A stretch of DNA of 43,952 nucleotides from Bacteroidales bacterium. GTDB taxonomy: Bacteria; Bacteroidota; Bacteroidia; Bacteroidales; WCHB1-69. Position numbers and translations under genes: made by a program. The stretch spans positions 1-43,952 of the forward strand of contig JAKSME010000005.1 in NCBI GenBank assembly GCA_024400785.1, in the 5' to 3' direction. This document shows, one piece after another, positions 1-43,952 of this stretch; position 1 is the first letter of the stretch; every line of letters begins with the position of its first letter. The notes under the pieces are model-generated. The model saw nothing but the letters and a program-made list of their open reading frames with translations, did no database searches and was not told the origin of the DNA.

Positions 1-784
1 TGATGCGGATGATGTTGGCGCGGTCGGAACGGTGCGAAACAATCAGGAGAACTTCGGTTTCTTGTTTGTTGTAACTGCCGACACCTTTCAAAAATGTGGC
101 CCCCCGGTGCAAATCTTTATTGATTCTATCAGCAATTTCGTGGTTCTTAGAGGAAAAAACCATGAATTGGAAAGTCTGGCGGTAACCATCGATAACGATG
201 TCAGAAACGAAAATGTAGGCAAAAAGAACCACTGTGCTGTAGACGAGCCGTACGCCATCGTGGGTGGTGAGGATGGAAGAGAGAACAATTAAGATGTTGA
301 GGTACAGACTTGTACGGCCGTATGACACTTTTTTGTATTTGGCAATCATCAGCACGATGATGTCGGTGCCGCCGGTATTGCCTCCGTTGGTGAGAGCCAT
401 GCCGATGCCGACCCCGGAAAGGGCGGCGCCGATGATGGCGCACATGAACGGGTCGTCGGGAACGAGAGGTGCGGTGAAAAACGACTGCCCGATTTGCAGC
501 ATCAACGACAGGATGATGGAGCAGATGAGCGTGTCAATGCAAAACCTCCGCCCCAGGATTTTCCAGGCGATGGCCACTAGGATGAGATTGAGCACCAAGG
601 ATGAGGCGGCCACGGGAATGTCGGTGGCAAAGTAAATGATGGCGCTGATACCGCTGATGCCGCCACCGGTGATTTGGTTCGGAATCAGAAAAGCGGTCCA
701 GCCAAAAGAGAAGATGGCAAGGCCTACGCAGATGAAAAAGTATTTCTCAATTTCGTTAAATACTCTTTTTGTTGTTGGGCTCAT
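1..784 (-). CDS. YitT family membrane protein, C-terminus cut by window edge
   Basis: Read on the minus strand from ATG at 784 (MSPTTKRVFNEIEKYFF), open for 261 codons to the window edge. The N-terminal two thirds hold about five hydrophobic membrane segments with Gly-rich turns (NQITGGGISGISAI near residues 36-49, TNGGNTGGTDII near 132-143), the pattern of YitT_membrane proteins. After about residue 195 the sequence becomes soluble (DGYRQTFQFMVFSSKNHEIADRI, then HRGATFLKGVGSY), matching the DUF2179 domain that follows in this family. The substrate of the family is not established. The gene starts 11 nt after the stop of a tiny lipoprotein gene, so the two are probably co-transcribed. Only a few dozen C-terminal residues should be missing. 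The family call is confident; the function is not. Confidence 0.88.
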   Translation of the reverse strand, partial: MSPTTKRVFNEIEKYFFICVGLAIFSFGWTAFLIPNQITGGGISGISAIIYFATDIPVAASSLVLNLILVAIAWKILGRRFCIDTLICSIILSLMLQIGQSFFTAPLVPDDPFMCAIIGAALSGVGIGMALTNGGNTGGTDIIVLMIAKYKKVSYGRTSLYLNILIVLSSILTTHDGVRLVYSTVVLFAYIFVSDIVIDGYRQTFQFMVFSSKNHEIADRINKDLHRGATFLKGVGSYNKQETEVLLIVSHRSDRANIIRI

Positions 785-795
785 GGCGTTTCATT

Positions 796-987
796 TTATT
801 GGTTTTCAACAATATAATAATTTTCTTGGCAAAAATTGTTCTGTGGTTGGTTTTCACATCCGCAATGTCGGTCGCGGCGATGTGGGCGTGCTCCGTAGAT
901 GCGAGGAGCGCAAGATTCCGCTACCAGCATCAACAGAATCACCACTGCCGTAGCAATAACAATATACTTGGAAGAATGTTTCATCAT
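796..987 (-). CDS. Small Cys-rich lipoprotein-like peptide
   Basis: A 62-63 residue ORF with adjacent ATGs at 987 and 984; the second gives MKHSSK. A hydrophobic segment (about residues 8-24) ends in LVAESC, a plausible lipobox with Cys about 26. A short basic, His- and Cys-rich tail follows, containing GARPHRRDRHCGC. A Bacteroidota -7 element lies just upstream at 1005-1012, and the YitT gene starts 11 nt downstream, which argues that this is a real gene at the head of a two-gene operon. No function is recognised. The HRRDRHCGC cluster could bind metal, but that is only a guess from composition. Confidence 0.6.
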   Translation of the reverse strand: MMKHSSKYIVIATAVVILLMLVAESCAPRIYGARPHRRDRHCGCENQPQNNFCQENYYIVENQ

Positions 988-1004
988 TTTGCAAAATTGA
1001 TTTG

Positions 1005-1012
1005 CAAAATTA
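1005..1012 (-). promoter_or_regulatory. Promoter -7 element (TAATTTTG)
   Basis: Minus-strand TAATTTTG matches the Bacteroidota TAnnTTTG consensus, 17 nt upstream of the first ATG of the small lipoprotein gene. No clear -33 TTG is visible at the expected spacing. Confidence 0.55.
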
Positions 1013-1163
1013 CATGAAAAATTTGTAATCTCCGATTTTCTATTTTAATTCCATTGCCGACAGTTCGTGCCGCGTTCAAACCGCTTGCGATGCTGCATTA
1101 GGCAAGGTGAGGGCGCGCCGAAGAATGTCAGGCCCGACTTTGCCAAAAGGTTTCGATTGGATA

Positions 1164-2606
1164 CTACAGCTTCATCTTTTTGTCGATTTCATCGATGTCG
1201 GCATGCATTTTTTTGTCGGTTTCATAAAGGTCTGCGATAACGCGGCAGGCATGGAGAACCGTGGCATGGTCTTTGTTTCCGCAGTTTTTACCGATGGTGC
1301 TGAGCGGGAGCTTGGTGTACTTTTTGGCAAAATACATGCAAATTTGTCTCGGTTGCGCCACTTCGCGGCGGCGTGTGCTCGTATTGATGGTTTCAACGGC
1401 GATGTTGAAATAGTCGGCCACAATCTTTTGAATGTATTCGATGGAAATTTCACGGGCCGTGCTTTTCACATACTTGTCAATCATCTCTTTGGCCAGGTCG
1501 ATGGTGATTTCCTTGTGGTTGATGGAGGCTTGGGCCAAGATGGCTATCATTGCACCTTCCAACTCTCTTACGTTGGCGGTGACGCGCAATGCCAGGTATT
1601 CGGTGACTTCTTGCGGAAAGTCGATGCCGTTGTTTTCCAGTTTCTTGTTGAGAATGGCGATTCGGGTTTCCAAATCCGGCGGTGTCAATTCCGCCACCAA
1701 ACTCCATTTTAGGCGGGCCAAAACGCGGGCTTCAAAACCGGTGATTTCCGCCGGGGAGTTGTCGGCTGTGATGATAATCTGTTTCTTGCGTTGCTGCAAG
1801 TAGTTGAAAATGTGAAAAAATGCCTCTTGCGTTTTGTCTTTTCCTGCCAAAAATTGAATGTCATCAATGATGAGAACGTCCACGTTTTGGTAGAAGTAAA
1901 TGAAGTCGTTGTGGTTGTTGCTGCGGATTGACTCTAAGAACTGCTGCATGAAGAGGTCGGAACTGACATACAACACCACTTTGTCGGGAAAGTTGGCTTT
2001 GATTTCCAAGCCGATGGCGTGGGCGAGATGGGTTTTGCCCAACCCCGTGTCTGAAAAGATGAAAAACGGGTTGTAGGGAGTGGACCCCGGGGTGGATTGT
2101 GCGATGGCCTTGCCAGCCAGACGGGCAAACTGGTTGCATTCGCCTTCGACGTAATTGTCGAAGTTCAAGGAGTCAACGAGGTTGCTGGGAATGTTCAGCG
2201 CCTTGATACCGGGAAGCAGGTCGGGATTCAATCCTTCGTTGGCGGCTTCGTACGGGTTGCGCGGCATCCGCGGCGGATTGGGAACATTAACCACCGGATT
2301 CGATGGAAGCGTCACCGTGATCGGACGCTTGTTCTCGGGCTCGGCCACCGGAACTTGGTACTTCAAGCGTCCGTTGGCACCCAACTGCTTGCGAATCGCT
2401 GTGCGGATGAGCTTCTGAGCGCTCTTTTCCAACCACTCAAAACACGCATGACTCGGCAAAGCTACCGTTAAACAATTGTCCTTCAACGACACTGACTTGA
2501 TGGGCGCAAACCACATCTGATAGGTGTTGTCGGATATGTTGTCTTTGATGAATGAAAGGCAGTTCTGCCATAGGGCACGATGGTCTGTTGACGGTTGATT
2601 CGGCAT
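1164..2606 (-). CDS. dnaA: Chromosomal replication initiator protein DnaA
   Basis: The 480-residue length is normal for the family. Domain I is at residues 10-80. A linker rich in Pro and Asn precedes the AAA+ core that begins near LNFDNYVEGECNQFA. The P-loop reads SDTGLGKTH and Walker B reads VLIIDDIQFLAGK. Sensor and box VII sequence follows (RLKWSLVAELTPPDLETRI), then ANVRELEGAM. Domain IV carries the DNA-binding signature GNKDHATVLHAC. The first Gly of the usual GxxGxGKT P-loop is Ser here, a small oddity; Lys and Thr are intact. It binds DnaA boxes and melts oriC. No gene for DnaN or RecF is adjacent, and no cluster of TTATCCACA boxes is seen in the 250 bp upstream, so dnaA may not sit at the origin. 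Confidence 0.98.
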   Translation of the reverse strand: MPNQPSTDHRALWQNCLSFIKDNISDNTYQMWFAPIKSVSLKDNCLTVALPSHACFEWLEKSAQKLIRTAIRKQLGANGRLKYQVPVAEPENKRPITVTLPSNPVVNVPNPPRMPRNPYEAANEGLNPDLLPGIKALNIPSNLVDSLNFDNYVEGECNQFARLAGKAIAQSTPGSTPYNPFFIFSDTGLGKTHLAHAIGLEIKANFPDKVVLYVSSDLFMQQFLESIRSNNHNDFIYFYQNVDVLIIDDIQFLAGKDKTQEAFFHIFNYLQQRKKQIIITADNSPAEITGFEARVLARLKWSLVAELTPPDLETRIAILNKKLENNGIDFPQEVTEYLALRVTANVRELEGAMIAILAQASINHKEITIDLAKEMIDKYVKSTAREISIEYIQKIVADYFNIAVETINTSTRRREVAQPRQICMYFAKKYTKLPLSTIGKNCGNKDHATVLHACRVIADLYETDKKMHADIDEIDKKMKL

Positions 2607-2856
2607 TTTTCGACGATTGAAAAATCAAAAAAACAATAAATAATTGTATATTAGAAGGTTGTATTTTACAATTTCCTTCAAATTTGATGGTGCAAAAATC
2701 AACAAAAAAAAGTTTACAAAAAAACACTTTTTTTATTGGTTTTTATCTTTTTTTGTATATAGAAAAATGGGCGTTTCCGCGTTTTTTTCTGCTGTTTTTT
2801 AAATGTTAAATAATGCTTAAAGTGGTATTTGTCAGATATACAAAAAGTTGCAGATT
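2607..2856. other. AT-rich spacer between prfB end and dnaA start
   Basis: 250 bp of AT-rich DNA with long A and T runs. It should hold the dnaA promoter; the closest match on the minus strand is GATTTTTG (RC of 2693-2700), one base off TAnnTTTG. No convincing DnaA-box cluster and no open reading frame with coding character were seen. Confidence 0.5.
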
Positions 2857-3943
2857 TTACTTTCCCGACATCATCAGGTAAGCTTTGATGAAATCGTCCA
2901 AGTCGCCGTCCATGACCGCATTCACGTTGGAAGTTTCATATTGCGTTCGCAAGTCTTTTACCATTTTGTAGGGATGCATGACATAACTGCGGATTTGAGA
3001 TCCCCACTCGATACGTTTCTTGCTGCTCTCAATCTCGTTGAGCTTTTCGCGCTTTTTCTCCAACTCAATCTGATACAGTTGAGATTTCAACATCTGCAAA
3101 GCTTTTTCGCGGTTCTGCGCTTGGAAACGCGTCTCCTGGCATTCAATGACGATGCCTGTGGGTGCGTGGTGCAGTCGCACGGCAGTCTCCACCTTGTTCA
3201 CATTCTGTCCGCCCGGACCGCTGCTCCGATAGGTGTCCCACGTTAAGTCTGCCGGGTTGATTTCTATATTAATATCTTCATTGACAATAGGATATGCGTA
3301 AACGGATGCAAACGACGTGTGGCGTCTCGCCGCCGAGTCAAACGGCGAAATTCGTACCAGGCGATGCACGCCGCTCTCGCTTTTCAAATATCCGTAAGCA
3401 TACGGCCCGTCCAATTCGAGTGTCGCCGACTTGATACCCGCGACATCCCCCTCTTGCTGGTCGATGATCTTGATGCTGTATTTGTTGCGCTCCGCCCAAC
3501 GGATGTACATGCGCATCAACATCTCCGCCCAGTCGCAACTCTCCGTTCCGCCGGCCCCGGAATTGATGGTTAAAATCACGTTCAACACGTCTTCTTCGTT
3601 GCGCATCATGTTGCGGAATTCCAACTTCTCAATCGCCTTCAACGCCACTTGGAAACTGGCTTCCACCTCTTGCTCAGTCGCGTCACCCTCGTTGAAAAAA
3701 TCGTTGGTCATCGCGCATTCCTCATACTTCTCTTCTGCTTGATTAAAGTCTGTAATCCAAGATTTTACAAAACTAATGTCCTTGAAAATCTTTTCGGCTG
3801 CCTTCGCATCATCCCAAAAATCCTGCTGGTGTGTGATGGCCTCCTTTTCTGCTACATACTTTTTCTTTCCTTCAACGTCAAAGACACCTCCTTAACTCAC
3901 TGAGTCTCTTTGATAGTTCTTTAATTTCTTCGCTAATGATCAT
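2857..3943 (-). CDS. prfB: Peptide chain release factor 2, programmed +1 frameshift
   Basis: RF2 terminates translation at UGA and UAA. The gene starts at ATG 3943 ([21 protein letters not shown]) and meets an in-frame TGA at 3878-3880. The slip site is AGG AGG TGT CTT TGA C, the classic prfB signal: an internal Shine-Dalgarno (3887-3892) one codon before CTT TGA. Skipping the T at 3880 gives ...[18 protein letters not shown]... and reads through to the stop at 2857, about 361 residues, normal for RF2. The SPF specificity tripeptide (RISPFDSAA) and the GGQ catalytic motif ([11 protein letters not shown]) are present. An in-frame ATG at 3711 would give only a 284-residue fragment lacking domain 1, so 3943 is preferred. 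Confidence 0.96.
3877..3892 (-). promoter_or_regulatory. prfB +1 recoding site (autoregulatory)
   Basis: The minus strand reads AGGAGGTGTCTTTGAC. The internal Shine-Dalgarno AGGAGG, the slippery CTT and the stop TGA followed by C match the conserved RF2 autoregulatory frameshift: low RF2 lets the ribosome pause on UGA and slip +1. Codon frame on both sides was checked and joins N-terminal RF2 sequence to the downstream body without gaps. Confidence 0.95.
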
Positions 3944-4035
3944 AATGTATTATTTTATATATTGTATTCCGTTTTTTTTGTTGATGGTGGCACGCGGAGT
4001 TCGTTCCCAGGGACGAGTCGATGGGAAAAAGGACC

Positions 4036-5148
4036 TCAGTTGTTGCCACCAGATATTTTCAATACTTTGGCCACGAATTTTGTGTTGTTATTAAAATGTA
4101 TGACGCAAAAATATAATCCGTTTTTTAAGTGGCTGATGTTAATTGTGTTGCCATTTGCTTGGCTCAAAAGCCGTTTTCCTGAAGGATCATAAAGTTCTAT
4201 GTTCCGTATCTCTTCGGGGGCTTTGTATTGAATGGAAAAGAATTCGGTTGCCGGATTGGGATATGCCGAGGGGTGCTGGGCCTGATTCTCATTCACTCCG
4301 GGGACCCACACGTATTCATAGTAAATGGTGTGGTCGGCGGTGATGTTGTGGAAGGTGTAAGTATCGCAATCTCCTCCGATGTCAAAGAAGATGCTGTCAG
4401 GCATGTGACCATAGTCGCAATTTGTTATCATAGGATCATCCCAATCAACGAGAATGCCGTCTACATAACGACGCCAATAAGACCAATTGTCACTATATTT
4501 CTCCCAAGCTGTGATGGCAAGGTCGCTGCCAGGTGCGACTTTTATTTCCCCGTAGGGGTTGAGTGCGTCCTCATCAAAAAAATCGGGACTGCCAGTGATG
4601 GTAATGGTAAAAGCCGAATCTTGTGGGGTGTAACCTGCCAATATTTCGTGGGATATTCCTGTCGCTCCATCAAGAGGATAAATATTCCCTTGCAAATAAC
4701 TGATGGCGTTCCAACCATTGTCGGTTAGGAAGGTGAGTACGTAGTTGGAGTCAGACGTCAAGTCAATAGGGAAGATTCCGGAGCAGGGGACGAACAGTGT
4801 GTCGGTGCCGGCGTTGGGTTGCCCAGTGCGAGTAACGGTTGTGGGCCAATCATTTTGCGGAATGAAGTCGGCATGGATGTGCAGGTTGGAATGCACGGTT
4901 ATGTGAAATGACAGCCATCTGCCGCAATTTTGAGCATAGACAGATGAATCCAATAAAACCATTTGAATGGCATCGCATGCTCCGCCCGAGCTGATCTCAA
5001 CGAAGATTGTCTCCCCATCGTCTACAAGGTGATGATTAACCCAGATGCTACCGCTTCCGGAATGAGAAGTGGTAATGGTAAATTGCTCCTGTCCGCGGAC
5101 AAAGAAGCAAGTTGCCAGAAAAATGATAAGTGTGATGATTTTTTTCAT
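4036..5148 (-). CDS. Secreted protein with type A T9SS C-terminal sorting domain
   Basis: A 370-residue protein. A Sec signal peptide covers residues 1-19 (MKKIITLIIFLATCFFVRGQ). The mature part is acidic, rich in aromatic residues and beta-like, with Ser/Gly/Thr stretches and several Cys; no catalytic motif is recognised. The last 75 residues are a type A T9SS sorting domain: it opens with AYPNPATEFFSI, contains IELYDPSGKRLL, and ends with GLYFCVIHFNNNTKFVAKVL. It should be exported across the outer membrane and attached to the surface or released. It starts 5 nt after the obg stop, so it is probably read from the obg promoter, an unusual pairing of an essential GTPase with a surface protein. 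The tail call is sure; the mature function is unknown. Confidence 0.85.
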   Translation of the reverse strand: MKKIITLIIFLATCFFVRGQEQFTITTSHSGSGSIWVNHHLVDDGETIFVEISSGGACDAIQMVLLDSSVYAQNCGRWLSFHITVHSNLHIHADFIPQNDWPTTVTRTGQPNAGTDTLFVPCSGIFPIDLTSDSNYVLTFLTDNGWNAISYLQGNIYPLDGATGISHEILAGYTPQDSAFTITITGSPDFFDEDALNPYGEIKVAPGSDLAITAWEKYSDNWSYWRRYVDGILVDWDDPMITNCDYGHMPDSIFFDIGGDCDTYTFHNITADHTIYYEYVWVPGVNENQAQHPSAYPNPATEFFSIQYKAPEEIRNIELYDPSGKRLLSQANGNTINISHLKNGLYFCVIHFNNNTKFVAKVLKISGGNN

Positions 5149-5153
5149 TTTGC

Positions 5154-6152
5154 CTATTCCTCAGAGGTGAGATTTTCCCACAGCAGGTCTTTCAGCTGGG
5201 TGAGATTTTTGTTGGTAAGAGAAGAAATGAAGATGGTGGGGGCGGGGAGCTTGAGCTTTTTCTGGATCTTCTTGATTTCGTCCTCTGGCATCAAATCACA
5301 CTTTGTGATGGCGATAATCTGCTTTTTGTCAACGAGTTCCGGATTGTAGGCCTTTAATTCGTTGAATAAAATCTTGTATTCCTTCGTAATGTCTTCAGTG
5401 ATGATGGGAATGAGGTAGAGTAGGATGGAGTTGCGTTCGATGTGGCGCAGAAACCGCAACCCGATGCCCTTGCCTTCGGAGGCACCTTCGATAATTCCCG
5501 GAATGTCGGCGATGACGAACGACTGGTAGTCGCGGTAGGCCACCATGCCGAGGTTGGGTTTGAGCGTGGTGAAGGGGTAGTCGGCGATTTTCGGTTTCGC
5601 GTTTGAGAGCATGGAGATGAGGGTGGACTTGCCCGCATTCGGGAAACCGACCAGTCCGACATCCGCCAACACTTTGAGTTCCAACGTCACCCACTGTTCG
5701 TATCCTTCCTCGCCGGGTTGGGCGAAACGGGGAGTTTGCCGAGTGGCACTCTTGAAGTGTACGTTGCCCTGGCCGCCGCGGCCACCCTTCATAATGACGA
5801 TTTCCTGTCCATCTTCCATCACTTCGCCAAGTAGTTCGCCCGTTTCCTGACTGCGGGCGATGGTGCCGAGGGGGACTTCGATGATGGCGTTTTTGCCGTT
5901 TTTCCCGAAACAGAGGTTCGCAGCGCCGTTGCCTCCGTCTTCCGCAAAAATGTGTTTGGTATAGCGGAGGTGCAACAAAGGCCACAAATTGCGGTTGCCG
6001 CGCATGATGATGTCGCCGCCTTTGCCGCCATCGCCGCCGTCGGGACCCGCTTTCGGATCCTGCGCCGTGCGAGCCAAATGGGCAGAACCTGCGCCTCCAT
6101 TGCCGGAACGGCAGAAAATATTCACTAAATCAATAAAGTTCTCGCTTGCCAT
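5154..6152 (-). CDS. obg: Obg family GTPase (CgtA)
   Basis: A 332-residue ribosome-assembly and stress GTPase. The glycine-rich Obg fold fills residues 1-158 (SGNGGAGSAH, GPDGGDGGKGGDI, GGRGGQGN). The G domain follows with G1 GFPNAGKST, switch I DYPFTTLKPNLG, G3 DIPGIIEGASEGKGIG, G4 TKCD and G5-like ISSLTNKN. It ends soon after the G domain, so the C-terminal OCT extension seen in some Obg proteins is absent. Promoter elements lie 40-60 nt upstream on the minus strand. The type A T9SS cargo gene follows after 5 nt. Confidence 0.97.
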   Translation of the reverse strand: MASENFIDLVNIFCRSGNGGAGSAHLARTAQDPKAGPDGGDGGKGGDIIMRGNRNLWPLLHLRYTKHIFAEDGGNGAANLCFGKNGKNAIIEVPLGTIARSQETGELLGEVMEDGQEIVIMKGGRGGQGNVHFKSATRQTPRFAQPGEEGYEQWVTLELKVLADVGLVGFPNAGKSTLISMLSNAKPKIADYPFTTLKPNLGMVAYRDYQSFVIADIPGIIEGASEGKGIGLRFLRHIERNSILLYLIPIITEDITKEYKILFNELKAYNPELVDKKQIIAITKCDLMPEDEIKKIQKKLKLPAPTIFISSLTNKNLTQLKDLLWENLTSEE

Positions 6153-6193
6153 CTCTTCTGTTTGAATGAGTTATGTTTCCTTTTTTACGGCTG

Positions 6194-6209
6194 CAAAAAT
6201 ACAAAATTA
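6194..6209 (-). promoter_or_regulatory. obg promoter, two overlapping -7 elements
   Basis: The minus strand reads TAATTTTGTATTTTTG, two adjacent matches to TAnnTTTG, 42-57 nt upstream of the obg ATG. The downstream one is followed by CAG, as at several other promoters in this window. Confidence 0.6.
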
Positions 6210-6253
6210 TTTTTTTTCATTTTTTTCTCCTTTCCATCGAACAAATGAACCTC

Positions 6254-6261
6254 TATCTTTG
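6254..6261 (+). promoter_or_regulatory. Possible -7 element (TATCTTTG) for the AAA+ ATPase gene
   Basis: TATCTTTG matches TAnnTTTG but has no TTG at -33 and would give a leader of about 245 nt. It is the only match in the 360-bp spacer on this strand. Confidence 0.35.
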
Positions 6262-6513
6262 TTTTTATTCACCGAACGCCAATGAAATATTCTTTTATGG
6301 ATAAAATCAGAATTAAATAACCTTTTATCAACCTCAACAAAAAATGCAACATCTCCCATTGAGATGGATGCGTTTTTCTGTCCCTGGCAATGGTTGTTAT
6401 TGCCCGGCGGTTGAGGTTCCACGTCGGCAGAAATGTTGCTCCCGCAATCATCTCTGTCGGTTTCGTTAACGACAAAAATTTTAACCCAAACCATTAACCA
6501 AAACCAATCCATT

Positions 6514-8244
6514 ATGAAGAAATTGTCTGCTAAATCGCAAGAAAACAATGATTTAACGAAAGCTTCCGAAACCGTTTCTACTAAGAAATCCGGCAAAAAG
6601 CTCAGTCTGCTGTCCCTCGCCGACAAGTTGCTGCAACGCGCTCGCAACTCCCAGTTGAGCAAAGAGTTTTTCTCCGAAAATAAGTCAATAATTAACAAAA
6701 TTGCTGAATCCCAAGCGATTACTCCCCTTCAAGCGGTGTTGCTCATCGCCATCTTTGAGATGAGTTCCCACAGTCGGGTGGATATAGACGACTTGTCTCG
6801 ATTTTTCGACATTTCCACCATTGGCATGCTCTCTTATACCGAAGATCTCGAGGTGCTGTTGGAACGTAAATTCATCCGTAGAACCTCGAATAACGATGTG
6901 AACGGAACGCAGGAAAGTTACAGTCTGTCGGGCGCCGTTGTTGAGGCCTTCAAGCAAAATAAGGCCTTCGTCCCCGCGGACCTTCATTGTGACAACACAG
7001 AGGATTTCTTCGCTCAGTTGGACGAATGGTACTCCCTTCGCGACGACAACGAGTTGTCTGCCAACGACCACGTGCGTGAGATCAGAGGCCTGTTCAATGA
7101 AAATCAGCATCTTCCATTTGTTCAGGCATTCAAGGCAAACACGCAGAAACTGACTGCCGCGGAAAAGTCATTGCTGTTGTTGTTCTGTATGCTTTTTGTG
7201 AAGAACGATGACAATGAGGTCTATCCCCGCCAATGGAACTTCATTTTCGATGTGCGCCTGCAGGCCCGCCGTCTCGCCAACGCCCTCGCCGATGGCACAT
7301 CGCCCCTGATGTCACAGGGACTGGTTGACTATAGCAACAACGAAGGCCGCGCGATGAACAATGCCTACTGCCTTACCGATTATGCCAAGCAGGTGCTGCT
7401 TCCAGACATTGTGTCCCCCAGTGGCAAGTTGACCTCCAACCGCCTGCTCAGCAGTGAGAAAATCGTGGAGAAGAAGTTGTTCTATAATAAGGAAGAACAA
7501 CGTCAAATCGACCAGATGGCCGCCCTCTTGCAACAGGAAAAGTATGTCGATGTGTGCAAGAATTTGGAAAAGAAAGGCATGCGCCAGGGAATTTGCTGCC
7601 TTCTCCACGGCAGCCCCGGAACCGGAAAAACCGAAACGGTGCTGCAGTTGGCCAAGGCCAGCGGGCGCGACATTTTCCGTGTCGACTTGGCGCAAATGCG
7701 TTCCAAGTGGGTGGGCGATTCGGAAAAGGAGGTACAGGCCATGTTCGACGAATATGCCTCCTGCGTCCGCAAGTCTGAAATCGCGCCCATCCTCCTTATT
7801 AATGAAGCCGACGGCATTCTCACCACCCGTATGCATGGTGCCGAGCGCTCCGTCGACAAGATGGAAAACACCATGCAGAACATCTTCCTCCAAAACATGG
7901 AAGATATGAAGGGCATCCTCATTGCAACCACCAACCTCGCCGATAACCTCGACCCCGCCTTCGAACGCCGCTTCCTTTTCAAAGTCAAGTACGACAAACC
8001 TAACGTGGAGGCCAAGAAGCAGATTTGGCTGTCGATGATGCCGGAACTGTCTGAAGAAGATGCCCAGCGCCTGGCCGGAGACTTCGACTTCTCCGGCGGC
8101 CAAATCGAAAATATCTGTCGCAAGAAGACTATCAACGAAGTCCTTTCCAATGCCGACACCAACTTCGAACAGCTTCGTCAGTATTGCCGCGATGAGCAAA
8201 TCAAGAAGGACGCCAACGGCCGCCCCATCGGCTTCGGCAATTAG
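6514..8244 (+). CDS. AAA+ family ATPase with N-terminal helical/winged-helix region
   Basis: A 576-residue protein from ATG 6514 (MKKLSAKSQENND). The frame stays open upstream to 6433, but those codons look non-coding. Residues 60-320 are helical; ITPLQAVLLIAIFEMSS, DDLSRFFDIS and LEVLLERKFIRR suggest a winged-helix-like fold. The C-terminal AAA+ module has Walker A GSPGTGKT (366-373), Walker B ILLINEAD (426-433), sensor 1 ATTN (471-474), Arg-finger region FERRF, and sensor 2 FSGGQIENICRK. Walker B has Asn in place of the usual Asp before the catalytic Glu. As I recall, NEAD occurs in some CDC48/FtsH-like stand-alone ATPases. There is no membrane segment or protease domain, so it is probably a cytoplasmic remodeller with unknown substrate. 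It is transcribed alone and ends at a strong terminator. Confidence 0.85.
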   Translation: MKKLSAKSQENNDLTKASETVSTKKSGKKLSLLSLADKLLQRARNSQLSKEFFSENKSIINKIAESQAITPLQAVLLIAIFEMSSHSRVDIDDLSRFFDISTIGMLSYTEDLEVLLERKFIRRTSNNDVNGTQESYSLSGAVVEAFKQNKAFVPADLHCDNTEDFFAQLDEWYSLRDDNELSANDHVREIRGLFNENQHLPFVQAFKANTQKLTAAEKSLLLLFCMLFVKNDDNEVYPRQWNFIFDVRLQARRLANALADGTSPLMSQGLVDYSNNEGRAMNNAYCLTDYAKQVLLPDIVSPSGKLTSNRLLSSEKIVEKKLFYNKEEQRQIDQMAALLQQEKYVDVCKNLEKKGMRQGICCLLHGSPGTGKTETVLQLAKASGRDIFRVDLAQMRSKWVGDSEKEVQAMFDEYASCVRKSEIAPILLINEADGILTTRMHGAERSVDKMENTMQNIFLQNMEDMKGILIATTNLADNLDPAFERRFLFKVKYDKPNVEAKKQIWLSMMPELSEEDAQRLAGDFDFSGGQIENICRKKTINEVLSNADTNFEQLRQYCRDEQIKKDANGRPIGFGN

Positions 8245-8300
8245 AAGTCGCCATACAATATATATACATGTGCTTCTTTTGATGATAAAAGGAGAACGGA

Positions 8301-8334
8301 GTGCCGCATCGAGGAGTCTTGATGCGGCACTTTT
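8301..8334 (+). terminator. Rho-independent terminator of the AAA+ ATPase gene
   Basis: A perfect 10-bp stem, GTGCCGCATC / GATGCGGCAC, with a 10-nt loop followed by TTTTC, 57 nt after the stop codon. Confidence 0.85.
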
Positions 8335-8430
8335 CAACACTGGATTTTTAATTAATTTTGTTCATTAGTGCCTGAAAATAAATTATTTGAAAAAAAAATC
8401 AGAAGACTATTATTTATCAAAAAAAAAATG

Positions 8431-8438
8431 TATTTTTG
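8431..8438 (+). promoter_or_regulatory. Promoter -7 element of the rplV-rpsE operon
   Basis: TATTTTTG followed by CACC matches TAnnTTTG. It lies about 94 nt upstream of the rplV ATG in AT-rich DNA. This places a promoter directly before rplV, so the ribosomal operon starts there and not at rpsJ. The 94-nt leader contains no recognised L4-type regulatory structure. Confidence 0.7.
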
Positions 8439-8531
8439 CACCCAATTTCAGTATAAATCAGGGTGAAAAGTCTTGAATTGTGTAAATATTTGTAAGTCAA
8501 GGCGTTAACCCATAAAGTAATTAAAAAAACA

Positions 8532-8963
8532 ATGGGTAAGAGAAAAAGATTAGCAGCAGAAGCGCGCAAAGAAGCGAACAAAAACTTATATGTTGCCCGT
8601 TTGCAGGACAACCCGACTTCTCCGCGCAAAATGAGAATCATGGCTGACGTCATCAGAGGCAAGGATGTGGATTATGCATTGAGCGTATTGAAATACAGCA
8701 AAAGAGAATCCGCCCAGAAGCTTTTGAAACTTTTACAGTCAGCAGTTGCCAACTGGCAGGTCAAGAATGAAGGTGTCCGTCTGGAAGACGCGCAGCTTTA
8801 TGTGAAATCAGTCGTAGTGGACGGAGGCCGTATGTTGAAGAGACTTCGCACCGCACCCCGTGGAATGGGCCACAGAATCCGCAAACGTTCCAACCACGTG
8901 ACTATCATCATTGATGATAAAAGTTTAGTTAACAATAATATAGAAACACAAAACGCAGAGTAA
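8532..8963 (+). CDS. rplV: 50S ribosomal protein L22
   Basis: 143 residues. The L22 core runs from [20 protein letters not shown] to [25 protein letters not shown], the extended loop that lines the exit tunnel. There is a 17-residue basic N-terminal extension and a short polar C-terminal tail. It is the first gene of this operon; in the usual bacterial order rpsS precedes it, but here a promoter does. rpsC follows after 2 nt. Confidence 0.98.
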
Positions 8964-8965
8964 GT

Positions 8966-9691
8966 ATGGGTCAAAAAGTTAATCCGGTAGGTCTTAGATT
9001 AGGTATAATCAGAGGATGGGATTCTAATTGGTATGGCGGCAAGCAATTCGCCAGTAAAATAGTCGAAGATGACAAAATTAGAAAGTATTTGAACGCACGT
9101 TTGTTCAAAGCCGGAATTGCAAAAATCTACATTGAAAGAACACTTAAGTTAGTCACGGTCACGCTTTTCACCGCACGTCCGGGCCTTATCATTGGTAAAG
9201 GCGGCGCCGAAGTTGAGAAACTTAAAGAAGAATTAAAGAAAATTACGAACAAGGACATCCAGATCAATATCGCCGAGGTAAAACGCCCCGATTTGAATGC
9301 TGAATTAGTTGCTCAGAACATTGCCCGCCAGATTGAAGGCCGTGTATCCTACAGAAAGGCCATCAAGACCGCAATCGGCAACACCATGCGTGCCAACGCA
9401 GAGGGTATCAAGATTTCCCTCTCCGGACGTTTGGGCGGTGCCGAAATGGCAAGAACCGAGCATTTCAAGGAAGGTAGAACACCTCTCCACACCCTCCGCG
9501 CAGATATTGATTATGCACTCGCAGAAGCCCATACCACTTACGGCGGTATCGGTGTGAAAGTTTGGATCTGCAACGGCGTTGTTTATGGCAAGAAAGACCT
9601 CTTCCAGATGCCTATCGACGGTAAGGATTCAAAGGGTGGCAAACCGCGTACCGGCGGCCGCGGCCCGAGAAGAAACGATAAAAGAAATTAG
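8966..9691 (+). CDS. rpsC: 30S ribosomal protein S3
   Basis: 241 residues. It starts [20 protein letters not shown]. The KH domain carries [18 protein letters not shown], and the C-terminal S3 domain contains [30 protein letters not shown]-type sequence. The basic tail ([12 protein letters not shown]) is typical of Bacteroidota S3. It belongs to the mRNA-entry helicase site of the 30S subunit. Confidence 0.98.
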
Positions 9692-9713
9692 TAACCACAT
9701 AAACTGTTGAGTC

Positions 9714-10139
9714 ATGTTACAACCGAAAAAGACTAAATATAGAAGACCACAGAAGGGCAGAATGAAAGACATCACCAAGCGTGGTGCCGAAATCGCATTC
9801 GGTTCTTTCGCCCTCAAGTCCTTGGAACAACACTGGATTACCGGCCGTCAAATTGAGGCCGCCCGTCAGGCCATCACCCGTTATATGAAACGTGAAGGTC
9901 AACTCTGGATCCGTATCTTCCCCGACAAACCGATTACCATCAAAGGTCTCGGTGTTCGTATGGGTAAAGGTAAAGGTACCCCCGAATATTTCGCAGCCCG
10001 CGTGAGCCCCGGACGCATCATGTTCGAAGCAGACGGCGTTCCTTACGAAGTAGCCAAGGAAGCCCTCCGCCTCGGCGCCCAAAAGCTCCCCGTAGCCACC
10101 AAATTTGTCGTTAGAAGAGATTATTCAGAAGAAATTTAA
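9714..10139 (+). CDS. rplP: 50S ribosomal protein L16
   Basis: 141 residues: [20 protein letters not shown] at the start, then [34 protein letters not shown] and RRDYSEEI at the end. The length and motifs are standard. L16 helps position the A-site tRNA. The 22-nt gap after rpsC holds no promoter-like element. Confidence 0.98.
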
Positions 10140-10144
10140 TAGCA

Positions 10145-10342
10145 ATGAAACATCAAGTTATAACCGATCTCTCCACTCCTGATATGGTGGAAAGACTCAA
10201 GGAAGAACAAGAACGCCTGACGAAGATGAAATTGTCACACGCTATCTCCCCGCTGGAAAATCCCCAGTCAATTAAAGAGCAGCGTCGTACCATCGCCAGA
10301 TTAAAAACCGAACTTCGCAGACGCGAATTAGAAGCAAAATAA
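10145..10342 (+). CDS. rpmC: 50S ribosomal protein L29
   Basis: 65 residues: two helices with the L29 signature ([20 protein letters not shown]). It sits 5 nt after rplP and 10 nt before rpsQ, the conserved order. L29 lies near the exit tunnel, where nascent-chain factors dock. Confidence 0.96.
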
Positions 10343-10352
10343 TTTAGACATC

Positions 10353-10610
10353 ATGGAAGAAAGAAATAGAAGAAAAGTCAGAGAAGGCCTCGTTACCAGC
10401 AACAAAATGGAAAAATCCATCGTAGTTAGCGTGGAACGTAAGCTCAAACACCCGAAGTACGGAAAGTTCCTCAAAAGAACCACGAAGCTGATGGCTCATG
10501 ACCAAAATAATGAGTGCAACATCGGCGACCGCGTACGCGTAATGGAAACCAGACCGCTTAGCAAAAACAAATGCTGGCGCTTAGTAGAAATCATTGAAAG
10601 AGCAAAATAG
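10353..10610 (+). CDS. rpsQ: 30S ribosomal protein S17
   Basis: 85 residues with an OB fold. Signatures: [16 protein letters not shown], then [18 protein letters not shown], and [20 protein letters not shown]. Normal length and conserved position between rpmC and rplN; 2 nt separate it from rplN. Confidence 0.97.
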
Positions 10611-10612
10611 TT

Positions 10613-10981
10613 ATGGTACAACAAGAAACAAGATTAGCTGTTGCAGATAATAGCGGTGCAAAGGAAGTATTGTGTATCCGCGTTTTGGGCGGTACAAAGA
10701 AAAGATATGCCAGCGTGGGCGATAAAATCGTCGTGGCTATCAAAAGCGCTATCCCCTCAGGAAACGTAAAAAAAGGAACCGTTTCCAAGGCAGTCGTAGT
10801 TAGAACCAAAAAACATGTCCGCAGACAAGACGGTTCTTACATCCGCTTTGACGATAATGCATGTGTTCTTCTCACCGGTGCAGACGAACTCCGCGGTACC
10901 CGTATCTTCGGTCCCGTCGCTCGTGAACTCCGTGAGCAACAATACCTCAAAATCGTCTCCCTCGCACCCGAAGTGCTTTAA
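10613..10981 (+). CDS. rplN: 50S ribosomal protein L14
   Basis: 122 residues: [20 protein letters not shown] at the start, the L14 signature around [23 protein letters not shown], and [14 protein letters not shown] near the end. It is a standard-length component of the intersubunit bridge. A 56-nt gap to rplX is the largest in the operon so far, with no clear promoter. Confidence 0.98.
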
Positions 10982-11037
10982 TCAACAGGAAACAATTGAC
11001 AAAGACCAATTGATAATTAATTAAACCAAAAATCAAA

Positions 11038-11355
11038 ATGATCAAGATTCACATTAAAAAAGGCGACATGGTCAAGGTCATTGCCGGTGATGCAAAAGGC
11101 GCACAAGGCAAAGTCTTGATGGTGGACAGAGAAAAGTACCGCGCCATCGTCGAGGGTGTGAACATGGTGTCAAAGCATTCAAAAGCTAACGCCAAGAACC
11201 CTCAGGGCGGTATCGTAAAGCAAGAAGCCCCCATCCACATTTCTAACCTCATGGTTATTGATGCTAACGGCAACGCTACCCGCATCGGTAGACGTATGGG
11301 CGAAGAAGGTAAATTAGTCAGATATTCAAAAAAATCAGGGGAGGAGATTAAATAA
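11038..11355 (+). CDS. rplX: 50S ribosomal protein L24
   Basis: 105 residues. The KOW motif is at the N-terminus ([21 protein letters not shown]), followed by [21 protein letters not shown]. The stop codon shares one base with the rplE start (TAATG at 11353-11357), indicating translational coupling. Confidence 0.97.
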
Positions 11356-11912
11356 TGTCATACGTACCGAGATATAAAGAAAAATATGATAAGGACGTTG
11401 TTCCCGCTCTGAAGGAACAATTCGGTTTCAAATCCATTATGCGCGTCCCCAAATTGAAAAAAATATGTCTTAACCAGGGTTTGGGCAAATTCGGCATCGC
11501 CGATAAGAAACTCATTGACTTGGGCGTTCAGGAAATGACCCTCATCGCCGGTCAAAAAGCAGTAGCCACCAAATCTAAGAAGGACATCTCAAACTTCAAA
11601 TTGAGAAAAGGTATGCCCATCGGCGTTCGCGTAACCCTCCGCGGTGAACGTATGTATGAATTCCTCGACCGTCTGATTTCCGTATCTATCCCGCGTATCC
11701 GCGACTTCCGCGGTATCAGCGACAAGGGCTTCGACGGCCGTGGCAACTATACCCTCGGTATCCCGGAACAAATCATCTTCCCGGAAATCGACCTCGATAA
11801 GGTTGCTAAAATCAATGGTATGGACATCACCTTCGTTACTACCGCAAAGAACGATAAGGAATGCCTCGCTCTGTTGAAAGAATTTGGATTACCGTTTAAG
11901 AATCAAAAATAA
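11355..11912 (+). CDS. rplE: 50S ribosomal protein L5
   Basis: 185 residues: [20 protein letters not shown], the L5 signature [31 protein letters not shown], and [20 protein letters not shown]-type sequence near the end. L5 binds 5S rRNA. Its ATG overlaps the rplX stop by one base. Confidence 0.98.
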
Positions 11913-11922
11913 GGATTAGGAT

Positions 11923-12228
11923 ATGGCAAAAGAATCATTAAAAGCAAAAGAAATCAAGAGAGAGAGAATGGCTGCTAAATATGCCGCCAAACGCGCTGCT
12001 CTGAAAGCTATCATCAACAATGGTAGCGAATATACCGAAGAAAAAGAAGCAGCTGTCAAAGCTCTTCAACAGCTTCCGCCGAATTCCAATCCTATCAGAA
12101 TGCACAATCGTTGCAAACTGACCGGCCGTCCGAAAGGATATATGCGCCAGTTCGGCTTGTCCCGTATCAATTTTAGAGAAATGGCTTTGGCCGGACAAAT
12201 CCCGGGCGTTAAAAAGGCTAGTTGGTAA
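11923..12228 (+). CDS. rpsN: 30S ribosomal protein S14, long zinc-free form
   Basis: 101 residues. The C-terminal signature is [20 protein letters not shown] followed by [17 protein letters not shown]. Only one Cys is present, so this is the long C-minus form that does not bind zinc. It lies 10 nt after rplE, as in canonical spc operons. Confidence 0.97.
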
Positions 12229-12250
12229 CATTTAAAGAAGAATACAAATT

Positions 12251-12649
12251 ATGAATACAGATCCGATATCCGATTATTTGACCAGATTGAGAAACGCCAT
12301 CATGGCCAATCACAAAATCGTGGAAATTCCGGCTTCTAAAACGAAAAAGGAAATCACCAAGATTTTGTTCGAAAAAGGTTATATCCTGAATTACAAATTC
12401 GAAGATGAAGTACACCCCGGCATCATTAAGATCGCCTTGAAGTACCATCCCGCAACTAAACAGTCAGCCATCGCTACCTTGAAACGCGTGAGCCGTCCCG
12501 GTCTCCGTCAGTATGTTGGCGCCGAAGAACTTCCGTCAGTTATGAACGGCCTCGGTATCGCCATCATCTCTACCTCTCACGGTATGATGACCGATAAAGA
12601 AGCCCGCGCTCAGCACGTCGGCGGCGAAGTTTTGTGTTACATTAGCTAA
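12251..12649 (+). CDS. rpsH: 30S ribosomal protein S8
   Basis: 132 residues: [19 protein letters not shown] at the start, the [10 protein letters not shown] linker, and [20 protein letters not shown] leading to [10 protein letters not shown]. It binds the central domain of 16S rRNA. In E. coli S8 also represses the spc mRNA near rplX-rplE; whether that applies here cannot be judged from sequence. Confidence 0.98.
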
Positions 12650-12650
12650 T

Positions 12651-12656
12651 AGGAGG
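12651..12656 (+). promoter_or_regulatory. Canonical Shine-Dalgarno upstream of rplF
   Basis: AGGAGG lies 8 nt before the rplF ATG. Most other starts in this window have only A-rich leaders, as expected where the anti-Shine-Dalgarno is little used, so this site stands out. Confidence 0.6.
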
Positions 12657-12664
12657 AAAGAATT

Positions 12665-13222
12665 ATGTCAAGAATAGGAAAATTACCCATCGCCCTCCCG
12701 AAAGGCGTAGAAATTAAAGTGGACGAAAAGTCCAACGTGGTTACCGTTAAAGGTCCCCGCGGAGAAATGACCCAAAAACTCGATCCCGATATCACGGCTA
12801 AAGTAGAAGACGGTAAGCTCGTCGTAGAACGCCCCACCGACCAACGTCGCCACCGCGCTCTCCACGGCCTCTATCGCGCACTCCTTAACAATATGGTTAA
12901 GGGCGTCTCCGAAGGATTTGAAGCAAAACTCCAATTCGTCGGCGTCGCCTACAAAGCTGAAGCTCAAGGCCAATTGCTGACCATGTCCCTCGGTTATTCA
13001 CACAATATCGTTTTCGAATTCCCGAAAGAAATCGAAGTTACCGCCGTTACCGAAAAAGGTAAGGACCCGCTCGTTACCCTCAAATGTAGCGATAAACAAC
13101 TCCTCGGTCAGGTTTGCAACAAGATTCGCTCTTATCGTAAACCCGAACCCTACAAAGGTAAAGGTATTCGCTTCGTCGGTGAAGAAGTTAGAAAGAAAGC
13201 CGGTAAGTCCGCTGATAAATAA
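12665..13222 (+). CDS. rplF: 50S ribosomal protein L6
   Basis: 185 residues with the two-repeat L6 fold: MSRIGKLPIALPKGVEI, NNMVKGVSEGFEAKLQFVGVAYKA, and the C-terminal signature PEPYKGKGIRFVGEEVRKKAGKS. It sits near the factor-binding site of the large subunit. It is preceded by a canonical AGGAGG, unlike its neighbours. Confidence 0.98.
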   Translation: MSRIGKLPIALPKGVEIKVDEKSNVVTVKGPRGEMTQKLDPDITAKVEDGKLVVERPTDQRRHRALHGLYRALLNNMVKGVSEGFEAKLQFVGVAYKAEAQGQLLTMSLGYSHNIVFEFPKEIEVTAVTEKGKDPLVTLKCSDKQLLGQVCNKIRSYRKPEPYKGKGIRFVGEEVRKKAGKSADK

Positions 13223-13240
13223 CATTAAATTTTTAGTACA

Positions 13241-13597
13241 ATGGCTAACAAGAAAATATATAGAAGAAACAGGATTAAACAGAGAGTTCGCAAGACTATC
13301 AGCGGCACTCCTGAACGTCCCAGAATGTCCGTTTACAGAAGTAACCGCGACATCTATGTACAATTGATTGACGACCTCGCCGGTCATACGCTCGTTTCCA
13401 CTTCATCTAATGTTGCCGCCATCCGCGAACAACAGGGTACAAAGTGCGAAAAAGCCGCTATGGTAGGTAAGGCAGTTGCCGAAATGGCAAAAGCAGCTGG
13501 TATCAACCAGGTTGTTTTCGACCGTAACGGCTATCTGTATCACGGTAGAGTAAAATCTTTGGCTGACGCAGCTAGAGAAGGTGGTTTAATCTTCTAA
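13241..13597 (+). CDS. rplR: 50S ribosomal protein L18
   Basis: 118 residues: [53 protein letters not shown], and [25 protein letters not shown] at the end. It is the 5S rRNA-binding partner of L5. Length and gene order are normal. Confidence 0.98.
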
Positions 13598-13610
13598 AAC
13601 TTAGGTAACT

Positions 13611-14129
13611 ATGTCAAATGTAAATGTTAAAAGAGTAAAATCAACCGATATCGAATTCAAAGATAGATTGGTTGCAGTAAACAGAGTAACTAAAGTTACC
13701 AAGGGTGGTAGAACTTTCAGCTTCTCAGCCATCGTTGTCGTAGGTAACGAAAACGGTGTCGTTGGTTACGGCCTCGGTAAAGCCAAGGAAGTTTCCCAGG
13801 CTATCGCCAAGGGCGTTGATGACGCTAAGAAAAACCTTATCAAGGTTCCCGTACTCAATGGTACCATTCCTCACTCCCAAGAAGGTAAATACAGCGGTTC
13901 CCTCGTTTTCATGAAGCCCGCAGCTCCCGGTACCGGTGTTATCGCCGGTGGTGCTATGCGTGCCGTCCTCGAAAGCGTTGGTGTAAAGAACGTGTTGGCA
14001 AAATCCAAAGGTTCCTCTAACCCCCACAGTGTGGTTAAGGCTACCTTCGCTGCCCTCGCTCAACTCCGCGATCCCTATACCGTTGCTCAAGTTCGCGGCA
14101 TTGGCTTGGATCAGGTCTTCAACGGCTAA
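13611..14129 (+). CDS. rpsE: 30S ribosomal protein S5
   Basis: 172 residues: a dsRBD-like N-terminal domain ([19 protein letters not shown]), then [17 protein letters not shown], and the S5 C-terminal signature [24 protein letters not shown]5 contributes to decoding fidelity. It is the last gene of this operon: a strong terminator follows 41 nt later, whereas rpmD, rplO and secY normally come next. Confidence 0.98.
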
Positions 14130-14170
14130 CCTTCCCGCTTCCAGAATTTATTTCTATGCAGAATATCAAA

Positions 14171-14198
14171 CTCCTTCGATTCCCGAAGGAGTTTTTTT
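14171..14198 (+). terminator. Rho-independent terminator of the rplV-rpsE operon
   Basis: An 8-bp perfect stem, CTCCTTCG / CGAAGGAG, with a 5-nt loop and seven T. It closes the ribosomal operon directly after rpsE. Confidence 0.9.
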
Positions 14199-14229
14199 GT
14201 GCCTGATTTTCCTTTTTTGTGTATTTTTG
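14196..14229 (+). promoter_or_regulatory. Promoter of the GT39-type glycosyltransferase gene
   Basis: TTTG (14196-14199), 22 nt, then TATTTTTG (14222-14229) followed by CACC. The -33 element overlaps the T-run of the preceding terminator. The start codon is 24 nt downstream of the -7 element. Confidence 0.7.
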
Positions 14230-14253
14230 CACCACTTTTAGCACGGTCTCCTT

Positions 14254-15903
14254 ATGCCGAAATATTTGTCGTTTTCCGCATTCTCACTGCAGCAGATGCT
14301 GCTTCTTTCCATCGGTTTTTTGCTGTTTTTGACCTCTCTTTTTTTCTTTCATAAGAAAAAAGGTGTCTGGGCTGTCGGAATACTGACCCTTGCCGGCTGC
14401 TTTTTTTTCATATTTGCTGCTTATTCAGACCCATACCTGCATTTCTGGGATGAGCGTTTCCATGCCTTGGTGGCTAAAAATTGTATGGATGATCCTTTTG
14501 CCCCTAAGCTCTATCGTGAATGGCTTGTGGAACAGTACCCCAAGGATTTGTGGTCGCATGGATACATCTGGTTGCATAAGCAACCGCTGTTTCTCTGGCA
14601 GATTGCCCTTTGTTTCAAATTGTTTGGAGTTTCGGTGTTCACCCTCCGCCTCCCCTCCATCATCATGGCTACCTTGATGATTCCGCTGACTTATCGAATC
14701 GGTTCAATACTGATTGATAAAAAGTTGGGATATTTTGCTGCGATATCTGCCACTTTTTCCTACTTGTTGGTTGATATGGTTGCCGGCGGAAACATGGACC
14801 ATAACAATGTCTGTTTCTTCTTTTATGTCACGTCATCCCTTTGGGCTTTTATGGAATACATCCGTAGTGGACGGCAGTGGAAGTGGTTGATGGTGATGGC
14901 TTTGTCCAGCGGCTGCGCCGTTCTAACCAAGTGGTTGGTTGGGCTACTGGTTTATTTGGTTTGGGGCGTGTATGTGTTGGCGGAATACCATTTCCGTATC
15001 AAAGAGTGGAAAATTGTGCAAATTGTTGTGGCGGTGATAGTTACTATGGCGGTGTTCGTGCCGTGGCAGATTTATACTGCCAAAACATTTCCAAAGTATT
15101 ATAAGACCGAGCGCTTTTTGGAAAAGCAACACATGACTTCTGTTTTAGAGGGACATGACGGAGACGCGACCTTTTTCCTTAAAACCATTCCATATCGGTA
15201 CATTGGTGACAAGGGTTACGGTACTAATGTTTCAGCCAAAGATGCCGAAAAAGTTACGTTTAAACGTGTAATTGCTTTCTTGTTGGTTATTGGCGGTTTT
15301 TTCCGTCTGGCATTTCGTTGCAAAAAATGGAGCCACCGTATCGCTTTGCTTGTTCCTGTCGCCTTTGTCTATATCTTCTTTTCGTGTGCCGCGACCAAAA
15401 TGGTGGCATATACCTTTTGCCTGTGCTCGGTCGGTTTTATGAGCTTGGGAATAATACTTTATGAAATTCAGTCGTTTTTAGCAGAAAAAGTGCAAAAAAC
15501 GGGGCTTTATTGTTGCCTATTCGCGCTGGCCGCATCATTTTTTGCACTCTACCAATCCAATTTGAATTGGTTAAAAAGAGAGCATTCTCCCCAGGTGGGT
15601 TATTACGAAATTGCAAATCATAATCTTTTAGAATACAAAAGGTTAGCTGAAGTAACGTCTCGAAAAACGGTGGTTTTCAATGTGCGCGGCTCCGTCGACT
15701 GGGGCAACCAAGCTTATCCCATTGAAGCGATGTTTTACACCGATGCCATTTGTTATCCGTGGCCTCCCACAGAAGAGGAGTTTTACCAATTGCAACAAAC
15801 AGGCTGGAAGGTGGCTATTTCAACGGCTCATGATGTCCCTGAATTTATATTGGAAAATGCTGATGTTCAGCTTATTGACCTTGATTTATGGGGGGATTAT
15901 TAG
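14254..15903 (+). CDS. GT39/ArnT-like membrane glycosyltransferase
   Basis: A 549-residue integral membrane protein with about 11-12 hydrophobic segments. The first periplasmic loop carries the GT-C acidic motif (SDPYLHFWDERFHALVAKN, about residues 58-76), then HGYIWLHKQPLFLWQIAL. These features are typical of the PMT/ArnT family, which transfers sugars from polyprenyl-phosphate donors on the outer face of the inner membrane. A C-terminal soluble part of about 100 residues ends in DVQLIDLDLWGDY. Acceptor and sugar cannot be told from sequence. It is a single-gene unit with its own promoter and no obvious terminator in the 180 bp that follow. O-mannosyl-type protein glycosylation is one option, as Bacteroidota glycosylate many exported proteins. 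Confidence 0.82.
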   Translation: MPKYLSFSAFSLQQMLLLSIGFLLFLTSLFFFHKKKGVWAVGILTLAGCFFFIFAAYSDPYLHFWDERFHALVAKNCMDDPFAPKLYREWLVEQYPKDLWSHGYIWLHKQPLFLWQIALCFKLFGVSVFTLRLPSIIMATLMIPLTYRIGSILIDKKLGYFAAISATFSYLLVDMVAGGNMDHNNVCFFFYVTSSLWAFMEYIRSGRQWKWLMVMALSSGCAVLTKWLVGLLVYLVWGVYVLAEYHFRIKEWKIVQIVVAVIVTMAVFVPWQIYTAKTFPKYYKTERFLEKQHMTSVLEGHDGDATFFLKTIPYRYIGDKGYGTNVSAKDAEKVTFKRVIAFLLVIGGFFRLAFRCKKWSHRIALLVPVAFVYIFFSCAATKMVAYTFCLCSVGFMSLGIILYEIQSFLAEKVQKTGLYCCLFALAASFFALYQSNLNWLKREHSPQVGYYEIANHNLLEYKRLAEVTSRKTVVFNVRGSVDWGNQAYPIEAMFYTDAICYPWPPTEEEFYQLQQTGWKVAISTAHDVPEFILENADVQLIDLDLWGDY

Positions 15904-15983
15904 GCCTCCATCCTTGCTAATTTTTTTGTTTTAAACTTACAAAAAAAATTCTTATCTCAAGGCCGTTTTTTTTTTTCGATAAA

Positions 15984-16016
15984 TTGCAAAAATCATTGAA
16001 AAAAGTGCTATATTTG
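15984..16016 (+). promoter_or_regulatory. Promoter of the 1293-residue T9SS protein
   Basis: TTG (15984-15986), 22 nt, TATATTTG (16009-16016). It leaves a leader of about 60 nt rich in A and T before ATG 16084. Confidence 0.7.
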
Positions 16017-16083
16017 CCGCATTATTAACAATGGAAACAATTTAACAACAATTCACTTATTTATTAATCAAAATCAATCAGTT

Positions 16084-19000
16084 ATGAAAAAACTTTTAAC
16101 AGTTTTGATGATGTGCTTTGCTGTAGTTGCAGTGAATGCACAGACTTTCCTTTTGCAGGAAAGCTTCGAATCAGGTATTCCGGCTGGCTGGACCACTATC
16201 GATAACGATGGTGACGGTATGGGCTGGGATGCAGATTATTGGACCGCATTGAGCGACTACGGACACACTGGTCCCGGTGTCGTAGCTTCCGCCTCCTACG
16301 ACAATGCTACTTATTCAGCTCTTACTCCGGACAACTGGCTTATCACCCCTGCGCTCAACATTCCCGCAGCGGCTGCACAGCCTACGCTTAGCCTGTGGGC
16401 TCGCGACCGCGGTTATGCCGAACCCCTTGAAATTTTGGTCTCCACTACGAGTGCTACTGTTGCAGGCTTCACTGCAGCTCCTGTCTTTTCACAGACTATC
16501 TCTGGCGACGCTTACGCTCAATACACGGTTGATTTGAGCGCATACGCTAACCAAACTATTTACATTGCTTTCGTTCACAGAAACTGTACCGACAACTTCT
16601 GGTTGCTCCTCGACGACATTGAAGTTTCATACACTCCTCTCACCGTTGCTGCAGCACCGGCTAACTTCACTGCAACTCCCGATGCCAACTATGATTTGAA
16701 TGCTGTTTTAAGTTGGACCAACCCCAGTGTTACCGTTGGCGGTACCGCTCTTACTTCTATCAACAGCATTGAGCTTTACCGTAACAACGCCCTCGTCAAC
16801 AGCTTCGCCAATCCTACCGTTGGTGGTGCCATGACCTACACCGACAATGTTACTGCCGCTGGCGTATACAACTATCGCATTTATGCTGTCACTGCTGAAG
16901 GCGATGGTGCTACTGCTACTGTGAATAATGTTGTCATCGGAAATGTTTGTCCTTTCACTCTCGAAATGACTGACGATTACGGCGACGGCTGGAACGGCGC
17001 AGCCATTGAAATTTATGACGCCAACAACACTTTGTTCGGTTCTTATACTGTACCATCCTTAACTCAAAATGAAATCATTGTTCTCCCCGCTGGTTCTTAT
17101 ACCTTCGTTTGGACCGCTGGTTCATACGACGAGGAATGTTCATTCATTCTTACCGATCCTTTCGGATTCCAACTTTACAACGGTGGCGCACCGGCTGCTG
17201 GCACATTCCTCTCTTATGTCAATACCTGCACACCTCCTGCGATTTCAACGGTTTCCGGTACTGTCACTGCTTCTTCCACCAACCAGCCCATCGCTGGTGC
17301 AACTGTTGCCGTCACCGGTTTGAACAACACACGCACTGTCACCACCGCTGCTAATGGCACTTACACCATGGACAGCATTGTTTCTGGTTTTACATATTCA
17401 TTCACAGTTAGTGCAGCCGGTTACAATGGCGCTTCTATGAACGTTGCCAATGTTACTGCTGATACCACTATCAACTTCGCATTGAATGCACCTGTAATGA
17501 ATGTTACTTATGCCGCTCCTATCAATGTTACCACCACCCAGGGGTTGAATGCTCAGTTCTCACCTATCACCGTTTCTAATAATGGCGATGGTATGCTTAC
17601 CTGGAGCACTGGCGTTGAATACGTACGTGGCAGAAGCGCTGCCAACCAAGCTGCTCAATATTCTTTTGAAACGGCTCCGAGAGCGAAAGCTGACGTGGCT
17701 CCTTACAACAAGCACATTGCCAATGCTCAGCCCGTTGCTACCGGCGCTGAAGTATGTCCGACCACTGCTGAAATCGTAGGTGCTCCTACCCGCGATGCTT
17801 GGGATCTTCTCTCAAGTTTCACTGGAACCAGCGCCGGTCAGCAAGGTGTTGCTACCGATGGCCAATACATCTATACTTGCAGCTGGCAAGGCACTCCTAC
17901 CGGAGGTTACACTTTCTACAAATATGACTTGCAAGGCAACTTCATTGAAGGTTTCGACATCGCTGGTGCAACTGGCCTTCGCGACCTTACCTATGATGGT
18001 ACCTATTTCTATGCTGGTGCTAGCACCAGTGCCCTCTATCAGATGGATTTCGCTACCCACACTTTGGTAAGCACCATTAATACCGGCGTTTCTGCTATTC
18101 GTCACTGCTCATACGACCCGCAAGCTGACGGTTTCTGGGTTGGCGACTGGAGCAACCTCTATCTCGTAAACCGTTCTGGCGCAATCGTTGTTACGGGTCC
18201 GGCAGTTGAAAATGTTTATGGTTCTGCATACGACGGATACAGCGCAGGCGGTCCTTACATTTGGTTGTTCACTCAAGCTGCTGGCACCACTGGTAGTGCA
18301 GTTTTCGCACAATATGACATTGCCAACAATACCCTTACCAATACTACTTTTGATATCAGTACCAACCAACCCGCTTTGGATGCCAGTGCAAGCGCTGGCG
18401 GTGCTTTCGGTACCGACGCCCTCGTAGGTGGCAAATTTGTCATTATGGCTAATACTCAGCAAGACCCCAACCTTATCAGCGTATTCGAAATCGCTGATGC
18501 TGGCTGGCTTTCAGCTGCTCCCGGTTCTGGCACCGTAGCTCCGAGCCAATCTACCGACATCACCCTCAACTTCGACGGTAACAACCCGATCGGTGACTAT
18601 CAGGCAACCCTGACCATCAATTCTTCTAACCCGAACGTAGGCCAGGAAGTTATTCCGGTAAGTTTCCACATTATCGCTCCTGACTGTGATGCTCCGACCA
18701 ATCTCCAAGCTACTGCAACGGATTACACTTACAACGCACTCACTTGGGACGCTCCCGCCAACAATACCGACCTCGTAGAATACAGACTCTACAAGAACGG
18801 CAGTACCACCGAATTTGCAACTACGACCAGCACCTCTTACAATGACACCGTTGCTCCTGGCAATTATTGCTACATTGTAAAAGCTTACTACCTTGATGGC
18901 ACTACTCCGTGTCTCTCACTGCCTACTGACACCGTATGTGTTGAAATGCTTCACGCTCCGTCAATCACCGCTACTCCGAACACTTTGAGCATTAACGGTA

Positions 19001-19965
19001 TCGCAGGCATTGCAACTGCTCCCGCAATCGCAACCGTCGTAGCTTACACTTTGTCTGATGACATCACAATTTCTACCAATGCTCCTTTCGAAGTTTCTGT
19101 TGACGGTACTACCTATGGTGCAACCGCTACCATCCAGGCAGCCGACCAGATCCAAACCGATCTTTATGTAAGAGTAGCAGCTACCGCAACTGCCGGTACC
19201 CTTAACGATGTTGTTACCCTTACCAGCGGCACTATTACCGCAACTATCAATGTTACCGCTGACCTTATTTCTTGCGATCCGATTTCCCAATATCCTTATG
19301 TCTGCAACTTTGACGATGACCTTCAAAATGCTTGTTGGACGATTAGAGATGACAACAACGATGGTCGTACCTTCACCCTCGGCGGCAACTACGAAGGCGC
19401 TTGGTATCTCTACAGCACCACCAACCCGGCTGACGACTGGTTGATTTCACCTGAATTCGTATTGAACGGCAATCAACATGTTTCATTCGAATATTTTGTT
19501 GATTATAATATCTATCCGGAACAATTCTCAGTTTACATTCTCCAAGGTGACGATGAAACCGTATTGGTTCCCACCGCTACTTATGTCAATGAAGATCCTG
19601 AAACTCTCACGGCTGATTTGAGCGCTTACACTGGCAATTACAGAATTGCTATTCACGCTGAATCTGACGCTGATATGGACGCATTCTTCATCAACTACTT
19701 CACCGTTGACAATGGCAGCGGTATTGAAGACAACGAAGCTAACTCATTCCGCGTATTCCCGAACCCCGCTACCAACATGATCAATGTTGAAGCTCAGGGC
19801 TTCGAACAATATCAATTGGTTAACATGCTTGGTCAAAACGTTATGAGCAGCAACCTCGTTAACGGCAATGCCCAAATCAATGTCTCCAACTTGAGCAATG
19901 GCGTTTATTTCGTACGTCTCATCAACGGCAACACCGTTGAAACCGTCAAAGTTATCAAGAAATAA
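16084..19965 (+). CDS. Large secreted adhesin-like protein with type A T9SS tail
   Basis: 1293 residues with signal peptide MKKLLTVLMMCFAVVAVNAQ. Visible domains: a cleaved-adhesin/choice-of-anchor-J-like module (about 20-185, SFESGIPAGWTTIDNDGDG ... DNFWLLLDDIEVSY), an FN3-like module (190-280), a DDYGDGWNGA module (295-375), a carboxypeptidase-regulatory-like beta sandwich (390-470, TVSGTVTASSTNQPIAGATV), a propeller-like stretch of DG-x-YIY/FYAG repeats (about 575-800), another FN3, and a second J-like module near 1060-1200. The type A sorting tail begins FRVFPNPATNMINVEAQG and ends GNTVETVKVIKK. It is probably a surface-attached binding protein. Codon use resembles the ribosomal operon (strong C/T third-base bias), suggesting high expression. 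It is transcribed alone between its own promoter and terminator. Confidence 0.88.
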   Translation: MKKLLTVLMMCFAVVAVNAQTFLLQESFESGIPAGWTTIDNDGDGMGWDADYWTALSDYGHTGPGVVASASYDNATYSALTPDNWLITPALNIPAAAAQPTLSLWARDRGYAEPLEILVSTTSATVAGFTAAPVFSQTISGDAYAQYTVDLSAYANQTIYIAFVHRNCTDNFWLLLDDIEVSYTPLTVAAAPANFTATPDANYDLNAVLSWTNPSVTVGGTALTSINSIELYRNNALVNSFANPTVGGAMTYTDNVTAAGVYNYRIYAVTAEGDGATATVNNVVIGNVCPFTLEMTDDYGDGWNGAAIEIYDANNTLFGSYTVPSLTQNEIIVLPAGSYTFVWTAGSYDEECSFILTDPFGFQLYNGGAPAAGTFLSYVNTCTPPAISTVSGTVTASSTNQPIAGATVAVTGLNNTRTVTTAANGTYTMDSIVSGFTYSFTVSAAGYNGASMNVANVTADTTINFALNAPVMNVTYAAPINVTTTQGLNAQFSPITVSNNGDGMLTWSTGVEYVRGRSAANQAAQYSFETAPRAKADVAPYNKHIANAQPVATGAEVCPTTAEIVGAPTRDAWDLLSSFTGTSAGQQGVATDGQYIYTCSWQGTPTGGYTFYKYDLQGNFIEGFDIAGATGLRDLTYDGTYFYAGASTSALYQMDFATHTLVSTINTGVSAIRHCSYDPQADGFWVGDWSNLYLVNRSGAIVVTGPAVENVYGSAYDGYSAGGPYIWLFTQAAGTTGSAVFAQYDIANNTLTNTTFDISTNQPALDASASAGGAFGTDALVGGKFVIMANTQQDPNLISVFEIADAGWLSAAPGSGTVAPSQSTDITLNFDGNNPIGDYQATLTINSSNPNVGQEVIPVSFHIIAPDCDAPTNLQATATDYTYNALTWDAPANNTDLVEYRLYKNGSTTEFATTTSTSYNDTVAPGNYCYIVKAYYLDGTTPCLSLPTDTVCVEMLHAPSITATPNTLSINGIAGIATAPAIATVVAYTLSDDITISTNAPFEVSVDGTTYGATATIQAADQIQTDLYVRVAATATAGTLNDVVTLTSGTITATINVTADLISCDPISQYPYVCNFDDDLQNACWTIRDDNNDGRTFTLGGNYEGAWYLYSTTNPADDWLISPEFVLNGNQHVSFEYFVDYNIYPEQFSVYILQGDDETVLVPTATYVNEDPETLTADLSAYTGNYRIAIHAESDADMDAFFINYFTVDNGSGIEDNEANSFRVFPNPATNMINVEAQGFEQYQLVNMLGQNVMSSNLVNGNAQINVSNLSNGVYFVRLINGNTVETVKVIKK

Positions 19966-19982
19966 TTGATTTCTGAGATATG

Positions 19983-20017
19983 AAAAACGGCCGATCCTAT
20001 GGACCGGCCGTTTTTTT
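19983..20017 (+). terminator. Rho-independent terminator after the T9SS adhesin gene
   Basis: AAAACGGCCG / CGGCCGTTTT outer stem with an inner TCC/GGA pairing, followed by seven T. It begins about 18 nt after the stop codon. Confidence 0.9.
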
Positions 20018-20038
20018 CAAATTAAAACACATTTATCT

Positions 20039-20836
20039 ATGATTTTATTTGGTTTTTTTAGAAGAAAAAAAGCACTAAAACGGATTCGCAAGGCGAACTG
20101 TCGCGCCGAGTTGGTAGCTGCCATTGAAAAAGCTAAGTCTTTGGATGTTAGCTCTGAAAAGATTTCAAAGGCACTTGAAAAGGGTAGGAATGATGCCGCG
20201 AAGAAACTTGCATCGGTCAATAGTCACCGTGAATTTGTCGAGGCTCAAAATTTAATGAAATTGTTTGATGTACCGGTAGACCGGCAGGCCATCGCTATTA
20301 AAAAAGGAACCAAAAAAACGCTGAATGAGATCGAGACCTGCAGGTCAATCCCGGATTTTAAAGAACTAATGGCACTGGCAGACGATTTCCATATCGAAAG
20401 CGAGAAAGTCAATAAGGCGAAACAGCATTGTTGCGAGGGGTTGTATGACGAATTGCAATCCGCAACCCGTTTGAAAGCCGTGAAAAAATATATCGATTTC
20501 GCCCATTTTATCCGGATGGATTCCGATGCCCTGGATGCGGCCCAAAGTGCCTGTGGCGACAGTGCTTTGGAGAGGATAGAAAATTGTGATGACGCAGAGG
20601 AACTTGAGGAGTCTATGGCTATTGCTAAGTTGGTGGGAGTTTCTAAAACGAAGATTGATCGGGCGATAAAATCTGCACAAAGCAAAGTGATGAGCGATAT
20701 TGAAGATGCTGACGAGGAAAGCGATTGGGAACAATTGGAAGAACTCGGAATTGCTTTGGGATTAGATAAGCACGTTGTTGCAGTCGCTATTAAAAAGGCG
20801 AAAAAAAGAATTGAAGCTGAAAAGAATAAAGCATAG
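20039..20836 (+). CDS. Protein of six tandem 41-residue alpha-helical repeats
   Basis: 265 residues, no family recognised. After a short N-terminus (MILFGFFRRKK) the chain divides into six units of exactly 41 residues, starting at residues 12, 53, 94, 135, 176 and 217, with no insertions or deletions. Aligned by position: 5 is I/L/I/L/I/I, 8 is A/V/C/A/C/A, 14 is L/F/F/V/L/W, 24 is L/F/F/I/V/L, 26 is V/V/I/M/V/L, and 34 is Ala in all six (45, 86, 127, 168, 209, 250). The rest is highly charged. Each unit looks like two or three helices, so the protein should form a solenoid or bundle. There is no true signal peptide, so it is probably cytoplasmic. The gene starts 21 nt after a terminator and converges on pta. 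The function is unknown; protein binding is the usual role of such scaffolds. Confidence 0.8.
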   Translation: MILFGFFRRKKALKRIRKANCRAELVAAIEKAKSLDVSSEKISKALEKGRNDAAKKLASVNSHREFVEAQNLMKLFDVPVDRQAIAIKKGTKKTLNEIETCRSIPDFKELMALADDFHIESEKVNKAKQHCCEGLYDELQSATRLKAVKKYIDFAHFIRMDSDALDAAQSACGDSALERIENCDDAEELEESMAIAKLVGVSKTKIDRAIKSAQSKVMSDIEDADEESDWEQLEELGIALGLDKHVVAVAIKKAKKRIEAEKNKA

Positions 20837-20912
20837 CGCGCTCACATCACCTCGGTGAATGAATATTCGCAGGGGCATAAAGTGGGCACGAGTGTAATTA
20901 TCGCATAAAACG

Positions 20913-20953
20913 CAAAAAAAAGACGGAACCGAGATTTTCGATTCCGTCTTTTT
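20913..20953. terminator. Bidirectional terminator between the repeat-protein gene and pta
   Basis: AAAAAGACGGAA ... TTCCGTCTTTTT forms a stem with A/T runs on both sides, between two convergent genes. It suits termination from either direction. Confidence 0.85.
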
Positions 20954-20973
20954 GATATTGTAATGAAAAGGAA

Positions 20974-21978
20974 TTACATGGAAGCGGCTTGGCAAGCGGT
21001 AACTGCCACAGTGCTGACGATATCTTCCACGGAGCAGCCGCGGGAAAGGTCGTTAATAGGAGCGGCCATGCCTTGCATGACGGGTCCGATGGCTTCTGCA
21101 CCGGCGAAGCGCTGAACGAGTTTGTAAGCGATGTTACCAGTTTCCAAAGAGGGGAATACCAAAACATTAGCTTTGCCAGCGACTGGGCTGCCGGGAGCTT
21201 TGCTTGCACCTACAGACGGGATGATGGCTGCGTCGGCCTGAAGTTCGCCGTCGATAACCAAAGTGGGGTCCATTTCCTTGGCCAACTTGGTGGCATTGAC
21301 AACGCGGTCAACGAGTTCGTGCTTGGCACTGCCTTTGGTAGAGAAGCTCAACATGGCAACGCGCGGTTCAGCGATGCAAGCGATGTTTTTGGCGGTCTTG
21401 GCCGTTACGACAGCGATTTGAGCGAGCTTGTTTTCGTCGGTATTCGGGTCTGCAGCACAGTCGGCAAATACCATTACGCCATTGTCGCCCCATTTGGTGT
21501 CTTTGAAAACCATGATGAAAGCGCCGGAAACAACGGAAATGCCGGGTAAGGTTTTCACAATTTGGAAGGCCGGACGCAATACATTGCCGGTAGAATTCTG
21601 TGCACCGGCAACTTCACCGTCAACTTCTTTATTCTTAATCAACAAAGTAGCCAAGTAAAGCGGATCTTGAACGAGCTTCATGGCTTCTTCCATCTGCATG
21701 CCTTTGCTCTTGCGGATTTCGCAAAGCATCTGAGCGTAGAACTCCTGTTTCGGGTTGTTCTTCGGGTCGATGATGGTGGCTTCGCCGATGTTGGTCAAAC
21801 CAAATTCAGCGGCTTTCTTGTTGATGACTTCCGGATTGCCCAACAAAACGATTTTGGCAATGCCTTCTGCCATGATTTTGCTGGCAGCTTTCAAAGTTCT
21901 GTCTTCTTCGCCTTCGGCTAACACGATGCGTTTGCCGTACTTTTTAGCATTTTCTTTAATCTGATCAATAATGTTCAT
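20974..21978 (-). CDS. pta: Phosphate acetyltransferase
   Basis: 334 residues, the short Pta form without the N-terminal regulatory domains of enteric Pta. It interconverts acetyl-CoA and acetyl phosphate. Motifs: KRIVLAEGEEDRTLKAA at the N-terminus, DPLYLATLLIKNKEVDGEVAGA, STGNVLRPAFQIV, ISVVSGAFIM, FSTKGSAKHE, DGELQADAAI, GKANVLVFPSLETGNIAYKLVQR and the C-terminal GPVMQGMAAPINDLSRGCSVEDIV. It supports acetate formation with ATP gain in fermentation. The usual partner ackA is not adjacent: pta has its own promoter and terminator. It is divergent from pdxJ, with closely spaced promoters. Confidence 0.97.
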   Translation of the reverse strand: MNIIDQIKENAKKYGKRIVLAEGEEDRTLKAASKIMAEGIAKIVLLGNPEVINKKAAEFGLTNIGEATIIDPKNNPKQEFYAQMLCEIRKSKGMQMEEAMKLVQDPLYLATLLIKNKEVDGEVAGAQNSTGNVLRPAFQIVKTLPGISVVSGAFIMVFKDTKWGDNGVMVFADCAADPNTDENKLAQIAVVTAKTAKNIACIAEPRVAMLSFSTKGSAKHELVDRVVNATKLAKEMDPTLVIDGELQADAAIIPSVGASKAPGSPVAGKANVLVFPSLETGNIAYKLVQRFAGAEAIGPVMQGMAAPINDLSRGCSVEDIVSTVAVTACQAASM

Positions 21979-22018
21979 GATTTATTTTTTTGAATTGATA
22001 AAATGATTTTCCGAGCGG

Positions 22019-22026
22019 CAAAAATA
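22019..22026 (-). promoter_or_regulatory. pta promoter -7 element
   Basis: Minus-strand TATTTTTG followed by CCG, 40 nt upstream of the pta ATG. It is 45 bp from the divergent pdxJ -7 element. Confidence 0.65.
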
Positions 22027-22070
22027 CAAAAATGTTAGGAGTTGGCAGTGAGCAATGAGGAATTATTTCG

Positions 22071-22078
22071 TAATTTTG
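22071..22078 (+). promoter_or_regulatory. pdxJ promoter -7 element
   Basis: TAATTTTG followed by CGG, 26 nt upstream of ATG 22105. Its position rules out translation from the in-frame ATG at 22042, which would lie before the transcription start. Confidence 0.65.
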
Positions 22079-22104
22079 CGGCCTTAAAAAAGAAAGGAAA
22101 AACA

Positions 22105-22830
22105 ATGAAAACTACCCGACTGAGTGTTAATGTAAATAAGATTGCCACCTTGCGCAATGCTCGCGGTGGCAACATGCCCGACCTGCTTAAAGTTGCCGCA
22201 GACTGTGAAAAATTTGGTGCTGAAGGCATCACCGTCCATCCGCGTCCGGATGGCCGCCACATCCGTTACGAAGACGTTTACAACTTGAAGAAACAGGTGC
22301 GTACGGAGTTCAATATCGAAGGTTATCCGTCAGACTCTTTCAATGAACTGGTACACAATGTGGTGCCGACACAGGTGACCTTGGTTCCCGACGCTCCCGA
22401 TGCGCTCACTTCCAACGCCGGTTGGAACACGAAGGAAAATCTTGACCTTCTGCGCCGTTTGGTCGATGGTTATCACCGCGACGGCATCCGCGTCTCCATC
22501 TTTGTTGATGCCGATGTGGAAATGGTGAAATATGCCGCCCAAACCGGTACCGACCGCATCGAACTCTATACCGAGAGCTATGCCCGCAACTATCCGTCTG
22601 ACCATGAAGGCGCCATCCGCGACTTTGTTGCCGCTGCACAAGAAGCTCAACGACAGGGCCTTGGACTTAATGCTGGCCACGACCTATCCCTCGTTAACTT
22701 GAATTATTTCGCTAAAAACATTCCCAACCTCCTCGAAGTTTCTATCGGTCACGCTCTCATTTGCGACGCACTTTATCTCGGGCTGGAAAACACTATCCAC
22801 CAGTACTTGGAGCAGTTGACGATTGAATAA
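22105..22830 (+). CDS. pdxJ: Pyridoxine 5'-phosphate synthase
   Basis: 241 residues from ATG 22105 ([23 protein letters not shown]). It condenses 1-deoxyxylulose 5-phosphate with 3-amino-2-oxopropyl phosphate in the DXP-dependent vitamin B6 route. The TIM-barrel motifs are present: [78 protein letters not shown] and [17 protein letters not shown] longer frame from 22042 exists, but the promoter lies inside it, so it was not used. A heptanucleotide tandem repeat begins right after the stop. Confidence 0.97.
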
Positions 22831-22839
22831 TTAATAATG

Positions 22840-22874
22840 CACAATGCATAATGCATAATGCATAATGCATAATG
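22840..22874. repeat. Tandem heptanucleotide repeat (CATAATG)
   Basis: Four perfect CATAATG units at 22847-22874, preceded by one variant (CACAATG, 22840-22846), 9 nt after the pdxJ stop codon. The perfect phase and intergenic position suggest slippage-derived satellite DNA. Confidence 0.9.
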
Positions 22875-23092
22875 CGTTATTGGGGTGTTGCGGTATTTTT
22901 TGGGGAAGAAAATCAAGCGTCAGCAATGAATCCCCTTTTCAGTGGAAGTGGCGCACTTGTGCGGAGTAGAGAATCGGTTAAACGAAATCAACACCTCAGT
23001 TCACAGATTACTAATATTATTTATCGGGACAATCAGCATTTTAGCACACCTCTGCTGTCAGAATAACAAGCTGAAACGGGACAATTCCGAAA

Positions 23093-23126
23093 AAAATGAG
23101 GCATTGGAAATCCAGTGCCTCATTTT
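23093..23126 (-). terminator. Terminator of the lipoprotein operon
   Basis: AAAATGAGGCAtTGG / CCAgTGCCTCATTTT stem with a 4-nt loop. On the minus strand it is followed by seven T, 50 nt after the stop of the second lipoprotein gene. Confidence 0.85.
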
Positions 23127-23132
23127 CAAATA

Positions 23133-23174
23133 TCAAAACTCAAAACTCAAAACTCAAAAGTCCAAAGTCCAAAG
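23133..23174. repeat. Tandem heptanucleotide repeat (TCAAAAC and variants)
   Basis: Six 7-bp units in perfect phase: TCAAAAC three times, TCAAAAG once, TCCAAAG twice. It lies between the lipoprotein stop codon (23176) and the terminator hairpin, so it is transcribed as part of the 3' UTR. Confidence 0.9.
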
Positions 23175-23175
23175 T

Positions 23176-23682
23176 CTACTCTTCCATCTCTGGTTCATCG
23201 TCGATTTCTGCATTGACGGCCTCTTCTTCACCTTCTTCTTCCATCTCTGATTCTTGCATCATTTGTTCGAGGTCTTCTTCGCTCCACCCGAAGTTGCTGT
23301 AGTCGATGGGGGCGGGGCGTTTGCCGATGTACCATTGGTCATTCATCTTGGCCACGTCAATCAGTTCGATGATGTCGCCGATGAGGGCGGAGGCTTCGGG
23401 TTTGACTTTTACGGCGACAACAGCGGTGCTGTCGTTGAGTTGCTCAACTCCGATGATTCTGTATGCTCTGACCACTTTGCCGTATTTCTGACGCAGCGTG
23501 TTGGCTTTGACGTCGTAGTTGATTTGTTCGGTCGGCAGGCAGTAGGTGGCGGCGTCGAAGAATTCTTCACTTTCGATGGCATTGAAGTAGGCGCGGACGA
23601 CGGCTCTCGGGTTTTTCTGCGAAGTGCAGCTCATCATCAGGATGGCGGCGAGAACTGCTATGATAATGTTGACTTTTTTCAT
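23176..23682 (-). CDS. DUF4878-like lipoprotein with acidic tail
   Basis: 168 residues. The lipoprotein signal ends ILMMSC (Cys19). The body has the small alpha+beta (NTF2-like) pattern of DUF4878 proteins: NPRAVVRAYFNAIESEEFFDAATY near the start, then alternating strands to VAKMNDQWYIGKR. After about residue 130 comes an unusually acidic, Glu-rich tail (EEDLEQMMQESEMEEEGEEE...). Its upstream neighbour, 18 nt away, is a shorter relative without the tail, so the two probably arose by duplication and share one transcript. The function of the family is not established. It is likely anchored to the inner or outer membrane. Confidence 0.75.
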   Translation of the reverse strand: MKKVNIIIAVLAAILMMSCTSQKNPRAVVRAYFNAIESEEFFDAATYCLPTEQINYDVKANTLRQKYGKVVRAYRIIGVEQLNDSTAVVAVKVKPEASALIGDIIELIDVAKMNDQWYIGKRPAPIDYSNFGWSEEDLEQMMQESEMEEEGEEEAVNAEIDDEPEMEE

Positions 23683-23700
23683 GATTAACGAAATTAGAGG

Positions 23701-24078
23701 TTAGAATTTAATGTACCATTTTCCATTGCTTTTCACCAGGTTGAGAGTCGAAACGCCCTTGGTATCGTAACCTTTTGGTGCTTTTGCAATTTCAGTAGCG
23801 ACGGCAACTTCTGCTACGTCGTTGGTGGTTTTGGCGGAACCGAAAACGTCAAATGAGACGATGGCGCCATCTTTGGAATAAACGGTTTTCAACGCTTCAG
23901 TCATCTCTTTTTGCGAATCGCCCGGCTGCATCAAAATGTAGGATGCGGAGGTGCTAAAGTCTTGTTCCTGAAGAGCTTTGTAGTATGCCTTGACGGTGGT
24001 TTCGGGGCAACACTGCGGGTCGCAGCCCGTCAGCACAACAGCGATGAGAGCCACGATCAATAAACCTAATTTTTTCAT
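23701..24078 (-). CDS. DUF4878-like lipoprotein
   Basis: 125 residues. The signal ends VVLTGC (Cys19), followed by DPQCCPETTVKAYYKALQEQDFSTSASY and a C-terminal LNLVKSNGKWYIKF, the ends that define DUF4878-type lipoproteins. Two further Cys (residues 23 and 24) follow the lipid-bearing one. It is first in a two-gene operon with its longer relative; a TATTTTTG promoter element lies 35-42 nt upstream. Confidence 0.78.
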   Translation of the reverse strand: MKKLGLLIVALIAVVLTGCDPQCCPETTVKAYYKALQEQDFSTSASYILMQPGDSQKEMTEALKTVYSKDGAIVSFDVFGSAKTTNDVAEVAVATEIAKAPKGYDTKGVSTLNLVKSNGKWYIKF

Positions 24079-24112
24079 AGTTAAAGATTTTGGTTTGTAA
24101 ATTCTTGTTTTG

Positions 24113-24120
24113 CAAAAATA
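24113..24120 (-). promoter_or_regulatory. Promoter -7 element of the DUF4878 lipoprotein operon
   Basis: Minus-strand TATTTTTG followed by CAA, 34 nt upstream of the ATG at 24078. Confidence 0.6.
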
Positions 24121-24237
24121 CTATAAAAATTAGGAACTTTGCACGGTTTGACTAAAATCTTTTTCCTCATTTTCGTTATCCATTTTCCTTTCTTCTGTCC
24201 TCTTTTTCAAACCTTAAATTACAGTTTACGGCCACAT

Positions 24238-24257
24238 TTATCAACAATTGTTGATAA
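24238..24257. promoter_or_regulatory. 20-bp perfect palindrome TTATCAACAATTGTTGATAA
   Basis: Two 10-bp arms meet without a spacer, 6 bp upstream of the -33 TTG of the OmpA-type gene. Each arm's first nine bases (TTATCAACA) differ from the E. coli DnaA box TTATCCACA at one position, and a third related sequence, TGTTGAAAA, follows at 24262. It could be an operator for a dimeric regulator or a DnaA-binding site. Confidence 0.5.
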
Positions 24258-24263
24258 CCAGTG

Positions 24264-24292
24264 TTGAAAACCAAAAAATATTTGTATTTTTG
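24264..24292 (+). promoter_or_regulatory. Promoter of the OmpA-type lipoprotein gene
   Basis: TTG (24264-24266), 18 nt, TATTTTTG (24285-24292) followed by CAC. It is the best-spaced -33/-7 pair in the window together with that of the tRNA gene. The leader is about 90 nt. Confidence 0.75.
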
Positions 24293-24388
24293 CACAATAA
24301 AATAAAGAAAATGCAGTTAATCAAACGCCTTTTTTTGGCTATTTTATTGAAATTAACCATTTTAACCATTTAATAATACGTCTCAAAA

Positions 24389-25393
24389 ATGAGAAAAATC
24401 CTGATTGCTGCCATTGCAGTTATGTCCATTTGTGCAACTTCCTGTGTCACTAAACAGAAGTATTTGGAATTGGAATCCAAATATAACAAATGTAGAGAAG
24501 ATGAGCAATTCGCTTCCAATGAGTTGCGCGATTGCCAAAACAAAAATCGCGATTTTGACCGCCAAGTGAACTCTTTGCAAGGCAAAGTCGACCAGTTGAA
24601 ACAAGACACCCTCACCCTCTCGCGCCGTTTGGCCCAAACTGAAAGCGAATACGCTAAGTCCCGCCGCGACTACGACGAATTGGCCAAGAGTGTCGCTGTG
24701 ATGAACAAGAACAATACCGCCGCCATCAATGAACTCACTTCCAATTTGGACAGCGCTCAGTTGAATCTTCAAAAGAAACAAGCTGAGTTGGAAGCCCTTC
24801 AGGAACAACTCGAACAGCAGGCTCAGGAACTGCAGTCCAAACAAGATTCTTTGAACACTTATGCCAGCAGTCTCACCGAGTTGCAAAAGGTTCTGGATCA
24901 AAAGGATGCCGAAGTGCGTGCCTTGAAAGACAAAGTGAGCAACGCTCTGAAAAACTTTGAAGGCAGTGGGCTGAAGGTCGAACAACGCAATGGAAAAGTA
25001 TATGTCTCCATGGATGAAAAACTGCTTTTCGCCTCCGCTCGTTGGGAAGTTCAAGGTGAAGGTAAGGAAGCTCTCAAGGAATTGGCAAAGGTGCTTGAGG
25101 CCGACAACTCTATCAATGTTCTGATTGAAGGTCACACCGACAACTTGCGCTACAATGGCTCCGGCCAGGTAAAAGACAACTGGGATCTTAGTGTTATGCG
25201 CGCCACTTCCGTGGTAAAACTCATTCTTTCGTATGGCGATATCGACCCGCAACGCATTTCTGCTTCCGGTCGTGGTGAATATTTCCCCATCGATACCGAC
25301 GCTACTCCCGAAGCTCGTGCGAAAAACCGTCGTACCGAAATTATCCTCACGCCTAAGTTGGATGAACTTTTCCAAATCATCGACAACAACTAA
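24389..25393 (+). CDS. OmpA-family peptidoglycan-binding lipoprotein with long coiled coil
   Basis: 334 residues. The lipoprotein signal ends ICATSC (Cys19). Residues about 25-190 are a continuous heptad-rich coiled coil (KYLELESKYNKCRED ... VLDQKDAEVRALKDKVSNAL). The OmpA C-terminal domain follows, with LLFASARWEVQGEG, NVLIEGHTDN, the RATSVVKLIL helix and the closing signature ASGRGEYFPI ... AKNRRTEIIL. It should tether the outer membrane to peptidoglycan. The coiled coil could act as a spacer across the periplasm. It is a single gene with a strong promoter and terminator, and its codon use suggests high expression. Confidence 0.92.
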   Translation: MRKILIAAIAVMSICATSCVTKQKYLELESKYNKCREDEQFASNELRDCQNKNRDFDRQVNSLQGKVDQLKQDTLTLSRRLAQTESEYAKSRRDYDELAKSVAVMNKNNTAAINELTSNLDSAQLNLQKKQAELEALQEQLEQQAQELQSKQDSLNTYASSLTELQKVLDQKDAEVRALKDKVSNALKNFEGSGLKVEQRNGKVYVSMDEKLLFASARWEVQGEGKEALKELAKVLEADNSINVLIEGHTDNLRYNGSGQVKDNWDLSVMRATSVVKLILSYGDIDPQRISASGRGEYFPIDTDATPEARAKNRRTEIILTPKLDELFQIIDNN

Positions 25394-25440
25394 GGTGCTT
25401 AATTTTATCAACTTAGAATCATTTTACCTATAATATTTAT

Positions 25441-25470
25441 GTCACTGCGGTTCGCCCCAGTGACTTTTTT
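25441..25470 (+). terminator. Terminator of the OmpA-type lipoprotein gene
   Basis: GTCACTGcGG-TTCG-CCcCAGTGAC stem with a TTCG tetraloop and six T. It lies only 5 nt before the mutY ATG. Confidence 0.85.
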
Positions 25471-25475
25471 TAGTT

Positions 25476-26507
25476 ATGTTTTCCGATATTTTGCTCGATT
25501 GGTTCGATGTCAACAAGCGCGATTTGCCTTGGCGGGGTGAGACGGATCCGTACAAGATTTGGATTTCAGAGATTATACTCCAGCAAACGCGTGTGGTGCA
25601 GGGAATCGACTACTATTACCGATTTGTTGCCACGTTTCCCACAGTGACTGCTTTGGCGGAAGCGGATGAGGCACAGGTGCTGAAGGTATGGCAGGGACTC
25701 GGGTATTACAGCCGTGCTCGGAATCTTCATGCGGCCGCACGGAGCATTGTTTGTGACTTTAACGGAAAATTTCCTTCCACTTATGCAGACATACGAAATT
25801 TAAAGGGTGTCGGAAACTATACCGCAGCGGCCATCGCTTCCATTGCATTCAATCTGCCCTATCCTGCTGTTGACGGAAATGTACTACGCTTTGTCGCTCG
25901 TTATCAAGGGGTTTTCGACAATATCGCCAACGATGCGACTCGGCGGCGCATTGAAGAAATCTGTGCCCGCTGGATCCCTGCCGAGCGTGCCGGTTCGTTC
26001 AATCAGGCAATGATGGAAATGGGAGCTACACTTTGTACCCCCAAATCGCCTGATTGTGCCCATTGCCCATTCTCACGAACTTGCTATGCCTTTCAGTACA
26101 ATCAGGTGCCGCAATTGCCTGTAAAAGAACATGTTGTTAAAGTTATAAATCGATATTTCCATTATTTCATCTTTTTAAAAAACAATCAAACCCTTCTCCA
26201 AAGGCGTGAGCAAAACGACATTTGGAAGAATTTGTTTGAGTTCCCGCTGTTGGAAACCTCAAGCGAAATTTTTGACGTAAACAGGTATTTGCAAACCATT
26301 GGTGTGCAGGTCTGCACGCCACCTCAGTTGGCATGGCAAACGAAACATGTTTTGACGCATCGCAATATTTTCGCCTATTTTTATGTGATTCCCGTGGCCG
26401 ATTTCCCCACTTTGAATCCGCATCAAGTCGTGGTGGACTGTAATAAGATGAATGAATATGCTGTGGCGAAGGTGACAGAGCGTGCAATGAAGGAAGTGGG
26501 ACTGTGA
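25476..26507 (+). CDS. mutY: A/G-specific adenine glycosylase
   Basis: 343 residues; removes adenine mispaired with 8-oxoguanine. The catalytic Glu is E32 in IWISEIILQQTRV. The helix-hairpin-helix is LKGVGNYTAAAIAS, followed by the essential Asp133 in PAVDGNVLRF. The four [4Fe-4S] ligands are C187, C194, C197 and C203 (C-x6-C-x2-C-x5-C). The C-terminal third (about 225-343) is the Nudix-like 8-oxoG recognition domain. The ATG lies 5 nt after the terminator of the upstream gene, and no TAnnTTTG element is visible near it, so its promoter is unclear; read-through may supply it. Confidence 0.96.
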   Translation: MFSDILLDWFDVNKRDLPWRGETDPYKIWISEIILQQTRVVQGIDYYYRFVATFPTVTALAEADEAQVLKVWQGLGYYSRARNLHAAARSIVCDFNGKFPSTYADIRNLKGVGNYTAAAIASIAFNLPYPAVDGNVLRFVARYQGVFDNIANDATRRRIEEICARWIPAERAGSFNQAMMEMGATLCTPKSPDCAHCPFSRTCYAFQYNQVPQLPVKEHVVKVINRYFHYFIFLKNNQTLLQRREQNDIWKNLFEFPLLETSSEIFDVNRYLQTIGVQVCTPPQLAWQTKHVLTHRNIFAYFYVIPVADFPTLNPHQVVVDCNKMNEYAVAKVTERAMKEVGL

Positions 26508-26533
26508 GGTGAAGCCTGATTTGGAAAGAGCAT

Positions 26534-26572
26534 AAAAAAAACGGCCGGATGTTGATATTCGGCCGTTTTTTT
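26534..26572. terminator. Bidirectional terminator between mutY and the T9SS type B gene
   Basis: AAAAAACGGCCG / CGGCCGTTTTTT stem, with A and T runs on both sides, between convergent genes. Confidence 0.9.
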
Positions 26573-26586
26573 ATGGTTGACTGTTA

Positions 26587-29500
26587 TTACAACACAGTGA
26601 TGGAACCGCTGATGATTCTCTTTTCATGACCATCGGTTGTCAAGTCAATGCGGTAGGTGTAAACGCGGCCGCTAAGGATTTTTCCGCCGACGTTACCGTC
26701 CCATTCGAAGTGTGGATCTTCTGATCTGAAGACCACACGGCCCCAGCGGTCGAAGATGTTGATTTCGAAGACAGCGATTCCTTTTGTGGAAGGCAGTCTG
26801 AAGATGTCATTGATACCGTCGTTGTTGGTCGGGGTAATGGAGTTGGGGAGGTAGATATTGAAAGGACATACATCGCTAATGGTAGTTTCTCCAGTGCTTG
26901 TGCAACCATTCTGGGTTACGGTTACGGAGTATGTACCTCCTTGTGAAACAGCAAGGTTTTGTGTGTTTGCGCCGGTGCTCCATTGGTATTCGCAACCTGA
27001 TGAGGGAACGGTTAATACGGCATCGCCAAAATCTTCGAAGCAATGGTTGAAGGGGCGGGGAAGTACGGCGTTCGGAGCGGGTTTCACTATCAAGTTCAAG
27101 GTTATGGTACTGTCGCAATTATACTGGTTAGGAAGTACGAGGGTGTAGGGGAAGGTTCCGGCGGAGAGTTGTGCGGGCAGGTTGAAACCGTGTTGTCTGT
27201 AGGACTCGCCCTGGCAGATGGAGTCTGTGAATGTGTATTCGGAAGTGGGGTTGATGACGACTTCCTGACTGATTTCAACTTCGCAGCCATCGGCGGCGAT
27301 AGAGTTCAGCGTGTATGTCGTGGTGGCTGTGGGTTCGAGGTAGATGGAGTTGTCGCGACTGAGTTCGGTGCCGTTTTCATACCAAATGTATGTATTGCCA
27401 CCGGTTGCGGTCAGGGTCGTTCCTTCACCCAAGCAGATGTCGAAATCGCCGGAGATGACGGGGTAGTTGCCCAGCAGGTCGATAACCGCGCGAACGGTGT
27501 CTTGGCATTCATCGTTGCTGATACCGGAGATGAGGGTTACGGTGTAAGTTCCGGGGCCGGGGAATTCGTGTGTCGGGCTGTAAGCATCAGAAGTGGTACC
27601 GTCACCGAAATCCCAGTGTGCGGTCTCGCAATTTTCGTTCGTTCCGCTCGGGTTCACGCCATCGAAGGAGATGGTACTGGTGTTGTTCATGTTGAAACTC
27701 CAGGTGCAGCTGTCGCGTTCGGGAGCAAAACTTGCCAACGGATAGCGAGATGACAAGGAGGTGGTCAGGTCGAAACCGCAGCTTGGGTTGCCGACGAAAG
27801 AGACGTGACAGTGCAGCGTGCTGTGGCCGCCGGTAACGACAACGGTACAACTTTGTTCTGTAGACAGAACATTGTTGGGTTGGTCTTCATAATACCATGA
27901 GTAGTTGAAGCCGGCGGGAGCTGTATAGGTGTTGGAGAGCATTTCGCCGCAGGTTTCAGCGGTAATGGTACGTTTTTTACAATTCAAGGTGAAATAAGCG
28001 TAACCATAGTGGCCGCCTTGGTCGCAGTCGTAGGTTGTCATACGCACGCGGACGGTTTGTCCGTGATAGGCCGAAACGTCGAATCCCACGTATGTCCAAT
28101 CTTTCCAAAGGATGCTGTTATAGTTGTGCCATCCCAAGTTGGCATTTGCGATAAAGCTTGCGTAACCGCAGGTGGGGTCGATGCGGTTTCCGTTTTGGTC
28201 CAAAAGTTCGAAATCGAAGCGAGGTTGCTCGCTGGCGGAGTGGCTCGGGTCTTCGAGTACTGCGGCATATTTAAGCAGAAGAATGTCGGCATCAGTAGTA
28301 TCAACGGAATAGTCGTAAGCGATACTTTCAGCTTCGGAACCGGTATTCCAGTTTCCGAGACGGACGGAGTAAAGTTCGCACGGGGGAACGGTCATCAAAC
28401 CGCCGCCGGTACGCGGGTCGGGCTCGCTCATATAGTGCAAAGTGTGACGGCTGGTCTGAGAAGAGTAACCTTCGTCAACAATACCCTGAGTTTGGTAAGG
28501 ATTGGCAAAAGTTCCGTAGGTGCCGTGAATAGCAGGATTGTTCCAATCGGTAAAGTCGATACAAGCAGAGGCATCGGGCACACAGAAGGAGATGACACCC
28601 GGGTTTTCATCCGTTACAATGCCATCGTCGCCACAGTCGTAATATACATAAATGTCGTAAGTGCTGAGTGGCGTGAGGCCGATGATTTCGTAAGAGTTGC
28701 CCGTAACAACGACTGTTGTTCCCGTTCCCGGGGTGAAGCCAGCGGGACCGTATTCAATGATGTAATGAAGCAGGTTCGGATCTAAGGAGGCAACCCAAGA
28801 AACGAGGAGGCCATTTTGACTTTGTGTCACCTGAATTCCGTAAGGTGCACCACCGCAGGAACAACTGCCCTGGCAGGAGAAGTTAAACTCGAAACCATCG
28901 TATTGAACGGATCCATCAGTGGTGAATTGAACGGTCAACGGTCCCTGGGTAGAGGTAACGTCAACCATTCCTGTGCCTTGGTATTGACCAAGCAGCGTCC
29001 CACCTGTGCCAGCGCCATCGTAAATGTAAATGTGGTCGCAGCAACTTTCTGTGTAATAGTCACCTTCAAGGTGAATTACGCAGCCGGGAGTTTCTGGATG
29101 GATGATGGTATAGCCATTGAGGGAAGAAGAATAGGTGTTTTCACCGGCGTGGTCGTACAAGATGCCATTGCATGCGGTGATGGAGTTGCTGCCAGAGGAG
29201 GGAACAAAGAAAATGTTGTTCGGAATTGCGGAAATCATTGACGATTCTTCCGTGGTGATGACATTGTCGTCGCCGCAGTCGAACCAAACGTAGACGTCGT
29301 ATTCCATGCCGTCAGTCAAACCGCTGATATTGTAACTTGTGCCTGTGACGCGGGTGCGGGTGCCGTTGCCAGGGGTGAAACCGTGCGGACCATATTCAAC
29401 AAAATAGTGGGTTACACCGTTGCCTGGCGTCCAATTGACAATAATATGGCCAGAGGATGTGCTGTACGTAAGCACGGGGCCACCGCAGTTGCAGCCGCCG

Positions 29501-29913
29501 GTACAGTTGAGCGTTAGTGCAAAACCATCGTACTGAACTGAACCATCGGAGTGAAAATAAAGGTAAAGCGAACCGGTGGTGGAGGTAACGTCAACGGTAC
29601 CAGTACCGGTGCAGTATGCCAATTGAGTTCCAGTGCCTGTGCCATCATAAATGTATAGGTAGTCATAACTGCTTTCCGTGTTGTAACTTCCGTAAATTCT
29701 TGGCATACAGCCTGCTTCACTGGCAGTGATGGTCATGTAACCATTGCAACTGTTCGAGTATTGCCCAGCTCCACCCGGGTCTAAAATGACGCCGGAACAG
29801 CCATTCACCGTTGTGCTCCCTGAGGAGGGAATGGTGTAATTTTGTGCAAAAATTGCGATAGTGCAAAGCATGATGCTGAGCACACTAAGGGTCCTTTTGT
29901 ATAATTTTTTCAT
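26587..29913 (-). CDS. Large secreted CUB/FN3/PKD protein with type B T9SS tail
   Basis: 1108 residues from ATG 29913 (MKKLYKRTLSVLSIMLCTIAIFAQ, a signal peptide); an in-frame ATG 39 nt upstream (29952) gives a poor signal and lies before the promoter. Order of domains: a CUB-like module with YDYLYIYDGTGTG and VQYDGFAL, an FN3-like module, a second CUB/FN3 pair that repeats the first closely, a 200-residue region (about 455-660), PKD (AHWDFGDGTTSDAYSPTHEF), an Ig-like region, and the gliding-motility-associated C-terminal domain: YLPNSITPTNNDGINDIF, IFDRWGRVVF, FEWDGNVGGK, SGRVYTYRIDL, ending IISGSITVL. That tail is the type B T9SS signal. It is probably surface-exposed and binding in function; no catalytic residues are recognised. 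Confidence 0.88.
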   Translation of the reverse strand: MKKLYKRTLSVLSIMLCTIAIFAQNYTIPSSGSTTVNGCSGVILDPGGAGQYSNSCNGYMTITASEAGCMPRIYGSYNTESSYDYLYIYDGTGTGTQLAYCTGTGTVDVTSTTGSLYLYFHSDGSVQYDGFALTLNCTGGCNCGGPVLTYSTSSGHIIVNWTPGNGVTHYFVEYGPHGFTPGNGTRTRVTGTSYNISGLTDGMEYDVYVWFDCGDDNVITTEESSMISAIPNNIFFVPSSGSNSITACNGILYDHAGENTYSSSLNGYTIIHPETPGCVIHLEGDYYTESCCDHIYIYDGAGTGGTLLGQYQGTGMVDVTSTQGPLTVQFTTDGSVQYDGFEFNFSCQGSCSCGGAPYGIQVTQSQNGLLVSWVASLDPNLLHYIIEYGPAGFTPGTGTTVVVTGNSYEIIGLTPLSTYDIYVYYDCGDDGIVTDENPGVISFCVPDASACIDFTDWNNPAIHGTYGTFANPYQTQGIVDEGYSSQTSRHTLHYMSEPDPRTGGGLMTVPPCELYSVRLGNWNTGSEAESIAYDYSVDTTDADILLLKYAAVLEDPSHSASEQPRFDFELLDQNGNRIDPTCGYASFIANANLGWHNYNSILWKDWTYVGFDVSAYHGQTVRVRMTTYDCDQGGHYGYAYFTLNCKKRTITAETCGEMLSNTYTAPAGFNYSWYYEDQPNNVLSTEQSCTVVVTGGHSTLHCHVSFVGNPSCGFDLTTSLSSRYPLASFAPERDSCTWSFNMNNTSTISFDGVNPSGTNENCETAHWDFGDGTTSDAYSPTHEFPGPGTYTVTLISGISNDECQDTVRAVIDLLGNYPVISGDFDICLGEGTTLTATGGNTYIWYENGTELSRDNSIYLEPTATTTYTLNSIAADGCEVEISQEVVINPTSEYTFTDSICQGESYRQHGFNLPAQLSAGTFPYTLVLPNQYNCDSTITLNLIVKPAPNAVLPRPFNHCFEDFGDAVLTVPSSGCEYQWSTGANTQNLAVSQGGTYSVTVTQNGCTSTGETTISDVCPFNIYLPNSITPTNNDGINDIFRLPSTKGIAVFEINIFDRWGRVVFRSEDPHFEWDGNVGGKILSGRVYTYRIDLTTDGHEKRIISGSITVL

Positions 29914-29941
29914 GTTGATATAATTTTCAAAAATAAGGGTG

Positions 29942-29949
29942 CAAAGATA
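29942..29949 (-). promoter_or_regulatory. Promoter -7 element of the T9SS type B gene
   Basis: Minus-strand TATCTTTG followed by CAC, 28 nt upstream of ATG 29913. It supports 29913 over the upstream ATG at 29952. Confidence 0.65.
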
Positions 29950-30024
29950 CAAATAATGTATGGTCGCACTGCCTTCTTTTACATGAAAACATTAAAAATG
30001 TTGCCTAATTTTTTGTAAAAAAAT

Positions 30025-31212
30025 CTAAGAATGAAAAATTTGGGTTACTCGCTCAAAAATGTCGGTCAGCCAAGCCAGTGCCATGCCGTAGTTGCTGATG
30101 GGGATGCCGCTCTGGTGTACGGTTTCCACGCGGTTCCAAAGTTGCTTTTTTGTAACCATGCATCCACCACATTGAATGGCCAGAGCGTATGAATTAAGAT
30201 CGTTAGGCAGCGGCTCCAACGCAGCGACAAAGTCGAATCGCAGATTTTTTCCTGTCTTTTTTTGCAACAAAGTGGGTAATTTGTGGCGGCCGATGTCTTC
30301 GCAGGAAGTGGTGTGGGTGCATGATTCCATGATGAGTATTTTGTCACCATCTTTTAAATGGGCGATGCTGGGGGTGTCATGGATGAAAAGGTCGAAATGG
30401 CCTTTGGAACGTGCCAGCAGAATGCTGAAACTCGTCAGTGGTATATCTTTGGGGACGATGTCGGCCACTTGGTTGAAAACCTGGCTGTCGGTAACAACGA
30501 GAGCTGGCTTGTGTGAGCGAAGGAATATGTCGAGTTCTTCGGGTTGTAGGGCGGCGACAATGGCGTGGTTGTCGAGCAAGTCGCGAATGGTTTGTACCTG
30601 GGGTAAAATAAGTCTCCCCTCTGGCGCCTCTGCGTCTTGAGGCATCACCAGTGCCACTAAATCACCGGGTTGCACCTTGTCGCCCAACAGCGACCGTTCT
30701 TCCTTTGCGCTTTCCGGCACTTGCGATACCAGCGCGCGAATCAAGGTGTCAATTCCGCTTTTTAGTTTCGCGCTGCACTCAACCACGGGTGCGCCGTAGC
30801 TCTCCCATAGCTTCTTAGTCGCTGATGCCAACGGACTTTCCTCCGACTTGTTGTGGACGATAACAAATGGCGTGTCTGTCGCCTTGAATCTGCTAATGAG
30901 TTCTTTGTCAGTAGATTCCAAGTGGTTGTCGCTAACAACGAGGATGGCGGTGTCGATGATGCTGAGCATTTCGATGGATTTTTGCACGCGTTGGCGTCCG
31001 ATGGCGGTATCGGTGTCATCAATGCCCGCTGTGTCTACTAACACCACGGGACCAATGCCGAAAATTTCAATGGTCTTTTTCACCGCGTCTGTGGTCGTTC
31101 CCGGGCGGTCGGCGACGATAGACAATTCTTGCCCTGCAAATGCATTTACCAATGCGCTTTTGCCTTGGTTCCTTCTGCCAAAAATTCCAATAAAAACGCG
31201 GGTGGTTTTCAT
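30025..31212 (-). CDS. hydF: [FeFe]-hydrogenase H-cluster maturation GTPase HydF
   Basis: 395 residues. The N-terminal GTPase domain has P-loop GRRNQGKS (12-19), switch DRPGTTTD, G3 DTAG (60-63) and NKSE at the G4 position. A middle dimerisation domain follows. The C-terminal cluster domain carries C298-T-H300 and C348-GG-C351, spaced as in HydF, which provides the scaffold for the 2Fe precursor. HydE and HydG are not adjacent, so maturation genes are dispersed; presence of a hydrogenase elsewhere is inferred. The start codon overlaps the stop of the upstream LTA-synthase-like gene by 4 nt (ATGA), so the two are translationally coupled. It is the last gene of a four-gene operon. Confidence 0.95.
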   Translation of the reverse strand: MKTTRVFIGIFGRRNQGKSALVNAFAGQELSIVADRPGTTTDAVKKTIEIFGIGPVVLVDTAGIDDTDTAIGRQRVQKSIEMLSIIDTAILVVSDNHLESTDKELISRFKATDTPFVIVHNKSEESPLASATKKLWESYGAPVVECSAKLKSGIDTLIRALVSQVPESAKEERSLLGDKVQPGDLVALVMPQDAEAPEGRLILPQVQTIRDLLDNHAIVAALQPEELDIFLRSHKPALVVTDSQVFNQVADIVPKDIPLTSFSILLARSKGHFDLFIHDTPSIAHLKDGDKILIMESCTHTTSCEDIGRHKLPTLLQKKTGKNLRFDFVAALEPLPNDLNSYALAIQCGGCMVTKKQLWNRVETVHQSGIPISNYGMALAWLTDIFERVTQIFHS

Positions 31213-33071
31213 AAATCAAGATAAGTTTGATATAAAACCTGAAGATAGGCTTTCGCTTTTTTTAATTCTTCTTCCGTAGTGACTTCGTCGGGCAGGCTTC
31301 CGCAGTAAATTTTGTCATGGCCAAAGTCCAAACTGAGCGAGCCCTGAGGCGTTAACCAGCCGATGCCCAACAAGTTTTGGAAGGCCACAAACTGTGGGGT
31401 ATAAGGATTGAAAATATCGTGGCTCCACCTGAATTCCGTGGCATTAATTCCCATTTGGTTGAGTAACGAAGGTGTGAGATCAATGTAACTGCAGAGTTTG
31501 CCCCATCGTTGCCCGCGCCACTCTTCCTTCAGCGCACCGCCGAGCCAGAGCATCGGAATATGCTGATAACCAGCTTCATGGTATTTCCAACCTTTGTATG
31601 TTTCGTGACTGTGGTCGGCAACGAGTACAAAAAGAGTGTTGTCGTACCAGCCTTCTTTTTTCGCTTTTTTGAAATATTGCCCCAGCGCCCAATCCGCATA
31701 TTTGGCTGAATTGAGGTAGGGGAGTTGGTCAACTTCCCAGTCGAGGGTCCCCGCAGTGGTGGGCATGTCATACGGAGAATGGCTGCTCCCCGTGAAAAGA
31801 ACCGAAAGAAAAGGCGATTTTTCTTTGTGCAAATCAGAAAGTTGACGTGTCAGTACATATTCATCGTGAATGCTCAATTTCCCGTGGGGTGTCGATTTTG
31901 GAAAGGATGATTCGTCGATGATGCGGTCGAACTGCATCGCCATCAGGTAGGCACGCAGGTTGCCGTAGTCGAGATTCCCACCGAAGTAGAAAGAGGTTTG
32001 ATAACCTTTCGCTTTCAATTTCTCGGAGATGCTGGGCAGCGCGTGGTATTTTTCGAAGTTATCGGTGATGGTATTGACGGGAATGGCCGGAAAACCGCTC
32101 ACGATTCCGGAAATTCCCTCCTGGGAGCGACGGCCTGTGGCATACGTCTGTGTGAACAGCAACCCCTCTTGCTCAAGTTGATGAAAATAGGGAGTGATGC
32201 CGGACTTTCCGCCGAGACTCTCAATCAGGTCGGCCGACCAACTCTCTAAAATAACAACTACAATGTTGGGGCGAGACTGATTGAGTACTTGAATGCATGT
32301 GTCTTTCTCATTCACAAACATTTCAGCCACCATTTTCTCCGCAGTTCGTTGGTCCATACTAACATATTGGTTCGTTTTGTTGGAAGAACGAAAACGGATG
32401 GTGCTTTTAATGAGATGCCATTGTGTGTTGACGGCTGCATCATTAAGTATTTGATTTTTAGAAAAATAAGCACAGCTTTGCGAAATTGGAATGTCGGTTA
32501 ATCGTCCGCGCATTCCAATAAAAATAGTGAATACTCCACCGACAAAAATGAGGGAGATTTGCCAATAGAATTTTTCAATCGGGACAACGGCGGGCTTTGA
32601 AATCCATTTCAAATAAGTCCAAATCAAGCCACCGGAAATCAAAAGGGTAGCGAGTGAACCGAAAATCAGTTGAAACCAAGTGGCGGTTCGAAAAACTTCA
32701 TCGGGTTTGCGAAGGTAGTACCAAATTTTGTAATTGAGTTTGGTGCTCCATTCTTCATACAAAAAAATGTCGGCGATGGCGGAGAGGACAATAAAAACGA
32801 TGACGGCAATGGAGTAGCCAGTGAGGATTTTTTCCAACCATTTTTTATTGAAAATGAGTTGCAAAGTTAAGATAATGAAGGGTATGAAGAAAAGATAGGC
32901 CGCTGTGGAAATATCAAGATGGATGCCATGATAGTAGGTGGAAAAAATTTCATTTCTTGATATGTCGGCTACCGTTTGATGGTAAACGCAAAGAAATGCC
33001 GTTCGTTCAATGACGAAAAGCGAAAAAATCAGCAAAAGGTATTTTCCAATACGGAGAAGATAATTCTTCAT
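31209..33071 (-). CDS. LTA-synthase-like phosphoglycerol/sulfatase-superfamily membrane enzyme
   Basis: 620 residues. Five membrane segments lie within residues 1-195, then an extracytoplasmic alkaline-phosphatase-superfamily domain. Metal and catalytic motifs: VVVILESWSADL (first ligand), ATGRRSQEGISGI (nucleophile region, with Ser where LtaS-type enzymes have Thr), FTGSSHSPYDMP, and VLVADHSHETYKG (Asp-His ligands). Related enzymes transfer phosphoglycerol or phosphoethanolamine to envelope glycans or lipids. Gram-negative Bacteroidota have no lipoteichoic acid, so the acceptor is unknown. It is the third gene of the operon and is coupled to hydF by an ATGA overlap. The family call is firm and the substrate open. 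Confidence 0.88.
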   Translation of the reverse strand: MKNYLLRIGKYLLLIFSLFVIERTAFLCVYHQTVADISRNEIFSTYYHGIHLDISTAAYLFFIPFIILTLQLIFNKKWLEKILTGYSIAVIVFIVLSAIADIFLYEEWSTKLNYKIWYYLRKPDEVFRTATWFQLIFGSLATLLISGGLIWTYLKWISKPAVVPIEKFYWQISLIFVGGVFTIFIGMRGRLTDIPISQSCAYFSKNQILNDAAVNTQWHLIKSTIRFRSSNKTNQYVSMDQRTAEKMVAEMFVNEKDTCIQVLNQSRPNIVVVILESWSADLIESLGGKSGITPYFHQLEQEGLLFTQTYATGRRSQEGISGIVSGFPAIPVNTITDNFEKYHALPSISEKLKAKGYQTSFYFGGNLDYGNLRAYLMAMQFDRIIDESSFPKSTPHGKLSIHDEYVLTRQLSDLHKEKSPFLSVLFTGSSHSPYDMPTTAGTLDWEVDQLPYLNSAKYADWALGQYFKKAKKEGWYDNTLFVLVADHSHETYKGWKYHEAGYQHIPMLWLGGALKEEWRGQRWGKLCSYIDLTPSLLNQMGINATEFRWSHDIFNPYTPQFVAFQNLLGIGWLTPQGSLSLDFGHDKIYCGSLPDEVTTEEELKKAKAYLQVLYQTYLDL

Positions 33072-33082
33072 GGTTCAACACT

Positions 33083-33712
33083 TTATGCGTTTGGCATGGA
33101 GGTCGGAGTGAGACGGTGGAAGTCATCGTTTTCCGGAATGGCATAATATCGACCGTTGTTCTCAAGGAAAAAATGACCGCCATGGAACCAAATTTTGATG
33201 TTTTGGATTTTTAATCCTTTGATTTTTAAAGTGTTATTGTGGCGATAATAAGAGATTTTATTCATGGCCGACTCGCTCCATTCTTCTACTTCGAAAGTAG
33301 AAATCGTGGACGTCTCACCTGCTTTCCAGGGTTTTACAGAAACATGCTTGCGCGTTAGGCACTTCTCTTGGTAAACCTCAGTGGCTTCATCCACTTTGTC
33401 CAATGAAAAGTCGGCATCCATCAGCAGGGTGTCACCACTGATGGTGTACGCCGTATCTTTCTGTGCCGCCTTTTTTTGGTTTTTTTCGGTGGAGATTTTC
33501 TTTCCGATGTACGGACTTGTCTCGGGTTCGGGTTCTTTTTCTGCTTCTACTTTGTCGGAAGTCTTAGGCGTGGTGACAAATAATTTAATGGAATCATTGA
33601 GCGATTTATCTACAAAATAAAAGACAATCGCAAAGATAAAACCCACCATCAATCCGATGGAGAAACCGAGCCAAAAACGAGGTTTAACAGTCTTTTTGTC
33701 AGATGATTCCAT
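33083..33712 (-). CDS. Membrane-anchored protein of unknown function
   Basis: 209 residues, no family recognised. A single N-terminal membrane helix (about 14-33, WLGFSIGLMVGFIFAIVFYF) follows a short positively charged cytoplasmic start, so the rest should be periplasmic. Residues 50-85 are charged and probably disordered (KVEAEKEPEPETSPYIGKK). The C-terminal 120 residues look globular, with repeated short strands (NTLKIKGLKIQNIKIWFHGGHFFLENNGRYYAIP). It sits 8 nt after the YD-repeat gene and 11 nt before the LTA-synthase-like gene, so it probably works with them. Confidence 0.7.
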   Translation of the reverse strand: MESSDKKTVKPRFWLGFSIGLMVGFIFAIVFYFVDKSLNDSIKLFVTTPKTSDKVEAEKEPEPETSPYIGKKISTEKNQKKAAQKDTAYTISGDTLLMDADFSLDKVDEATEVYQEKCLTRKHVSVKPWKAGETSTISTFEVEEWSESAMNKISYYRHNNTLKIKGLKIQNIKIWFHGGHFFLENNGRYYAIPENDDFHRLTPTSMPNA

Positions 33713-33720
33713 GTTTTTTG

Positions 33721-34611
33721 CTATTCGTATTCTTGTTCAATGATGGTGGAAATCCGGAAAATGTCCGGGCGTACCTCGTCGGGAACGAAACTCTTAACAC
33801 AGACCGCGTCTCCTTGCTCGTTGAAAGCGTATTCTGTCCAATTCAGCAGTTTGCCGTCTTTGTCAAATTGTTCGATTTTTGTGCAATTGCTTCCCTCGAA
33901 GGTGAAAACTGTTTTTCTGTAGTTGTCAAGGTCCTCATCTTCCTGCTCAATCAAACGACCTTCCTCATCATATACGTAATATGATTTTGCAATTAGTTTC
34001 TCATTGAAGTTATAGGTTAAATCCTTGATTTTACGACCGTTATCGTCGTAGGTAAAAAGATAGGTGCGACTATCGTTGGCCATAACCTCTTCGTAAAGCA
34101 GTTTGGACAGACGGCCGTTTTCGTCGTAGTCGTGGGTGCGGCGGTACATTACCTTACTGTCTTCATCGAAGTCGGTTTGACACTTCACACGTCCGTTTCC
34201 ATCATATTCGTACGATTTTTCGGTGTAGTCGAATTCGTCTTCGTTGTAAGAATCTTCACGGACGAGTTTCCCATCTTCATAAACATATTGGGTGGCGTAC
34301 TCTGGGGAGCCTTCCCCATAAAAACAACCTTTTTTCAACAATTTTCCTTCTTCATCATACGCAAAAACATTTTTCTGGCTCAGCTCTTCGCCTTCGTCAA
34401 ATTGTGAGGAAGAGAGCACCCGACCTTGGCTGTCGTATTCGTTTTCAACGACGGACTCAATGTTTCCTTCAGTATTGAAATGTCTTTCTTTCAATATTTT
34501 ATCATCATCGCTATAGAGCACTTCGCTCTCAACGAACTTTTGTTCGAAAATGTCGTTTTCACCGTATCCGGTGCGCAAATAATTTGTTTTTGTGGTTCGA
34601 ATGGTTTTCAT
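33721..34611 (-). CDS. YD-repeat-like (RHS-type) acidic protein, apparently cytoplasmic
   Basis: 296 residues. About nine repeats of roughly 22-25 residues carry the YD signature Y-[DE]-x-x-G-[RK]-[LV] (EYDSQGRVL, AYDEEGKLL, VYEDGKLV, EYDGNGRVK, DYDENGRLS, TYDDNGRKI, VYDEEGRLI). YD repeats form the shells of RHS and teneurin proteins, but those are secreted and long. This one has no signal peptide, starts MKTIRTTKTNYLRTGYGEND, and is very acidic. It leads the four-gene operon ending in hydF. It lacks the RHS core box and a toxin domain, so it is not a classical RHS toxin. The function is unknown. Confidence 0.7.
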   Translation of the reverse strand: MKTIRTTKTNYLRTGYGENDIFEQKFVESEVLYSDDDKILKERHFNTEGNIESVVENEYDSQGRVLSSSQFDEGEELSQKNVFAYDEEGKLLKKGCFYGEGSPEYATQYVYEDGKLVREDSYNEDEFDYTEKSYEYDGNGRVKCQTDFDEDSKVMYRRTHDYDENGRLSKLLYEEVMANDSRTYLFTYDDNGRKIKDLTYNFNEKLIAKSYYVYDEEGRLIEQEDEDLDNYRKTVFTFEGSNCTKIEQFDKDGKLLNWTEYAFNEQGDAVCVKSFVPDEVRPDIFRISTIIEQEYE

Positions 34612-34648
34612 GTTGGGGAATTAGAGAAATGGGTGAATGGGGGAATGG

Positions 34649-34686
34649 AAAAAGGATGATGGCAAGTGGTTTTGCCATCATCCTTG
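34649..34686 (-). terminator. pckA terminator
   Basis: Perfect 14-bp stem AAGGATGATGGCAA / TTGCCATCATCCTT with a 6-nt loop; on the minus strand five T follow. It lies directly after the pckA stop codon and before the YD-repeat gene. Confidence 0.9.
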
Positions 34687-34692
34687 GTATGA

Positions 34693-36315
34693 TTAAAGTG
34701 ACGGTCCGGCAGCGATGAGGGCTTTGCCCTGTTCGGTGTCGGAGAAGTTTTCAAAGTTCTTCATGAAGTAAGAAGCCAGCTGATCTGCACTTGCTTTGTA
34801 AGCGGCTTTGTCGGCCCATGCGTTTTCAGGATTCAGCAGGTTGTCGTCCAAACCGTTGATATGTTTCGGAACGAAGAGGTTGAACGGTTTTACGAGTGTG
34901 GTTTCGCAGTCAACGAGTTCGTTGTTGAGGATGGCGGAGATGATGGTGCGGGTGTCTTTTAAGGAGAAACGTTTGCCGACGCCGTAGCCACCGCCGGTCC
35001 AGCCGGTGTTTACCAAATAAGCTGTTGCGTTGTGTTCGGTAAGTTTCTTGGCCAGTTCTTCTGCGTATTTCGTCGGGTGAAGCAAGAGGAAGGCAGCGCC
35101 GAAACAGGATGAGAAGGTGGGCTGCGGAGTAACGATACCACGTTCTGTACCAGCGAGTTTTGCGGTGTAGCCGCTTAAGAAGTAGTACATCGTCTGTTCG
35201 CGGTTCAAAACGGAAACCGGAGGCAGCACGCCGAATGCGTCTGCGGAAAGGAAGATGACCTTGCTGGGGTGGGTGCCTTTGGAAACGGGCTTCACGATGT
35301 TGTTGATGTGGTAAATCGGGTAGGAAACGCGGGTGTTTTCGGTTTTGGCCGCGCTGTCGAAATCGATGTTGCCTTCTTCGTCAATGACGAGGTTTTCCAA
35401 AAGTGCGTCGCGCTTGATGGCATTGTAGATGTCGGGTTCTTTTTCAGCGCTGAGGTTGATGCACTTGGCATAGCAGCCGCCTTCGAAGTTGAAAACGCCG
35501 TTGTCGTCCCAGCCGTGTTCGTCGTCACCGATGAGGGCGCGGTTCGGGTCGGTGGAAAGGGTGGTTTTGCCGGTGCCGGAGAGGCCGAAGAAGATGGCGG
35601 TGTCGCCGTTTTTGCCCTGGTTGGCGGAACAGTGCATGGCAGCCATGCCGCGCAACGGCAGGAAGTAATTCATTACGGAGAAGATACCTTTCTTCATTTC
35701 GCCGCCGTACCATGTGCCACCGATGAGGCCCATGCGTTCGGTCAGGTTGAAGGCAACGTAAACTTCGCTGTTCAAGCCCTGCTCTTTCCAATTCGGGTTG
35801 GTGGTTTTGCAGCTGTTGAGCACTACAAAGTCGGGCTGGAAGTCCTTGAGTTCCTCTTCGCTTGGACGGATGAACATATTTTTGATGAAATGAGCCTGCC
35901 AAGCGACTTCGGTCACGAAGCGAATTTTGAGGCGGGAGTTTTCGTTAGCGCCGGCGTAGCCGTCCATCACGTAAACGTCCTTGCCGCTCAACTGTTTTTC
36001 GCTCAATTGTTTGAGGTGATTCCAAACTTCCGGGGTGATTGGTTTGTTGTCGGAACCTTTTTTGCCGGGGGCTGCCCACCAAACGTTGTTTTTGGTTTCA
36101 TCATCGTAAACCACGTATTTATCTTTCGGGGAACGACCGGTGAAAATGCCGGTATCAACAGAAAGTGCGCCGTTTTTGGTATGAAATGCGCGATCAAACC
36201 CAGTCAAACCCGGTTTGGTCTCGTGTTCGTACAGTTCGTCATACGAAAGGTTGTAGTAAATGTTGGTCGGATTAACAACTCCGATTTCTGCTAATTGTTC
36301 TTTGATGTCTTTCAT
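34693..36315 (-). CDS. pckA: Phosphoenolpyruvate carboxykinase (ATP)
   Basis: 540 residues. It interconverts oxaloacetate and PEP with ATP. In anaerobic Bacteroidota it often runs towards oxaloacetate, fixing CO2 for succinate and propionate formation. Motifs: [20 protein letters not shown], the P-loop-like [14 protein letters not shown], the metal site [28 protein letters not shown] (seen as GDDEHGWDD), and [15 protein letters not shown] near the C-terminus. The length is standard. It is a single-gene unit with a promoter about 57 nt upstream and a strong terminator. Confidence 0.98.
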
Positions 36316-36371
36316 ATAAATATTTGATTTTTAATTAATTACAAATTAAAACAAGGAAAGTTCATTTTTTG

Positions 36372-36379
36372 CAAAGTTA
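36372..36379 (-). promoter_or_regulatory. pckA promoter -7 element
   Basis: Minus-strand TAACTTTG followed by CAA, 56 nt upstream of the pckA ATG. Confidence 0.6.
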
Positions 36380-36439
36380 GAAGAAATAATTGAATTTCAG
36401 GGTTGAAAAAGGGGATTAAAAAAAATTTTTTGGAAGGTG

Positions 36440-36468
36440 TTGTAAAAGTAAAAAAAATCGTATTTTTG
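36440..36468 (+). promoter_or_regulatory. Promoter of tRNA-Ser(UGA)
   Basis: TTG (36440-36442), 18 nt, TATTTTTG (36461-36468). The mature tRNA would start 4 nt after the -7 element, so the leader is almost absent. Confidence 0.75.
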
Positions 36469-36472
36469 CAGC

Positions 36473-36557
36473 GGAGAGTTGGCGGAGTGGTCGATCGCGG
36501 CGGTCTTGAAAACCGTTGACCTTAACGGGTCCGGGGGTTCGAATCCCTCACTCTCCG
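36473..36557 (+). tRNA. tRNA-Ser (anticodon UGA)
   Basis: The acceptor arms GGAGAGT and ACTCTCC pair over 7 bp with discriminator G. The anticodon loop is CTTGAAA, giving UGA. A long variable arm (TTGACCTTAACGGGTCC region) and the T arm GGGGGTTCGAATCCC-like sequence fit a class II Ser tRNA. The 3' CCA is not encoded (GCAA follows the acceptor stem). It is a single tRNA with its own promoter and terminator. Confidence 0.95.
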
Positions 36558-36558
36558 C

Positions 36559-36592
36559 AAAAATCGCATAATCAGAAGTTTATGCGATTTTT
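36559..36592 (+). terminator. tRNA-Ser terminator
   Basis: A perfect 13-bp stem, AAAAATCGCATAA / TTATGCGATTTTT, with an 8-nt loop, beginning 1 nt after the tRNA. Confidence 0.9.
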
Positions 36593-36788
36593 CATTTTAA
36601 ACGATTTGGACAAAAAATGGCCGTCAACATCGGTTAACGGCATCCTTTTTCAAATTGGTTTTGCGGATTTTTTGGGGGGGGAATGTGCGAAAAGTGGGGG
36701 ACGGAACATCCCCATAGGAAAATGCCGGAACTCTCCACAATCTCACTCCTTTATTCAAGTTTCAGGCTTGGTATTGATTTTAATTGAC

Positions 36789-36815
36789 TTATGACTTGCG
36801 TCCTGCGGCACAGCC
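36789..36815. repeat. 27-bp direct repeat, left copy
   Basis: It begins TTATGACTTGCGTCC and ends GCGGCACAGCC; it is identical over 27 bp to 40066-40092. The left copy is preceded by TTGAC, so GACTTAT-GACTT forms a partial heptamer duplication there. The two copies bracket the type IIL gene. Confidence 0.92.
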
Positions 36816-36864
36816 TTTTCAATCAAAACAAAAAAAATCGGCATGCGAGAGTTGAGCTCTATTA

Positions 36865-36975
36865 TTACTTCTCCAACTTCTCGTATAAACTGAATAGCTC
36901 CGCCGCGCACTCACTTTCCGTCAAATTGACAGTGAAATTCAGAACAGTGGTATATCGGTGTTTATTTTGAGTCAT
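36865..36975 (-). pseudogene. 36-codon frame resembling the C-terminal tail of the type IIL enzyme
   Basis: It reads from ATG 36975 to TAA 36865: MTQNKHRYTTVLNF... ending ESECAAELFSLYEKLEK. The neighbouring gene ends NESQIVAELFRLYQTIIEQEQ; the shared ES-x(3)-AELF-x-LY pattern in the same orientation suggests a leftover tail from an earlier or duplicated restriction-modification gene. It could instead be a short independent ORF. The similarity covers under 20 residues, so the call is tentative. Confidence 0.35.
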
Positions 36976-37005
36976 TTTTGCTCAAGAAATCTATTTTTTC
37001 ATTTT

Positions 37006-39954
37006 TCATTGTTCTTGTTCTATTATTGTTTGATAGAGTCTGAATAATTCAGCAACAATTTGAGATTCATTGTTAGAGGATAGAATTGTTGCATTGAAAC
37101 CGTAGGCAGCCATCACGGCATGATCATTTTCCTTATGGGCTTTGCGCAGCTCGGGTGGCATTGTGACATCATCGTACAAATCGGCCAACGAACTTTCCGG
37201 ATATTTTGCCCGCGCATCCAGGATGGCTTGCGCTGTCTGCTCAATTTTAGTCTTCTGGTCTTCCGTCGGTGTAGGCCATGGAAAATTGTTATATACAATG
37301 TCTTTGGAATAGCGATAATCCGATTTCAGTCGGCCGCAAACCACGCGCATCCACCCCCTGTGGACATCGGCAGTCAGAATGCCAAAATGGTAGAGGGTAG
37401 CGTCTGGAATAATCAGATTAGCGTTAGTAGGAATCGTATTTTCATCTAAAAAACCAAGGGGAATGTATCGCCTTTTTTCTGATGATGTACTTGGAATGAC
37501 TATAAATGTTTTAGGATTGTTAGTTTCTCTAAATAGATGAGGTGTGTCTGCTTTTCTACGAGTAGTTGCATCAGTACTATTTAACCTCATCTCTCTAACC
37601 TTTTTAATTCTTCCCATTACTAATGGCATTTGGCGTAACTCGTTGGGCGAAGCATCAACCAACCACAAACAATACCTATTTTTGTTATTTATATATTCAT
37701 CAGCACCAAGCAATCTTTTTATGTATTTTTGTGCAATGGGTTCCTTTTTTATAAAATCGGCATATTCACTTTCTTCAATAATCAAATTGCCACCATCTGT
37801 CGGCTGATTTCCTTTTCTGATTTCGGGCACATCACAAATTGACTTTTTACGACTTTCTATAAACACAGTTGGAGCATCTATTAAATATGGAGATATATTA
37901 TGAGCCATTTCTTGTGTTTCCTTATCAGTGTATAATACTTTCAAACTTGTATTCTCTTCGTGAGAGAAACCAATAATAACGCAGTGGACGTGCGCTTTTA
38001 ATGTTGATTCGCTGTCCCAGCGGAAAGTACGGTAGGCGAAATCAATATGAATGCCAAATTTCTCAAACAAGGGCTTCCAAAGTGCAGCAGTCTGTTCACC
38101 TTGTGTAACAGAATTTGTAGATACTAATGCTACTCTGGTTTTTGTATCTTTGATAACTTGAGATGCCCTCAAATACCAACAACTCACATAATCCAAGCGA
38201 CCAACATTTTTCCAATTCCCACCAAAAACACACTGAATATCATTTTTCTGACTTTCTGTTGTCATTTGATGCCCTACAAACGGCGGATTCCCCATAATAT
38301 AATCGAAGTCCACACGGTACGTTTCTGGTTCTCTCCGCTTGGGATGCAGATTGATTTCGTCGCTGTATAAATCAATATTGTTATATCGTATCGGCGGCTC
38401 GCTCACCGTCAAGGTCGGAGCATCTTGCATAGGATAGACATTGGTTCGCTTCGCAATGATGGCCGTACGCTCTTCAACGATAGGCCATTCCGTCCATGAC
38501 AAGCGTAACGCGTTGCCCTTCTTGATATTGTGATAGGTTTTCAGCGGCAGCATATCCAAATCGAAGTCCACAATGGAGGAAGTCTCCTTCAGCATCTGAC
38601 TCTCGGCAATCCACAATGCGGTGGTTGCGACATCTGCCGCGAAATCGTTGATTTCGATGCCATAGAACTGATGAATGGAGACTTTCACCGGATTGGTTTC
38701 TTCAAAACCCATTTGTACCTGTCCCTTAGTCTGAAGACGGATGGCCTCATTTTCCAAACGGCGCAGCGACAGGTAAGTCTCCGTCAGAAAGTTGCCACTT
38801 CCGCAGGCAGGATCCAGAAATTTCAGTTCAGAGAGTTTCTTCTGAAATTCTGCTGCTTTTTTCGTTTGCAATTTTCCTACTTTCTCGGCTTTTATTTCAT
38901 CAAACTCGCGGCGCAAATCATTAAAGAACAGCGGGTCGATAACTTTATGGATGTTTTCGATAGAGGTATAGTGCATACCGCCCGAACGGCGCGTCACCGG
39001 ATTCAATGTCGATTCGAATACGGCACCGAAAATGGTGGGACTGATTTCGCTCCAGTCGAAATCGTCGGACGCCTTTTCCAAAATCAGCGCGCGCAGTTCG
39101 TCGGTGAAATTCGGAATCTCGACGTTGCAATCCGAAAACAGACCGCCATTCACATACGGGAAGGCCGATAGCGCTTCATCCATATACGGGTCTCGGTCTT
39201 CAACTTTGGTGTCTAAAACTTTAAACAAGTCAATTAGCGCGCGGCGGAAATTACGGGCATCGAATTCCGACATATAGTCGTGAAACATACTGCGTTTCCC
39301 GAAAACGCCCGCATCTTCGGCATACAGACAGAACACCAGACGCACGCAGAGCATATTCAAGCTGTGGAGGGTTTCGGCGCTGGTGGGATCCTTGTACTGC
39401 GGTAGCAGCGCATCATAAATCTTGCCCACCAGGTCGCCCGCTTTTATGCTGACCTCCATTTCCTTTTTCAAATGGGGATTCGCGATGGCGGTTAGGAATG
39501 AAAGACGATAGTACTCTTTGTCAAAATTTTCCAGCAAAATCTCAATGGGCTCGCCATTTGGATTTTCCATATCGTAAACCAAAAACGACTGAAAGTTGCT
39601 CACCACCACCCAGCGCGGACGCAAGGAATAAGGCAGTTCGTTGGCATAGCGCTTGGCCTGCTGAAAAGGCGTCAGTATGGAACCATCGCTCTGCTTGTAG
39701 CCCTTGTGCAAATCCACATCAGAACTTTTCTGCTCAATCAAGACTTTTGTGGCTTCGATGTAGGCATCGATGAAACTCACGTGCGCAAGCTGTACACGCT
39801 TTTCAAACTCGATAAATTTCTGTGGTTCAGCGATTTCAAATACAGTGCGGAGCAACGACATCCAAAACGATTGTGTTTCGCTTTTTTCATCTCCACGATT
39901 TCCCCATTCTATTGCGAATGCCTTGGCAGCAGATTTTTGTTCTTGTGTAGTCAT
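37006..39954 (-). CDS. MmeI-like type IIL restriction-modification enzyme (single-chain)
   Basis: 982 residues carrying cleavage, methylation and target recognition in one chain. The N-terminal nuclease motif is D63-x10-E74-Q-K76 (FIDAYIEATKVLIEQK), followed by FQQAKRYANEL. A helical spacer covers about 150-320. The gamma-class N6-adenine methyltransferase has motif X-like GMHYTS (326-331), motif I DPACGSGNF (381-389) and motif IV N556-PPF. The region from about 620 to 870 should be the target-recognition domain, and the tail ends AELFRLYQTIIEQEQ. The frame is intact with all catalytic motifs, so it is probably active. No separate endonuclease or methyltransferase gene is needed, consistent with its standing alone. 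It lies between identical 27-bp repeats beside a tRNA gene, suggesting acquisition as a module. Confidence 0.9.
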   Translation of the reverse strand: MTTQEQKSAAKAFAIEWGNRGDEKSETQSFWMSLLRTVFEIAEPQKFIEFEKRVQLAHVSFIDAYIEATKVLIEQKSSDVDLHKGYKQSDGSILTPFQQAKRYANELPYSLRPRWVVVSNFQSFLVYDMENPNGEPIEILLENFDKEYYRLSFLTAIANPHLKKEMEVSIKAGDLVGKIYDALLPQYKDPTSAETLHSLNMLCVRLVFCLYAEDAGVFGKRSMFHDYMSEFDARNFRRALIDLFKVLDTKVEDRDPYMDEALSAFPYVNGGLFSDCNVEIPNFTDELRALILEKASDDFDWSEISPTIFGAVFESTLNPVTRRSGGMHYTSIENIHKVIDPLFFNDLRREFDEIKAEKVGKLQTKKAAEFQKKLSELKFLDPACGSGNFLTETYLSLRRLENEAIRLQTKGQVQMGFEETNPVKVSIHQFYGIEINDFAADVATTALWIAESQMLKETSSIVDFDLDMLPLKTYHNIKKGNALRLSWTEWPIVEERTAIIAKRTNVYPMQDAPTLTVSEPPIRYNNIDLYSDEINLHPKRREPETYRVDFDYIMGNPPFVGHQMTTESQKNDIQCVFGGNWKNVGRLDYVSCWYLRASQVIKDTKTRVALVSTNSVTQGEQTAALWKPLFEKFGIHIDFAYRTFRWDSESTLKAHVHCVIIGFSHEENTSLKVLYTDKETQEMAHNISPYLIDAPTVFIESRKKSICDVPEIRKGNQPTDGGNLIIEESEYADFIKKEPIAQKYIKRLLGADEYINNKNRYCLWLVDASPNELRQMPLVMGRIKKVREMRLNSTDATTRRKADTPHLFRETNNPKTFIVIPSTSSEKRRYIPLGFLDENTIPTNANLIIPDATLYHFGILTADVHRGWMRVVCGRLKSDYRYSKDIVYNNFPWPTPTEDQKTKIEQTAQAILDARAKYPESSLADLYDDVTMPPELRKAHKENDHAVMAAYGFNATILSSNNESQIVAELFRLYQTIIEQEQ

Positions 39955-39981
39955 GAGTTTGCTAATGAATTTTTAATTTTG

Positions 39982-39989
39982 CAAAAGTA
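39982..39989 (-). promoter_or_regulatory. Promoter -7 element of the type IIL gene
   Basis: Minus-strand TACTTTTG followed by CAA, 27 nt upstream of ATG 39954. The module therefore carries its own promoter inside the direct repeats. Confidence 0.6.
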
Positions 39990-40065
39990 CTATTTTTTTC
40001 GGGTTGGAATTCTTGGCTGTTTATTCCTTCAAAAATCATCCCGTTCTGTCGTGTATTTGAAAAAT

Positions 40066-40092
40066 TTATGACTTGCGTCCTGCGGCACAGCC
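40066..40092. repeat. 27-bp direct repeat, right copy
   Basis: Identical to 36789-36815 and in the same orientation, 3277 bp away. Flanking bases differ (AAATT before, AATC after, against TTGAC and TTTT at the left copy), so the identity is limited to the repeat. Confidence 0.92.
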
Positions 40093-40385
40093 AATCATTA
40101 AAGTACGAATAAAATCCTTACAAATTATTGCCTTATCAAACTTCAATGAAAGTGATGGCTGCTATTTCTGAAGGAAATTGGCTTTTTTATTACTTTTAAT
40201 TGTGAAATTTTTGAGTGGCAAAAGTAGTGCTTTTATTTGAATTATTTAAAATGAAATCATTCCATTTTAACAAAATAAGATATGTTTTTTTCGGCATTTA
40301 AAATGAATACTCGAGTCGTTTCGCTTTGTGGCAAAAAAAGAAAATAATCCCCGATTTTCATCGTTATGATTTATTGATAAAATAG

Positions 40386-40393
40386 TAACTTTG
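40386..40393 (+). promoter_or_regulatory. Promoter -7 element of the esterase gene
   Basis: TAACTTTG followed by CCG, 21 nt upstream of ATG 40415. It supports translation from 40415, which encodes the signal peptide. Confidence 0.6.
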
Positions 40394-40414
40394 CCGCTCG
40401 AATTTTTTTACCCT

Positions 40415-42117
40415 ATGAAGTATCTTCATCGCATTTTATCCATTGTCGGAAAGGCCTTTCTGCTGGTTTTTGTCGCTTGCGTTTTGGGATTGTTCGCCAC
40501 AACAGCAACGCTTCTACCGACAGCGATAGGACTGAGGCTGAACTTGCGGCTGCCAACGCCGCAGAGGTGAAAGCCTTTGAACAGGATGAGTCAGAGTTGG
40601 TGAGCCTTCCTGCCAATATCAAACCCCATATTTATTATTATGGGAAAATTGAAAGTCAGGAATATATCCTCATATTCAACGATATAGAAAAGAAGAAGTT
40701 CTCTGGAACCTTTTACAAAATTGGTGAAAATGCAATAGTTTCCCCGGTGAATTTCACAGGAAAAGCGAAACGGGAAAAGTGCCTGTTGGTTGTTAATGGC
40801 AAAAAAACGGTATGGAAAAATTACCGCGCATCGTCCGATGACTATAGTTTTAAAGGAAGTTTTGTAGAAGGAAAAGCAGCCAAAGATTTTTCTTTTTCCA
40901 CCTATATTGAGCCGACTTTCAAAAAAAACACCGACAGTAGTCGTTACCAAGATGAGTATTTCGATGTGGAAGTTATCAATGATGTAAAGTACGGCTCCGC
41001 AGAAGGTTACTGGGTTTCTCGCGAGGAAAATTCTACCAACTATGCCAAAATTATCGCCTCGGGGATTGCGCAAACCCTTTCCACGAAACAATTTGATTTG
41101 CGCATGGATTTGTATCTTCCCAAGAACGACTCGCAGGAAAAGCGTCCGCTGATTATGTTTATTCACGGAGGCGGTTTTTATATCGGGGATAAAAAAGACA
41201 ATCCGATAGTGCTGTGGTGCCGTCATTATGCCAAAATGGGCTATGTCGTTGCGTCCATCAATTACCGTATGGGTTTCAAACCCACCAAAGGTTCCATTGA
41301 GCGTTGCGGATATTGTGCCACGCAGGATGCAGCCGCTGCCATGCGCTATTTGATTCACAACAAGGGGAAGTTCCGCATCGATCCGAATTATCTTTTCGTC
41401 GCGGGCAGCAGTGCGGGCGGTATCACCACGCTGAATCTCGCTTTTATGCGTAATAAAAATCGTCCGGAATCCTCGAAAAAAAGTTTCGGAAATGAAGATC
41501 TCGGTCCCATCGAATCCTCGGGTAACACGTTGAAAGAGACTTATAAAATCCGTTGCATCTGCAATATGTGGGGCGCCGTTCATGATATCTCCATGATCGA
41601 CAATGCCAACATCTCCATCATCTCTTTTCACGGTAATGCCGACCAGGTCGTTCCTTATGGTGAGGAAGTCCCTTTTAAAGATATCAAACTCGGCATCAGC
41701 AAATTGTTTTTCAATAAAATGTTCGGTTCAAATCCCATCCATGCACGAGCTAAAACGCTGGGTTACAGACAGAAACTTTACACCTTCGACGGCTGTGGCC
41801 ATGCTCCCCATGTTGATAAAAACAACCAACCGAACGACAAATTTTACTTTATTCAAGAAAAAACCACTGAATTTTTCTACAAAGAATTTGTTCCCGAAGA
41901 ACCTTCTATAAAGTATAAAGATAATCAAACATTTACAGCTGTTGCTGGCGATTTTGCCCAATGTTATTGGCAAGCCATAGGCGGTTTTATTCTTGAACAA
42001 AATCGAGAAACCGTGCGTGTGGTTTGGATGTCGGACGCAAAAGAAAAAAAATTGGAAATGTCGGGCAGACTGCTAAACGGAGCCGTCGTGAATGCGGTCT
42101 ATGCGCCCGCTAAATAA
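40415..42117 (+). CDS. Secreted alpha/beta-hydrolase (esterase-like) with apparent N-terminal frameshift
   Basis: ATG 40415 encodes a signal peptide (MKYLHRILSIVGKAFLLVFVACVLG, with Cys in a lipobox-like context) but that frame stops at 40569. The enzyme body is in another frame, open from before 40415 but without an ATG; a TTG at 40477 is its first plausible start and gives no signal. One missing base near 40466-40490 would join them. The body has a beta-sandwich-like part (to about residue 200 of the 546 counted from TTG), then an esterase fold: oxyanion FIHGGGF, nucleophile GSSAGG, acid ADQVVPYG and GCGHAPH. About 90 further residues follow. It lies 25 nt before the vWA lipoprotein gene, a probable operon. 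The hydrolase call is good; the substrate is unknown, and the start and integrity are uncertain. Confidence 0.75.
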
Positions 42118-42142
42118 TAAATTGTTTAACCTTTAAATAAAT

Positions 42143-43276
42143 ATGGATATGAAAAAGATGCTTTTTGTGATGCTCCTTGCAGTGAGCACATTGTGCCTGT
42201 TGACGGTTTCTTGCAAAAAACCGCAGCCCACACCCGCCAATGAATATGACCGTTACATTACCGAAGATGGTATTTATTTGTCGATTTTTGCTTTCAACAA
42301 TGGCATTGTTGCCAAAATGGACTATACCAAGGTGACGCCCGGCACCTGCAACACCATCAAGGGATGGATACGCAGTTTGAACAGCTCCGACGATGCTACC
42401 GCATTGCTTTATACCGTCGACAGCTCGTTGAACGCTCTCAAACGCGTCAAATTCCCCGACAATCTTTACAGCATCAATCTCGTAAGTTTTACCGATGGTA
42501 TCGATAACTCATCTGTTTGGTTCGCTAACAGCCAGTGGAACAGCAACTACGCTGATCGTAGTGCGTACCAGGTAGCGCTTCGCGACAGGGTCCGCAACCA
42601 ACTTTTCCACGGTCATCGCCTTTCCGCTTACGGCATCGGTGTCCAAAGCGCCTCCATCGATCCGAATGTGTTCCGCGGTACCATCGAGGACCTCTCCAGT
42701 ACCGACGAGAATGCCATCGTTCTTTCTGAGTATTCCACCATCAGCAACGAGTTCGGACAAATCGCCAGCAACATTACCACCTACAACACCATGACTGATG
42801 TCACCTTCCAATTTTCCTGCGGTGGCACCGACCATATTGTATTTGTTTTCGACGGCGCCGCCACGCCCGAACAGTCGAATTGCAAAATCGAAGCCACCCT
42901 CAATTCCAACAACACGCTTTCCAATATCGTGTATACCGGCCTCGTTTCCAATTCTGGCAGCACTATCACCGGCCGACAGGTGAACGGATCCATTTTCTCC
43001 TTCACTTTCAAAAACTTGCGTGATACCAACAATGACGCGGTGGACACCGACCATGTGAAACTTTTCAAAACCTCTCTCGGAATCGGCGGCGCTTACGCAC
43101 AGGATGTCGAGTTCAACCCGATGTCACAAACCCATACCGAAGTGGTAAAGAAAACCGCAGCCATCATCTTGGTACTCGACGTCAGCAGCTCTTTGGGTTC
43201 CAACTTCGGAAGCGTCCAAAATGCGGCTTGCAACTTCGTTGACATTCTCGCCAATCAAAACCAAAGAAAGAAGTAA
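42143..43276 (+). CDS. Lipoprotein with apparently circularly permuted von Willebrand A domain
   Basis: 377 residues. The lipoprotein signal ends LLTVSC (Cys24); ATG 42149 is an alternative start. Residues 43-205 read as a vWA domain that begins at strand 2: YLSIFAFNN, an acidic-Thr motif DDATALLY (Thr86), INLVSFTDGID (Asp118), then LSAYGIGVQ and an ending helix. A beta-rich, Ser/Thr-rich domain fills 215-335. The missing first strand and helix with the metal-site motif appear at the C-terminus: AAIILVLDVSSSLGSNFGSVQNAACNFVDIL, DxSxS at D346, S348, S350. All three metal-site motifs are present, in permuted order. It is probably a periplasmic or surface ligand-binding protein in an operon with the esterase. 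An alternative is two partial vWA domains. Confidence 0.8.
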   Translation: MDMKKMLFVMLLAVSTLCLLTVSCKKPQPTPANEYDRYITEDGIYLSIFAFNNGIVAKMDYTKVTPGTCNTIKGWIRSLNSSDDATALLYTVDSSLNALKRVKFPDNLYSINLVSFTDGIDNSSVWFANSQWNSNYADRSAYQVALRDRVRNQLFHGHRLSAYGIGVQSASIDPNVFRGTIEDLSSTDENAIVLSEYSTISNEFGQIASNITTYNTMTDVTFQFSCGGTDHIVFVFDGAATPEQSNCKIEATLNSNNTLSNIVYTGLVSNSGSTITGRQVNGSIFSFTFKNLRDTNNDAVDTDHVKLFKTSLGIGGAYAQDVEFNPMSQTHTEVVKKTAAIILVLDVSSSLGSNFGSVQNAACNFVDILANQNQRKK

Positions 43277-43320
43277 AGCAAAAAACTCCCAGCGGGAGGA
43301 CAAAAATTCCAACTTTTTTG

Positions 43321-43328
43321 TATTTTTG
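43321..43328 (+). promoter_or_regulatory. kamA promoter -7 element
   Basis: TATTTTTG followed by CCG, 46 nt upstream of the kamA ATG. Confidence 0.65.
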
Positions 43329-43374
43329 CCGCCGCTTAGCGTGATTTATAAAATTTATATAAAATATTGATATA

Positions 43375-43952
43375 ATGGCAAGTAGAAGAAAAGAACTTTT
43401 TCCAAACGTAACCGATGAACAATGGAACGATTGGAAATGGCAAGTACAGAACAGAATTGAAAACCTGGAACAACTGAAAAAGTATGTTGATTTGACCGAC
43501 GAAGAGGCAGAGGGCGTCAGCAAAACCCTTCAGACCCTCCGTATGGCCATCACCCCTTACTACCTCAGTTTGATTGACCCGAACGATCCTTATTGTCCCA
43601 TCCGCCGTCAGGCCATCCCGACAGCCGCTGAAGTACACCAGTCGGCAGCCGACCTGCTCGACCCGCTTCACGAAGATGAAGACTCTCCCGTTCCCGGTTT
43701 GACCCACCGTTATCCGGACCGCGTGCTGTTGCTCATCACCGACCAATGTTCCATGTACTGTCGTCACTGCACCCGTCGTCGTTTCGCCGGTCAGAACGAC
43801 TGCCAGATGCCAGCAGAACGCATTCAGAAAGCAATCGACTACATCGCACGCACCCCGCAAGTTCGCGACGTCCTCCTCTCCGGTGGCGATGCCCTCATGG
43901 TCAACGACGATGTCCTTGAATCTATCATTCAGCGGTTGCGCGCCATTCCGCA
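43375..43952 (+). CDS. kamA: Lysine 2,3-aminomutase, C-terminus cut by window edge
   Basis: 192 codons from ATG 43375 (MASRRKELFPNVTDEQWNDWKWQ) to the window edge. The radical-SAM motif is C-SMY-C-RH-C within TDQCSMYCRHCTRRRFAG, followed by SGGDALMVND, the SAM-binding GGD. PLHEDEDSPVPGLTHRYPDRVL is typical of KamA. The enzyme moves the alpha-amino group of L-lysine to the beta carbon using [4Fe-4S], SAM and PLP, the first step of anaerobic lysine fermentation. Genes for later steps (kamDE, kdd, kce) would be expected downstream, outside the window. Confidence 0.95.
   Translation, partial: MASRRKELFPNVTDEQWNDWKWQVQNRIENLEQLKKYVDLTDEEAEGVSKTLQTLRMAITPYYLSLIDPNDPYCPIRRQAIPTAAEVHQSAADLLDPLHEDEDSPVPGLTHRYPDRVLLLITDQCSMYCRHCTRRRFAGQNDCQMPAERIQKAIDYIARTPQVRDVLLSGGDALMVNDDVLESIIQRLRAIP

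Follow-up and report, generated by a model that had tools for sequence, protein, structure and literature searches.

In the window (the whole stretch of DNA analysed here, 43,952 nucleotides), the gene at 42143..43276 (+ strand, including the stop codon) codes for a 377-residue protein that is very probably a lipid-anchored protein of rumen and gut Bacteroidales, in which a module made of a von Willebrand A (vWA) domain and a beta domain shows a circular permutation with respect to its own homologues, with one predicted metal site contributed by both ends of the chain. On the whole, we lean towards a broader reading in which this is a natural, conserved and undescribed permutation of the vWA fold that arose once in Bacteroidales and coexists with unpermuted homologues; the vWA/beta pair would have turned into a module that can be plugged in, its neighbouring ends being well placed for a lipid anchor or for fitting into multidomain surface proteins, and the coupling between beta domain and tether would have changed.

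The first 23 residues of the protein (42143..42211, +) correspond to a signal peptide with a lipobox-like TVSC at its end, a layout shared by the relatives, and are followed by Cys24 (42212-42214, +), the expected lipid anchor. This lipobox Cys was recognised by eye, and lipidation is predicted; in the relatives, a regular expression that missed several clear cases detected a lipobox Cys in 50 of 79 proteins. The residues that follow Cys24, KKPQP, hold no acidic export signal. Comparison with homologues places the relatives' start at the second ATG of the window gene, at 42149.

The first part of the vWA domain, from strand 2 to the last helix, covers residues ~43-214 (42269..42784, +), which superpose on vWA chains and align to positions 146-349 of the ordinary-order template. 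It harbours the strand 2 motif YLSIFAFNN (45-53), the MIDAS threonine Thr86 (42398..42400, +) and the MIDAS aspartate loop Thr117-Asp118-Gly119 (42491..42499, +). The beta domain (residues ~215-337; 42785..43153, +), delineated from the AlphaFold2 model and profile comparisons, is looped out between the two vWA pieces. The C-terminal ILVLDVSSSLGS segment, after the beta-rich stretch, carries the first MIDAS motif, DVSSS (346-350; 43178..43192, +), within the second part of the vWA domain (residues 338-377; 43154..43273, +), where profile matches and AlphaFold2 locate strand 1, DxSxS and helix 1. The chain stops about six residues past the helix that follows DVSSS, as judged from the end of that helix in the AlphaFold2 model. 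The order along the chain is therefore Thr, Asp, beta domain and DxSxS, as opposed to strand 1/DxSxS, Thr and Asp in ordinary vWA domains, and because it departs from the latter in this feature the domain was filed as a permuted variant. A preliminary description of this DNA had proposed that the chain opens at strand 2, followed by Thr86 and TDG, and that strand 1 and DxSxS come only near the C-terminus (residues 338-370 there, 338-372 here); these positions were all confirmed in the sequence. It had also presented the beta domain as a separate unit between the vWA pieces. Its location between them was borne out but its separateness was not, because ordinary-order homologues hold the vWA domain between the two parts of the beta domain, which itself takes part in the rotation.

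Thirteen such homologues were matched by the permuted profile over model positions 197-335 first, then 6-210. By eye, they comprise a signal peptide without lipobox, a first beta part, an ordinary vWA domain and two further beta strands. A collinear vWA domain was found by Pfam in the four of them tested, and their profile aligned collinearly with the vWA domains of complement C2 and factor B. These proteins (e.g. L024, L123 and L125; Pfam VWA/VWA_2) share the vWA domain, the beta domain and the full metal site with the permuted proteins, at ~25-35% identity across the matched pieces, but they differ by their beta part 1 - vWA - beta part 2 arrangement, a barrel-like C-terminus and, by eye, the lack of a lipobox. 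The C-terminal sequences of L023-L031 and L123-L127 resemble an outer-membrane barrel by eye, and Pfam names only the vWA domain in these proteins.

Profile-profile comparison of the two groups in native order yielded two crossing alignments, 21-213 to 146-349 and 208-344 to 2-145. Rotation at position 239 turned them into a single alignment of 314 columns (E 3.7e-59), and rotations at 120 or 300 gave split matches. Likewise, a rotation scan of the permuted profile reached a best single-domain score of 165 bits versus 93 in the native order, and the scores rose smoothly to a single maximum at window residue 238-240. At the level of sequence, crossing alignments that become collinear after one rotation are the hallmark of a circular permutation. 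What used to be the ends of the module have been joined within the beta domain, and the module now begins and ends between helix 1 and strand 2 of the vWA domain. The junction loop, which links what are the N- and C-termini of the ordinary-order beta/vWA module, corresponds to residues ~236-247 (42848..42883, +) and includes the best rotation point, 238-240. No tandem-duplication intermediate was found among the matches.

Pfam searches detected no vWA domain in the native window protein. When its vWA pieces were placed in ordinary order, they matched positions 1-106 of the 107 of VWA_2 (E 0.0013), as well as VWA (E 0.0031); the rotated protein scored 19.8 bits for VWA_2 for a cut-off of 27, and its matches stay under the curated cut-offs. 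Rotation also helped for L057, whose native sequence matched VWA from 36 to 168 (E 4.3e-6, 27.5 bits) and VWA_2 from 1 to 37 at its C-terminus, and whose rotated sequence matched VWA from 2 to 167 (E 7.4e-10, 39.7 bits; cut-off 23.8 in both cases). Member-level Pfam matches are weak, with no vWA match at all for two of the five rotated sequences. The expectation that the two halves searched separately would match complementary parts of vWA profiles held: on its own, the N-terminal part of relatives matched Pfam VWA starting at position 28-36 and ending at 167-168, and the C-terminal part, likewise on its own, matched positions 1-42. The C-terminus of the permuted profile (295-332) best matched the start of the factor B and VWF vWA chains, with weak E-values. 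Weak matches to Cys/Met PLP enzymes in Pfam, PDB and NCBIfam, obtained with one family member only and below cut-off, were set aside as chance. The permuted order explains the fragmentary or absent scores with domain libraries, and hence under-annotation in gut and rumen genomes.

The AlphaFold2 model, run on a 53-sequence alignment (model numbering + 23 gives window numbering), was confident (pLDDT 93.3, pTM 0.84), and its order of strands and helices fits a permuted vWA domain plus a beta domain; a single-sequence model (pLDDT 32) was set aside. As anticipated in the preliminary description, the C-terminus is predicted to form a strand (315-323) followed by a helix (326-348, both in model numbering). 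Model residues 18-191 align structurally with solved vWA domains (Z scores up to 11.9, 2.7-3.4 Å), and residues 16-194 superpose on residues 182-421 of Mfa5 (Z 11.2). The structural matches, including those with pilus-tip adhesins and integrin beta I, clearly covered the vWA part only. The model supports a Rossmann-like fold in that part, in which strand 1 is tentatively placed from secondary structure. The vWF domain of Mfa5 spans residues 142-418, with DxSxS at 150-154 (PMC7835359). Since the superposition starts at residue 182, after this motif, the missing strand-1/helix-1 stretch is what the permuted C-terminus supplies. A Foldseek search of the PDB returned nothing below E 0.001, as expected when the search depends on chain order and the query is a permuted chain of two domains.

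Conservation of the metal site was counted over 53 non-redundant permuted modules. No variation was seen at Asp346, Ser350, Thr86, Thr117, Asp118, Gly119 or Ser124, and all 53 have Ser or Thr at position 348. The retention of the five metal-site positions across both chain ends argues that they still act together, and a divalent metal is predicted to bind at D346/S348/S350/T86/D118.

To gauge the spread of the permuted order, 84,980 species genomes were searched with an alignment as the query; 223 relatives were reported, versus none when genome contigs were queried with the single protein, and the best 80 were fetched. Nearly all of these 80 (of 223) are titled as Bacteroidales or Bacteroidia metagenome-assembled genomes, many of them from rumen or gut. 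The permuted module is one contiguous match in 80/80 of this best set, interrupted by the contig end in L035, and L111 harbours two well-separated modules; the permutation is therefore family-wide, which settles the earlier question of whether the order is conserved among homologues. In a family-level search, several genera yielded full-length homologues that share this order. The family is sparse within the order, with any match, permuted or ordinary, in 18/393 genomes, and the only match among 395 genomes searched from across the phylum, apart from the genome of the window, was weak and partial.

The permuted module occurs alone or mid-chain in large proteins. Approximately 50 of 79 chains terminate at most 15 residues past it, and the remainder extend further. 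Its companions in the larger relatives are FISUMP, FGE-sulfatase-like, dockerin, Fn3, Big_2 and laminin-G-like domains, all of which are surface or binding types, as well as SusE/F-like and List-Bact repeat domains. Pfam revealed no further vWA domain in ten multidomain chains with a permuted module, and no complete ordinary vWA domain, which would have spoken against the permutation, was seen beside the module in the homologues examined. L111 (6381-11105, +) is a single protein of 1575 residues that combines its two permuted modules with dockerin-type repeats and two FGE-sulfatase-like matches. In L020 and L021, open frames of more than 2500 codons encode a permuted module with many Fn3-like repeats after it (by eye for L020). 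Another permuted module, L080, comes from a record titled UBP6, possibly of another phylum, yet it is placed among Bacteroidales in the tree; L083, whose record bears just the title 'Bacterium', resembles it at the N-terminus. Horizontal transfer or a binning error is possible for both.

In a tree of 66 modules brought to a common order, one branch separates permuted from ordinary modules (SH-aLRT 100); this is a quick tree with long branches, and the split by itself is no proof of direction. vWA domains in general have the ordinary order, so the permuted one is most likely a derived state that originated once. Two genomes, G829 and G042, hold both forms, in the case of G829 on one 1.1 Mb contig.

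We propose that the ordinary ancestor consisted of the first part of the beta domain, a vWA domain led by strand 1 and DxSxS, the last beta strands and then further sequence. In the permuted form, a short loop within the beta domain would join the old ends, and new ends would have been opened between helix 1 and strand 2. The connections between the domains would all be unchanged, so that one chain should refold to the same Rossmann sheet, with D346, S348 and S350 from the C-terminus and T86 and D118 from the N-terminal part forming a single metal site. In the vWA fold, the turn between helix 1 and strand 2 is on the face opposite the metal site; the new chain ends are thus expected to be adjacent on that face. 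Such adjacent ends may suit direct lipid anchoring or insertion into longer proteins, the beta domain probably being a free pendant.

Most likely, the protein is held by a lipid anchor in the cell envelope or at the surface and binds a ligand in a metal-dependent manner. Its gene neighbours provided no constant partner in the neighbourhoods compared. Directly upstream in the window (40381-42117, +) is a gene for a BD-FAE-type alpha/beta hydrolase (esterase), which is similarly positioned in L033 and L034; an esterase gene of this type is also near the permuted gene in another clade, on the opposite side. It was rejected as a constant partner, because in other genomes it is on different contigs from the permuted gene, and it also turns up where no permuted gene was found. 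The upstream esterase is thus syntenic within the genus and unlinked elsewhere. Further upstream (37006-39954, -), the window encodes an MmeI-type type IIG restriction-modification protein with all MmeI domains present.

We weighed other readings of the unusual order. Bacteroidales type V pili use strand donation, and a terminal strand and helix supplied from far along the chain are what a domain swap would use; the C-terminal strand 1 and helix 1 could then complete the vWA domain of a neighbouring molecule, generating dimers or chains as in donor-strand systems. Monomer prediction cannot separate swapped from unswapped forms. However, the beta domain runs into strand 1, and the last vWA helix into the beta domain, just as in ordinary homologues, so that local folding needs no swap, and the module is found singly and mid-chain in large proteins, which makes swapping improbable. 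It is more improbable still that two unrelated partial vWA pieces, as decayed duplicates, flank the beta domain and share no site. Pfam detects only fragments in the native order, as such a reading would have it, but the pieces are complementary, both sets of metal-site residues are kept in 53/53 modules, and one rotation restores a collinear alignment. As for an artefact of assembly or annotation, the fetched relatives do come from MAG-type or uncultured-organism records; nonetheless, the order recurs in many independent assemblies from different studies, each time in a single open frame and with differing flanks, and one genome carries both orders, leaving a next to negligible probability for this explanation.

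A different alternative accepts the permutation as described and concerns only the role of the protein, which would be periplasmic assembly or chaperoning rather than binding of surface ligands. Some vWA proteins work with ATPases or in assembly, and in ordinary homologues the module precedes barrel-like sequence (by eye). The companion domains of the permuted relatives, in contrast, are typical of exposed or secreted proteins, and we regard a periplasmic role as possible but rather doubtful. The circular permutation itself is common to both views of function.

Few adhesion folds have been studied as much as the vWA domain, whose chain ends are believed to relay ligand binding to the tether. 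Here, the permutation moved these ends and kept the metal-site residues, and the existence of unmoved homologues allows a matched comparison; the permuted domain tests how far MIDAS needs the usual tether geometry. In agreement with the preliminary description, which knew of no family with this order, we found no description of a permuted vWA domain in the open-licence literature searched, although this is weak evidence of absence.

Insertion of a vWA domain in a beta-sandwich is found in integrin beta I with its hybrid domain and in the pilus adhesins RrgA, GBS104 and SpaC. These superpose on the window protein at Z 7-12, and their own vWA order is ordinary. Mfa5, at the tip of the type V pilus of Porphyromonas gingivalis (PDB 6to1), similarly ties a MIDAS vWA domain to a beta-sandwich, the former sitting between beta-domain strands (PMC7835359), and matches the window protein at Z 11.2 over 152 residues. 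It differs by its ordinary order, an ARM insertion and an isopeptide bond, and no sequence match with it was detected here. The cpRAS and YRG GTPases offer a natural case of a circularly permuted conserved domain, which was identified from the order of its motifs (PMC2430557); they differ from the window protein in being GTPases, and the vWA domain attached to them is not described as permuted (PMC2430557). By analogy with Mfa5, the pilus adhesins and integrin beta, the window module may thus work as a vWA/MIDAS domain coupled to a beta-sandwich.
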